Positions 1 to 40,656 of a stretch of 40,656 nucleotides of DNA are shown here, in pieces. Position numbers and translations under genes: made by a program. This stretch comes from Nitrospinaceae bacterium (GTDB taxonomy: Bacteria > Nitrospinota > Nitrospinia > Nitrospinales > VA-1): NCBI GenBank assembly GCA_020343535.1, contig CP070799.1:2115856-2156511 (forward strand), in the 5' to 3' direction. The notes beneath the pieces were generated by a model. That model was not told the DNA's origin, did not search any database, and worked only from the letters and a program-made list of their open reading frames with translations. Each line of letters begins with the position of its first letter. Within the stretch, counting starts at the first letter, position 1.

Positions 1-171
1 AAGCTGCACTTCCTCATCCTCGCACATTTTCCCGTCCCAAAAATAAGTGGAGCGAATGCCGGCAAGGGTGTTCACGCAAAAGGCGAGCCTTTCCTCCACC
101 AGCCCGAGGCTCAATTGTTGTGCCTCATAGGCGCTTCCCGCGGTGATCAATACCACGATATGTTTATCCAT
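1..171 (-). CDS. cutA: CutA1-like divalent-ion tolerance protein, N-terminal fragment
   Basis: The first 57 residues are visible and the rest lies off the left edge. The start reads MDKHIVVLITAGS, followed by a helix ending in LVEERLAFCVN and then the strand region IRSTYFWDGK. This is the usual opening of CutA1, a small trimeric cytoplasmic ferredoxin-like-fold protein linked to divalent metal tolerance, whose exact role is unsettled. The ATG at 171 has a GGAGGA ribosome site a few bases upstream. It starts 15 bases after the DedA-like gene stops on the same strand, so the two are probably cotranscribed. The family is clear, but the fragment is too short to say whether the gene is intact. Confidence 0.85.
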   Translation of the reverse strand, partial: MDKHIVVLITAGSAYEAQQLSLGLVEERLAFCVNTLAGIRSTYFWDGKMCEDEEVQL

Positions 172-186
172 GCGCGGATCCTCCAG

Positions 187-774
187 TCATCCCACGTACT
201 TAATTAGTATAAACCCGAGAACCAGAAGAATGAAGAAGACGATGGTCAGCAGGTTGAAATATTTTTCGATGAATGTCTTGATCGCCGGGCCAAAGCGGTA
301 CAGCAGGTAGGAAACCAGGAAAAAACGCGCCGAACGGCTGACGGCCGAGGCCGCGACGAAAATCGGAAAGTCGATCTGAAACGCGCCGGCGGCGATGGTG
401 AACACCTTGTAAGGCAGCGGCGTGAATCCCGCCGCGCCCACCGCCCAGGCCTGGTACTCGTTGAAGAGTTCGCCGACGCGGTCGAACTTGTCGCGCAGGT
501 GATAAAACTCGACGATGCGGTTTCCGGCCACGTCCATGAACTTGAGGCCGATCAGATAGCCGAACATGCCGCCCAGCACCGAGGCCACCGAACACAGGGA
601 GGCATAGCGGAACCAAAGCGCCGGCGCCGCGAGCGTCATGGCGATCAGAAGGATATCCGGCGGAATGGGGAAAAAGGAAGACTCGGTGAACGAGATGATA
701 AACAGCGCCGGAAGGGCATAAGGGGTGGCCGACCAGTGCAGCACCCAGTCGTAAAGGCTTCGAATGATTTTCAT
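187..774 (-). CDS. DedA/VTT-domain integral membrane protein (YqaA-like)
   Basis: This 195-residue polytopic membrane protein matches the short YqaA-like branch of the DedA/VTT (SNARE-associated) family. The hydrophobic stretch near residues 18-32 leads into ESSFFPIPPD, the re-entrant loop motif with paired prolines typical of the family. A second re-entrant region, GFTPLPYKVFTIAAG, lies near residue 115. A Ser/Arg-rich loop, SAVSRSARFF, follows, and the C-terminus is a strongly hydrophobic helix. DedA proteins are linked to lipid flipping and envelope homeostasis, but the substrate here cannot be read. The gene lies between priA and cutA on the same strand with short gaps, suggesting one transcription unit. 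Confidence 0.85.
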   Translation of the reverse strand: MKIIRSLYDWVLHWSATPYALPALFIISFTESSFFPIPPDILLIAMTLAAPALWFRYASLCSVASVLGGMFGYLIGLKFMDVAGNRIVEFYHLRDKFDRVGELFNEYQAWAVGAAGFTPLPYKVFTIAAGAFQIDFPIFVAASAVSRSARFFLVSYLLYRFGPAIKTFIEKYFNLLTIVFFILLVLGFILIKYVG

Positions 775-813
775 AGAGGGCGTGAGGGTGTGGGGTGATA
801 TTCATGAGCCGGG

Positions 814-3324
814 CTACAGCAGATTCACCGGGTCCATGTCGAGAGAGATTTTGACTTTGTCCGCCCGAGCGAGACGGGTCATGGGTCCGTCGGAAAACCG
901 CCGCACCACTTCTGAGAGCGACGACCAGCGGTGCGAGCGCAGGATGATGTGCCAGCGGAAGCGGTTCTTGATCCGGTACAGCGCCGCGCGCGAGGGCCCT
1001 AGGATCTCTATATCGCCGCGGCTCACCGCGAGTTCCCGGAGCGCGGTTTTCATTTTGTGGAGGGTATCCTGTCCCAGGCGTTCGTTCTCCGATTCGACCT
1101 CAATGGCCGCCATGCGCGTGAACGGCGGGTAGTTCAGTTTCTTTCGGAAGGCAAGCTCCCTTCTGAAAAACCCGTCCATGTCGTGATCGCGGACGAAATC
1201 GAAAACGTAATGGCCCGGGTTCTGGGTCTGGACGATCACCTGGCCGGGCACCTCTCCCCGGCCCGCCCGGCCCGCCACTTGCGTCAGCAGCTGGAACGAG
1301 CGCTCGCTGGCGCGGAAATCGGGGATGTTGAGGGACAGGTCGGCGTTCACCACACCCACCAGCGTGACTCTGGGAAAATCGTGGCCTTTGGTGATCATCT
1401 GCGTGCCGATCAGGATGTCGATCTCGCGGGAATGCATGAGCTTGTGCATCGTCTCGAACGCCGAGCGGCCGCGCGTCGTGTCGCGGTCGAGCCGGCAGAC
1501 GCGGGCGCTGGGGAACAGGCGCAGCACCATCTCCTCGAGTTTCTCGGTGCCGAAGCCGGTGAAGCGGATGACCTCGCCCCCGCAATCGGCGCAGGAGCCG
1601 GGCAAGCGCGACTGATGGCCGCAATAGTGGCAGCAGAGCACGCTTTCCCGGCCGTGGAACGTGAGGGTGACGCTGCAACGCGGACAGTCGAAAACAAAGC
1701 CGCACTCGTTGCAGAAGACGTAATGCGCGGTGCCGCGCCGGTTGAGGAACAGGAACGATTGCTCGGAGCGATTGAGGCGTTCGCGGATCGCCGACCGCAG
1801 GGTGCCGGATAAAATGGAAAAATTCTTGTTGTCGTCCTTTTCCTTGTTCATGTCGACGACGCGGACCACCGGCAGCAGCCGCTCCCCCACCCGTTGGTTG
1901 AGGGAGAGCAGCCGGTATTTCCCGGTCTCGGCGTTATGCAGCGACTCCATCGACGGCGTGGCCGAGCCTAGGATCACCACTGCATTTTCATTGCGCGCTC
2001 TCACGATGGCGGTGTCGCGCGCGTGATAGCGGGGGCTTATGTCCTGCTTGTAGGAGGTGTCGTGCTCTTCGTCGATGACGATCACCCCCGGATTCTTGAA
2101 CGGTGCGAAGATCGACGAGCGCGCCCCCACCACGATAGACACCTGTTCCTTTTGCACCTTGTCCCATTCGAGGAATCGCTCGCGTGCCGTGAGCCCGCTG
2201 TGCAGGATCGCCACCCGGTCGCCGAAGCGGTTTTGAAAGCGCGATACCGTCTGCGGGGTCAGCGAGATTTCCGGCACCATCATGATGGCAGTTTTCCCCA
2301 TTTCGAGGGCGCGCTGAATGCAGCGCATGTAGATCTCGGTCTTGCCGCTGCCGGTGACGCCGAACAGCAGAAAGGTGGCGTATTCCGACCGGTCAATGGA
2401 GCGGGTCAGCTCATCGTGGACGCGCTGCTGGTCCGCAGTGAGGCGGGGCGGCACGTCGGCGGCGGCGCGAGTGCGGGGAGGGCTGGGCGCCCGGCGCTCG
2501 AACTTCTCACGCGAGAATTCGACCAGGCCCTTTTCCTCCATTTTCTTCAACACCTGCGGCGCGGTGGGGCACAAGGAGGCGAGAGACGAGACGGCCTGCG
2601 CGCCCGCCAACAGGTGGCCGTGGAGTTCCATCTGTTTGGGGCTGCGTTTGAGCAGCGGGTGCGCCGTGCTCTCCTCGCTTCCCGCGGCTGTGAGCCGGGC
2701 GACCCGTTCGTAGCGGTAGCCGACGGTGCTGCGTTTGATGCGCGTGTCCGAGGCAAGCCATCCAGCTTGTTTGAGGTGGGCAAGCGTTTGGGCGCGGAAT
2801 TTTTTCTTCAGCCGGCGCTCCAGCTGCCGGGCGGACAAGGCTCCCACCGTGCGCGTGGTTTCGAGCAGGAGAAATTCTACTTCCTTGAGGTTGCCTTCCT
2901 CGAGCGCCAGAAGACCCGTCTCGGTGATCGACAGCAGATCCTGACTCTCGTCATCGAGCCCGGCGGGCAGGGCGGCCTTGATCGCCTCTCCCCAGGAAGC
3001 ATGATAATAGTCGGCGATCCAGCGCGTGAGCGACAGGATCTCGGGCGACACCACCGGCGCGGCGTCGGGGAGGTCATCGATCGCCTTGAGGGAGACGCCC
3101 TCCGGCGCGTTCTCGCCCAGGGAAACCACGTAGCCGGTGATCTTGCGCCGCCCGAAAGGCACGAAGACCCGGGCCCCCACCCGCACCAGCGGGCGCAGGG
3201 CCTCGGGAATCCGGTAGGTGAACGGACCCTTGAGCGGGAGGTTGAACACCACTTCGGCGTAAAGCGGGCTCCCTTCCACGGGAATCAGGCGGAGCAGGCT
3301 TTGGGTGGGAGATGGGGAATTCAT
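814..3324 (-). CDS. priA: Primosomal protein N' (replication restart helicase PriA)
   Basis: PriA is the 3'-5' superfamily 2 DNA helicase that recognises stalled forks and reloads the replicative helicase. The 836-residue product has the N-terminal 3'-DNA-binding domain (PLKGPFTYRIP, VFVPFGRRK) and a Walker A GVTGSGKT at about 322-329. The Walker B is IDEEHD near 417-422. Eight zinc-binding cysteines follow at about 538, 541, 547, 550, 565, 568, 578 and 581, then the GTEKLEEMV and QVAGRAGR motifs. It is about 100 residues longer than E. coli PriA, with the extra length mostly between residues 130 and 300. It ends at TAG, with a TGA three codons later. An extended -10 site sits just upstream. 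Confidence 0.97.
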   Translation of the reverse strand: MNSPSPTQSLLRLIPVEGSPLYAEVVFNLPLKGPFTYRIPEALRPLVRVGARVFVPFGRRKITGYVVSLGENAPEGVSLKAIDDLPDAAPVVSPEILSLTRWIADYYHASWGEAIKAALPAGLDDESQDLLSITETGLLALEEGNLKEVEFLLLETTRTVGALSARQLERRLKKKFRAQTLAHLKQAGWLASDTRIKRSTVGYRYERVARLTAAGSEESTAHPLLKRSPKQMELHGHLLAGAQAVSSLASLCPTAPQVLKKMEEKGLVEFSREKFERRAPSPPRTRAAADVPPRLTADQQRVHDELTRSIDRSEYATFLLFGVTGSGKTEIYMRCIQRALEMGKTAIMMVPEISLTPQTVSRFQNRFGDRVAILHSGLTARERFLEWDKVQKEQVSIVVGARSSIFAPFKNPGVIVIDEEHDTSYKQDISPRYHARDTAIVRARNENAVVILGSATPSMESLHNAETGKYRLLSLNQRVGERLLPVVRVVDMNKEKDDNKNFSILSGTLRSAIRERLNRSEQSFLFLNRRGTAHYVFCNECGFVFDCPRCSVTLTFHGRESVLCCHYCGHQSRLPGSCADCGGEVIRFTGFGTEKLEEMVLRLFPSARVCRLDRDTTRGRSAFETMHKLMHSREIDILIGTQMITKGHDFPRVTLVGVVNADLSLNIPDFRASERSFQLLTQVAGRAGRGEVPGQVIVQTQNPGHYVFDFVRDHDMDGFFRRELAFRKKLNYPPFTRMAAIEVESENERLGQDTLHKMKTALRELAVSRGDIEILGPSRAALYRIKNRFRWHIILRSHRWSSLSEVVRRFSDGPMTRLARADKVKISLDMDPVNLL

Positions 3325-3352
3325 GGCGTCTCGCGGTCCTCAATTTCCGCAG

Positions 3353-3361
3353 ATTGTATCA
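3353..3361 (-). promoter_or_regulatory. Extended -10 promoter for priA
   Basis: Read on the minus strand, the sequence TGATACAAT forms an extended -10 element about 28 bases before the priA ATG. No good -35 box lies 16-18 bases further upstream; that stretch is only T-rich. The call rests on the -10 match and its position. Confidence 0.45.
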
Positions 3362-3411
3362 GAGAACGGGGCATTAAAAAACCGGTGCGCGGAAGGTGAA
3401 AAAAACAGCCA

Positions 3412-3440
3412 TTGACTCCGCCTGTGAATTCAATTAGGCT
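3412..3440 (+). promoter_or_regulatory. Probable sigma70 promoter for the 61-residue basic protein gene
   Basis: TTGACT at 3412-3417 and TAGGCT at 3435-3440 are separated by 17 bases. The -35 box is strong and the -10 box weak. The downstream ATG at 3520 would have a leader of about 70 bases. Confidence 0.4.
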
Positions 3441-3519
3441 TCGTTTTTTTTCAGGACAGGGACAGCCGGGATCGCCCGGAACCCACACGGAGCGTCGCGC
3501 TCCAGGAAAAGGAGGACAC

Positions 3520-3705
3520 ATGAAATCGGGAGACAAGATCAAGCTAAATTTCGCGGGCAAACCGAGGGAGGCCGTGGTCCATAAAGTGTTTCCTAATTCG
3601 GTCCATCTCAAGATGGACTTCGACAACCACAAGGGCAAGATCGTGAAGCGCAAGCTGCAAGCGGTCGCGGCCAAGCCGGCGAAGAAAAAGAGCAAGGAGA
3701 AATAA
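3520..3705 (+). CDS. Small basic protein of unknown function
   Basis: This 61-residue protein starts at an ATG preceded by a strong AAAGGAGG ribosome site. The upstream in-frame extension lacks such a site, which decides the start. The first 45 residues alternate hydrophobic and charged positions in a way that suggests a small beta-barrel, with KVFPNSVHLKMDF in the middle. The last 15 residues are very rich in lysine (AKKKSKEK at the end). A nucleic-acid-binding role is a guess from charge alone. It is transcribed away from priA and converges on the ppiC-type gene. I do not recognise the family. Confidence 0.7.
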   Translation: MKSGDKIKLNFAGKPREAVVHKVFPNSVHLKMDFDNHKGKIVKRKLQAVAAKPAKKKSKEK

Positions 3706-3724
3706 GCCGGCTTTCGGAGAGCGA

Positions 3725-4729
3725 TCAGAAGTATGTTTTAATGTCGGCTTTGCCCTTCAGGGCCTGAACGTAATCCTGCGTGGCCTGGCTCAGTTTTTTC
3801 CGCACCAGAACTTGGCGGATGGAATTCTGCACTTCCTCGAAGGGCCGGGTTCCGCCGGGGGTGCGGTCGGTCACCTTGAGCAGGTGCATGCCGTGGGCCG
3901 TCTTGAACGGCGCGCTCACTTCTCCAACCTTCAGGCTGAACGCCCGTTCGCTGAACTCGGGGAGCATTCGCCCGCGGGTGAAAAAACCGAGGTCGCCACC
4001 TTTATCGGCGAGGCTGTCCTGGGAAAATTTTTTGGCCAGCCCGTTGAAGTCGGTCCCCATCTTCACCTGCGCCAGGATCGATTCAATTTTCTTCCGCGCC
4101 TTTCTTTCGCCCTCGGACCCGCTCTTGGGTAGAATCTTGATCAGGATGACGCTGGCGCGCACCTTTTCCTCGGTCTCGTACTTGCCGCGGTTTTTTTCGT
4201 AATAGGCCTGGATCTCCTTCGGGTCGACCTTGATTGCCGGTTCGATTTCTTTCTTGATGAGCGCGTCCATCAGCAGATCGGTCCGCAGTTCCTCGCGGTA
4301 TTGATCCAGGGTCAGCCCCCGGTCGGACAGTTTGTGCATGAACACCGCTTCCGATTTGAACTTGGCGCGCACATCATCGACTTTCTTGCCCAGTTCGGCG
4401 TCGGATACCCCAAGGCCGAGTTCGAGGCTCTTCTGCGCCAGGAGGGTGCGGCTGATCTCATCCTGAAGAACCATCTTGGCGGCGGTTTTAAGCTCATCCG
4501 GCGAGAGAGACATCCCTTTTTTCTTGTAATTCGCAACGGTCTTTTTAAGTTCCCGCAGGATGGCGTCCTTGCCGATGTCGGTTCCATTCACCTTCGCTGC
4601 GACCTCCGGCAGGGAGATGGGCAGGGCATCATGTTTGTGGCCGCTGTGCGCCCAGGCGAGGCTTGCGGACATCAGCGCACAGAGGGTCCAGGCAACGATT
4701 GAAGTTTTCAGCTTCCCTGGGGAAGTCAT
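3725..4729 (-). CDS. Exported PpiC/SurA-type peptidyl-prolyl isomerase
   Basis: The 334-residue product has a Sec signal peptide ending near SLAWA, followed by a short histidine-rich segment (HSGHKHD). A SurA-like N-terminal helical chaperone region spans roughly residues 40-185. A parvulin domain covers about 188-300, with the family motifs DLGFFTRGRMLPEF and KTAHGMHLLKV. The protein should act in the periplasm, folding outer-membrane or exported proteins. Its size and layout resemble the PrsA/SurA/PpiC group, and the exact member cannot be named. It is followed at its 3' side by the convergent small basic protein gene, with 19 bases between the stops. Confidence 0.9.
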   Translation of the reverse strand: MTSPGKLKTSIVAWTLCALMSASLAWAHSGHKHDALPISLPEVAAKVNGTDIGKDAILRELKKTVANYKKKGMSLSPDELKTAAKMVLQDEISRTLLAQKSLELGLGVSDAELGKKVDDVRAKFKSEAVFMHKLSDRGLTLDQYREELRTDLLMDALIKKEIEPAIKVDPKEIQAYYEKNRGKYETEEKVRASVILIKILPKSGSEGERKARKKIESILAQVKMGTDFNGLAKKFSQDSLADKGGDLGFFTRGRMLPEFSERAFSLKVGEVSAPFKTAHGMHLLKVTDRTPGGTRPFEEVQNSIRQVLVRKKLSQATQDYVQALKGKADIKTYF

Positions 4730-4774
4730 GGAGCGTGTCCTTTCGATGGAACAGGGGTTTTCAGGGTGCGGATC

Positions 4775-4800
4775 GGGGCCGGAAGAGCCCCTATTTTTTT
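4775..4800 (+). terminator. Intrinsic terminator facing plus-strand transcription
   Basis: GGGGC at 4775-4779 pairs with GCCCC at 4787-4791 across a 7-base loop, followed by TA and seven Ts (4794-4800). No plus-strand gene lies immediately before it. It would stop transcripts running antisense through the ppiC-type gene, for example readthrough from the gene at 3520-3705. On the minus strand it forms a hairpin in the ppiC leader. Confidence 0.55.
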
Positions 4801-4801
4801 A

Positions 4802-4829
4802 AACTAATCATTCCGCCAGTCTCTGTCAA
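4802..4829 (-). promoter_or_regulatory. Possible promoter for the ppiC-type gene
   Basis: A perfect TTGACA reads on the minus strand at 4829-4824. The -10 position 16 or 17 bases on offers only TTAGTT or TAGTTT, so the match is one-sided. Confidence 0.35.
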
Positions 4830-4855
4830 GCCCCTTGTGGGGAGGTCCGCCCGCA

Positions 4856-5656
4856 TCAGTGAACAGGGATGACGATGCGGAATCCGTAGATATCGTTCTT
4901 CACCGCCGGGTCGTTATGCGCCCGGCGCACCACCTGGACGCCGTCGAGGTCGTTGATCCACGATCCGCCGCGAAGCACCCTGTCACGGCGGGGATTTTCG
5001 GGGCCCTGCGGGTCGAATTCGGGGCTCGTCCGGTAATAGCCCCGGTCATACCAATCTAGGCACCATTCCCAGACGTTGCCGGCGGTGTTCAGCAGGCCAA
5101 AAGGACTCGCGCCGGTTTCGTAGTAGGTGACCGGAGCCGTGCGGGCGAAGTTGTCGTCGTCGCCGAAGATGTTGGCGAAATAGGTGAAGAACCCCTTCGC
5201 CCACTTTTCCCCCCAAGGCCAGAGGCGGCCGTCATTGCCGCGCGCGGCCTTTTCCCACTCCGCTTCGGTGGGCAGGCGGCCGCCCTTGTACGCGGCGTAA
5301 GCCATGGCGTCGTGCCAGTTGACGCCGACGACGGGCAGGCCCGGCGCGTTGAATTCCGGATGGTCCCAGTATTCGGGTTTTTCATGCCCCGTGGTTTCGA
5401 CGAACTCCATGTACTCGGCGTTCGACACCTCATACTTGCCGATGAAAAAAGCCGAGGTGTGCACGAAGTGCATGGGTTGTTCGTCGTCCCGGCCCTGGTT
5501 TGCTCCCATCTGGAAATAGCCAGCGGGAATGTACACCATGCCCTCGGGCGGGGTGGGAGCGCCGCGCGCCTGATGTGGCTGGAGCACGAAAAGGGCGGTG
5601 ATAATAACGTGAAGGAAAAACGCCGACAGAGGAAAAGGCGGAGATTCGCCGGGCAT
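4856..5656 (-). CDS. Exported FGE/SUMF-fold protein lacking the catalytic cysteine pair
   Basis: The 266-residue product belongs to the formylglycine-generating-enzyme (FGE-sulfatase) fold. It shows PAGYFQMGANQ, GGRLPTEAEWEKAARG, NVWEWCLDWYD and VLRGGSW in the usual order. The ATG at 5656 overlaps the stop of the upstream gene as TGATG, and the next residues form a hydrophobic signal (LSAFFLHVIITALFVL). That start is better than longer in-frame ones that would run through the upstream gene. True FGE enzymes carry a cysteine pair near the C-terminus. Here that region (RRAHNDPAVKNDIYGFR) has none, and WEWC is the only cysteine in the mature part. A non-catalytic or binding role is therefore more likely. 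Confidence 0.87.
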   Translation of the reverse strand: MPGESPPFPLSAFFLHVIITALFVLQPHQARGAPTPPEGMVYIPAGYFQMGANQGRDDEQPMHFVHTSAFFIGKYEVSNAEYMEFVETTGHEKPEYWDHPEFNAPGLPVVGVNWHDAMAYAAYKGGRLPTEAEWEKAARGNDGRLWPWGEKWAKGFFTYFANIFGDDDNFARTAPVTYYETGASPFGLLNTAGNVWEWCLDWYDRGYYRTSPEFDPQGPENPRRDRVLRGGSWINDLDGVQVVRRAHNDPAVKNDIYGFRIVIPVH

Positions 5657-5877
5657 CAAACGGTGAAGAAACCGATGTGCGCTACCAGATCCTGCCTTGT
5701 TTCCGCGGGGAGGTCTTCCTGGATGTTTTGGATGTTGATCCATTGGTAATGCCCGTTCCAGCAGTTCAGCGTGACCACTGAATTGCCGTACCAGTCCATT
5801 GTATGGTTCAAAAACAGCGGCGCCTGGCACCGCTGACAATGGCCGCGAATTTCGACCGTGGAAGATTCACCCTTCAT
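5656..5877 (-). CDS. Small zinc-ribbon-like protein, unknown function
   Basis: This 73-residue protein has Cys14-x2-Cys17 near the N-terminus and a second pair-like group CWNGH at about 39-43, a spacing that would suit a single bound zinc. No signal peptide is visible, so it should be cytoplasmic. Its stop codon overlaps the start of the FGE-fold gene (TGATG), implying translational coupling. A sigma70-like promoter lies 65-95 bases upstream. I do not recognise the family. Confidence 0.7.
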   Translation of the reverse strand: MKGESSTVEIRGHCQRCQAPLFLNHTMDWYGNSVVTLNCWNGHYQWINIQNIQEDLPAETRQDLVAHIGFFTV

Positions 5878-5941
5878 TCGCCGATTCCTGGAGAAAGAAC
5901 TGATATCAAATGCGTTGCTGCTTTGAACACTCGTATTCCCG

Positions 5942-5971
5942 ATTGTAGGAGGAAAGTCGAGCCTTCTTCAA
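5942..5971 (-). promoter_or_regulatory. Sigma70-type promoter for the zinc-ribbon/FGE-fold pair
   Basis: On the minus strand TTGAAG (5971-5966) and TACAAT (5947-5942) are 18 bases apart. The leader to the ATG at 5877 would be about 58 bases. Confidence 0.5.
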
Positions 5972-6021
5972 GGGATATTTCGAAAATTTTAAAAAACGAA
6001 TTCCGGCGGCGGCCAAAAATG

Positions 6022-6648
6022 TCAAGGATTATTTTTTTCGTTCGGGTAGGCGGAGCCTTGCTGAGGGCCGGATTGCGGCGCGTGTTCGCCAGCCCGGCCG
6101 AGCAGGGCGCGGAGAGTGTCTATCGGAAGGCCGACGATGTTGGAATACGATCCCTCGTGTGACGCCACTAAAGCCTCGCCGATGCCCTGAATGGCATAGG
6201 CCCCGGCCTTGTCGAGGGGTTCGCCAGTGGCGACGTAATCGGCAATCTGTTTTTCGGAGAGCGGATGAAAGCGGACCGTCGATGTCTCCGCCGCCGGGAA
6301 GGATCGGCCGAAGACCACCGCCACTCCGGTGATGACTTTGTGCACGCGGCCGCTCAAGCGTCTTAGAATGCGCCGGGCATCCTCGGCGTCCTTGGGCTTG
6401 CCGATGATCTCCCCGCCGAGCGCCACCACCGTGTCGGCGCCGATGACCAGGCGGCCGGGGTGGCGGCTCTCCACCGACCGCGCTTTTTCCTCGGCCAGTG
6501 CCATGGCGTTTTCCTCCGGTGATAAATCGTCGCGCAAGGTTTCCTCCACCGCGCTCGGGATCACCTCAAAATCCGTCACCAGTTTCTTAAGCAATTCGAT
6601 GCGGCGTGGCGACTGGGACGCTAGAATGACGGGGGCGAAAAGGTCCAT
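6022..6648 (-). CDS. maf: Maf-family nucleoside triphosphate pyrophosphatase
   Basis: Maf proteins hydrolyse non-canonical or modified nucleoside triphosphates (dTTP/UTP or m7GTP classes) and are linked to septum-formation control. The product shows the opening ILASQSPRR, then GADTVV, GEIIGKPKD, a DKAGAYAIQG segment and GSYSNIVGLP near the C-terminus. All are hallmark Maf motifs. The ATG at 6648 gives 208 residues and has AAGGAG nine bases upstream. Longer in-frame starts up to 6837 lack a ribosome site and would add unrelated sequence. The tail after about residue 185 is polar and probably unstructured. Confidence 0.93.
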   Translation of the reverse strand: MDLFAPVILASQSPRRIELLKKLVTDFEVIPSAVEETLRDDLSPEENAMALAEEKARSVESRHPGRLVIGADTVVALGGEIIGKPKDAEDARRILRRLSGRVHKVITGVAVVFGRSFPAAETSTVRFHPLSEKQIADYVATGEPLDKAGAYAIQGIGEALVASHEGSYSNIVGLPIDTLRALLGRAGEHAPQSGPQQGSAYPNEKNNP

Positions 6649-6821
6649 GCGTTCGGGCTCCTTGGGCAGCGGCGGGGAAACGTTTGGCAATCCCATTACC
6701 ATAATCTTGAAAAATACATTATCATGTCCAAAAAAGCGAGCCGGGGTTGGACGGAGGCCGAGAGGGCCGGGTCCTGCTCCGGAGTCGTTCACTTCGATAA
6801 CCCAAGCAGTGTGGAGAAGCC

Positions 6822-7214
6822 ATGGCAGGTGCGTCACATCAGGTACAGATCCGGCACATCCTCGTCGACAATGAAGAGCTGGCTAAGCTGATTCGGGAAA
6901 CCATCGAAGCCGGCAAATCGGAAAGCGGGAGGGTCAAGTTGCTCATGAAGCTGGCGGAAAAATACAGCTGCTGTTCATCCAAGGAAGATGGCGGCAATCT
7001 TGGCTGGCTCGAAGTCGGCTGGAACGCCACCGACCCGAGACGGCCCCGCGGCGGCTTCAAGACCCTCGGCAATAAAGAATTGAACGACCATATTCACCAG
7101 GGGATCTCAAACATGACGGTGGAGAAGGGCAAGGTGTACGGGCCGCTGAAAACCGCGGAAGGCTACCACGTGTTCATGGTCACCAACGAATTCAAGACCG
7201 AACGCATTCTTTGA
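6822..7214 (+). CDS. Small parvulin-type peptidyl-prolyl isomerase
   Basis: This 130-residue single-domain parvulin begins with IRHILVDNEE and carries GGNLGWLEVG and GPLKTAEGYHVFMV, the standard PpiC-type motifs. No signal peptide is seen, so it should be cytoplasmic, unlike the larger exported isomerase at 3725-4729. The segment EKYSCCSSKEDGG has a Cys-Cys pair before the conserved GG. GGAG lies five bases before the ATG. It is divergent from maf and stands alone. Confidence 0.9.
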   Translation: MAGASHQVQIRHILVDNEELAKLIRETIEAGKSESGRVKLLMKLAEKYSCCSSKEDGGNLGWLEVGWNATDPRRPRGGFKTLGNKELNDHIHQGISNMTVEKGKVYGPLKTAEGYHVFMVTNEFKTERIL

Positions 7215-7235
7215 CCGGGCTCTCTGCGGTCTTTT
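7213..7235 (+). terminator. Possible weak intrinsic terminator after the parvulin gene
   Basis: GACCG (7213-7217, overlapping the stop codon) pairs with CGGTC (7227-7231) across a 9-base loop, followed by TTTTCTGTT. The stem is only 5 base pairs. The rest of the gap to 7464 is GC-rich, and I see no gene in it. Confidence 0.35.
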
Positions 7236-7463
7236 CTGTTCCGGTAAAATCATCCGCGAAGCAGTCCTTGCGCTTCAGGGTGCCGACCCTGTTTATAATG
7301 AGGTTCCCCGGACCCTGCCGCCCCAAGGGGCCGCCAGCCTCTGCGGCGGCCGACCGGGAGGCCCGGAGCGGGCTTTCGGCAGCGATATGCGAGGTTTCCA
7401 CACTCCTTGTGGGAATTTTTACCTATCATACCACTTGCGGTCCAGGAAGGGGGGGTGGACCCT

Positions 7464-7748
7464 TTAAGCCTCGAACTTTTTTCGTCGTCTTAGGATCTGC
7501 GATTGCCCGGCGTGGGCCACCAGCTTCAGCTCGAAGGGATAGGTCCTGCAAATGTTGACCAACGCCTGCACCGCCAGATCCTTGGCGTCGGTTTCATCCT
7601 CAGCGTCGCATTTCATCTCCCAGGCCGAACTCACGGTGGGGATTTTCTCCAGCCCGTGTTCCTCCATGCGCAGGAAAATTTCCTTCTGGTCTGCCTCCTG
7701 AATGTCGTGAAACTCCGCGATCAACAGCACATTGAATGCCTGACTCAA
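7464..7748 (-). CDS. Small hypothetical protein
   Basis: This 94-residue protein starts at a TTG preceded by GGAAGGAGG at good spacing, which makes the start convincing although it is not ATG. The sequence runs AFNVLLIAEFHDIQEADQ, then helical acidic stretches, and ends in a basic segment (QILRRRKKFEA). The alternating strands and helices could form a ferredoxin-like fold, but I do not recognise the family. It follows the BASS transporter gene by 88 bases on the same strand and may be cotranscribed with it. Confidence 0.7.
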   Translation of the reverse strand: MSQAFNVLLIAEFHDIQEADQKEIFLRMEEHGLEKIPTVSSAWEMKCDAEDETDAKDLAVQALVNICRTYPFELKLVAHAGQSQILRRRKKFEA

Positions 7749-7836
7749 AATCGTCCTCCTTCCCTGTGAGAGTTGCTATGGCGTATATTTTACATTTTTT
7801 CATTCCGGCCCCGGCGGGAAAAAACGCGGGGCGTTT

Positions 7837-8841
7837 TCAGGCCCGCCCACGCACCCGGGCGGTTTTTGCTTGATGAATCTGGCGGTGCGCCTGCAGGCGG
7901 CAGGCCCCCGCCGCCAGGCTGCCGAGAATGCAGTGGGTGAGAGCGGAAATCGCGCCAGGCACCGTGGCCAGTGCAAAGTTCGGAAAATTACTCCGGGCGA
8001 GTTCCGTGGCCAGGCCTGAATTCTGCATGCCCACCTCGATGGAAATGGTCTGACAGTCCTTTTCCTTGAAGCCCAAGAGCCGCGAAAGAACGTAGCCGAG
8101 CAGAAAGCCCAGCGCATGCAGGGTCACGATGGCCGAAACTAGGGGCGCCCCTGTGGCGATGATTTCGTCTTTCTTCGTGGCGAGAATGAAGTCGACGATA
8201 AAAACGATCGCCAGCACCGCGAAAAACGGCGTGTAGGCATTGACCCGTTTCACCCAGACATGAAAATAATGGTTCAGGAACACCCCAATGAGCACCGGCA
8301 ACACCACCACCTGAAAAGTCTTCAACAGCAGGCCGAGCGTGTTGACTTCGATGCGGGTTCCGATCAGGTCCTCGGCAAGCGATTCCACAAGCCACGTGGT
8401 GAGCACGGGTGTGACGACGACGGCGAGCAGGGTGGACACGGTGGTGAGGCTCACCGAGAGTGCGACGTTGGTGCGGGCGATGAAACACACCAGGTTGGAG
8501 GCCGTGCCGCCGGGGCAAGAGGCGACGAGGACGATGCCTATCACATAATCCATCGGCAGGTCGAAGGCCCGCGCCAGGGAAAAACCAAGGACCGGCATGA
8601 TGACGTATTGCAGCCCCACCCCGGCCAGAATGGTTCCGGGGATTTTAAAGACGCGGGTGAAATCCTGCCAGCCCAGGGTGAGGCCCATGCTGAGCATGAT
8701 GACGCCGAGAAAAAATGGAATCCAATCCGGTTGAAACCAGAGTGCCGTCGCCGGTTGCCATAAAGCGAGGCCCGCGCCGAGAACCACCCAGAGCGGAAAC
8801 AGATTGGCGAGTATGAGGAAGTATTTCTGCGGGGGACTCAC
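7837..8841 (-). CDS. Bile acid:sodium symporter (BASS) family transporter
   Basis: This 334-residue polytopic protein has about ten hydrophobic segments. It carries the BASS signatures CPGGTASNLVCFIARTN near the middle and SIEVGMQNSGLATELA in the second half, which form the substrate- and sodium-binding crossover. BASS proteins import organic anions such as pantoate, pyruvate or sulfated compounds; the substrate here is unknown. I place the start at GTG 8841, eight bases after the methyltransferase stop, because upstream in-frame sequence is Ser/Arg-rich antisense-like text inside that gene. The C-terminal tail is basic. Confidence 0.88.
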   Translation of the reverse strand: MSPPQKYFLILANLFPLWVVLGAGLALWQPATALWFQPDWIPFFLGVIMLSMGLTLGWQDFTRVFKIPGTILAGVGLQYVIMPVLGFSLARAFDLPMDYVIGIVLVASCPGGTASNLVCFIARTNVALSVSLTTVSTLLAVVVTPVLTTWLVESLAEDLIGTRIEVNTLGLLLKTFQVVVLPVLIGVFLNHYFHVWVKRVNAYTPFFAVLAIVFIVDFILATKKDEIIATGAPLVSAIVTLHALGFLLGYVLSRLLGFKEKDCQTISIEVGMQNSGLATELARSNFPNFALATVPGAISALTHCILGSLAAGACRLQAHRQIHQAKTARVRGRA

Positions 8842-8848
8842 CGTCCAC

Positions 8849-9499
8849 TCAAGGCTTTTGCGCGATGATGCTGGAATAGGCCTCGCGTCCCGAATCGTAG
8901 GCCTGGTAGCGGATGATCTTGAAGTCCTTGAACGTTTCGAGGAGTTCGTTGGTTCCGAGCGCCCACTTGCCGCTGATGTTGCCGTATTTGGCGACATCGT
9001 CCTGATTGTAGGTTTCGATCAGCACCATGCCGCCGGGCTTGAGGGCGTCCTTGAATTGCAGGAACAGGTCCCGCTGCATGTAGTAGGTGCAGAGGATCAC
9101 GTCGTAGGCGTTTTTTTCCAGCGTGTGGTTTTCGAGATCCACCACCCGGGTTTCGATCTTTACATTGTGCCGGGCGGCGAGCTGATGCGCCTTCTGCAGG
9201 CCCTTCGCGGAAATATCTAGGCCGATCACGTCGAACCCGTGCCGGGCGAGAAACACCCCGTTGCGGCCCTCACCCATAGCCACATCCAGGGCGCGGCCCC
9301 TAGGCAGAAGGTGCACGTTGCGCTCCAGGAAGGTGATCGGTTTTTCGCCGAAGAGGTAGACCTCGGTATCGTACTTGCTGTCCCAGCGTTCCTTGTCGCG
9401 CGGCTTTCCTTCCACGGGCTGGGCCAGCGGCAAGGCGCCGAGGGCGAGAACGAGCAGGGGAAGCAAGCCTCGAGCAATTTTTGCGGCAAGCGGAAACAT
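8849..9499 (-). CDS. Class I SAM-dependent methyltransferase with N-terminal signal-like segment
   Basis: The 216-residue product has a TehB/UbiE-like Rossmann core: ALDVAMGEGRNGVFLARHG (motif I), VIGLDIS, then YDVILCTYYMQRDLF and LKPGGMVLIET. Residues 1-30 (KIARGLLPLLVLALGALPLA) look like a Sec signal or membrane anchor. That is unusual, because S-adenosylmethionine is cytoplasmic. An internal GTG near residue 29 could give a soluble form but lacks a ribosome site. A clear promoter lies upstream, and the BASS gene follows with a 7-base gap. Target unknown. Confidence 0.85.
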   Translation of the reverse strand: MFPLAAKIARGLLPLLVLALGALPLAQPVEGKPRDKERWDSKYDTEVYLFGEKPITFLERNVHLLPRGRALDVAMGEGRNGVFLARHGFDVIGLDISAKGLQKAHQLAARHNVKIETRVVDLENHTLEKNAYDVILCTYYMQRDLFLQFKDALKPGGMVLIETYNQDDVAKYGNISGKWALGTNELLETFKDFKIIRYQAYDSGREAYSSIIAQKP

Positions 9500-9534
9500 A
9501 GCGGCTCGCGATCGATGGGGTCGTCAATGGGCTC

Positions 9535-9562
9535 ATTCTACTGCCTCCCCCTCACCTGTCAA
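9535..9562 (-). promoter_or_regulatory. Sigma70 promoter for methyltransferase-BASS operon
   Basis: On the minus strand a perfect TTGACA (9562-9557) and TAGAAT (9540-9535) are 16 bases apart, with a leader of about 30 bases to the ATG at 9499. It stands back-to-back with a plus-strand promoter at 9576-9604. Confidence 0.65.
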
Positions 9563-9575
9563 GCCGATTTTCCCG

Positions 9576-9604
9576 TTTACGGGTTGGCGGGCGGTGTGTA
9601 CAAT
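9576..9604 (+). promoter_or_regulatory. Probable sigma70 promoter for the DUF1566 gene
   Basis: TTTACG (9576-9581) and TACAAT (9599-9604) are 17 bases apart. The leader to the ATG at 9664 is about 53 bases and holds an AAGGAG ribosome site. Confidence 0.45.
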
Positions 9605-9663
9605 AAAACCCATTCGCACAAGGGTTTCGAGAAACGAAACGACTGCGCGCAAGGAGCCAGCCC

Positions 9664-10197
9664 ATGCGATTTGAAATCAAGCTATTGTTTTGGATGTTTT
9701 TTGCGTCCCTCCTGACCGCTCCGCTGGCCGGGGCGGTTTTCGCCGAGGACCCGGCAAAGCCCGTCGCCTATTCCGCCGACCAGCGTTTTGGCGACCTGGG
9801 CGACGGCACGATCCTCGACAAGGAAACGGGCCTGATGTGGATGGCCAGGGATTACTGGCAGACCGAAAAAAAATGGATCAACTGGTACACCGCGAGCGAA
9901 TACGTCCGGCGGGTGAACAACAAGAAATTCGCCGGTCACGAGGATTGGCGGCTGCCGACGCCGGAAGAGGCCAAAACCCTCTACGACCGGCGCAAGCGCA
10001 ACGTCGATAAAGACGGTGACAAGATGTATATCGACCCGCTGTTCCCGTCCGGCGCGGGCTGGAGCACTTGGACGAACGAGGACAGAAAGAATAAGGCCGT
10101 CGTCGTTTCCTTTAAAGACGAGGGCGGGCAGGAGTATCAGGATAAAATCAGCGGCGTCGACGCTTTTCTTCGACTGGTGCGCGGTCCTGTGTCCTGA
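9664..10197 (+). CDS. Exported DUF1566 (Lcl C-terminal) domain protein
   Basis: The 177-residue product has a signal peptide ending near GAVFAED and then the DUF1566 pattern: FGDLGDGTILDKETGLMW, many tryptophans, GHEDWRLPTPEEAKTLYD, WTNED and a closing LRLVRG. This lectin-like fold occurs in secreted or surface proteins of environmental bacteria, and its ligand is generally unknown. An AAGGAG ribosome site precedes the ATG. It begins the plus-strand run that leads into the cytochrome cluster, with its own probable promoter. Confidence 0.88.
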   Translation: MRFEIKLLFWMFFASLLTAPLAGAVFAEDPAKPVAYSADQRFGDLGDGTILDKETGLMWMARDYWQTEKKWINWYTASEYVRRVNNKKFAGHEDWRLPTPEEAKTLYDRRKRNVDKDGDKMYIDPLFPSGAGWSTWTNEDRKNKAVVVSFKDEGGQEYQDKISGVDAFLRLVRGPVS

Positions 10198-10333
10198 GCC
10201 GAAGACCGGCTCAACCCGCGGAAATTTCCTCCTTGAGCCGCCGCCGGCCTTGGCGATGCGGTTTGCAAGCGGCTGGGTGTGTCCGGGATGACGAGAGCGT
10301 TCAAACGGGAGTTGCCCGATCGGATTGTGCTTT

Positions 10334-10762
10334 ATGAAAAAACGATTTCCTGGCGCGGGCGCGCTGCCCGTTTTCATCGTCTGGATCGCGGGCTCGGCGT
10401 TCCACCTCAACGTGTACGAGCCCCGCGTGCCGCAGGAGATTCTGGAATTGGTTCAGGAAAATGAGAACCCCTTTCCGGCCACCCCCGAACGCATCGAGGA
10501 GGGGAGGCGGATTTTTTACGGCAAGGGGCTCTGCGTTACCTGCCATGGCAAGGACGGCAAGGGGATCGATAAAATTCCCGGCCACGCGCCGCGCGACTTC
10601 ACGGATGCCCGGTGGCAGGAGTTGCGCACCGATGGCGAGCTCATGTGGGTGCTGAGAAACGGCAGCCCCGGAACCAGCATGCCGGTGCGGGTGGGCAAGG
10701 TGCTCAGCGAGGAAGAGGGCTGGAGCGTTATCCACTTCCTGCGGACGTTTGCCGGGAAATGA
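10334..10762 (+). CDS. Membrane-anchored or exported monohaem c-type cytochrome
   Basis: The 142-residue product has a basic start and a hydrophobic segment (ALPVFIVWIAGSAFHL) that acts as signal or anchor. The haem site CVTCH is at about 68-72, and the axial methionine probably lies in GSPGTSMP near residue 118. The segment WVLRNGSPGT resembles the WIIKNGSPGT of the three paralogues at 13.5-15.1 kb. This one lacks their extra N-terminal Cys-Pro and FTC cysteines. An ATG at 10334 or a TTG at 10325 could start it, and neither has a clear ribosome site. Role: periplasmic electron transfer. Confidence 0.87.
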   Translation: MKKRFPGAGALPVFIVWIAGSAFHLNVYEPRVPQEILELVQENENPFPATPERIEEGRRIFYGKGLCVTCHGKDGKGIDKIPGHAPRDFTDARWQELRTDGELMWVLRNGSPGTSMPVRVGKVLSEEEGWSVIHFLRTFAGK

Positions 10763-10867
10763 AGGTTTTCCCCGGCCCGGGGCCGGGTTACGGTGCGGGA
10801 GCGTCCCCGGCGGGCCTGGCGGGGGCGTTCGGCAGGGTCGCGGTGTAACTGTTATAGGGGTTGAGCG

Positions 10868-12271
10868 ATGTTTTTCAAGCAATATTATCTCGGTTGTCTG
10901 GCACACGCCTCCTACCTCATCGGCGACGAGAGCACCCAAACGGCGGTGGTGGTGGACCCGCAACGCGATATCGAGCAGTACCTGAACGATGCCGAAAAAA
11001 ACGACCTGCGGATTCGGCACGTGATCCTCACTCATTTTCACGCCGATTTCGTTGCTGGCCATCTGGAGCTGCGCGACCGCGCGGGGGCCGAAATTCACCT
11101 CGGAGCCCGCGCCGAAGCCGAGTACGCCTTCAAGCCCCAGGCCGACGGCAGCCGCCTCGATCTGGGCCGCGTGTCTCTCGAATTCCTGGAAACCCCCGGC
11201 CATACGCCCGAGGGAATCTCCATCCTTGTTTTCGACCACGGCACCTTTCCCGACAAGCCGCTGATGGTGCTCACCGGCGACACCCTGTTCATCGGCGATG
11301 TCGGCCGGCCCGACCTGATGGCCTCGGAGGGTATTTCCGAGACCGAGCTCGCCGGCCTGCTTTACGATTCCCTGCGCAACAAGCTGATGCCTCTTCCCGA
11401 TGCTACGAAAGTGTACCCCGCCCACGGTGCGGGCTCGTTGTGCGGCCGGAATTTGAGCGACGAGACCGTCTCCACCATCGGCGAGCAGAAGGCCCTGAAC
11501 TATGCGCTCGGCCCCATGACGCGCGAGGCGTTCATCGCCCTGGTGACGGAGAACCAGCCGCAGGCCCCGGAATATTTTTCATACGACGCACGTCTTAATA
11601 AGAAAGAGAGGCCGCGGCTCGAGGAATCCCTGCAATCGGGGACGCCGCTCTCCCTGGACGGATTTCTTGAGGGGCAAGCCGCCGGCGCACAGGTGCTGGA
11701 CACTCGGCCGCAGGTCGAGTTTAGCGCCGCGCATCTGCCCGGGGCGGTGCACGTGGGCCTCGGTGGCAAGTTCGCCACCTGGGCCGGCATCGTCCTCGAC
11801 CCGCAGGTGCCCATCCTCCTCGTTGCCGAACCGGGGAGCGAATACGAGGCCCAGATGCGGCTCGGGCGCATCGGCTTCGACCGGGTGGCGGGCTATCTCG
11901 ACGGCGGCATGCAGGCGGCAAACCACAGGCCCAACCTTCTCGAACCGGTGATTTCCTGGACGGGCGGCGAGCTTTTGGAAGCGCTTTCGAAGGACCCGCC
12001 GCCGCACCTGCTCGATGTGCGCGCCGAGAGCGAATTCCGCGCGGGGCACATTAAAAAAGCCATTCACGTGCCGCTCAATAACTTGGTCCGCCGGTTGGGT
12101 GAAATCCCCAAAGGCGGCACGGTGGTGGTCCACTGTGCCGGAGGCTACCGCTCCACCATCGCCTGCAGCCTGTTGCAAAAACACGGTTACCGTAACGTGG
12201 TCAATCTGCTCGGCGGCATCGCCGCCTTTGAAAATCTGGGGTCCGAGGTTGAAGCGGTGCTCGCGCGCTGA
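10868..12271 (+). CDS. Metallo-beta-lactamase-fold hydrolase fused to two rhodanese domains
   Basis: The 467-residue protein has an N-terminal MBL domain of the persulfide dioxygenase/glyoxalase II type (LTHFHADFVAGH near 57-68, ETPGHTPEG, LTGDTLFIGDVGRPDL). Two rhodanese domains follow. The first, about residues 265-350, has LVAEPG where the catalytic loop should be and no cysteine, so it is probably inactive. The second, about 365-465, keeps the active-site loop VVHCAGGYRS. Related proteins oxidise glutathione persulfide or transfer sulfane sulfur. No signal peptide is present, so it should be cytoplasmic. It lies between two cytochrome genes, hinting at sulfur metabolism. Confidence 0.92.
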   Translation: MFFKQYYLGCLAHASYLIGDESTQTAVVVDPQRDIEQYLNDAEKNDLRIRHVILTHFHADFVAGHLELRDRAGAEIHLGARAEAEYAFKPQADGSRLDLGRVSLEFLETPGHTPEGISILVFDHGTFPDKPLMVLTGDTLFIGDVGRPDLMASEGISETELAGLLYDSLRNKLMPLPDATKVYPAHGAGSLCGRNLSDETVSTIGEQKALNYALGPMTREAFIALVTENQPQAPEYFSYDARLNKKERPRLEESLQSGTPLSLDGFLEGQAAGAQVLDTRPQVEFSAAHLPGAVHVGLGGKFATWAGIVLDPQVPILLVAEPGSEYEAQMRLGRIGFDRVAGYLDGGMQAANHRPNLLEPVISWTGGELLEALSKDPPPHLLDVRAESEFRAGHIKKAIHVPLNNLVRRLGEIPKGGTVVVHCAGGYRSTIACSLLQKHGYRNVVNLLGGIAAFENLGSEVEAVLAR

Positions 12272-12297
12272 CCGTTCGCCTTACTTAATAATATAAT
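12268..12297 (+). promoter_or_regulatory. Sigma70 promoter for the barrel/cytochrome cluster
   Basis: CTGACC (12268-12273, overlapping the upstream stop codon) and a consensus TATAAT (12292-12297) are 18 bases apart. The ATG at 12330 follows a GAGAGAGGGGG ribosome site. Confidence 0.55.
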
Positions 12298-12329
12298 TGC
12301 GGCAACATTTTTGACGAGAGAGGGGGTGC

Positions 12330-13406
12330 ATGAAAGGAAAAAATTCAGGGGCATTATTGTTGTTGGCGGTATTCCTGGCGGCGGAGCTGTGGGCCGTTTC
12401 CGCCGAAGCGATCCCTGCGTTTGCCAGGCGGTATGAGATCAGCTGCACCGTCTGTCACGTGGCTTTTCCCAAGCTCAACAGTTTCGGTGAATCGTTCGCC
12501 GGCAACGGTTACCAGTTCCCCGATGAGGATTTGAACGAACACGCCGTCGATACGGGTGACGACAAGCTGCTGCTTAAGGAGCTTCCCTTCGCCGTGCGGG
12601 CGGATTCGTTCTTCCGCGCCCGCAAAGACACCGGGGTCCATGCCGACCTCGAATCGCCGTTCGGTATCAAGCTCCTGTCGAGCGCTCCCATCGCCAACAA
12701 CATCAGCTATTACTTTTATTTCATTTTCAACGAGCGCGGCAGCACCGAGACCGGCGTGGAGGACGCCTTCCTGTACTTCAACGACGCCTACAAAGGGATG
12801 GATCTCGATTTGCGCATCGGCCAGTTTCAGGTGTCGGACATTCTGTTTCCGCGCGAGCAGCGGCTGACGTTTCAGGATTACACGATCTATACCACACGTG
12901 TGAGCACCAAAAATTTTGATTCCGACAACTTCTAGAATTTTTACGGCAAGGTGTCCCTCGCCCGGGGCGACCAGAGTGTCGGCTTTTACGATTACTACGG
13001 CTAGGAAGAGAAATCCGCCGGGATCGATAACGAATTTTACCGCATCGGTCCGGATTTCAACCTCACCCTGCTGGGAGACTGGAACCTGTGGGGCAACTTC
13101 CTGTATGGTGAAGACGACAACCCGACGTTCTCTCCCGGCCCGGTGGAGGAAATCAGCCACTGGGGCGGGTTTATCGGGCTCACCAAACCCCTTGGCGAGG
13201 ACTGGGTGCTGTCGCTCCTGTACAACCGGGTTAATGTCGACGGCATCGATACCCTCGATGCCCATACCATGACGGGCAACTTGACCTATTACATCATGCG
13301 AAACTTTAAAGTGATGGCCGAGTTCACGGGCGATTTGTTGGGCGAAAGCGCCGCCCACCCGGAGAAGGAGCACACAGGCGTCATCGGCGTGGTGCTGGCG
13401 TTCTAG
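12330..13406 (+). pseudogene. CxxCH-bearing outer-membrane barrel protein gene with two in-frame TAG codons
   Basis: The reading frame spans 359 codons, but TAG interrupts it at codon 202 (12933-12935) and codon 225 (13002-13004). The final stop, also TAG, is at 13404. The product has a signal peptide, then IPAFARRYEISCTVCHVAFP (haem-type motif at 39-43), then an amphipathic beta-strand-rich region ending in VVLAF, the terminal Phe typical of outer-membrane barrels. The frame stays coherent and barrel-like through both TAGs. A ribosome site at 12316-12327 and a promoter look intact. I recognise the pattern from environmental Gram-negatives but know no accepted name. Recent decay, readthrough or sequence error are all possible. 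Confidence 0.8.
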
Positions 13407-13480
13407 GGCGTGGGCCGGAAAGAGGGGCCAGGGTATTTCCTGGAATGGAAAACGCTTATTCATTCAGAAAGGAATCATCC

Positions 13481-14038
13481 ATGTCTTTATTTCGATGGGA
13501 AAGCCGGACGCGTTGGGGCGGTTTAACCGTGGCGGCCATGGCCGCATCCCTTATCGGGGCGATGAGCGGGATAGCCAGCGCGGAGCTGCCTGGTGGGGCG
13601 GACGAGCCCAGCGTCGTTCAGGCGTCGCACCGCGGCGAGGAGCACGAGGAACTGATCTTGGAAGGGGCGTCGGGGGCCTGCCCGCAGGCGCGCAAAACTC
13701 CCGAGGCGCCGCAGGAGTTCCTGCTAATGAAGAATCCGTTGGCGGAAACCGAGGAAAACATTCAGGCGGGGGAGACCTTGTTCAAGGTGGACGCCCGCCC
13801 CACGCCATGCCTGGTGTGTCACGGTTTTCAGGGCAACGGCATGGGCATCATTCACGAGCAGCTTAAGCCCAAACCACGAAATTTCACCTGTTACTACACG
13901 ATGAGCGGGCTTCCCGACGGCCAGCTTTTCTGGATCATAAAGAACGGCTCGCCGGGAACGCGCATGCCGGCGTTTGGTGTGCTCAGCGACGAACAGGTGT
14001 GGCAGCTCATTCTTTATATCAGGCAATTTGCCAAATAA
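13481..14038 (+). CDS. Periplasmic monohaem cytochrome c, tandem paralogue 1
   Basis: The ATG at 13481 has AAAGGA upstream and opens a 185-residue protein with a signal peptide ending near IASAE. It has Cys67 in GACPQARKT, the haem site CLVCH at 110-114, Cys137 in PRNFTCYYTM, and a probable axial Met162 in NGSPGTRMP. The same four landmarks recur in the next two genes, so the three form a tandem family. The two extra cysteines could form a disulfide or bind another group. Periplasmic electron transfer next to a haem-motif barrel gene is the likely role; the partner is unknown. Confidence 0.9.
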   Translation: MSLFRWESRTRWGGLTVAAMAASLIGAMSGIASAELPGGADEPSVVQASHRGEEHEELILEGASGACPQARKTPEAPQEFLLMKNPLAETEENIQAGETLFKVDARPTPCLVCHGFQGNGMGIIHEQLKPKPRNFTCYYTMSGLPDGQLFWIIKNGSPGTRMPAFGVLSDEQVWQLILYIRQFAK

Positions 14039-14062
14039 GTCCTAATTCCCCAAGAGAAGACC

Positions 14063-14602
14063 ATGGCCATGCAAAATCATCTTCTGAACACCCGCCTGCT
14101 GGGGCCGGTGCTGGCCGCCGGAATTTTTGCCGCCGCGATCGCCGGCGACGCCTTCGCGGGACCGGGAATGTATCACGGCCTGCGTCACCGCCTGCATTCG
14201 CACGACCTGCACCACGGTGAGGGCTTCATGGGCAGCGGGGTCTGTCCACAGACCCGCGCCACCGCCCAGGCCCCGGACGATATCCGCCGGTTGAACAACC
14301 CCCTGGAGCCAACGCCGGAAAACCTGACCGCGGGCGCGGCCCTGTTCGCCACCGACGTGCAACCCACCGCCTGCAAAGTGTGCCATGGTGTCACGGGCAA
14401 TGGCCTTGGCATGATGGCACCTGGCCTTAACCCGCCACCACGCAATTTCACCTGCAAGGAAACCATGGGCGAAATTCCCGATGGCCAGTTGTTCTGGATC
14501 ATCAAGAACGGTTCGCCGGGCACCGGCATGCCGCCTTACGGAGGGCTTTCCGACCTTCAGGTCTGGCAGATCATCCTGCACCTGCGTCAATTCGCACAGT
14601 GA
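14063..14602 (+). CDS. Periplasmic monohaem cytochrome c, tandem paralogue 2
   Basis: The 179-residue product has a signal peptide ending near DAFAG, followed by a histidine-rich stretch (about residues 38-52, seven His) absent from paralogue 1. It then has Cys61 in VCPQTRAT, haem motif CKVCH at 104-108, Cys131 in RNFTCKETM and probable axial Met156. The shared block PDGQLFWIIKNGSPGT is nearly identical to paralogue 1. It lies 24 bases downstream of paralogue 1 and is probably cotranscribed. The His-rich part could bind metal, which is inference only. Confidence 0.9.
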   Translation: MAMQNHLLNTRLLGPVLAAGIFAAAIAGDAFAGPGMYHGLRHRLHSHDLHHGEGFMGSGVCPQTRATAQAPDDIRRLNNPLEPTPENLTAGAALFATDVQPTACKVCHGVTGNGLGMMAPGLNPPPRNFTCKETMGEIPDGQLFWIIKNGSPGTGMPPYGGLSDLQVWQIILHLRQFAQ

Positions 14603-14617
14603 GCCGGGGGGCGGCCG

Positions 14618-15097
14618 ATGCGGGCGGTGAGGCGGGCCGCGGCGTTGGCGCTGGCGCTTTTCATCGCCGCCGCCGGTGATGCCGTCCCTGGCAAAAATCC
14701 ATACGGCGGGGCGCAGATCGCCCGCGGTATCTGCCCGGAAGCACGCAAGACCGCCCGCGCGCGACCTGAAGCGTAAAAATCCCCTGCCTGCCACCCGTGA
14801 ACACATCGAGAAGGGACGGCGGCTCTACGTCGAGGAAGCGCGGCCCACGCCGTGCCGCTTGTGCCACGGTGCATATGGCCGGGGCGATGGCCGGCTCTCG
14901 CAAGGCCTCGCCCCGCCACCGAGAAACTTCACCTGCCGGGACACCATGCACAAGCTCGGGGACGGGCAGTGGTTCTGGATCATCAAGAACGGTTCGCCGG
15001 GCACCGGCATGCCGGCGCACAAGCGCACCTTGAAGGATGAGGACATCTGGCGGCTCATCCTCTACATCCGGCGATTCGCAATGCCGGAGAAGAACCT

Positions 15098-15101
<4 letters not shown>
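14618..15101 (+). pseudogene. Third tandem cytochrome c paralogue, frameshifted
   Basis: The ATG at 14618 opens a signal peptide (AALALALFIAAAGDAVPG) and reaches GICPEARKTARA, matching the Cys-Pro segment of its neighbours. The frame then runs to TAA at 14774-14776. The conserved rest (KRKNPLPATREHIEKG, CRLCH, RNFTCRDTM, WIIKNGSPGTGMP) continues in the +1 frame to TAG at 15099-15101. The break lies in the repeat CGCGCGCG near 14754-14762, where the paralogues have an Ala-Pro pair and two more residues. A short deletion or a base-calling error in the CG repeat would explain it. Its end overlaps the convergent ettA stop by 4 bases. Confidence 0.8.
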
Positions 15102-16771
<1,670 letters not shown>

Positions 16772-16842
16772 GGTTTCTCTTTCTTTAGTGATTGCGATGG
16801 GTTGAATGGGCGGCCGCAGGTCGGCCACGGTCGTTTAGGGAA

Positions 16843-17520
16843 TCAGGTTCCCGGCGTTCGCGGCGCGGCCGCAGGCGATTTTTGCAGCACGACCAAATCT
16901 TCCCCGTTATTGTAGACGATCCCGAGGCCGAAATGGCGCGCCATCCAGGAAAAAGTTTTCGCGCTGTAAAAGACGATGTGGGTTGGGTCCCGCTTGTAGT
17001 ACCAGCGCTCGAAGTCCTCCCGCAAGGGGCCGTCGGCGTTGGCCGGGTAGAAACGGGTCATCACTGCGAGGTGCCCCAGGGGCGCAAGCAGGGACAGGAT
17101 TTTTTCAATCTCCCTCGCCGGCGTCTTGAAATGCTCGAACGTTTCCGTGGAAATCACTAGATCGTAAGCCGGACGCGGCGGGTTGTCGGGAAAAAAGTTC
17201 TCGTCGTAGACGTCGGCCCGGTAACCCCGGCGTTCGAGAAGGATTTTCAGCACCGGTTCGTACCCGCAGCCATAGTCGAGGACGGTTGCCGCTCGCGGGC
17301 AGGCGGTGTCCAGGAGAGCGATTTTTTTCTCGAACATGGCCACATAACCGGCGTTGTCCAGGCTGTTGTTGTGCTCCAGGTAACGCCTCACCTCCTCTTC
17401 CCGGGAGATGAAGAACGCCCGCGGGACGAAAATCAATCCGCAGCAGGGGCAGTGGCGATAGCTCCGGTCCTCGCCAGCGGCGAACCGCGCCGAGGGGGAG
17501 CCGCACAAGGGGCAGGTCAT
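16843..17520 (-). CDS. Zinc-ribbon class I methyltransferase
   Basis: The 225-residue product opens with a zinc ribbon, CPLCGS at residues 3-8 and HCPCCGLIF at about 23-31. A Rossmann-type methyltransferase core follows, with VLDYGCGYEP (motif I), YDLVISTETFEHF and APLGHLAVMTRF. The layout matches methyltransferases of the UbiG/SmtA-like group with an N-terminal Zn finger; the substrate is unknown. The ATG at 17520 has AGAGGA a few bases upstream. It lies 71 bases upstream of ettA and is divergent from efp. Confidence 0.87.
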   Translation of the reverse strand: MTCPLCGSPSARFAAGEDRSYRHCPCCGLIFVPRAFFISREEEVRRYLEHNNSLDNAGYVAMFEKKIALLDTACPRAATVLDYGCGYEPVLKILLERRGYRADVYDENFFPDNPPRPAYDLVISTETFEHFKTPAREIEKILSLLAPLGHLAVMTRFYPANADGPLREDFERWYYKRDPTHIVFYSAKTFSWMARHFGLGIVYNNGEDLVVLQKSPAAAPRTPGT

Positions 17521-17560
17521 CGCGTCCTCTTTTCCGGCGCGCCCGGGGGCGGGATTTCCC

Positions 17561-17588
17561 TTGATTCTGACCCGCCGCGGGATATAAT
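17561..17588 (+). promoter_or_regulatory. Sigma70 promoter for efp
   Basis: TTGATT (17561-17566) and a consensus TATAAT (17583-17588) are 16 bases apart, giving a leader of roughly 108 bases to the ATG at 17703. Confidence 0.6.
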
Positions 17589-17702
17589 CACTCTCTTTGG
17601 CAGGATGAGTCCACCTCGCTATTCCATACTTCACGATTGTTAATCCGTTGCTCCGCCCCCTTCGGGGGGAGCCGATATTTCCCCGAACTTGAGGAACTAA
17701 AC

Positions 17703-18272
17703 ATGGTCAGTTTCGTCAGCGGCAACAACCTTCGCGCCGGTTACGTTATCAAATACAACAACCAGTTGTACAGGGTGATGACCGCCGAGCACCGCACACC
17801 GGGCAACAAGCGGGCGTTCATGCAAGTCAAACTGCGCAATCTGAAGGATGGCACGCAAACCGAAATCAAATTCCGCGCCGACGAGGAAATCGAGCGCGCG
17901 GAAATGGAACAAGTGGAGATGGAATACCTTTATAGCGACCCCTCGGGCTACTGTTTCATGAACTGCGTCACCTACGACCAGCTTTTTTTGGAGGAGAGCC
18001 TGCTCGCCGAAGCGAAAAAATACATTTTGCCCAACACCCGGGTGCAGGTCGAATTCTGCGACGACAAGGCCATCGGCATCAGCCTGCCGGAAACCGTCGA
18101 TTTGAAAGTGGAAGACACCGAACCGCAGCTTCGCGGCGCCACCGCCTCCGGCTCTGGCAAGCCCGCCACCCTGGAAACCGGTTTGGTGGTGACGGTGCCG
18201 CAGTTCATCAACATCGGCGATGTGGTGCGCGTCTCCACCTCCTCCGGGGCCTACCTGGAGCGTGCCAAATAA
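17703..18272 (+). CDS. efp: Elongation factor P
   Basis: EF-P relieves ribosome stalling at polyproline. The 189-residue protein has all three beta-barrel domains, with the C-terminal signature ATLETGLVVTVPQFINIGD. The tip loop of domain I reads TPGNKRAF, so the position of the lysine modified in E. coli (P-G-K34) holds Asn35 here, followed by Lys36. No lysylation or rhamnosylation genes (epmA/epmB/earP) are in the window. GAGGA lies seven bases before the ATG; a longer in-frame start upstream lacks family similarity. Confidence 0.96.
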   Translation: MVSFVSGNNLRAGYVIKYNNQLYRVMTAEHRTPGNKRAFMQVKLRNLKDGTQTEIKFRADEEIERAEMEQVEMEYLYSDPSGYCFMNCVTYDQLFLEESLLAEAKKYILPNTRVQVEFCDDKAIGISLPETVDLKVEDTEPQLRGATASGSGKPATLETGLVVTVPQFINIGDVVRVSTSSGAYLERAK

Positions 18273-18542
18273 GCCCCTGACCACCTCCCGAGGGCGCCAT
18301 TACCTATTGAAAAAAAGTCGCTTCTGAATTTTTCGCGGCGCCCCACGGTGTATTTTTCCCGCCTTCCCGGGCGCAATCCAGATCACAAAAAAGACTCTCC
18401 CATTCACGGCGGACAGTGTTATATTAAGATACCCGCTCGTTGGTGCGCCGCGGGGACGCGGTCATGCTTTGATAATTCCCCCATTACCGCTTCGGTTGCC
18501 GCATAATTGGCCGAAGTCCCTGGATTCATTGGGCCAAATCAA

Positions 18543-18571
18543 TTGACAACCATTCAATATTAAACTATATT
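18543..18571 (+). promoter_or_regulatory. Strong sigma70 promoter for the tol operon
   Basis: A perfect TTGACA (18543-18548) and TATATT (18566-18571) are 17 bases apart in an AT-rich stretch, with a leader of about 75 bases to the tolQ GTG. The gap 18273-18652 holds this promoter and no gene that I can see. Confidence 0.72.
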
Positions 18572-18652
18572 GAAACACTCGAACTATTTGTTTGAATTTA
18601 AACAAATTGCAGTTAGTTCCATCTCTCCTACATTATCCAGCCTGAGGTCACC

Positions 18653-19414
18653 GTGGAAAAAGTCATCGTCGATTCACCCTTGAGCCTTGTGGACCTTGTT
18701 TTGCAGTCCACCCCGGTCGCCAAGGGGGTACTGGTTTTGCTGCTGTTATTTTCCATCGTTTCCTGGGCCATCATCCTCAGCAAGTTTTTCGTGTTCAAGA
18801 TGGCCAAGAAGGAGGACGGTAAATTCCTGTCCAATTTTTCCAAGTCGGAAAACCTGACCCACATCTATAACTTTTCCCGCGAACTCAGGTACAGCCCCGT
18901 GGCGCGGGTGTTCCTGACGGGCTACCGAGAACTCTACCTGTTTCAGGATATGGCGAAAAAGGAAAGGGACCGCCGGGGAGAGCCGCCCTCGCACAGCGGT
19001 GAGCCTTTGACCGCAAAGGATATCAAGGGCATCAGTCTCGTGCTCAATAAAGCCATCAACCGCGAAATCACCCGCCTATCCGCCCGTCTGGATTTTCTCG
19101 CCACCACCGGCAGCACCACCCCCTTCATCGGGCTGTTCGGCACGGTGTGGGGCATCATGCATTCGTTCCGCTCCATCGGCATGGCGGGGTCGGCCAGCAT
19201 CGGCGGCGTGGCCCCGGGTATCGCCGAGGCCCTCATCGCCACCGCGGCGGGCCTTGTCGCCGCCATTCCCGCGGTTATCTTCTACAATTACCTGAGCGAT
19301 AAAATCCGGGTGTTCACCAGCGTCATGGACGATTTTCTGCACGACTATGTCTACATGGTGGAAAAGAATTTTATGCGCGAAACTGAGCCGGCCAAGGCCC
19401 TGGAAAGGTCTTGA
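18653..19414 (+). CDS. tolQ: TolQ/ExbB-family proton channel subunit
   Basis: TolQ forms the inner-membrane proton channel that energises TolA with TolR. The 253-residue product has a first transmembrane helix at about 22-48 and a cytoplasmic loop. Two further helices lie around 150-175 and 190-215, with the family segment GLFGTVWGIMHSF and GIAEALIATAAGLVAAIPAV. The start is GTG preceded by TGAGGT. It opens the tolQRAB gene row, followed by tolR after 27 bases. The loop near residues 98-117 is unusually charged. Confidence 0.92.
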   Translation: MEKVIVDSPLSLVDLVLQSTPVAKGVLVLLLLFSIVSWAIILSKFFVFKMAKKEDGKFLSNFSKSENLTHIYNFSRELRYSPVARVFLTGYRELYLFQDMAKKERDRRGEPPSHSGEPLTAKDIKGISLVLNKAINREITRLSARLDFLATTGSTTPFIGLFGTVWGIMHSFRSIGMAGSASIGGVAPGIAEALIATAAGLVAAIPAVIFYNYLSDKIRVFTSVMDDFLHDYVYMVEKNFMRETEPAKALERS

Positions 19415-19441
19415 GCCCGGCGTCCAATTCGAGGGTTTTTC

Positions 19442-19849
19442 ATGCCCGCCGTAAACCGAAGACGAGCCATGATGTCGGAAATCAACGTCACGCCCTTCGT
19501 GGACGTGATGCTGGTTCTACTCGTGATCTTCATGATCACGGCGCCCCTGATGCAGCATGGGGTGGATGTACAGTTGCCCAAGGAATCCATCGCGCCCACC
19601 GATGTCAAGGACATCCCCCGCGTCACCCTGAAGAGCAATAAGAAAATATTCTGGAACAAGGAAGAGATGTCCACCCTCGTCGAGCTGATGCGCAACGTCG
19701 GCGGCTATCTCGAGGAATACAAGGACGGCGGCGTTTATCTCAAGGCGGACAAGACCCTGGACTATGGTTTCGTCATGCATATCATGGCGACGCTCAAGCG
19801 GGCTGGTGTCCAGAGCATCGGCATGGTGACCGATCCACAGAACCAATGA
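19442..19849 (+). CDS. tolR: TolR/ExbD-family protein
   Basis: This 135-residue bitopic protein has the TolR opening EINVTPFVDVMLVLLVIFMI, with the channel Asp in FVDVM, and a periplasmic ExbD domain ending in VQSIGMVTDP. It partners TolQ in coupling proton flow to the TolA energiser. GAGGG precedes the ATG at 19442. Its TGA overlaps the tolA ATG (ATGA), which argues for translational coupling. Confidence 0.93.
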   Translation: MPAVNRRRAMMSEINVTPFVDVMLVLLVIFMITAPLMQHGVDVQLPKESIAPTDVKDIPRVTLKSNKKIFWNKEEMSTLVELMRNVGGYLEEYKDGGVYLKADKTLDYGFVMHIMATLKRAGVQSIGMVTDPQNQ

Positions 19850-21132
19850 AAATCTACCTGTCGCGATCGATCGACTTCAACCAAATGCTGGTGGCGTCGG
19901 TCTTCATTCATCTTCTGATGATCACGATCGTGCTCTTCCTTCCCAAACCGACGATCGAGGAAACGCTCGTGCTGCCCGCGTTCATGGTGGAAATGGTCGA
20001 GGAGGCCGTCGGCAACCAGGAAATCTCCCAGCCGCCCGCCGCCAAGCCGCCACCCCCGCGGGTGAAGAGGCAGGTGGTGAAGAAGAAGCCGGCCGCCAAG
20101 CCTAAAAAGCCGGCGCCCGACCCCGTCCTCGAGGCCTTGAAGGGTATCGATGAAGTTTCTCCCGCCGCGGTGCCCAACGGGCTGGTGGAGGAATTGGAGG
20201 AAATCGCCAGGCTGGAAGCCCAGAAACCCGCGGTTAAAAAAAACGAGCCGAAAGAAACGCCTCCGGTGCTGGACGAAACGTTCAAGGAACTCGAAGCGCT
20301 GGAGCAAAAAACTCTGCCCCCACAGGAAAAGAAAACGATTCCGGAGGTGGTCGAGAACCCGCTGACCAAGTTCGAAGAACTGAAAATGCAAAAGACTCTT
20401 GAGGCGCCCAAGGCCGAACCGAGGAAGCCGCCGGTCAAGCTCAAGGACGAGGAGCTCTCACCGCTGGAAGTCGCCTCCCTTCCTCCCAAGGCCGAGCCGG
20501 AGAGGAAAAAAGAAAAGTCCGCCGTCGATCTCCTGAACGAGCTTTCGCAAATGAAGGAGGTCGATGAGGTGATCGTCTCCAAGACGGCGAAAGCCGCCGA
20601 TGTTGAGACCGCCGCGATCTCACCCGAGGAACAGCGAGAGGTGTACAACTCGGTGCTCGAACAACTTAATACCCTGGAAGTGACGCCCATGGAGATCGAC
20701 ATCAACATGGCCAGCGCCCAAACCGATTCCAAGGATTTTGAAAGCGAGCTGTGGAAGATCAAGGTGTCCGGTCCCCGCCCCTCCTCCAAGGCCAACCCCA
20801 ACCCCGTTTACGTGCATTCCACGAAAGACGGGCCGCCGGCGTCCGATCCGCTGTCGCTGTATATCGGCGCGGTGCGCAGCAAAATTTACAAGAACTGGAA
20901 GGAGCCCCTGGCCGAGAAATTCAACAAGGAAACCGTGGTGGCGTTCACCCTTTTTCCCAAGGGGAATATCGACAAGCCGTATCTCAAGCAAAGCGCCGGC
21001 ATCGAGCAGCTCGATACCCTGGCCATTCGGGCCGTGCTCGATTCCGAGCCGTTCCCGGAATTTCCCAAGGACCTGAAAGTTCCTAACCTGAGCATCAGCA
21101 TCCAATTCAAATACGTGCCCGAGAAGAGTTGA
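19846..21132 (+). CDS. tolA: TolA-like energiser protein with TonB-type C-terminal domain
   Basis: The 428-residue product has one N-terminal membrane helix (about residues 13-35). A long Pro/Lys/Glu-rich periplasm-spanning region follows (about 55-300), with runs such as KKKPAAKPKKPAPDP. The C-terminal TonB/TolA domain (about 330-428) carries VRSKIYKNWKEPLAEKF and IRAVLDSEPFPEFPKDL. It links the TolQR motor to TolB and Pal during envelope constriction. Position between tolR (ATGA overlap) and tolB (one base apart) supports the name, although sequence conservation of such proteins is low. Confidence 0.88.
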   Translation: MKIYLSRSIDFNQMLVASVFIHLLMITIVLFLPKPTIEETLVLPAFMVEMVEEAVGNQEISQPPAAKPPPPRVKRQVVKKKPAAKPKKPAPDPVLEALKGIDEVSPAAVPNGLVEELEEIARLEAQKPAVKKNEPKETPPVLDETFKELEALEQKTLPPQEKKTIPEVVENPLTKFEELKMQKTLEAPKAEPRKPPVKLKDEELSPLEVASLPPKAEPERKKEKSAVDLLNELSQMKEVDEVIVSKTAKAADVETAAISPEEQREVYNSVLEQLNTLEVTPMEIDINMASAQTDSKDFESELWKIKVSGPRPSSKANPNPVYVHSTKDGPPASDPLSLYIGAVRSKIYKNWKEPLAEKFNKETVVAFTLFPKGNIDKPYLKQSAGIEQLDTLAIRAVLDSEPFPEFPKDLKVPNLSISIQFKYVPEKS

Positions 21133-21133
21133 T

Positions 21134-22474
21134 ATGACTAAAAAAATAACAAGCCTGATTTTGTTCTGTGTTCTTTCCTTCCCCGCGGTAGCCCTCGCCG
21201 CCGGTTCCAACGTGCGCATTGAGCTTGAGCGCGAAACCCGCGAGAAGGTCAAGATCGCCGTGACGCCGTTCGTGCTCGCCCCAAACTATGAGGACCCGGC
21301 CGGGCTGGGCGGTGAAAGCCACAAGATCCTGGAAAACGATCTCACCTTGTCGGAGCTTTTCGACGTGGTTCCGGTTTCCGCATACGACCGACTGCTCGCC
21401 TCCGAGCAGGGCAAAAAAACCGTCGACTACACCGGCTGGGGGCAGATCGGCGTTCAGTGGCTGCTCAAAACCGAGTACAAGGTCAACCCGCTGGACAAGT
21501 CTTTCAACGTCACCTTCCGTATCTACGAGACGGCGACCGAGAAATTTCTCATCGGCAAGCGATACACCACCACGGAAAAATTCCTGCGCAAGATCATCCA
21601 CCGTTTCGCCGATGAAGTGGTGCTGCAGCTCACCGGCAAGCGCGGCGTCTCCGAAACCCGCATCGCCTACCTTTCGCGGGTGGGGCAGAACAAGGAAATC
21701 TTCGTTGTCGATTTTGACGGCGAAAATCTCAGGAAGCTGACCGAGGACAACACGGTGATCCTCACCCCGGCCTGGTCGCCCGATGGTTCGTGGATCGTTT
21801 ACACGTCGTTCGCGGATCACAATCCCGACCTGGTGATGGTGCGCTCCTCGGGCAAGCTCCGGCGCCGCACCCTGCTCAAGCTGCCCGGGCTCAACGCCGC
21901 GCCGTCCTGGGGGCCCGGCGGCAATCGCATCGCCCTGGTGCTGAGCAAGGATCAGAACTCCGAGATCTATGTGCTTGAAAAGAATTACGGACTAAAGCGC
22001 ATGACCCGGCACTTCAACATCGACACCTCCCCCACCTGGTCCCCCGATGGCAAGAAAATTGCCTTCACCTCGGACCGCTCCGGAACCGGGTCGCCGCAGA
22101 TCTACGTCCTGGATGTGGATAAGGGCGATTCCGGCGGCGTCAAACGCATTTCCTTCGGATCGACCTACAACGACAACCCGGCCTGGTCGCCCGATGGCGA
22201 CAAGATCGCCTACACCTCGCGGGTCGGCCGCCGCTTTCAGATCATGCTCTACGATTTGAACACCCGCAAGACGGAGCAGTTCACCGTCGAGTCCGGCAGC
22301 AACGAGCAGCCGGCCTGGTCGCCGGACGGCCGGTTCATCGTTTACCGCAACCGCAACAATGGCCAGGAACAAATCCTCATCAAGAGCCTTCACGGGGGCA
22401 AGCCACGGCAATTGTCCTTCGCGGCCGGCGGTGGATATAGCCCGGCCTGGTCGCCGTACACCAAAAAACCTTAA
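21134..22474 (+). CDS. tolB: Tol-Pal system beta-propeller protein TolB
   Basis: The 446-residue protein has a Sec signal ending near VALAAG, an N-terminal alpha/beta domain (about 25-165) and a six-bladed propeller. The propeller is made of repeats with the WD40-like motif PAWSPDG/PTWSPDG, seen near residues 215, 300, 350 and 393. TolB sits in the periplasm and binds Pal. It starts one base after the tolA stop, as part of the tol operon. The length agrees with family members (about 430). Confidence 0.95.
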   Translation: MTKKITSLILFCVLSFPAVALAAGSNVRIELERETREKVKIAVTPFVLAPNYEDPAGLGGESHKILENDLTLSELFDVVPVSAYDRLLASEQGKKTVDYTGWGQIGVQWLLKTEYKVNPLDKSFNVTFRIYETATEKFLIGKRYTTTEKFLRKIIHRFADEVVLQLTGKRGVSETRIAYLSRVGQNKEIFVVDFDGENLRKLTEDNTVILTPAWSPDGSWIVYTSFADHNPDLVMVRSSGKLRRRTLLKLPGLNAAPSWGPGGNRIALVLSKDQNSEIYVLEKNYGLKRMTRHFNIDTSPTWSPDGKKIAFTSDRSGTGSPQIYVLDVDKGDSGGVKRISFGSTYNDNPAWSPDGDKIAYTSRVGRRFQIMLYDLNTRKTEQFTVESGSNEQPAWSPDGRFIVYRNRNNGQEQILIKSLHGGKPRQLSFAAGGGYSPAWSPYTKKP

Positions 22475-22608
22475 AAAGAGAACGCGCCCGCAGGCCTTGA
22501 GGCGGGCGGATGCCCGAGGGCCTGTTCGCCGGTCGAAAATACCAGCTTAATCGGCAAAAATTCAATGAGTTGTGATGGTCCGGTTTGTGAAAAAAAGCTG
22601 AATATATA

Positions 22609-22637
22609 TTGAACTTAACCTGCAATTCTAATATAAT
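22609..22637 (+). promoter_or_regulatory. Sigma70 promoter for pal
   Basis: TTGAAC (22609-22614) and a consensus TATAAT (22632-22637) are 17 bases apart in an AT-rich stretch. pal can therefore be expressed separately from tolQRAB. The 298-base gap after tolB holds this promoter and a GC-rich inverted repeat, but no gene. Confidence 0.6.
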
Positions 22638-22772
22638 TGATGGGTAAACTTGGCACGGTAGTTTTAAGATAACGGTAATAAAATCTGGGTGTTAGAGCAC
22701 ACCGCCACCGCACATCAGATTAAGATGAAAATTGATAAGTCTAGGGGGACAACTTCGATGACGAGGGTACCT

Positions 22773-23555
22773 ATGAAGAAAAAAAATGTCTGGTCCATGA
22801 TTGGAGTGGTTTTGCTGGCGAGCAGTTTGACCGCCGCCTGTTCAAAGAAATTGATGCCGCCTGAGATCGAGGCCGAGGGTACGCTGGAAGAGCCGAGTCC
22901 GCAGGAAGTTGCCTATGCGGACCCGGTGGTTGAAGAGCCTCCAATGGTCGCCGAGGCGCCCGCCGAAGAGCCCATCGAAATCAATCCTTCGGAATTCCTG
23001 ACCGAGGAAGACGTCAACGTTGCCGAGGCGCCCGCTGAAGCCACGCCGATGGGAGAGATCCCCGGCAACGGCTCCGATGGAGCTTTCGGTCTGGACACGT
23101 ACGGCAACCCCGCGGCGGGCAGCGGCGGAGCGGGCACCCTCGCTGAAGGCGCTCCGTCTACCACCCCGAATGCCGGTGACAACCTCCTGGAGGAGGCGCG
23201 GATGTTCAAATTCAAGTCCACCGCTGAACTAAAGGACGTGCACTTCAGGTTCGACAAATACGACCTCGATGAGCAGTCCCGCTCCGTACTGATCCAGAAC
23301 GCCGATTTCCTGAAGCAGAACCCGCTGGTCAAGGTTGAGATTCAGGGGCATTGCGATGAGCGTGGCACCAACAACTATAACCTCGCCCTCGGCCACCGCC
23401 GAGCGGTTTCCACGAAGAAATTTCTGATGGCTCAGGGCATCGACGAGACCCGCCTCAGGGTTATCAGCTATGGCGAGGAAAAGCCCTTCTGCGGCGAGAG
23501 CAACGAAAATTGCTGGTGGAGGAACCGGCGCGCCCATTTCATGGTCGCGAAATAA
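22773..23555 (+). CDS. pal: Peptidoglycan-associated lipoprotein Pal
   Basis: Pal is the outer-membrane lipoprotein that binds peptidoglycan and TolB. The ATG at 22773 (GAGGGT upstream) opens a lipoprotein signal with lipobox LTAAC. An acidic Pro/Glu/Ala-rich linker of about 120 residues follows, with repeats of EAPAEE/EAPAEA. The OmpA-like domain (about residues 150-260) has VHFRFDKYDLDE, EIQGHCDERGTNNYNLALG and a closing RRAHFMV. The linker is longer than in E. coli Pal. A second ATG 15 bases upstream is also possible. It has its own promoter and a terminator behind it. Confidence 0.95.
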   Translation: MKKKNVWSMIGVVLLASSLTAACSKKLMPPEIEAEGTLEEPSPQEVAYADPVVEEPPMVAEAPAEEPIEINPSEFLTEEDVNVAEAPAEATPMGEIPGNGSDGAFGLDTYGNPAAGSGGAGTLAEGAPSTTPNAGDNLLEEARMFKFKSTAELKDVHFRFDKYDLDEQSRSVLIQNADFLKQNPLVKVEIQGHCDERGTNNYNLALGHRRAVSTKKFLMAQGIDETRLRVISYGEEKPFCGESNENCWWRNRRAHFMVAK

Positions 23556-23605
23556 ACCGGAGGGCCTCGTGGGCCTGACTCCACATCCAACGATTTAAAA
23601 TAGAT

Positions 23606-23648
23606 AGACCGCGCCGGGGGGACCCGGTCGCGGTCTGTCTTGTTTTTT
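23606..23648 (+). terminator. Strong intrinsic terminator after pal
   Basis: AGACCGCG (23606-23613) pairs with CGCGGTCT (23629-23636), with an inner 5-base-pair stem beyond a bulge, and the tail is GTCTTG followed by six Ts (23643-23648). It should end the tol-pal transcript just before the coiled-coil gene, whose ribosome site lies at its edge. Confidence 0.75.
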
Positions 23649-23658
23649 AGGGGATTTA

Positions 23659-25203
23659 ATGTATCGGTTTCAACCTCAACCAAAGAGATTTCGGGCCATG
23701 AAAAAATTTCAATACCTTCGATGCGCAGTGATTGCCGCCCTATTGGCGGTGCCCGTCACCAGTTCCGCGGCGGGGCTTTTCGCCAATGACGAGGAAAACT
23801 GGAAAAGAATATTTGGAGAGATCAAAAAAATCAATGCCCGGCTGGTAGCCTTGGAAATGGACAAAATCAAGTCCATGCAATCCACCCAGGAGGACGTGCT
23901 CCGCCAGGTGCAGGAGATGAAAAGCATCGTTCCCGACCTCCGGGGAACCGTCGAGCAGAACCAGGCCGAGATGGTCACCTTCATCAAAGCCACCGACACC
24001 AAGCTCAAGGATCTGGAGTCCCTCCTGAAGTTTGAGGTGGGAACCAACCTGCGGCTGCAGAAGGAAGCCACCGAAAGGCTGCACAGCGACCTGGACGCCA
24101 GCATGGCCGAAAAATTCGACCAGCTCAAGACCCACCTAGCTGGCGATATGGAAAAATTCGCCAACACCAACAAACAGAACTTTCAGGAGATCACCCGCGC
24201 TAACAGCGAATCCCTCGGCAAGGTGGTCGAACAACTGACCTCGCAAAATCAGACGCTGGAGCGTACCAACTCCATCTTCAAGGCCGAGTTGATTCCCGCC
24301 ATCATGAAAGAGAGTGAGACGAGCCGGCAACTGATGTTGACCGAACTCACCAAGGCCAACAAGCAGAACCAGGAGGCCATGCTGACCGGGTTCACCGACG
24401 CGGCGAACAAGAATAAAAAGATGATCGAGGTCCTGCAAAAAGGCTTGCAGGAAGAACAGGAAACCAAGACCCGAATCGGCATGCTCGCACAGATCCTGGA
24501 ACAGGCGAACAATAACGTGGTGCAGACCCAGAACACCATGGTCAAGCTCAAGGACATCCTGACCGGGCAGATGCAGGTGGTGGCCTCGGGCCAGGAGTCG
24601 CTCACGGCGCAGATCGACAATAACGTCAAGAACACCGACCTCATCAACCAGAACCTCATGGTGGCCGATGGTAAAGTGAACAAGCTGGCCGAAGGGCTGC
24701 AGGCGATTCACACCCAGAACACCAACTCCGTAAAGCGGGTTGCCGAAATGAGCCAGGGCATGGCCCAAATGCAGAGTTCCAACCAGCTGGTGGGCGAAAA
24801 GGTCTCCGCGTTGATCGCCACGTCCAAGGAAATGGCGGCGCATTCCACCCACATCGATCAGTCGGTCAAGGCGCTGAACCAATCGATGCAGGGGATCGAG
24901 GGAAATCTCGCCAAAGTGGATCTCGCCAATGAGAAGCTCAGCAAGCTGGTGGAGATTCTAAAGACCATGGCCGCCGGTCAGAGCCGAGTTGACCAGGTCA
25001 TCAGTTCGCAGTCCGATATGAAAAAAGCGCAGCTCGATATCCGCAGTTCCCAGCTTGAAATCAAGCGGGTGCAGATGGAGTTGAAAAAATCGCAGGAAGA
25101 CCTGCTGCGCAAGACCAACGTGGCGCTGGCCAGAACCGACGAACTGAAAAAGACCCTGGAAAAGATCCAGCCGCCCTCAACCGCCAAGGCGCCGGAAAAA
25201 TAA
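23659..25203 (+). CDS. Long exported coiled-coil protein next to Tol-Pal
   Basis: The 514-residue product has a signal peptide ending near VTSSAAG, and from about residue 50 to the end is predicted by eye to be almost entirely helical coiled coil. It is rich in Gln, Asn, Lys, Glu and Met, with no proline for long stretches and recurring QNQ/NK segments. The mature part has no cysteine. AGGGGA before the ATG at 23659 favours that start; an ATG at 23698 would give a shorter signal. It sits right after pal, where cpoB/ybgF usually is, but lacks the TPR repeats of CpoB. Function unknown; a periplasmic spacer or scaffold is inference. Confidence 0.85.
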   Translation: MYRFQPQPKRFRAMKKFQYLRCAVIAALLAVPVTSSAAGLFANDEENWKRIFGEIKKINARLVALEMDKIKSMQSTQEDVLRQVQEMKSIVPDLRGTVEQNQAEMVTFIKATDTKLKDLESLLKFEVGTNLRLQKEATERLHSDLDASMAEKFDQLKTHLAGDMEKFANTNKQNFQEITRANSESLGKVVEQLTSQNQTLERTNSIFKAELIPAIMKESETSRQLMLTELTKANKQNQEAMLTGFTDAANKNKKMIEVLQKGLQEEQETKTRIGMLAQILEQANNNVVQTQNTMVKLKDILTGQMQVVASGQESLTAQIDNNVKNTDLINQNLMVADGKVNKLAEGLQAIHTQNTNSVKRVAEMSQGMAQMQSSNQLVGEKVSALIATSKEMAAHSTHIDQSVKALNQSMQGIEGNLAKVDLANEKLSKLVEILKTMAAGQSRVDQVISSQSDMKKAQLDIRSSQLEIKRVQMELKKSQEDLLRKTNVALARTDELKKTLEKIQPPSTAKAPEK

Positions 25204-25273
25204 AGTAGGCCGATACGGTTTTTCGCCAGCGTCGCGGAAGATGGTGAAATTAGTGCCCATCACCGCCGCGCTC

Positions 25274-25282
25274 TGGTATGAT
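25274..25282 (+). promoter_or_regulatory. Extended -10 promoter for radA
   Basis: TGGTATGAT forms an extended -10 element about 36 bases before the radA ATG. No convincing -35 box is present. Confidence 0.4.
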
Positions 25283-25317
25283 TCGGGAAAGTCCAACACT
25301 TTCCCGGACGATGCCGC

Positions 25318-26682
25318 ATGGCCAAAACCACCACCCTCTACGTTTGCCAGAATTGCGGCCACCGTGCCCCCAAATGGCTGGGGAAGTGTCCTGAATGCTC
25401 CAGCTGGAACACCCTGGCCGAGGAAACTTTCGCCGCCCCGTCCAAGCGCAAGGAGGGCCGGCCGGCGAAAGCCGGGGACGTGCAGAAGATCACGGACGTC
25501 GAAAGCCTCCATGTGGATCGCGTCTCGACCGGCGTCGGCGAGTTCGACCGCACCTTGGGGGGTGGCCTGGTGGCGGGCTCCCTGGTTCTGGTCGGCGGCG
25601 ATCCGGGCATCGGCAAATCGACGCTGATGCTCCAGAGCATGGGGCGGCTGGCGTGTCAGGGTAAACGGGTTCTCTACGTATCCGGAGAAGAATCCCCCGC
25701 GCAGATCAAACTGCGTGCCGAACGGCTCGCCGCCCTCTCCGGTAATCTTCTCCTCAGTTCCGAAATCTGCATCGAGGACGTTCTCGACCAGGTCGACCGA
25801 ACCGACCCCGATGTGCTGGTGCTCGATTCGATCCAAACGTTTTACACCAACGAGCTCACCTCCGCCCCCGGCAGCATCGGCCAGGTGCGCGAGGTGGCGT
25901 TCAAGGTGTTCCAGCACATCAAGGCGCGCGCGCTGCCGGCGATGATCATCGGCCACATCACCAAGGACGGCGCCATCGCCGGCCCGAAATCACTCGAGCA
26001 TATTGTCGACACGGTGATATACTTCGAGGGAGACCGGAGCCACGCGTTCCGCATTCTGCGGGCGGTGAAGAACCGTTTTGGCGCGACGCCGGAGATCGGC
26101 GTGTTCGAGATGGTATCCGGTGGCCTGGTGCCGGTGGAAAACCCCTCGCGCATCTTTCTTGCCGAGCGCCCGGAGGATGCGCCGGGGTCGGTCATCGTCT
26201 CCAGTCTCGAAGGCACGCGGCCGCTCCTGGTGGAGGTGCAGGCCCTGGTCAGCCCGTCGTCGTCGGTGGGCATGCCAAGGCGCATGGCCACGGGGCTGGA
26301 CCCGCACCGGATGACCCTCCTCGTCGCGATCATGGAGAAGCGGCTCGACCTGCACCTGCAGGGCGATGATATTTTCGTCAATATCGCAGGCGGCATCAAG
26401 ATCGCCGAGCCCGCCATCGATCTCGGCGTGGCCGCGGCAATCGCGGGGAGTTTTAAAAATCAGACCATCGATTACGGCACGGTGATGATCGGAGAAGTGG
26501 GCTTGACCGGCGAGGTGAGGTCGGTCAGCCAGCTCGAACCGAGGCTGCGCGAAGCCGAGCGCCTCGGGTTCACGCGCTGCCTCGTTCCGCACACGGCGGG
26601 AGCGGGAAAGCGGCCGGTGGAAAGCTCCATGGACCTCCACTTCGTGAAAAACCTGAGTGAAGCCTTTGAGATCATTTTTTAA
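25318..26682 (+). CDS. radA: DNA repair protein RadA (Sms)
   Basis: RadA is a RecA-like helicase that promotes branch migration in homologous recombination. The 454-residue protein has an N-terminal zinc finger (CQNCGHRAPKWLGKCPEC, residues 10-27), then Walker A GGDPGIGKST near 96-105. The RadA-specific KNRFG motif is near 250. The C-terminal third is the Lon-protease-like domain. It is followed 15 bases later by ispD, so the two probably share a transcript. Confidence 0.96.
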   Translation: MAKTTTLYVCQNCGHRAPKWLGKCPECSSWNTLAEETFAAPSKRKEGRPAKAGDVQKITDVESLHVDRVSTGVGEFDRTLGGGLVAGSLVLVGGDPGIGKSTLMLQSMGRLACQGKRVLYVSGEESPAQIKLRAERLAALSGNLLLSSEICIEDVLDQVDRTDPDVLVLDSIQTFYTNELTSAPGSIGQVREVAFKVFQHIKARALPAMIIGHITKDGAIAGPKSLEHIVDTVIYFEGDRSHAFRILRAVKNRFGATPEIGVFEMVSGGLVPVENPSRIFLAERPEDAPGSVIVSSLEGTRPLLVEVQALVSPSSSVGMPRRMATGLDPHRMTLLVAIMEKRLDLHLQGDDIFVNIAGGIKIAEPAIDLGVAAAIAGSFKNQTIDYGTVMIGEVGLTGEVRSVSQLEPRLREAERLGFTRCLVPHTAGAGKRPVESSMDLHFVKNLSEAFEIIF

Positions 26683-26697
26683 ATCCGGAGTCCGCTG

Positions 26698-27387
26698 ATG
26701 CCAATGAAGGTCTCAGTCATCATCCCAGCCGCGGGGCAGGGCCGGCGCATGGAAGCTGGTGTCAGCAAGCAGTTCCTGCTGCTCGGCGGCGAGCCCATCC
26801 TCAAGCGCACACTGGAGGTGTTCCTCAACGAACCTTCGGTGAGCGCCGTTACCCTCGTCGTTCCTGAGGCCGACGTCGAGGCCGTTAGCGGGGAATTCGG
26901 CGGCGGGCGGGGGAAATTGTCCGAGGTGGTGGCGGGCGGCAAGGAACGGCAGGATTCGGTGCATAACGGCCTCAAGAGCTTGAGCGCCGATACCGATGTG
27001 GTGCTGGTGCACGACGGCGTGCGTCCCTTCGTGACGCCCCAGATGATTCGCGCCGCCGCGCGGGCGGCCCTCGACCACGGTGCCGCCGTGGCCGCCATTC
27101 CCGTCAACGACACGTTGAAACGGGTCGACGCCCGGGGGGTGATTGATGGCGGTGTTAGCCGGGAGGGATTGTGGCGCATGCAAACACCGCAGGCGTTTCG
27201 TTACCCGCTTCTGTTGCGCGCGTTCGACAAGGCGCGGCAGGACGGCTTTTACGGCACCGATGAAGTGTCGCTGGTGGAGCGACTGGGGCAGGAGGTCTTT
27301 GTCGTTGCCGGGGCGGAGTCGAACATCAAGATCACCCGGCCGGAGGACCTGGCCCTGGCCGAGATTCTACTGGTCGCCCGGTCCTGA
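26698..27387 (+). CDS. ispD: 2-C-methyl-D-erythritol 4-phosphate cytidylyltransferase
   Basis: IspD makes CDP-methylerythritol in the MEP route to isoprenoids. The 229-residue protein has the nucleotide-binding opening IIPAAGQGRRMEAGVSKQF, then AGGKERQDSVHNGL, VLVHDGVRPFV and TDEVSLVE, all standard IspD motifs. It ends with NIKITRPEDLALAE. GGAG lies seven bases before the ATG. A monofunctional IspD is encoded, with no IspF fused or following. Confidence 0.96.
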   Translation: MPMKVSVIIPAAGQGRRMEAGVSKQFLLLGGEPILKRTLEVFLNEPSVSAVTLVVPEADVEAVSGEFGGGRGKLSEVVAGGKERQDSVHNGLKSLSADTDVVLVHDGVRPFVTPQMIRAAARAALDHGAAVAAIPVNDTLKRVDARGVIDGGVSREGLWRMQTPQAFRYPLLLRAFDKARQDGFYGTDEVSLVERLGQEVFVVAGAESNIKITRPEDLALAEILLVARS

Positions 27388-27474
27388 CTTCGCAATCGAT
27401 CTGCTTCTCGGCGGGCCCGCGCGGCATCCAAGTTATAAATCATCATTCTGAACGTTACTTCAAGGAGGTTCGTC

Positions 27475-27912
27475 ATGCTCAAGGAAGGAACCCAAGCGCC
27501 GGACTTTACCGTCAAGGACCACAACGGCAACACCGTACGGCTGGCCGACTTCAGGGGCCGCCGCGTCGTGCTGTGGTTCTATCCGAAAGCCGACACCCCG
27601 GGCTGCACCATGGAAGGGCAGGGCTTTCGCGATAATTACCACCGCTTCAAGGAGAGGGACACCGCCGTTCTCGGCATCAGCCTCGATGGCCAGGACGCCA
27701 ACAAGGCCTTCGCCGAGAAATACGCTTTTCCTTATCCCCTGTTGTGCGATGTCGAAAAAAAAGTCGCCATGGCCTATCAGGCCGTGACCAGCCCGGACGA
27801 CGCCTACGCCAAGCGCATCAGTTACGTCATCGGCGGCGACGGCATCATTCAGGAAAGCATTGAAAACGTCGACACCCAGAACCACAGCCGGGAGCTGTGC
27901 TCGCGGCTGTGA
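27475..27912 (+). CDS. bcp: Peroxiredoxin, BCP/PrxQ type
   Basis: This 145-residue thiol peroxidase has the fold opening GTQAPDFTVKDHNG and the active site FYPKADTPGCTMEG, with peroxidatic Cys43. In many BCP enzymes a resolving cysteine lies five residues later; here that position is Gly-Gln, so resolution must use another thiol (other cysteines lie in LLCDVE and near the C-terminus) or a partner. AAGGAGG precedes the ATG. It stands between ispD and the DHS-like gene, and TATAAA at 27434 could belong to a promoter. Confidence 0.92.
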   Translation: MLKEGTQAPDFTVKDHNGNTVRLADFRGRRVVLWFYPKADTPGCTMEGQGFRDNYHRFKERDTAVLGISLDGQDANKAFAEKYAFPYPLLCDVEKKVAMAYQAVTSPDDAYAKRISYVIGGDGIIQESIENVDTQNHSRELCSRL

Positions 27913-27936
27913 GCGGCGTCCTCCCCGGTTGAAGGG

Positions 27937-27965
27937 TTGACCTTGGGCGGTGCGGCGGCTATCAT
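27937..27965 (+). promoter_or_regulatory. Sigma70 promoter for the DHS-like gene
   Basis: TTGACC (27937-27942) and TATCAT (27960-27965) are 17 bases apart, with a leader of about 27 bases to the ATG at 27999. Confidence 0.6.
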
Positions 27966-27998
27966 GCCAGCTTTAACTTAAGCGGAAGGGACGGTGAA

Positions 27999-29096
27999 AT
28001 GGCATATAAGGAATACTTGGCCACTCAGCCTCTAGACGAGGCCAAAAGAACAAAGAAAAAGGAAATCCTGAAAACCCGCGTGGAACAGGTGGACTTCGAG
28101 AAAATGGAAAGCGTCGCCGATTTGGTGGAAGCGTTCCAGTCGAGCTCCATTCAAGCGCGTAATATCGGGTTGTGCGGCAAGGTCTATAATAAGATGCTGA
28201 CCGACAAGGAACGGCCCACCATTTTGCTCGGTCTCGCCGGCCCTTTGATCGCGGCGGGCCTCAGAAAAGTCATTCGCGACATGATCCACTTCAATATGGT
28301 GGACGTCGTTGTTTCCACCGGCGCGATCCTGTATCAGGACTATTACGCCGCGCGCGGCGGCGGCCATTATTACGGCAGTCCTCACGCCAACGACGCGAAG
28401 TTGCGGGAGCTGTTCATCAACCGCATTTACGACACCTACGTCGACGAGGAGCGCTTCGCGGAAGACGACAGCTCGGTCGGCACGTTCGCCGGTACCCTTG
28501 AACCGCGAAGCTATTCCAGCCGCGAATTCATCGAGAAGCTCTCCGCCACCATCGACGATGAGAATTCCATCCTCGTTGCGGCGAGGAAGAGAGGAGTGCC
28601 GGTATTCTGCCCGGCCATCAACGACTCGAGCATCGGAATCGGCCTTACCGAACACTACGTTGAAGCGCGCAAGGCGGGGCGAACGCCCATGATCATCGAC
28701 TCGATCCGCGATAACTACGAATTGACGCAGTGCGTGGTGAAGTCTAGGCGCACCTCGGCGTTTTACGTTGCAGGCGGCGTTCCCAAGAACTACATCAATG
28801 ATTCGGTGGTGATGTCATTTCTCTTTGGCCGCGACACAGGCGGCCACAAATACGCTCTGCAGATGACCACCGATGCGCCGCACTGGGGCGGGTTGAGCGG
28901 CAGCACGCTGGCCGAGGCCCAGTCTTGGGGCAAGGTGAACAAGGAGGCCACGCACGCCATGGCCTTCGTGGAGCCGAGCGTTTCCCTGCCGTTGGTTTTC
29001 GGCTACGCCTTCCAGCGCGGTTTCTACAAGGGGCGGCCGCCGCTTTCCTTCAAGTGGAAGGGCGACGTGCTCGAAGATTTGCAAGTGGGTTCCTGA
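27999..29096 (+). CDS. Deoxyhypusine-synthase-like protein
   Basis: The 365-residue NAD-dependent enzyme belongs to the deoxyhypusine synthase fold. It has LGLAGPLIAAGLRKVI, VDVVVSTGAI, VFCPAINDSSIGIG and a C-terminal SWGKV whose Lys312 matches the catalytic lysine. Bacteria lack eIF5A, so bacterial members probably act on a polyamine (homospermidine- or carboxy-type synthase), which is inference from the family. In true DHS the VPKHH segment contributes a spermidine-binding His; here it reads VPKNY. A cupin gene follows 17 bases later. Confidence 0.9.
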   Translation: MAYKEYLATQPLDEAKRTKKKEILKTRVEQVDFEKMESVADLVEAFQSSSIQARNIGLCGKVYNKMLTDKERPTILLGLAGPLIAAGLRKVIRDMIHFNMVDVVVSTGAILYQDYYAARGGGHYYGSPHANDAKLRELFINRIYDTYVDEERFAEDDSSVGTFAGTLEPRSYSSREFIEKLSATIDDENSILVAARKRGVPVFCPAINDSSIGIGLTEHYVEARKAGRTPMIIDSIRDNYELTQCVVKSRRTSAFYVAGGVPKNYINDSVVMSFLFGRDTGGHKYALQMTTDAPHWGGLSGSTLAEAQSWGKVNKEATHAMAFVEPSVSLPLVFGYAFQRGFYKGRPPLSFKWKGDVLEDLQVGS

Positions 29097-29113
29097 GCCC
29101 GGAGGGCCTCTCT

Positions 29114-29497
29114 ATGAGCCAAGACCCCGCCGAGGAGGTAGTGTTCGTCGCCCCCGGCGACGCCCCCAGTTTCGAACTCAAGGGCATTCGCATCGATCAG
29201 CTCCTGCCGCGCGCGGCTTGCCGTCAATTTTCCGCCTACCTGGTGCGCATGGCGCCCGATCAGATCAAGAAACCGAGTTTTCATAAGAAGGGGGAAGAAC
29301 TGTACTACGTGCTGTCCGGTGCGGGGGTGGCGGAGCTGGGGGATAAAAAGTTCGACCTCACGCCGGGCTGCTTCTTTCGCGTGCCTCCGGGCACCGTGCA
29401 CACCTTCTTCACCGGCGCGGAACCCCTGCATATCCTCAATTTTCACAGCCCGCCGGTGTTTTCCGATCACGACACCTATTTCGCCGACGGCGCCTAA
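29114..29497 (+). CDS. Cupin-domain protein
   Basis: The 127-residue protein is a single cupin: residues 56-62 read HKKGEEL, LYYVLSGAGVAELG follows, and then PGCFFRVPPGTVHTFFTG and HILNFHSPP give the second metal motif. Such small cupins bind a divalent metal and act as isomerases, dioxygenases or sensors. GGAGGG lies seven bases before the ATG. It follows the DHS-like gene closely, so the two may act on a common compound. Its stop overlaps the convergent CDF gene stop by 3 bases. Confidence 0.88.
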   Translation: MSQDPAEEVVFVAPGDAPSFELKGIRIDQLLPRAACRQFSAYLVRMAPDQIKKPSFHKKGEELYYVLSGAGVAELGDKKFDLTPGCFFRVPPGTVHTFFTGAEPLHILNFHSPPVFSDHDTYFADGA

Positions 29498-30636
29498 TCC
29501 CCGTTCAGTCCGAAATCGAGATAGAGGCGGACATGATCAATGCCCGGCAATTTCGCCAACCGTTTCTTCAGGGCTTTGAACCGGCTCTCCGTTTCTGCGA
29601 GCGAGATCTTGCCGCCGGTGCGTAAAAATATATCGACGATGTTTCTTCCCCGCATGTGGTGCACCCGCAGGCCGATCATCTTGAGTTCCTCATCCTTCAG
29701 GATCGGCAGAATACGTTCTTTCAACTCCTGCCGGGTGACGGGGTAGAGAGGTTCCACCACGCTATCGTCCTCGCCATCCACGTGCACCAGCACATCCTGG
29801 ACCCCTGCGAACGTGTTGATCATCTGGCGGCGGACCAGTTCGGCGATTTTATGTCCCTCGGTGACGGTGAGATCGGGATCGACCAGAATATGCACGTCCA
29901 TGAAAATTTCGCCGCCTATTTTGCGCGTGCGCAAATCGTGGTGGCGGATCACCTCGGGAATCCCTTCCAGAATCTTTTGAAACTCAGCGGTTTTTTCCTC
30001 TTCGACTGCAGTGTCCATCAGGTCCTTCACCCCGCCCCGCGTGATGTCAATACCGACCTTGACGATCATCAGCGCGACGAGGCCGCCCGCGATCGGGTCG
30101 AGAACGGGATAGCCGAGCATGGCGCCGACGATTCCCGCCAGGGCGGCGATGGAGGAGATCGCGTCGGTGCGGTGGTGCCAGGCGTTGGCGACCAAGGAGG
30201 GGCTCGCCGCCTTTTCGCCGATGGCGAGCTGGTAGCGGTACAGCGCCTCGTTGACCAGAATCGAGACGCCGGCCCCGGCCGCCGCCAATATACCGGGCAC
30301 GCGCTCGGTGCCTGCTTGGATGATAGCCCAGACCTCGTAGGCGATGCCCGCTCCGGCTGCGATGATGACCGCGCCGACGATGGTTTCGCCGATCGTTTCG
30401 GCGCGGCCATGGCCGTAGGGATGCTCCGGGTCGGCGGGCATGCGCCCCACCTGGTGGGTTAGAAGAACGACGCCGTCGGTGATCAGGTCGGACAGGGAGT
30501 GGACGGCGTCGGCGATCAGCGCGGTGCTGTTGCCTATCAGGCCGCCGATGAATTTGACCAGCGAAAGAACCAGGTTGGCGCCCGCGCCGATGAGGGTTGC
30601 CTTCACGCCATCGTTCATCTTAAAAAGTGCAGACAT
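29494..30636 (-). CDS. Cation diffusion facilitator (CDF) transporter
   Basis: The 380-residue product has six hydrophobic helices with the CDF metal sites DAVHSLSD in helix 2 and NAWHHRTDAISS in helix 5, a histidine-containing HPYGHGRAET loop, and a cytoplasmic C-terminal domain. It exports Zn, Fe, Mn or a similar ion; the metal is not readable. The C-terminal part is about 80 residues longer than usual (beyond VLVHVDGEDD), possibly a second ferredoxin-like domain. A TTG two codons upstream is an alternative start. It follows mutY by about 50 bases. Confidence 0.9.
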   Translation of the reverse strand: MSALFKMNDGVKATLIGAGANLVLSLVKFIGGLIGNSTALIADAVHSLSDLITDGVVLLTHQVGRMPADPEHPYGHGRAETIGETIVGAVIIAAGAGIAYEVWAIIQAGTERVPGILAAAGAGVSILVNEALYRYQLAIGEKAASPSLVANAWHHRTDAISSIAALAGIVGAMLGYPVLDPIAGGLVALMIVKVGIDITRGGVKDLMDTAVEEEKTAEFQKILEGIPEVIRHHDLRTRKIGGEIFMDVHILVDPDLTVTEGHKIAELVRRQMINTFAGVQDVLVHVDGEDDSVVEPLYPVTRQELKERILPILKDEELKMIGLRVHHMRGRNIVDIFLRTGGKISLAETESRFKALKKRLAKLPGIDHVRLYLDFGLNGD

Positions 30637-30683
30637 GGGCAAGGTGCCTTTTGCCCGGCATGCATGGGCCGGGCGGGGTGCTT

Positions 30684-31856
30684 TTAACTTTCGGTTCGGC
30701 CGGGTGCTCTCTTCTTGCGGCGTGGGGCGCAGGATTGTTTCGCCGCCTGCCCGGTCAGGTGTTTTAGAATTTTAACATTGGCGGCGGGGAAAGGGTAGGT
30801 GTCGAGTTCTTCAAGGGCGACCCACTTCCACGCATCGCAACACGTGGGCCTTAAGCGGCCGGGTCCGATGTGGCAGCGATACACATGCAGCGTGACGGCA
30901 AACCGTGTGTAACTGTGCTTGAGGGTCAGCAGTTTTTCGCGGATCAAGAGTCGTACCCCCAGCTCTTCCAGGATTTCCCGCTCGAGAGCCGCCTCGGGGC
31001 TTTCTCCCTCCTCCAGCTTGCCTCCCGGAAACTCCCACAGCCCGGCCATGAGGCCGCCCGCCGGACGCTTCTGGATGTACATCTTGCCGTTTCTAGAGAT
31101 GACCGCCGCGCTGACTTCGATTTTTTCCGAGGTGGTCCGTGCCTTGGCGGGTGGAAATTCCTCCGGCACGCCTTTCTGATAGGCGAGGCACCAGAGGCCG
31201 GCCGGGCAGCGGCTACACCGCGGATTTTTGGGCAGGCAGACCGTCGCTCCCAGTTCCATCATCGCCTGATTGAAATCACCCGGCCGCTGCCGCGCGAGCA
31301 GCTGCTACGCCGTTTGCCAGAGGCGCTTCTCGGAACCGGTGCTGCGGCCATTTTCGGCGAGGCAAAACAGGCGGGAGAGAACGCGCTTGACGTTGCCGTC
31401 GAGCACGGGATGTTCGCGGTCGAAGGCGATGCTGAGCACCGCGGCCGCCGTGTAGCGGCCGATGCCGGGGAGCTTCAAAATTTCCTCGAGGGTGTCGGGA
31501 ACCCGGCCCCGGTGTTCCTTGTGGATGATGCGCGCCGCCGCCTGGAGGTGGCGGGCGCGGGAATAATAACCGAGACCCTCCCAGTGTTTCAGGACCCGCG
31601 TTTCGCTTGCGCGGGCCAGCGCTTCGATAGACGGAAACGCCTTCACGAAACGCCGGTAATAAGGGATGACCGTTGCCACCTGTGTTTGCTGCAGCATGAC
31701 CTCGGAGATCAGGATGCGGTAGGGGTCGCGCGAGGCACGCCAGGGCAGATCACGCTTTTTCTCATCGTACCAGTCGAGAAGCGCGCTTTGGATTTTGCGG
31801 ATGGAAGGAGGCATGAGGCCGGAAAAAGATTTCGCCCGCGGGCCGTCGAGGCTCAA
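30684..31856 (-). pseudogene. mutY: A/G-specific adenine glycosylase MutY gene with one in-frame TAG
   Basis: MutY removes A mispaired with 8-oxoG. The frame covers 390 residues but is interrupted by TAG at 31307-31305 (codon 184), in RLWQTA-stop-QLLARQRPGDFNQ; the family usually has Glu at that place. The N-terminal part has SEVMLQQTQV (catalytic Glu52), LPGIGRYTAAAVL and LDGNVKRVL (Asp153). The C-terminal part has the 4Fe-4S cysteines (207, 214, 217, 223) and a NUDIX-like domain. The TTG start overlaps the queE stop as TTGA; an ATG 14 codons on is also possible. If TAG terminates, the FeS cluster is lost. Confidence 0.85.
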
Positions 31857-32491
31857 ACGCCGATGGCGTTTTTGCCCCAGATCACCTTGTGAAACTGGAG
31901 CTGCAGGCGGACAGGCAGCTTGTCCTCAAGAATCCAGCTCGCCAGGTCCTTGAGCGGCAGCTTGTTGTGCACGGGTGAAAAAAGGACGCCGGCCTTTTTG
32001 TCGATGGCGTGTTTTCTAACCATTTGCCGGCTCCACTCGTAATCGGCACGGTTGAGCATGACGAACTTGACTTCGTCTCGGGGGCTGAGCAGGCCTAGGT
32101 TTTCATAATTGTTGCGCGCCTCTTCGCCGCTGCCGGGGCATTTGAGGTCCACGATGCGGATGACGCCGGGGGGGACCTTGTCGATAGACAGCGAGCCGCC
32201 GGTTTCAAGCAGCACCCGGTGGCCCTTGGCGAGCAATTCCTCCATCAGGGGATACGCGTCTTTTTGCATCAGCGGTTCCCCGCCGGTGATCAGGACATGC
32301 CTGAGGCCGAATGCTATCACCGCCGAAACCACCTCGCGCACCGTCATCGAATTGCCTTCGTAAAACGCGTACTCGGTGTCGCAGTAGGTGCAGCGCAGGT
32401 TGCACCCCGTGAGGCGGACGAAAGCGCAGGGGATGCCCGTGAAGGACGATTCCCCCTGAATACTTTGGTAGATCTCGTTTATTTTGAGCAT
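31853..32491 (-). CDS. queE: 7-carboxy-7-deazaguanine synthase (radical SAM)
   Basis: QueE makes the 7-deazaguanine ring for queuosine and related bases. The 212-residue protein has the opening EIYQSIQGESSFTG, the radical SAM cluster motif CNLRCTYCDTEYAF (C-x3-C-x2-C, residues 30-37), LITGGEPLMQK, and late DLKCPGSGE, all typical of QueE. No queC, queD or queF is in the window. Its stop overlaps the mutY start (TTGA), suggesting cotranscription of queE, mutY and the CDF gene. No good ribosome site precedes the ATG. Confidence 0.94.
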   Translation of the reverse strand: MLKINEIYQSIQGESSFTGIPCAFVRLTGCNLRCTYCDTEYAFYEGNSMTVREVVSAVIAFGLRHVLITGGEPLMQKDAYPLMEELLAKGHRVLLETGGSLSIDKVPPGVIRIVDLKCPGSGEEARNNYENLGLLSPRDEVKFVMLNRADYEWSRQMVRKHAIDKKAGVLFSPVHNKLPLKDLASWILEDKLPVRLQLQFHKVIWGKNAIGV

Positions 32492-32610
32492 GGGATGAGT
32501 GCGGCGCGCCCACCGGAAAAAATGCGTGTTCTTGAATTCTACACCATGTTCAAGCGCGGTTCACCCGATTTGAGCCGGCGTCAAAGCGCGGGAAGCGGGC
32601 GGAAGCCAGC

Positions 32611-33000
32611 TCAGGTGGTGTTGCCCGCCGGGTCGATGCTGAAGATGGAAGGGCTCTTTATATGCTTCGAGGTGGCGCCGAAGGTTTGCTCGAATGGGTC
32701 GGTCACCTGAAGGACGACGCCCGCGGACTGATTGAAGCCGTAGGAGGCTCCGGCAAGGGCTCCGAGGGAGCACGGGGCCGCACTGGTGTGGTCCCCCCAG
32801 AATGCCTGGCAGGCGACAAACAGATTCTTGAGGTTGACCCGCGCGTCGGCTTCCCCGGCCCGGGCGCCATACTGGCTGTATTTTGCAATCGCCACCGCGG
32901 TGAGCACGGCGACAATGGCCATGGCGGCAATCACTTCGATCACGGTGAAACCGCGCGAATTTGCAATGGGTTTTGAGGGTCTGGACGGATGAGTGTTCAT
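32611..33000 (-). CDS. Type IV pilin/pseudopilin-like protein
   Basis: The 129-residue product has the prepilin leader and cleavage site SRGFTVIE followed by the hydrophobic helix VIAAMAIVAVLTAVAIA, and after cleavage Glu5 is present. A PilA-like globular part follows with two cysteines (VACQAF and APCSLG) that could form a disulfide. GGAG lies upstream of ATG 33000. Only this one pilin gene is present here, with no assembly genes. It is divergent from the DUF2089 gene across an AT-rich gap. Confidence 0.9.
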   Translation of the reverse strand: MNTHPSRPSKPIANSRGFTVIEVIAAMAIVAVLTAVAIAKYSQYGARAGEADARVNLKNLFVACQAFWGDHTSAAPCSLGALAGASYGFNQSAGVVLQVTDPFEQTFGATSKHIKSPSIFSIDPAGNTT

Positions 33001-33138
33001 GGGGCGGCGCTCCGTGAAGCAGGAATAAATGAAGAATTCTCCGGATTCCATCGGTCCTGCACAATCGCATGCGCCCCATTATATTTAAATTTTAGCAAAA
33101 TAATAGCCAATTTTTTATAATTACTGTAAATATAAATC

Positions 33139-33158
33139 TTGCCTGGAATCTGGCAAGG
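33139..33158. repeat. Short inverted repeat in the AT-rich divergent gap
   Basis: CTTGCC (33139-33144) and GGCAAG (33153-33158) form a 6-base inverted repeat with an 8-base centre. It lies between the pilin-like gene and the DUF2089 regulator and could be an operator, or chance. Confidence 0.35.
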
Positions 33159-33228
33159 CAGATCGGATTTTGTGGAAAATTTTTAATTTAATTTATTTTT
33201 TATTGTTTTAATTTTAATATTTTTTATT

Positions 33229-33234
33229 TATAAT
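33229..33234 (+). promoter_or_regulatory. Consensus -10 box directly before the DUF2089 start
   Basis: TATAAT ends eight bases before the ATG at 33242, so transcription would begin at or next to the start codon. No ribosome site lies between. The -35 region is AT-rich without a clear box. Confidence 0.4.
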
Positions 33235-33241
33235 AAGAATT

Positions 33242-33601
33242 ATGAGGATATGTTTAAGTTGTCGATCCAGTCTAGATGTTCGGCGAGTGCACTGCCGGGC
33301 CTGCAATTTAAGCTACGAGGGGAATTTCTCTCTGCCGCGCTTGGCCCGGTTGAGTCCCGAGCACCTGGAGCTCGCCGAGACATTTCTGCTCACTGGTGGC
33401 AGCCTGAAATCGATGGCCGAGACGCTCAACATCAGCTACCCGACGCTCAGAAAGCGGGTGGATGAAATGATCACGGAACTGAGCAGCCTGCGGCGGGAAG
33501 ACGGCAGGGCGGCGAACCGGTTGCTCGACGCGGTGGAAAAGGGAGAACTGTCCGCCGAAGAGGCGGCACGCATCGGGAGGGAAATAAATGGAACCGAATG
33601 A
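33242..33601 (+). CDS. DUF2089-family zinc-ribbon/HTH regulator-like protein
   Basis: This 119-residue protein has an N-terminal zinc ribbon (CLSCRSS at residues 4-10 and CRACNLSYEG near 18-27) and a helix-turn-helix-like stretch (SLKSMAETLNISYPTLRKRVDEMI, about 54-77). Its acidic C-terminal helix (ELSAEEAARIG) resembles SHOCT-type tails. It matches the DUF2089 pattern, thought to be regulatory. Its end overlaps the LemA gene start by 14 bases. No ribosome site precedes the ATG. Confidence 0.85.
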   Translation: MRICLSCRSSLDVRRVHCRACNLSYEGNFSLPRLARLSPEHLELAETFLLTGGSLKSMAETLNISYPTLRKRVDEMITELSSLRREDGRAANRLLDAVEKGELSAEEAARIGREINGTE

Positions 33602-34538
33602 AGCGGGACCGTCGAGGGAGGAGCGAATCTCCCGCATGGAGGCCGAAGGCGTTTTAAGTCCCGCTCAGGCGGAAATGCTTCGCCAGAGCCTTTCTGTTGC
33701 CTCCGGCCCTCAGGCCTCATCGGACGAAAGAGGGCCTTCCACGGGGCGGATGGCGGTGGCGAAATGGGTCCTTTATCTTGCACTGGTTCTCCTTGCCGTT
33801 TTGAGCGTGGGGCTCCTGGAAGGCGGCGGCGGGGGCATTCAGGAGGTATCTCAAACCATCAATCAACCGGGGGTAACAGGCGAAATGAATAAATCCTTGT
33901 CGAACCTGCTGGCCATCATGCTGATCCTTGCCGTGCCCGTCGCAATTTGGGCCTGGCTCCACAATTCTCTCGTTTCCCGGGAGGAGGCGGTCTTTGCGTC
34001 CTGGGCGCAGGTAGAGAGCAGCTATCAAAGAAGGAGCGATCTGATTCCCAGCCTCGTGGAAACCGTCTCCCGCTATTTGCGGCACGAGGCTGCCACCCTG
34101 GCCCAGGTGACGCGCGAGCGCGGTGCCGGCGAGCGGGACCTCGCCGCGGCCGTGGAAGAATTAATCAAGGCGCAAAAAGCCTCCACCGATCTTTTGCGGC
34201 AGGGGGGCAAGATGCTTGACGACCCGGAGGCGCTGGCTGCTATCGGCCGTGCGGAGCTTCAAGTCGGCGGGCAGATGCAGCGCATGTTCGCCCTGGCGGA
34301 AAGCTACCCGGAGCTGAAATCCGCCGATCAATTCCTCACATTGCAGGGGCAACTGGAGGGAACCGAAAATCGCATCAACGTCGCCCGCATGCGCTTCGAC
34401 GAAGCGGTGGAGGCGTACAATCAATCCATCCGCAAACTTCCCGGAAGTCTGGTGGCGGGGGTCGGCCGTTTTTCGCGCAAGGCATACTTTCAGGCCGACG
34501 AGGAAGCGGAGAATGCGCCGAAGCTCGATTTTCACTAA
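33588..34538 (+). CDS. LemA-family protein with N-terminal extension
   Basis: The 316-residue protein opens with a SHOCT-like segment (RISRMEAEGVLSPAQAEML) and a first hydrophobic helix (about 58-76). A second helix (about 106-124) leads into the LemA core, with ASWAQVESSYQRRSDLIPSLVETVSRY, ELQVGGQMQRMFALAESYPELKS and EGTENRINVARMRFDEAVEAYN. LemA proteins sit in the inner membrane with a helical bundle outside; the role is unclear. Standard LemA is about 190 residues, so the first 105 are extra. It overlaps DUF2089 upstream and the TPM gene downstream. Confidence 0.92.
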   Translation: MEPNEAGPSREERISRMEAEGVLSPAQAEMLRQSLSVASGPQASSDERGPSTGRMAVAKWVLYLALVLLAVLSVGLLEGGGGGIQEVSQTINQPGVTGEMNKSLSNLLAIMLILAVPVAIWAWLHNSLVSREEAVFASWAQVESSYQRRSDLIPSLVETVSRYLRHEAATLAQVTRERGAGERDLAAAVEELIKAQKASTDLLRQGGKMLDDPEALAAIGRAELQVGGQMQRMFALAESYPELKSADQFLTLQGQLEGTENRINVARMRFDEAVEAYNQSIRKLPGSLVAGVGRFSRKAYFQADEEAENAPKLDFH

Positions 34539-35577
34539 GGCCCTGCTGGCCGCCTTGCTGCTCGTCGCCGTGAAGTTCGCGGTGGACGGCTCGCGCGACC
34601 GCCGCACCCAGCCGGCGCCGGACCGGGTGGTGGACGAAGCCGGGCTCATGACTCCCGGCCAGGCCGCGCGGCTGAGTGAATATCACCGCTTCCTGCTCAA
34701 GGACCACGACATCGATTACCGCGTGCTGACGACGAACAGCGCGGGGGAGGTCAACGCTTACAGCATCGAAAAATTCGAGGAACTCGGGGTCGGCGGCGAG
34801 AGCCGCACCGGGCGCGGATTGCTCCTGGTGATCGACGTGAAGCAGGACGCCGTCCGCCTGGAGGTTGGCCGCGCCCTGGAAGGGATGTTCACCGATGCCT
34901 TCATCACCTACGTTCAGCACCGGCAGATGGTTCCATTTTTCCGCGACGGCCGGGTGGCGGACGGTATCCTCGCCACCACGGAACTGATCTACACCGAGGC
35001 GCAAAAGGCCGAAAAGAACGCTGGGTTCGACCCCCGCGAGCAGGACGCCGTGACCGCCGGCGGGGGTGCCGCGACACGCGCCCGTATCGGCGAGGGTAAT
35101 GGCACCGGGGAACTTGTGAAAGGCGGCGTGGCCGCCGGCGGGTCGCCGGAAGCCACCGTGATGGCCTATCTGGGAGCGATGGCCGAGCGCAACGCGAATC
35201 CCGATCTCGACCTGTTCACCGAGGGGACGAGGAAGATGCTTGCGGGCTGGACCGTCACCCCCGCCCAGATGGACAACATCGTGCAAACCTACCGGGCCTG
35301 CCACGCCGAGCCCGTGAAAGTGGGCGGCGCGGGCAAGCTTGCCGTTGTCCGCTACCCGCCGGCGGAGCGCCAGTGCTCGCCCTGGTTCCTCAGAGAAGAG
35401 AAGGGCGGATGGCGGCTGGATCTCACTATGATGCAAAAAGCCGTCCGCTTCGGACGCACCAATGCCTGGCATTTCGATCTCCAGGTCGAGCACCCGTACC
35501 GCTTCGCCTTCGAGGATTGGCGCTTCGACAGGCACGGTTTCCCTGTCGTCAAGGACTCGGCCCTCGCGGCAAAATAA
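34513..35577 (+). CDS. TPM-domain protein with C-terminal extra domain
   Basis: The 354-residue product has a basic start and one hydrophobic helix (ALLAALLLVAVKFAV), then a TPM domain (VVDEAGLMTPGQAARLSE, IEKFEELGVGGESRTGRGLLLVID, LEVGRALEGMF, about 39-160). A Gly/Ala-rich linker leads to a C-terminal domain (about 215-354) that looks NTF2-like, with RACHAEPVKVG. It overlaps the lemA end by 26 bases. LemA and TPM genes are often adjacent in bacteria, and this pairing supports a joint envelope role. Confidence 0.88.
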   Translation: MRRSSIFTKALLAALLLVAVKFAVDGSRDRRTQPAPDRVVDEAGLMTPGQAARLSEYHRFLLKDHDIDYRVLTTNSAGEVNAYSIEKFEELGVGGESRTGRGLLLVIDVKQDAVRLEVGRALEGMFTDAFITYVQHRQMVPFFRDGRVADGILATTELIYTEAQKAEKNAGFDPREQDAVTAGGGAATRARIGEGNGTGELVKGGVAAGGSPEATVMAYLGAMAERNANPDLDLFTEGTRKMLAGWTVTPAQMDNIVQTYRACHAEPVKVGGAGKLAVVRYPPAERQCSPWFLREEKGGWRLDLTMMQKAVRFGRTNAWHFDLQVEHPYRFAFEDWRFDRHGFPVVKDSALAAK

Positions 35578-35644
35578 TTTTGAGCGGGGCCGGGGTTATT
35601 CTATACAATCAACCCGTCGTTGAATCCGTACCAGGAGTCGTCCC

Positions 35645-36616
35645 TTGAAGCCCATTGTCACCGTCACCAATTTGTTCCCGGATGCGGCGCTCGAAAAGCT
35701 CGCTCCGCATTGCGACTTGCGCACCAACCAGACCGAAACCCCGCCCACCCGCGCCGGGCTTTTGCAGGCGGCGGCCGAAAGCCAGGCCCTCATCACCTAC
35801 CTTTCCGACCCCATCGACCGGGAGGTGATCGAGAGCGCGAAGGATCTCAAGATCATCGCCAACTACGGCGCCGGCTACAATAATATCGACATCGCCTGTG
35901 CGAGTGCGCGCGGCATCTGGGTGACCAATACGCCGGGGGTGCTGCACGAAACCACCGCCGACCTCACGTGGGCGATGATCCTGGCCGCCGCACGGCGCAT
36001 CGTGCCCGCCGACGCCTACACGCGCGCGGGAAAGTTCAAGGGATGGGGGGCGAAGATGTTTCTCGGCGCCGACGTGCACGGCAAAACCCTGGGCGTGGTC
36101 GGCTGCGGGGAGATCGGCCGGGCGGTGGCCCGGCGCGCGTCGGGGTTCAACATGCGCGTGCTCTACCATCAGCGCACCCGCCTGTCCGAAAAAATCGAAC
36201 GCGAGCTCCGCCTCGAATTCGTATCGCTGGAGGATTTGCTGAAACGGTCGGATTATGTCAGCCTGCACGTTCCCTTGACCAAGGTGACCCGTTACCTGGT
36301 CGCCGGAAAGGAACTGGCGCTCATGAAGCCCTCGGCGTTTCTCATTCACACCGGGCGGGGCAAGGTGTTGGACGATGGCGCGTTGGTGGCGGCGCTTAAG
36401 GGGCGGCGCCTGGCGGGGGCCGCTCTCGACGTGTACGAAAATGAGCCTGCGCTCAGCCCGGGCATGGAGGAGCTGGAAAACCTGTTGCTGTTGCCGCACA
36501 TCGGCAGCGCCAGCACCGAAACCCGTGATCGCATGGCGTTTCTCGCCGCCGACAACGTGCTCGAGGCCCTCGCCGGCAAAAAGCCGCGTTCCCTGGTCCC
36601 CTCCTGGGGCAGCTAG
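35645..36616 (+). CDS. D-isomer-specific 2-hydroxyacid dehydrogenase
   Basis: This 323-residue NAD(P)H-dependent enzyme is of the glyoxylate/hydroxypyruvate reductase type. It has NYGAGYNNIDIACA, the nucleotide-binding GVVGCGEIGRAVARRASGF, the catalytic Arg in HTGRGKVLDD, the Glu in DVYENEPALS and the His in LLPHIGSAS. The start is TTG with AGGAG seven bases upstream. It ends at TAG, and translation beyond would run into sequence antisense to ychF, so TAG acts as a stop here. The stop is 6 bases from the convergent ychF stop. Confidence 0.93.
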   Translation: MKPIVTVTNLFPDAALEKLAPHCDLRTNQTETPPTRAGLLQAAAESQALITYLSDPIDREVIESAKDLKIIANYGAGYNNIDIACASARGIWVTNTPGVLHETTADLTWAMILAAARRIVPADAYTRAGKFKGWGAKMFLGADVHGKTLGVVGCGEIGRAVARRASGFNMRVLYHQRTRLSEKIERELRLEFVSLEDLLKRSDYVSLHVPLTKVTRYLVAGKELALMKPSAFLIHTGRGKVLDDGALVAALKGRRLAGAALDVYENEPALSPGMEELENLLLLPHIGSASTETRDRMAFLAADNVLEALAGKKPRSLVPSWGS

Positions 36617-36622
36617 GCGGGA

Positions 36623-37720
36623 TCAGACGTTGAAGCGGAAGTGGGCGATGTCGCCGTCTCGAAACAGGTAATCCTTGCCCTCGACGCGCAGGCGGCCCGC
36701 CTCTTTAACCGCTTGCTCGGATTTCAACTCCACCAAGTCGTCGTAGTGGTAGATCTCGGCGCGGATGAACCCTTTCTCGAAATCCGAATGAATAGCCCCC
36801 GCCGCCTGCGGCGCACGGGTTCCCTGGCGCACCGTCCAGGCGCGGTTCTCCTTGCCGCCGACGGTGAAGAACGTGATGAGGTCGAGCAGGTCGTAACCGG
36901 CGCGGATCATTTTGCTCAGGCCGGTTTCCTCGAGGCCCATTTCCTCCTGAAAGGCGCGTCGTTCATCCGGGTCGTCGATCTCCAGTATCTCGTTTTCCAG
37001 CTTGCCCACCAGCACCACGATGCCCGCGCCCTCGTTCCTGGCGCGCGCCTCGACCGCCTGAATGTGCGCGTTGCCCGCCTCGCCCGGGTCGGCGATGTTG
37101 CAGACGTAAAGCACGGGCTTGACGGTGAGAAGGTTGAGCGATTTCACGTAGCGCGCTTCCTCGTCGCGGCTCACCTTCAACATGCGCGCCGGCTGGCCGC
37201 CATCGAGAAGCGCCGACAGGCGGCCGAGCACATCGATCTGCATGCGCGCCTCGGCATTGCCGCTTTTCGCGAGTTTTTCGATTTTGACCTTCCGCCGCTC
37301 CAGGCTCTCCATGTCGGCGATCATCAGTTCGGTTTGAATGACCTCGATGTCGCCCGCCGCGTCGATACGGTTTTCGACGTGCGGGATGTTGCTGTCTTCA
37401 AAGCACCGGACGATGTGAGCGATGGCGTCGACCTCGCGGATATGGCCGAGGAACTTGTTGCCCAGCCCCTCGCCGCGGCTCGCGCCCTTGACCAGACCGG
37501 CGATGTCGACGAAGGTGAGGGTTGTGTACACCGTCTTGTCGGCCGGAATGAGACGGGCGATGGCGTCGAGCCTCGGGTCCGGCACCGCCACCACGCCGGT
37601 GTTGGGTTCGATGGTGGTGAAGGCGTAGTTGCCCGATTCGGCGCCCGCCTGGGTGAGCGCGTTGAAGATGGTCGATTTGCCCACGTTGGGGAGGCCGACA
37701 AGTCCGCAATGAAATCCCAT
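36623..37720 (-). CDS. ychF: Ribosome-binding ATPase YchF (Ola1 family)
   Basis: The 365-residue P-loop protein has Walker A GLPNVGKST at 9-17, GNYAFTTIEPN (switch I), and FVDIAGLVKGASRGEGLGN (G3). The C-terminal TGS domain has ENRAWTVRQGTRAPQAAGAIH and ends with GDIAHFRFNV. This is the universally conserved YchF, which uses ATP rather than GTP and is linked to translation and stress. Length agrees with the family (about 363). It follows the MFS gene by about 50 bases on the same strand. Confidence 0.97.
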   Translation of the reverse strand: MGFHCGLVGLPNVGKSTIFNALTQAGAESGNYAFTTIEPNTGVVAVPDPRLDAIARLIPADKTVYTTLTFVDIAGLVKGASRGEGLGNKFLGHIREVDAIAHIVRCFEDSNIPHVENRIDAAGDIEVIQTELMIADMESLERRKVKIEKLAKSGNAEARMQIDVLGRLSALLDGGQPARMLKVSRDEEARYVKSLNLLTVKPVLYVCNIADPGEAGNAHIQAVEARARNEGAGIVVLVGKLENEILEIDDPDERRAFQEEMGLEETGLSKMIRAGYDLLDLITFFTVGGKENRAWTVRQGTRAPQAAGAIHSDFEKGFIRAEIYHYDDLVELKSEQAVKEAGRLRVEGKDYLFRDGDIAHFRFNV

Positions 37721-37770
37721 GATCGTCCTTTCAGTCTGGATACTGGAGCCACCACCGGCGGCATCCAGGG

Positions 37771-39186
37771 TTAAGAATAAGACGGGTGCCGTTTGCTGAA
37801 CGATTTTAAAAACAGCAGGCTCAAAAGAACCCCGAGCGCGAAGCCGCCGAGTAGGCGGAAAAAATTCTGCGGTTCCACCAGGCTAAGAGCGGTGAGAAAA
37901 AACACCGCGCCGACGTTGCCGTAGGCCCCGGCGAGGCCCGCCATGCGCCCCGTAAGGTCCCGGCGGATGAGGGGCACCATGGCGAAACAAGCTCCATTGC
38001 CCGCCTGGAGGAACGCGGAGCAAGCCAAGGCCAGCGCCACCGCGGCTCCAATGGGCCAGCCGCCGCCGATCGTGCTCATTCCCCAATAACCGGCCGCCCC
38101 ACCGGCGACCATCAGCGCCAGGGTGCGGCGGGGGCCGAAAGCGTCGGCGAGCCAGCCGCCGCCCGGCCGCGTCACCACGTTCATCAGGGCGAAGCTCGAA
38201 CCGAGCACCCCGGCGACGGTCACCGACAGGCCGAAAGTGGTCTCAAGAAACCCGGGGAACATGGAGACCACCGCCAGTTCCGAGCCAAAGGTGAGTGCGT
38301 AAACCAGGCACAAAATAACGATCCGGGAAAATTCGTAACGTTTCTCCTCAGGCACGGGTGCGGCCAGCCGGGGCAGGTTGGCCGCAATCGACCGGAAGAC
38401 TCCGAACGCATACAATACCACCAGCGTCCCCGTCAGGGCGAAGGCGGCGGTTTCGTTCAGCAGGGCGGAGTCCGGCCCAGCCAGCCGCCATATCACCGCG
38501 GCCAGCGCCGCGTACACCGGAACCCATAACAAGGTTTGCAACACCAGATCCCGGCGGGAGGTGACCTCGATGGCTTCGACGAGGCTGAGCTTGAAATTTC
38601 GTTCCGCTCCCGCCACTTCACGGGAGAACCTGTGATACACGAAGGCCCAAGTCAGGCACAAGGCGCCGGAAAACCCGGCGGCCATTCGCCAGCCGAGCGC
38701 TTCGGGAAACAGGGCGGCCACCGGGGGCAGGCCGAACGCCGCGAAGGCTGCCCCGAAGTTCCCCCAGCCCGCGTATATCCCCTGGGCGGTTCCCATGTTC
38801 GCCGGCGGAAACCATTCGGCGATCATCTTGATGCCCACCACGAAGCCGCCTCCGGCGATGCCCATGAGCAGGCGGGCGAGGAGAAGGTCATAAAAATCCT
38901 GCGCCCAGGCGAAGTAGAAGCAGACGAGGGCGGTATAAAGCAGCAAGCCCGAAAAAACCTGGCGCGGCCCAAAGCGGTCCACCAGAGTGCCGATCACGAT
39001 GCGCGCCGGAATGGTGAGCGCGACGTTCGTGATCATCAGGATGTTGATTTCGCTGGCGGAAAGGCCCAGCGCCCGCATCAGGGTGGTGTTGAACGGCGCC
39101 ATGTTGAACCAGGCGGCGAAGGTCAAAAAAAAAGCGGCCCAAGTGAGATGCAGGACGCTTTTTTGTCTGCTGTCAAAACCGAACAT
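37771..39186 (-). CDS. NarK/NNP-type nitrate-nitrite transporter (MFS)
   Basis: The 471-residue protein has twelve hydrophobic segments. The two glycine-rich nitrate signature loops, AGWGNFGAAFAAF in helix 5 and GLAGAYGNVGAVFF in helix 11, mark the NNP branch of the MFS. FNTTLMRAL and RIVIGTLVDRFGPR are in the first half. It should move nitrate or nitrite across the inner membrane; direction and coupling cannot be read. No nitrate or nitrite enzyme genes are adjacent. It starts 24 bases after the lipoprotein gene stop and may share its transcript. Confidence 0.9.
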   Translation of the reverse strand: MFGFDSRQKSVLHLTWAAFFLTFAAWFNMAPFNTTLMRALGLSASEINILMITNVALTIPARIVIGTLVDRFGPRQVFSGLLLYTALVCFYFAWAQDFYDLLLARLLMGIAGGGFVVGIKMIAEWFPPANMGTAQGIYAGWGNFGAAFAAFGLPPVAALFPEALGWRMAAGFSGALCLTWAFVYHRFSREVAGAERNFKLSLVEAIEVTSRRDLVLQTLLWVPVYAALAAVIWRLAGPDSALLNETAAFALTGTLVVLYAFGVFRSIAANLPRLAAPVPEEKRYEFSRIVILCLVYALTFGSELAVVSMFPGFLETTFGLSVTVAGVLGSSFALMNVVTRPGGGWLADAFGPRRTLALMVAGGAAGYWGMSTIGGGWPIGAAVALALACSAFLQAGNGACFAMVPLIRRDLTGRMAGLAGAYGNVGAVFFLTALSLVEPQNFFRLLGGFALGVLLSLLFLKSFSKRHPSYS

Positions 39187-39210
39187 TCAGGGGGCGGCGA
39201 ATTTGCCGGG

Positions 39211-39522
39211 TCACTGCGGGCCTTTATTGACCATCAATTGGCGGGATTCCACGATGCCGTCTTCGTTGAAGGTGATGAAGATGTCCTTGGAGGTTTCCTC
39301 GCCGACGGCGCGGTACTGGTTGTACTCGTAGATCCAGACTTCCTTATCGTTTTGTATGCCCTTTTTGAAGGGTTTGCCGAGCATCACGAGCACATCGGTC
39401 CTCGTCGTGCTGCCGGTGACGATGTTATCGACGACGCTCTCATCGAAATTTTTTCCCGTGGTTCCGCATCCTGCAAGCAACAGACCCGTCAATAGAACTC
39501 CACACAAAATCAAAGGTTTCAT
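39211..39522 (-). CDS. Small BamE/SmpA-like lipoprotein
   Basis: The ATG at 39522 has GAGGAGGAG upstream and opens a lipoprotein signal with lipobox LLAGC. The 103-residue product then shows the SmpA/OmlA-type segment IVTGSTTRTDVLVMLGKP and WIYEYNQYRAVGEET. The fold is the small BamE-like domain found in many outer-membrane lipoproteins; whether it is BamE itself is not certain. A longer in-frame start to 39687 lacks a signal and a ribosome site. The 262-base gap to the rng stop shows nothing I can call. Confidence 0.87.
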   Translation of the reverse strand: MKPLILCGVLLTGLLLAGCGTTGKNFDESVVDNIVTGSTTRTDVLVMLGKPFKKGIQNDKEVWIYEYNQYRAVGEETSKDIFITFNEDGIVESRQLMVNKGPQ

Positions 39523-39784
39523 GATGAATGCTCCTCCTCTGGGACCAGGATATGGCGATGGACCGGCGTAGTGGTGCGAGTCCGCCAGCGAAAGACGTTT
39601 GAAACCCGGATACAGGTTCCCGAGATCGTCTCGATCAAAGATCTTAACATGCTCAATAAAAAATGAAAACAAGGGATTGTGCGTCATTCCCCGGTTGGGG
39701 GCTGGGCCGGGATGGAAGGGTATTGAACGTTTTCAAGGCGGGGAAAGGTGCGAAAGCGGCGAACTCCGGCGTTGGGCGCTGTGC

Positions 39785-40656
39785 TCAGGATAGATCGATA
39801 TTAAACTTTTCCTGGTGCAGCTTCGGGTTGACCTTGAAGGTGATCTCCACCTGGTAAGCTATCTCGATTTCCTCAATATAACGGCCCTCCTCCTCGAACA
39901 TCTGATCGTAGATCACCGGGTGCACTTCGACATGGACCGCTTTTTTGTTTGGCTGGTTGCCCGCCAGGCGCTGAATGTCGCGGATGATGTCGTAGCAGAT
40001 GGTGAGAGGGGATTTCGTGTACCCCTTGCCGCTGCAGTAAGAGCAGGGATCGCACAATGTCTGCACCAGGCTCTCACGCACCCGCTTGCGCGTCATCTCG
40101 GCGAGTCCCAGTTCTGAAATTTTCAGGATTTTGGTGCGCGAACGATCGGACTTCAAGGCCTGGGTGAGGGCGTTCCAGACGATTTCCTTGCTCTCCTCGC
40201 GCGCCATGTCGATGAAATCGACGATGATGATTCCGCCGATGTTGCGCAGCCGGAGCTGGTAGACGATTTCCTTAACCGCCTCGAGGTTGGTTTTCAGGAT
40301 GGTCTCCTCGGGGTCGCTGTGGCCGACGAATTTGCCGGTGTTCACATCGATGGCGACCAGCGCCTCGGTCTGGTCGATGGAGATGTAGCCGCCGGATTTC
40401 AGCCAGACTTTGCGGTCGAGGGCGCGGTTGATGTCAAGCTCGATGCCGTAATGGTCGAAAATGGGGATCGGGATGTCGTGCAGTTCGATCTTGTTCACCA
40501 GGTGGGGCATGTAGGTGGAGCAGAATTCGATGCATTTCTCATAGTCTTCCTTCGAGTCGATCACCAGGCGCTGCAAATCCTGACTGCACAGGTCGCGGAT
40601 GGAGCGGAACACCAGGTTGAGATCCTCGTAGAGCATTTGGAATGGCCCGGTCGACT
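39785..40656 (-). CDS. rng: Ribonuclease G/E family endoribonuclease, C-terminal part
   Basis: The gene continues off the right edge, and 290 residues are visible. They include ALVAIDVNTGKFVG and IIIVDFIDM, which hold the two catalytic metal-binding Asp residues, the Zn-link CSYCSGKG, and a small C-terminal domain. The end after the catalytic core matches RNase G (no long disordered RNase E tail). It processes rRNA and turns over mRNA in the cytoplasm. The open frame runs into the edge (QMLYEDLNL preceded by STGPF), so the start lies outside. Confidence 0.95.
   Translation of the reverse strand, partial: STGPFQMLYEDLNLVFRSIRDLCSQDLQRLVIDSKEDYEKCIEFCSTYMPHLVNKIELHDIPIPIFDHYGIELDINRALDRKVWLKSGGYISIDQTEALVAIDVNTGKFVGHSDPEETILKTNLEAVKEIVYQLRLRNIGGIIIVDFIDMAREESKEIVWNALTQALKSDRSRTKILKISELGLAEMTRKRVRESLVQTLCDPCSYCSGKGYTKSPLTICYDIIRDIQRLAGNQPNKKAVHVEVHPVIYDQMFEEEGRYIEEIEIAYQVEITFKVNPKLHQEKFNIDLS

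Follow-up and report, generated by a model that had tools for sequence, protein, structure and literature searches.

Is the long coiled-coil protein that the Nitrospinales, an order of marine nitrite oxidisers and related bacteria, encode directly after pal a form of CpoB, or an unrelated protein that has come to occupy the place of cpoB, and what would it do in the Tol-Pal system? The window analysed here, a stretch of 40,656 nucleotides from a Nitrospinaceae genome, carries such a gene. The initial annotation had described its product as a 514-residue exported protein that is nearly all coiled coil, has no tetratricopeptide repeat (TPR) and lies directly after pal in a tol-pal locus. Domain and family models for tolQ, tolR, tolA, tolB and pal bear out this placement (Table 1), and upstream of tolQ lies what we take to be an EF-P-like gene (17637-18272).

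Table 1. Features of the tol-pal locus in the window and of the coiled-coil protein encoded after pal (window positions; protein residues counted from the ATG at 23698).
Feature	Residues	Position	Strand	Basis or remark
tolQ		18653..19414	+	TIGR02796, 221.8 bits, cut-off 221
tolR		19442..19849	+	TIGR02801, 122.8 bits, narrowly below the 127.3 cut-off; PF02472 above its cut-off
tolA	428 aa	19846..21132	+	PF13103 TonB_2 at the C-terminus and place in the operon
tolB		21134..22474	+	TIGR02800, 369.7 bits, cut-off 343.15
pal		22689..23555	+	TIGR02802, 130.1 bits, cut-off 125.35; ORF as listed, true start may be further in
Terminator-like hairpin and T-run, interval between pal and the coiled-coil gene		23603..23648	+	RNAfold; place kept across the order
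Coiled-coil gene, most likely derived from cpoB	501 aa	23698..25203	+	Other ATG upstream at 23659, absent in the sister species (L047)
Putative Sec-type signal peptide	1-25	23698..23772	+	By reading; cleavage site without lipobox
N-terminal module	27-200	23776..24297	+	Near-constant length: 156-186, mean 173, sd 8, n=38
CpoB-trimerisation-like block	46-95	23833..23982	+	PF16331, sub-threshold: 18.8 bits (cut-off 30.1), E 0.0017
Variable-length rod	200-464	24295..25089	+	96 to 598 residues over 38 sequences
C-terminal module	464-488	25087..25161	+	24 residues in 38/38 sequences; order consensus ALADLRRKANVNISRNDDIKK

The open reading frame 23659-25203 is present in the window, and its first ATG is a possible start; the ATG at 23698 is the likelier one because a Sec-type signal peptide begins there and because the sister-species sequence aligns from that point and has no equivalent of the ATG at 23659. 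With this start the product would have 501 residues rather than 514. The signal peptide of the window protein, as read (MKKFQYLRCAVIAALLAVPVTSSAA, cleaved before G), and those read in its relatives point to export to the periplasm, so that the exported nature of the protein stands and its original length probably does not. The mature protein has a hydrophobic power of 3.83 at period 3.50, as against 0.86 for the 99th percentile of 1000 shuffles, and an AlphaFold monomer model has helices at residues 31-204, 210-397 and 406-490, that is, over most of the length (mean pLDDT 70.4, pTM 0.23). The model supports helicity, not topology, and the description as nearly all coiled coil holds. So does the lack of TPR: TPR family models of Pfam and NCBIfam gave no match in the window protein at E<=1, the 25 Pfam families listed (out of 47) for the 52 members of the family include no TPR model, and the one member that matches PF07926 TPR_MLP1_2 does so to what we take not to be a tetratricopeptide model. 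Besides PF16331, Pfam gave two weaker sub-threshold matches of the window protein to other families. Searches of the PDB found no match by Foldseek and none by sequence at E<=1; the Foldseek result is uninformative, its query being an all-helical monomer model of low pTM.

The protein was found in 54 of 100 genomes, all of them Nitrospinales (54/64 of the order and 28/28 of its good-quality genomes), and in neither the 13 other members of the class nor 23 more distant genomes (0/36 outside the order); the 10 genomes of the order that gave no match have a completeness of 59-86%. A query made of the C-terminal 94 residues again matched 54 genomes, G017 being gained, G040 lost and none added outside the order. 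A search of named genomes run with a set of close relatives returned 23 loci, all from Nitrospina, Nitrospinaceae, Nitrospinae, Nitrospinia or Nitrospinota; as NCBI assigns Nitrospinaceae to Nitrospinales, this points to Nitrospinales as the order concerned. Plasmid records searched with the N-terminal 185 residues gave no match. The gene is single-copy in the window's genome. Wherever the contigs cover it, the gene order in the 54 loci is tolQ-tolR-tolA-tolB-pal-coiled-coil gene: pal was identified directly upstream by BLAST in 47 loci and by reading in L073, where an ORF begins with a Pal-like lipobox, and the remaining six loci stop at a contig edge. The search for homologues and their neighbourhoods that had been proposed for this gene finds the homologues at tol-pal, with pal upstream in 48/48 continuing contigs. 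In total, the coiled-coil gene is a fixed member of the tol-pal locus in Nitrospinales. The 3' neighbour is usually radA, with ispD directly after the coiled-coil gene in six loci (L073, L090, L094, L095, L097 and L098); radA, ispD and peroxiredoxin are presumed names, given to the neighbour genes from their sequences.

The post-pal slot was also read in 11 of the 13 other genomes of the class (G071, which gave no Pal match, and G076, with a weaker Pal match, were left out, and a second Pal copy of G065 at a contig end, L186, was not counted). In family f9 the protein encoded after pal has a lipoprotein-like start, a coiled-coil-like region and TPR (TPR_6, E 6e-14 to 1e-20) in 5/5 loci and is recognisable as CpoB. 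By the terms of the initial annotation, relatives with cpoB in its usual position would speak against the idea of a lineage-specific partner; the presence of such a gene in f9 recasts that idea as a derived cpoB rather than destroying it. In families f8 (two loci), f7 (one) and f6 (one) the post-pal proteins are coiled-coil-like and gave no TPR match at E<=0.01. They have the slot, the TPR-less state and a homologous block in common with the order protein but differ from it in being shorter (184-337 aa) and in that its C-terminal module is unmatched in those genomes. In the two f5 loci, reading found no coiled-coil or TPR gene immediately 3' of pal.

Sequence profiles connect these proteins in two steps. 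The N-terminal profile of the order protein matches the f8 proteins L176 (E 5.6e-10, ungapped over 66 residues; 0.15 for the reversed profile) and L183 (9.6e-5; reversed 0.027). A profile of the f9 CpoB coiled-coil block matches the post-pal proteins f7 L182 (5.7e-12), f8 L183 (4.3e-11), f8 L176 (9.7e-11) and f6 L185 (3.2e-8); with the block reversed, L182 is matched at 5.1 and the other three are not among the best 22 matches listed. The direct step from f9 CpoB or E. coli CpoB to the order protein is not convincing. The f9 block matches order proteins at best at 0.0018 (reversed best 0.036), and the order profile matches f9 L180 at 3e-4 (reversed 0.0055), f7 L182 at 0.0097 (reversed 0.023) and one unrelated ORF at 0.019. 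It gives E. coli CpoB 5.4 bits, and 2.4 bits when reversed. Coiled coils draw chance matches, and PF16331 at E<=0.1 is found in 5/52 members as against 7/52 for the unrelated Apolipoprotein model. At E<=0.01 it has matches in 16 genomes of the order, at the coiled-coil gene in six of these, and the single such match in the window's genome is the coiled-coil gene. TIGR02795 (tol_pal_ybgF) gave no match to the window protein at E<=1, and its best place in the window's genome is elsewhere (61.4 bits, below the 90.1 cut-off).

Descent from CpoB is thus suggested by the two-step profile chain from the order protein through f8 to f9, together with synteny. The order protein resembles the CpoB/YbgF proteins of E. 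coli and f9 in that its gene lies directly after pal and in having an N-terminal coiled coil on an exported protein. In addition, RLVALE (residues 48-53) and LRGTVEQNQ (81-89) in the trimerisation-like block of the window protein parallel RVTQLE, near the start of the coiled coil of E. coli CpoB, and LRGQIQENQ, that is, RhxxhE and LRG-x-[VI]-x-x-NQ at nearly equal spacing. RhxxhE is a motif typical of trimers; it stands at one alignment column in 25/52 members, with 39 such motifs over 23494 residues in all. The order protein differs from CpoB/YbgF in that no TPR was found, in its much longer coiled coil and in its order-specific C-terminal module, and from f9 CpoB also in lacking a lipobox where the f9 proteins start like lipoproteins. 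Most likely, then, the coiled-coil gene is a derived cpoB without TPR, and it is not classed as CpoB proper because TPR was not found. The earlier description of a protein merely placed in the cpoB slot is right about the slot, which is kept, but the protein does not appear unrelated, its N-terminal coiled coil chaining to a TPR-bearing CpoB.

Alternatively, an unrelated coiled-coil protein could have displaced cpoB and act as a tether or spacer independently of Tol-Pal, as Lpp does. Lpp is a periplasmic coiled coil the length of which could relate to envelope spacing. A coiled coil with a signal peptide would suit such a role, no PF16331 match above the cut-off was found in any of the 100 genomes, and the window protein, like 28/51 members not cut by a contig end, ends in lysine. 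We nevertheless regard a displacement of this kind as improbable, given the profile chain with its reversed controls, the strict synteny, the cleavage site without lipobox and a terminal lysine that is not conserved (23/51 members end in another residue); the order protein is also far longer than Lpp. An Lpp-like covalent linkage to peptidoglycan was considered and is not supported by two of these features, the cleavage site and the C-terminus. The window protein has a single cysteine, at residue 9, and one narrow lipobox pattern found a single match among the 52 members, at residues 6-9 of L078, which is too early for a lipobox.

Combining the synteny and profile data with the lengths described below, we suggest, with a probability of roughly 60%, that the order protein is a CpoB without TPR, which it lost or never had, extended into a long coiled-coil rod that lies in the periplasm and is matched in size to TolA and Pal. 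In this scheme, (i) the N-terminal block with its RhxxhE motif would form a trimer, (ii) partners would bind at the two ends of the rod, with the ALADLRRKANVNISRNDDIKK module at the C-terminus as the likely site of docking, perhaps for TolA, Pal or a peptidoglycan synthase, and (iii) the reach required of TolA and Pal would determine how long the rod is.

The anatomy of the protein follows from an alignment of 52 sequences, with module lengths taken from the 38 that were complete enough for the length test. Two end modules of near-constant length flank a rod of variable length (Table 1), and the C-terminal module is the best conserved stretch of the protein. The length test comprised 37 of the 54 loci and the window (n=38). 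Left out were 17 loci in which the gene or tolA is cut by a contig end or was not recovered, or in which tolA is split in two frames (L065 and L085); L100, in which the copy is apparently broken, is among them. Descent was corrected for by phylogenetic contrasts on a tree of TolB, TolQ, TolR and RadA.

The length of the coiled-coil protein follows that of TolA, with a raw rho of 0.88 and a contrast r of 0.93 (n=38), or 0.84 after removal of the five largest contrasts. It also follows the length of mature Pal (0.67 in contrasts, n=37; 0.51 without L064). The signal lies in the rod, which alone gives 0.93 against TolA when residues are counted (0.85 once the longest and the shortest sequence are dropped) and 0.87 in logarithms, and 0.55 against Pal in contrasts, while the length of the N-terminal module is not significantly related to TolA (0.23). 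In contrasts, six controls are unrelated to the rod and not significantly related to the whole protein: TolB -0.11 (n=38), TolQ -0.23 (35), RadA 0.15 (30), IspD 0.27 (34), IF-2 0.14 (34) and an unlinked TPR lipoprotein 0.11 (32), the lengths of the last two being those of stop-to-stop open frames. Without correction for descent, RadA (rho 0.64) and IF-2 (0.49) do correlate with the length of the coiled-coil protein. TamB, which could have served as a positive control for a length that spans the periplasm, was set aside because only 11/39 genomes gave a match. L064 (G048, 7462-16716) has the longest coiled-coil protein (834 aa), TolA (730 aa) and Pal ORF (465 aa) of the set, and L089 (G014, 7475-13214), from a 1.7 Mb genome, encodes the shortest coiled-coil protein of the test (335 aa) together with the shortest TolA (352 aa).

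The length matching to TolA and Pal suggests that the protein is a size-matched part of a two-membrane machine. Together with the invariant place after pal and the restriction to the order, it supports the earlier proposal of a lineage-specific Tol-Pal partner, and the proposal of a periplasmic spacer gains support too, in that differences in length fall mainly in the middle of the protein. More tentatively, and at less than even odds, the Tol-Pal system of the order could have a dedicated length-matched rod, such that TolA, the linker of Pal and the protein descended from CpoB scale together as periplasm width evolves; if so, rod length would be a genomic proxy for envelope spacing. No measurement of periplasm width in these cells was found in the literature searched. 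A real length correlation could also arise if the rod were bound along domain II of TolA, with no constraint from periplasm width. The tighter correlation with TolA than with Pal is in line with this, but the length of Pal co-varies as well, which would not be expected from side-by-side contact with TolA, and we consider this origin rather unlikely. For each residue of the coiled-coil protein TolA gains 0.65 residues (a slope that falls to 0.50 without L064), which with textbook rises fits either an extended rod with an extended TolA or a folded-back rod with a helical TolA. A symmetric antiparallel hairpin was considered as well: helices 1 and 2 of the model are similar in predicted length, but the variation in length lies mainly beyond residue 200.

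A derived CpoB without TPR raises the question of what became of the TPR-dependent function. Excerpts of two papers describe E. coli CpoB as a trimeric coiled coil with TPR (PMC7391070, PMC4458516), and according to those of the review its TPRs bind TolA domain II and PBP1B (PMC7391070). The order protein, having no TPR, could not bind TolA or PBP1B by this route, and the task would be either lost or carried out by an unlinked TPR lipoprotein. A lipoprotein with coiled coil and TPR that is unlinked to tol-pal is matched in 56/64 genomes searched (58 of the order, six of the class), including 31/31 good-quality ones, and 39/58 genomes of the order have a second, weaker TPR match elsewhere. CpoB could have been split in two, the syntenic coiled coil keeping trimerisation and the TolA-side role and the unlinked lipoprotein giving TPR in trans. 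We think this unlikely, since similar unlinked TPR proteins are present in 5/7 genomes searched from relatives in the class, which speaks against a one-for-one replacement of the TPR, and the length of the lipoprotein does not follow that of the coiled-coil protein. The notion that the lipoprotein arose to replace a lost TPR is likewise weakened, as most of these relatives have a TPR-bearing CpoB after pal.

In the window's genome, the unlinked protein is encoded at L101 5701-6645 (G000:C1:1769700-1770644) and is lipoprotein-like, with a short coiled coil and CpoB-like TPR, although this copy is partly masked; relatives are found at L201, L203, L205, L207, L209 and L211. In the six relatives of the order that were read its gene adjoins what we take to be a cysteine-desulfurase-like gene, and in several of them a presumed glycosyltransferase-like gene is close by. 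Another TPR lipoprotein, about 270-310 aa long (L200, L202, L204, L206, L208, L210, L215 and L216), has a WxPP-like stretch in 7/8 copies read and adjoins a presumably DnaJ-like gene in 8/8; a genome search did not find it in the window's genome.

How envelope-spanning machines keep up with periplasm width is an open question. In the excerpts available, a 2025 survey reports that CpoB widely adjoins tol-pal, that TolA and TonB domain II lengths are weakly correlated per species, possibly in connection with periplasm width, and that few periplasm measurements exist against which the link to width could be tested; TPR-less CpoB is not mentioned there, and its main text has no word beginning with "nitrospin" (PMC12204202). 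Titles and the starts of abstracts listed in literature searches on CpoB, Tol-Pal, Nitrospina and periplasm width describe neither the protein nor the length relation. What is new is a protein with near-constant ends and a variable middle, the length of which follows that of TolA and, less tightly, that of Pal, but not those of the six controls. That a third component of the tol-pal locus follows TolA this closely after correction for descent makes the idea of a ruler, or of co-scaling, directly testable. Judging by the distribution of the protein, CpoB may moreover be retained throughout an order in the absence of its TPR domain.

The coiled-coil gene is set apart from pal by a terminator in the order, whereas only 9 bases separate pal and cpoB in E. 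coli. A simple terminator scan of the region was by itself not significant (21 found, 18.8 in shuffles). Across relatives, a script found a hairpin in 46/48 pal-to-gene intervals (shuffles: mean 3.6, maximum 8/48 in 20 rounds) and one that has 12 or more pairs together with a T-run in 44/48 (shuffled maximum 1), and the two intervals that it missed, those of the window and L047, have a bulged hairpin in RNAfold; the terminator noted earlier at this place is thus corroborated. TATAAT occurs in 25/48 intervals, compared with 4.1 expected by shuffling (at most 10 over 300 rounds), and lies immediately 5' of the called stem in 18; the window interval 23596-23648 has TAAAAT in its place. Judged from the placement of TATAAT in the intervals (those of L053, L067, L070 and L071, for example), a promoter of the coiled-coil gene may overlap the terminator. 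Just upstream, an inverted repeat CGATTC...GAATCG is found in several intervals. In two of the three loci of genus g10, L085 and L092, 413 and 641 bases lie between pal and the gene, as against 114-184 elsewhere, and the extra bases come after the hairpin.
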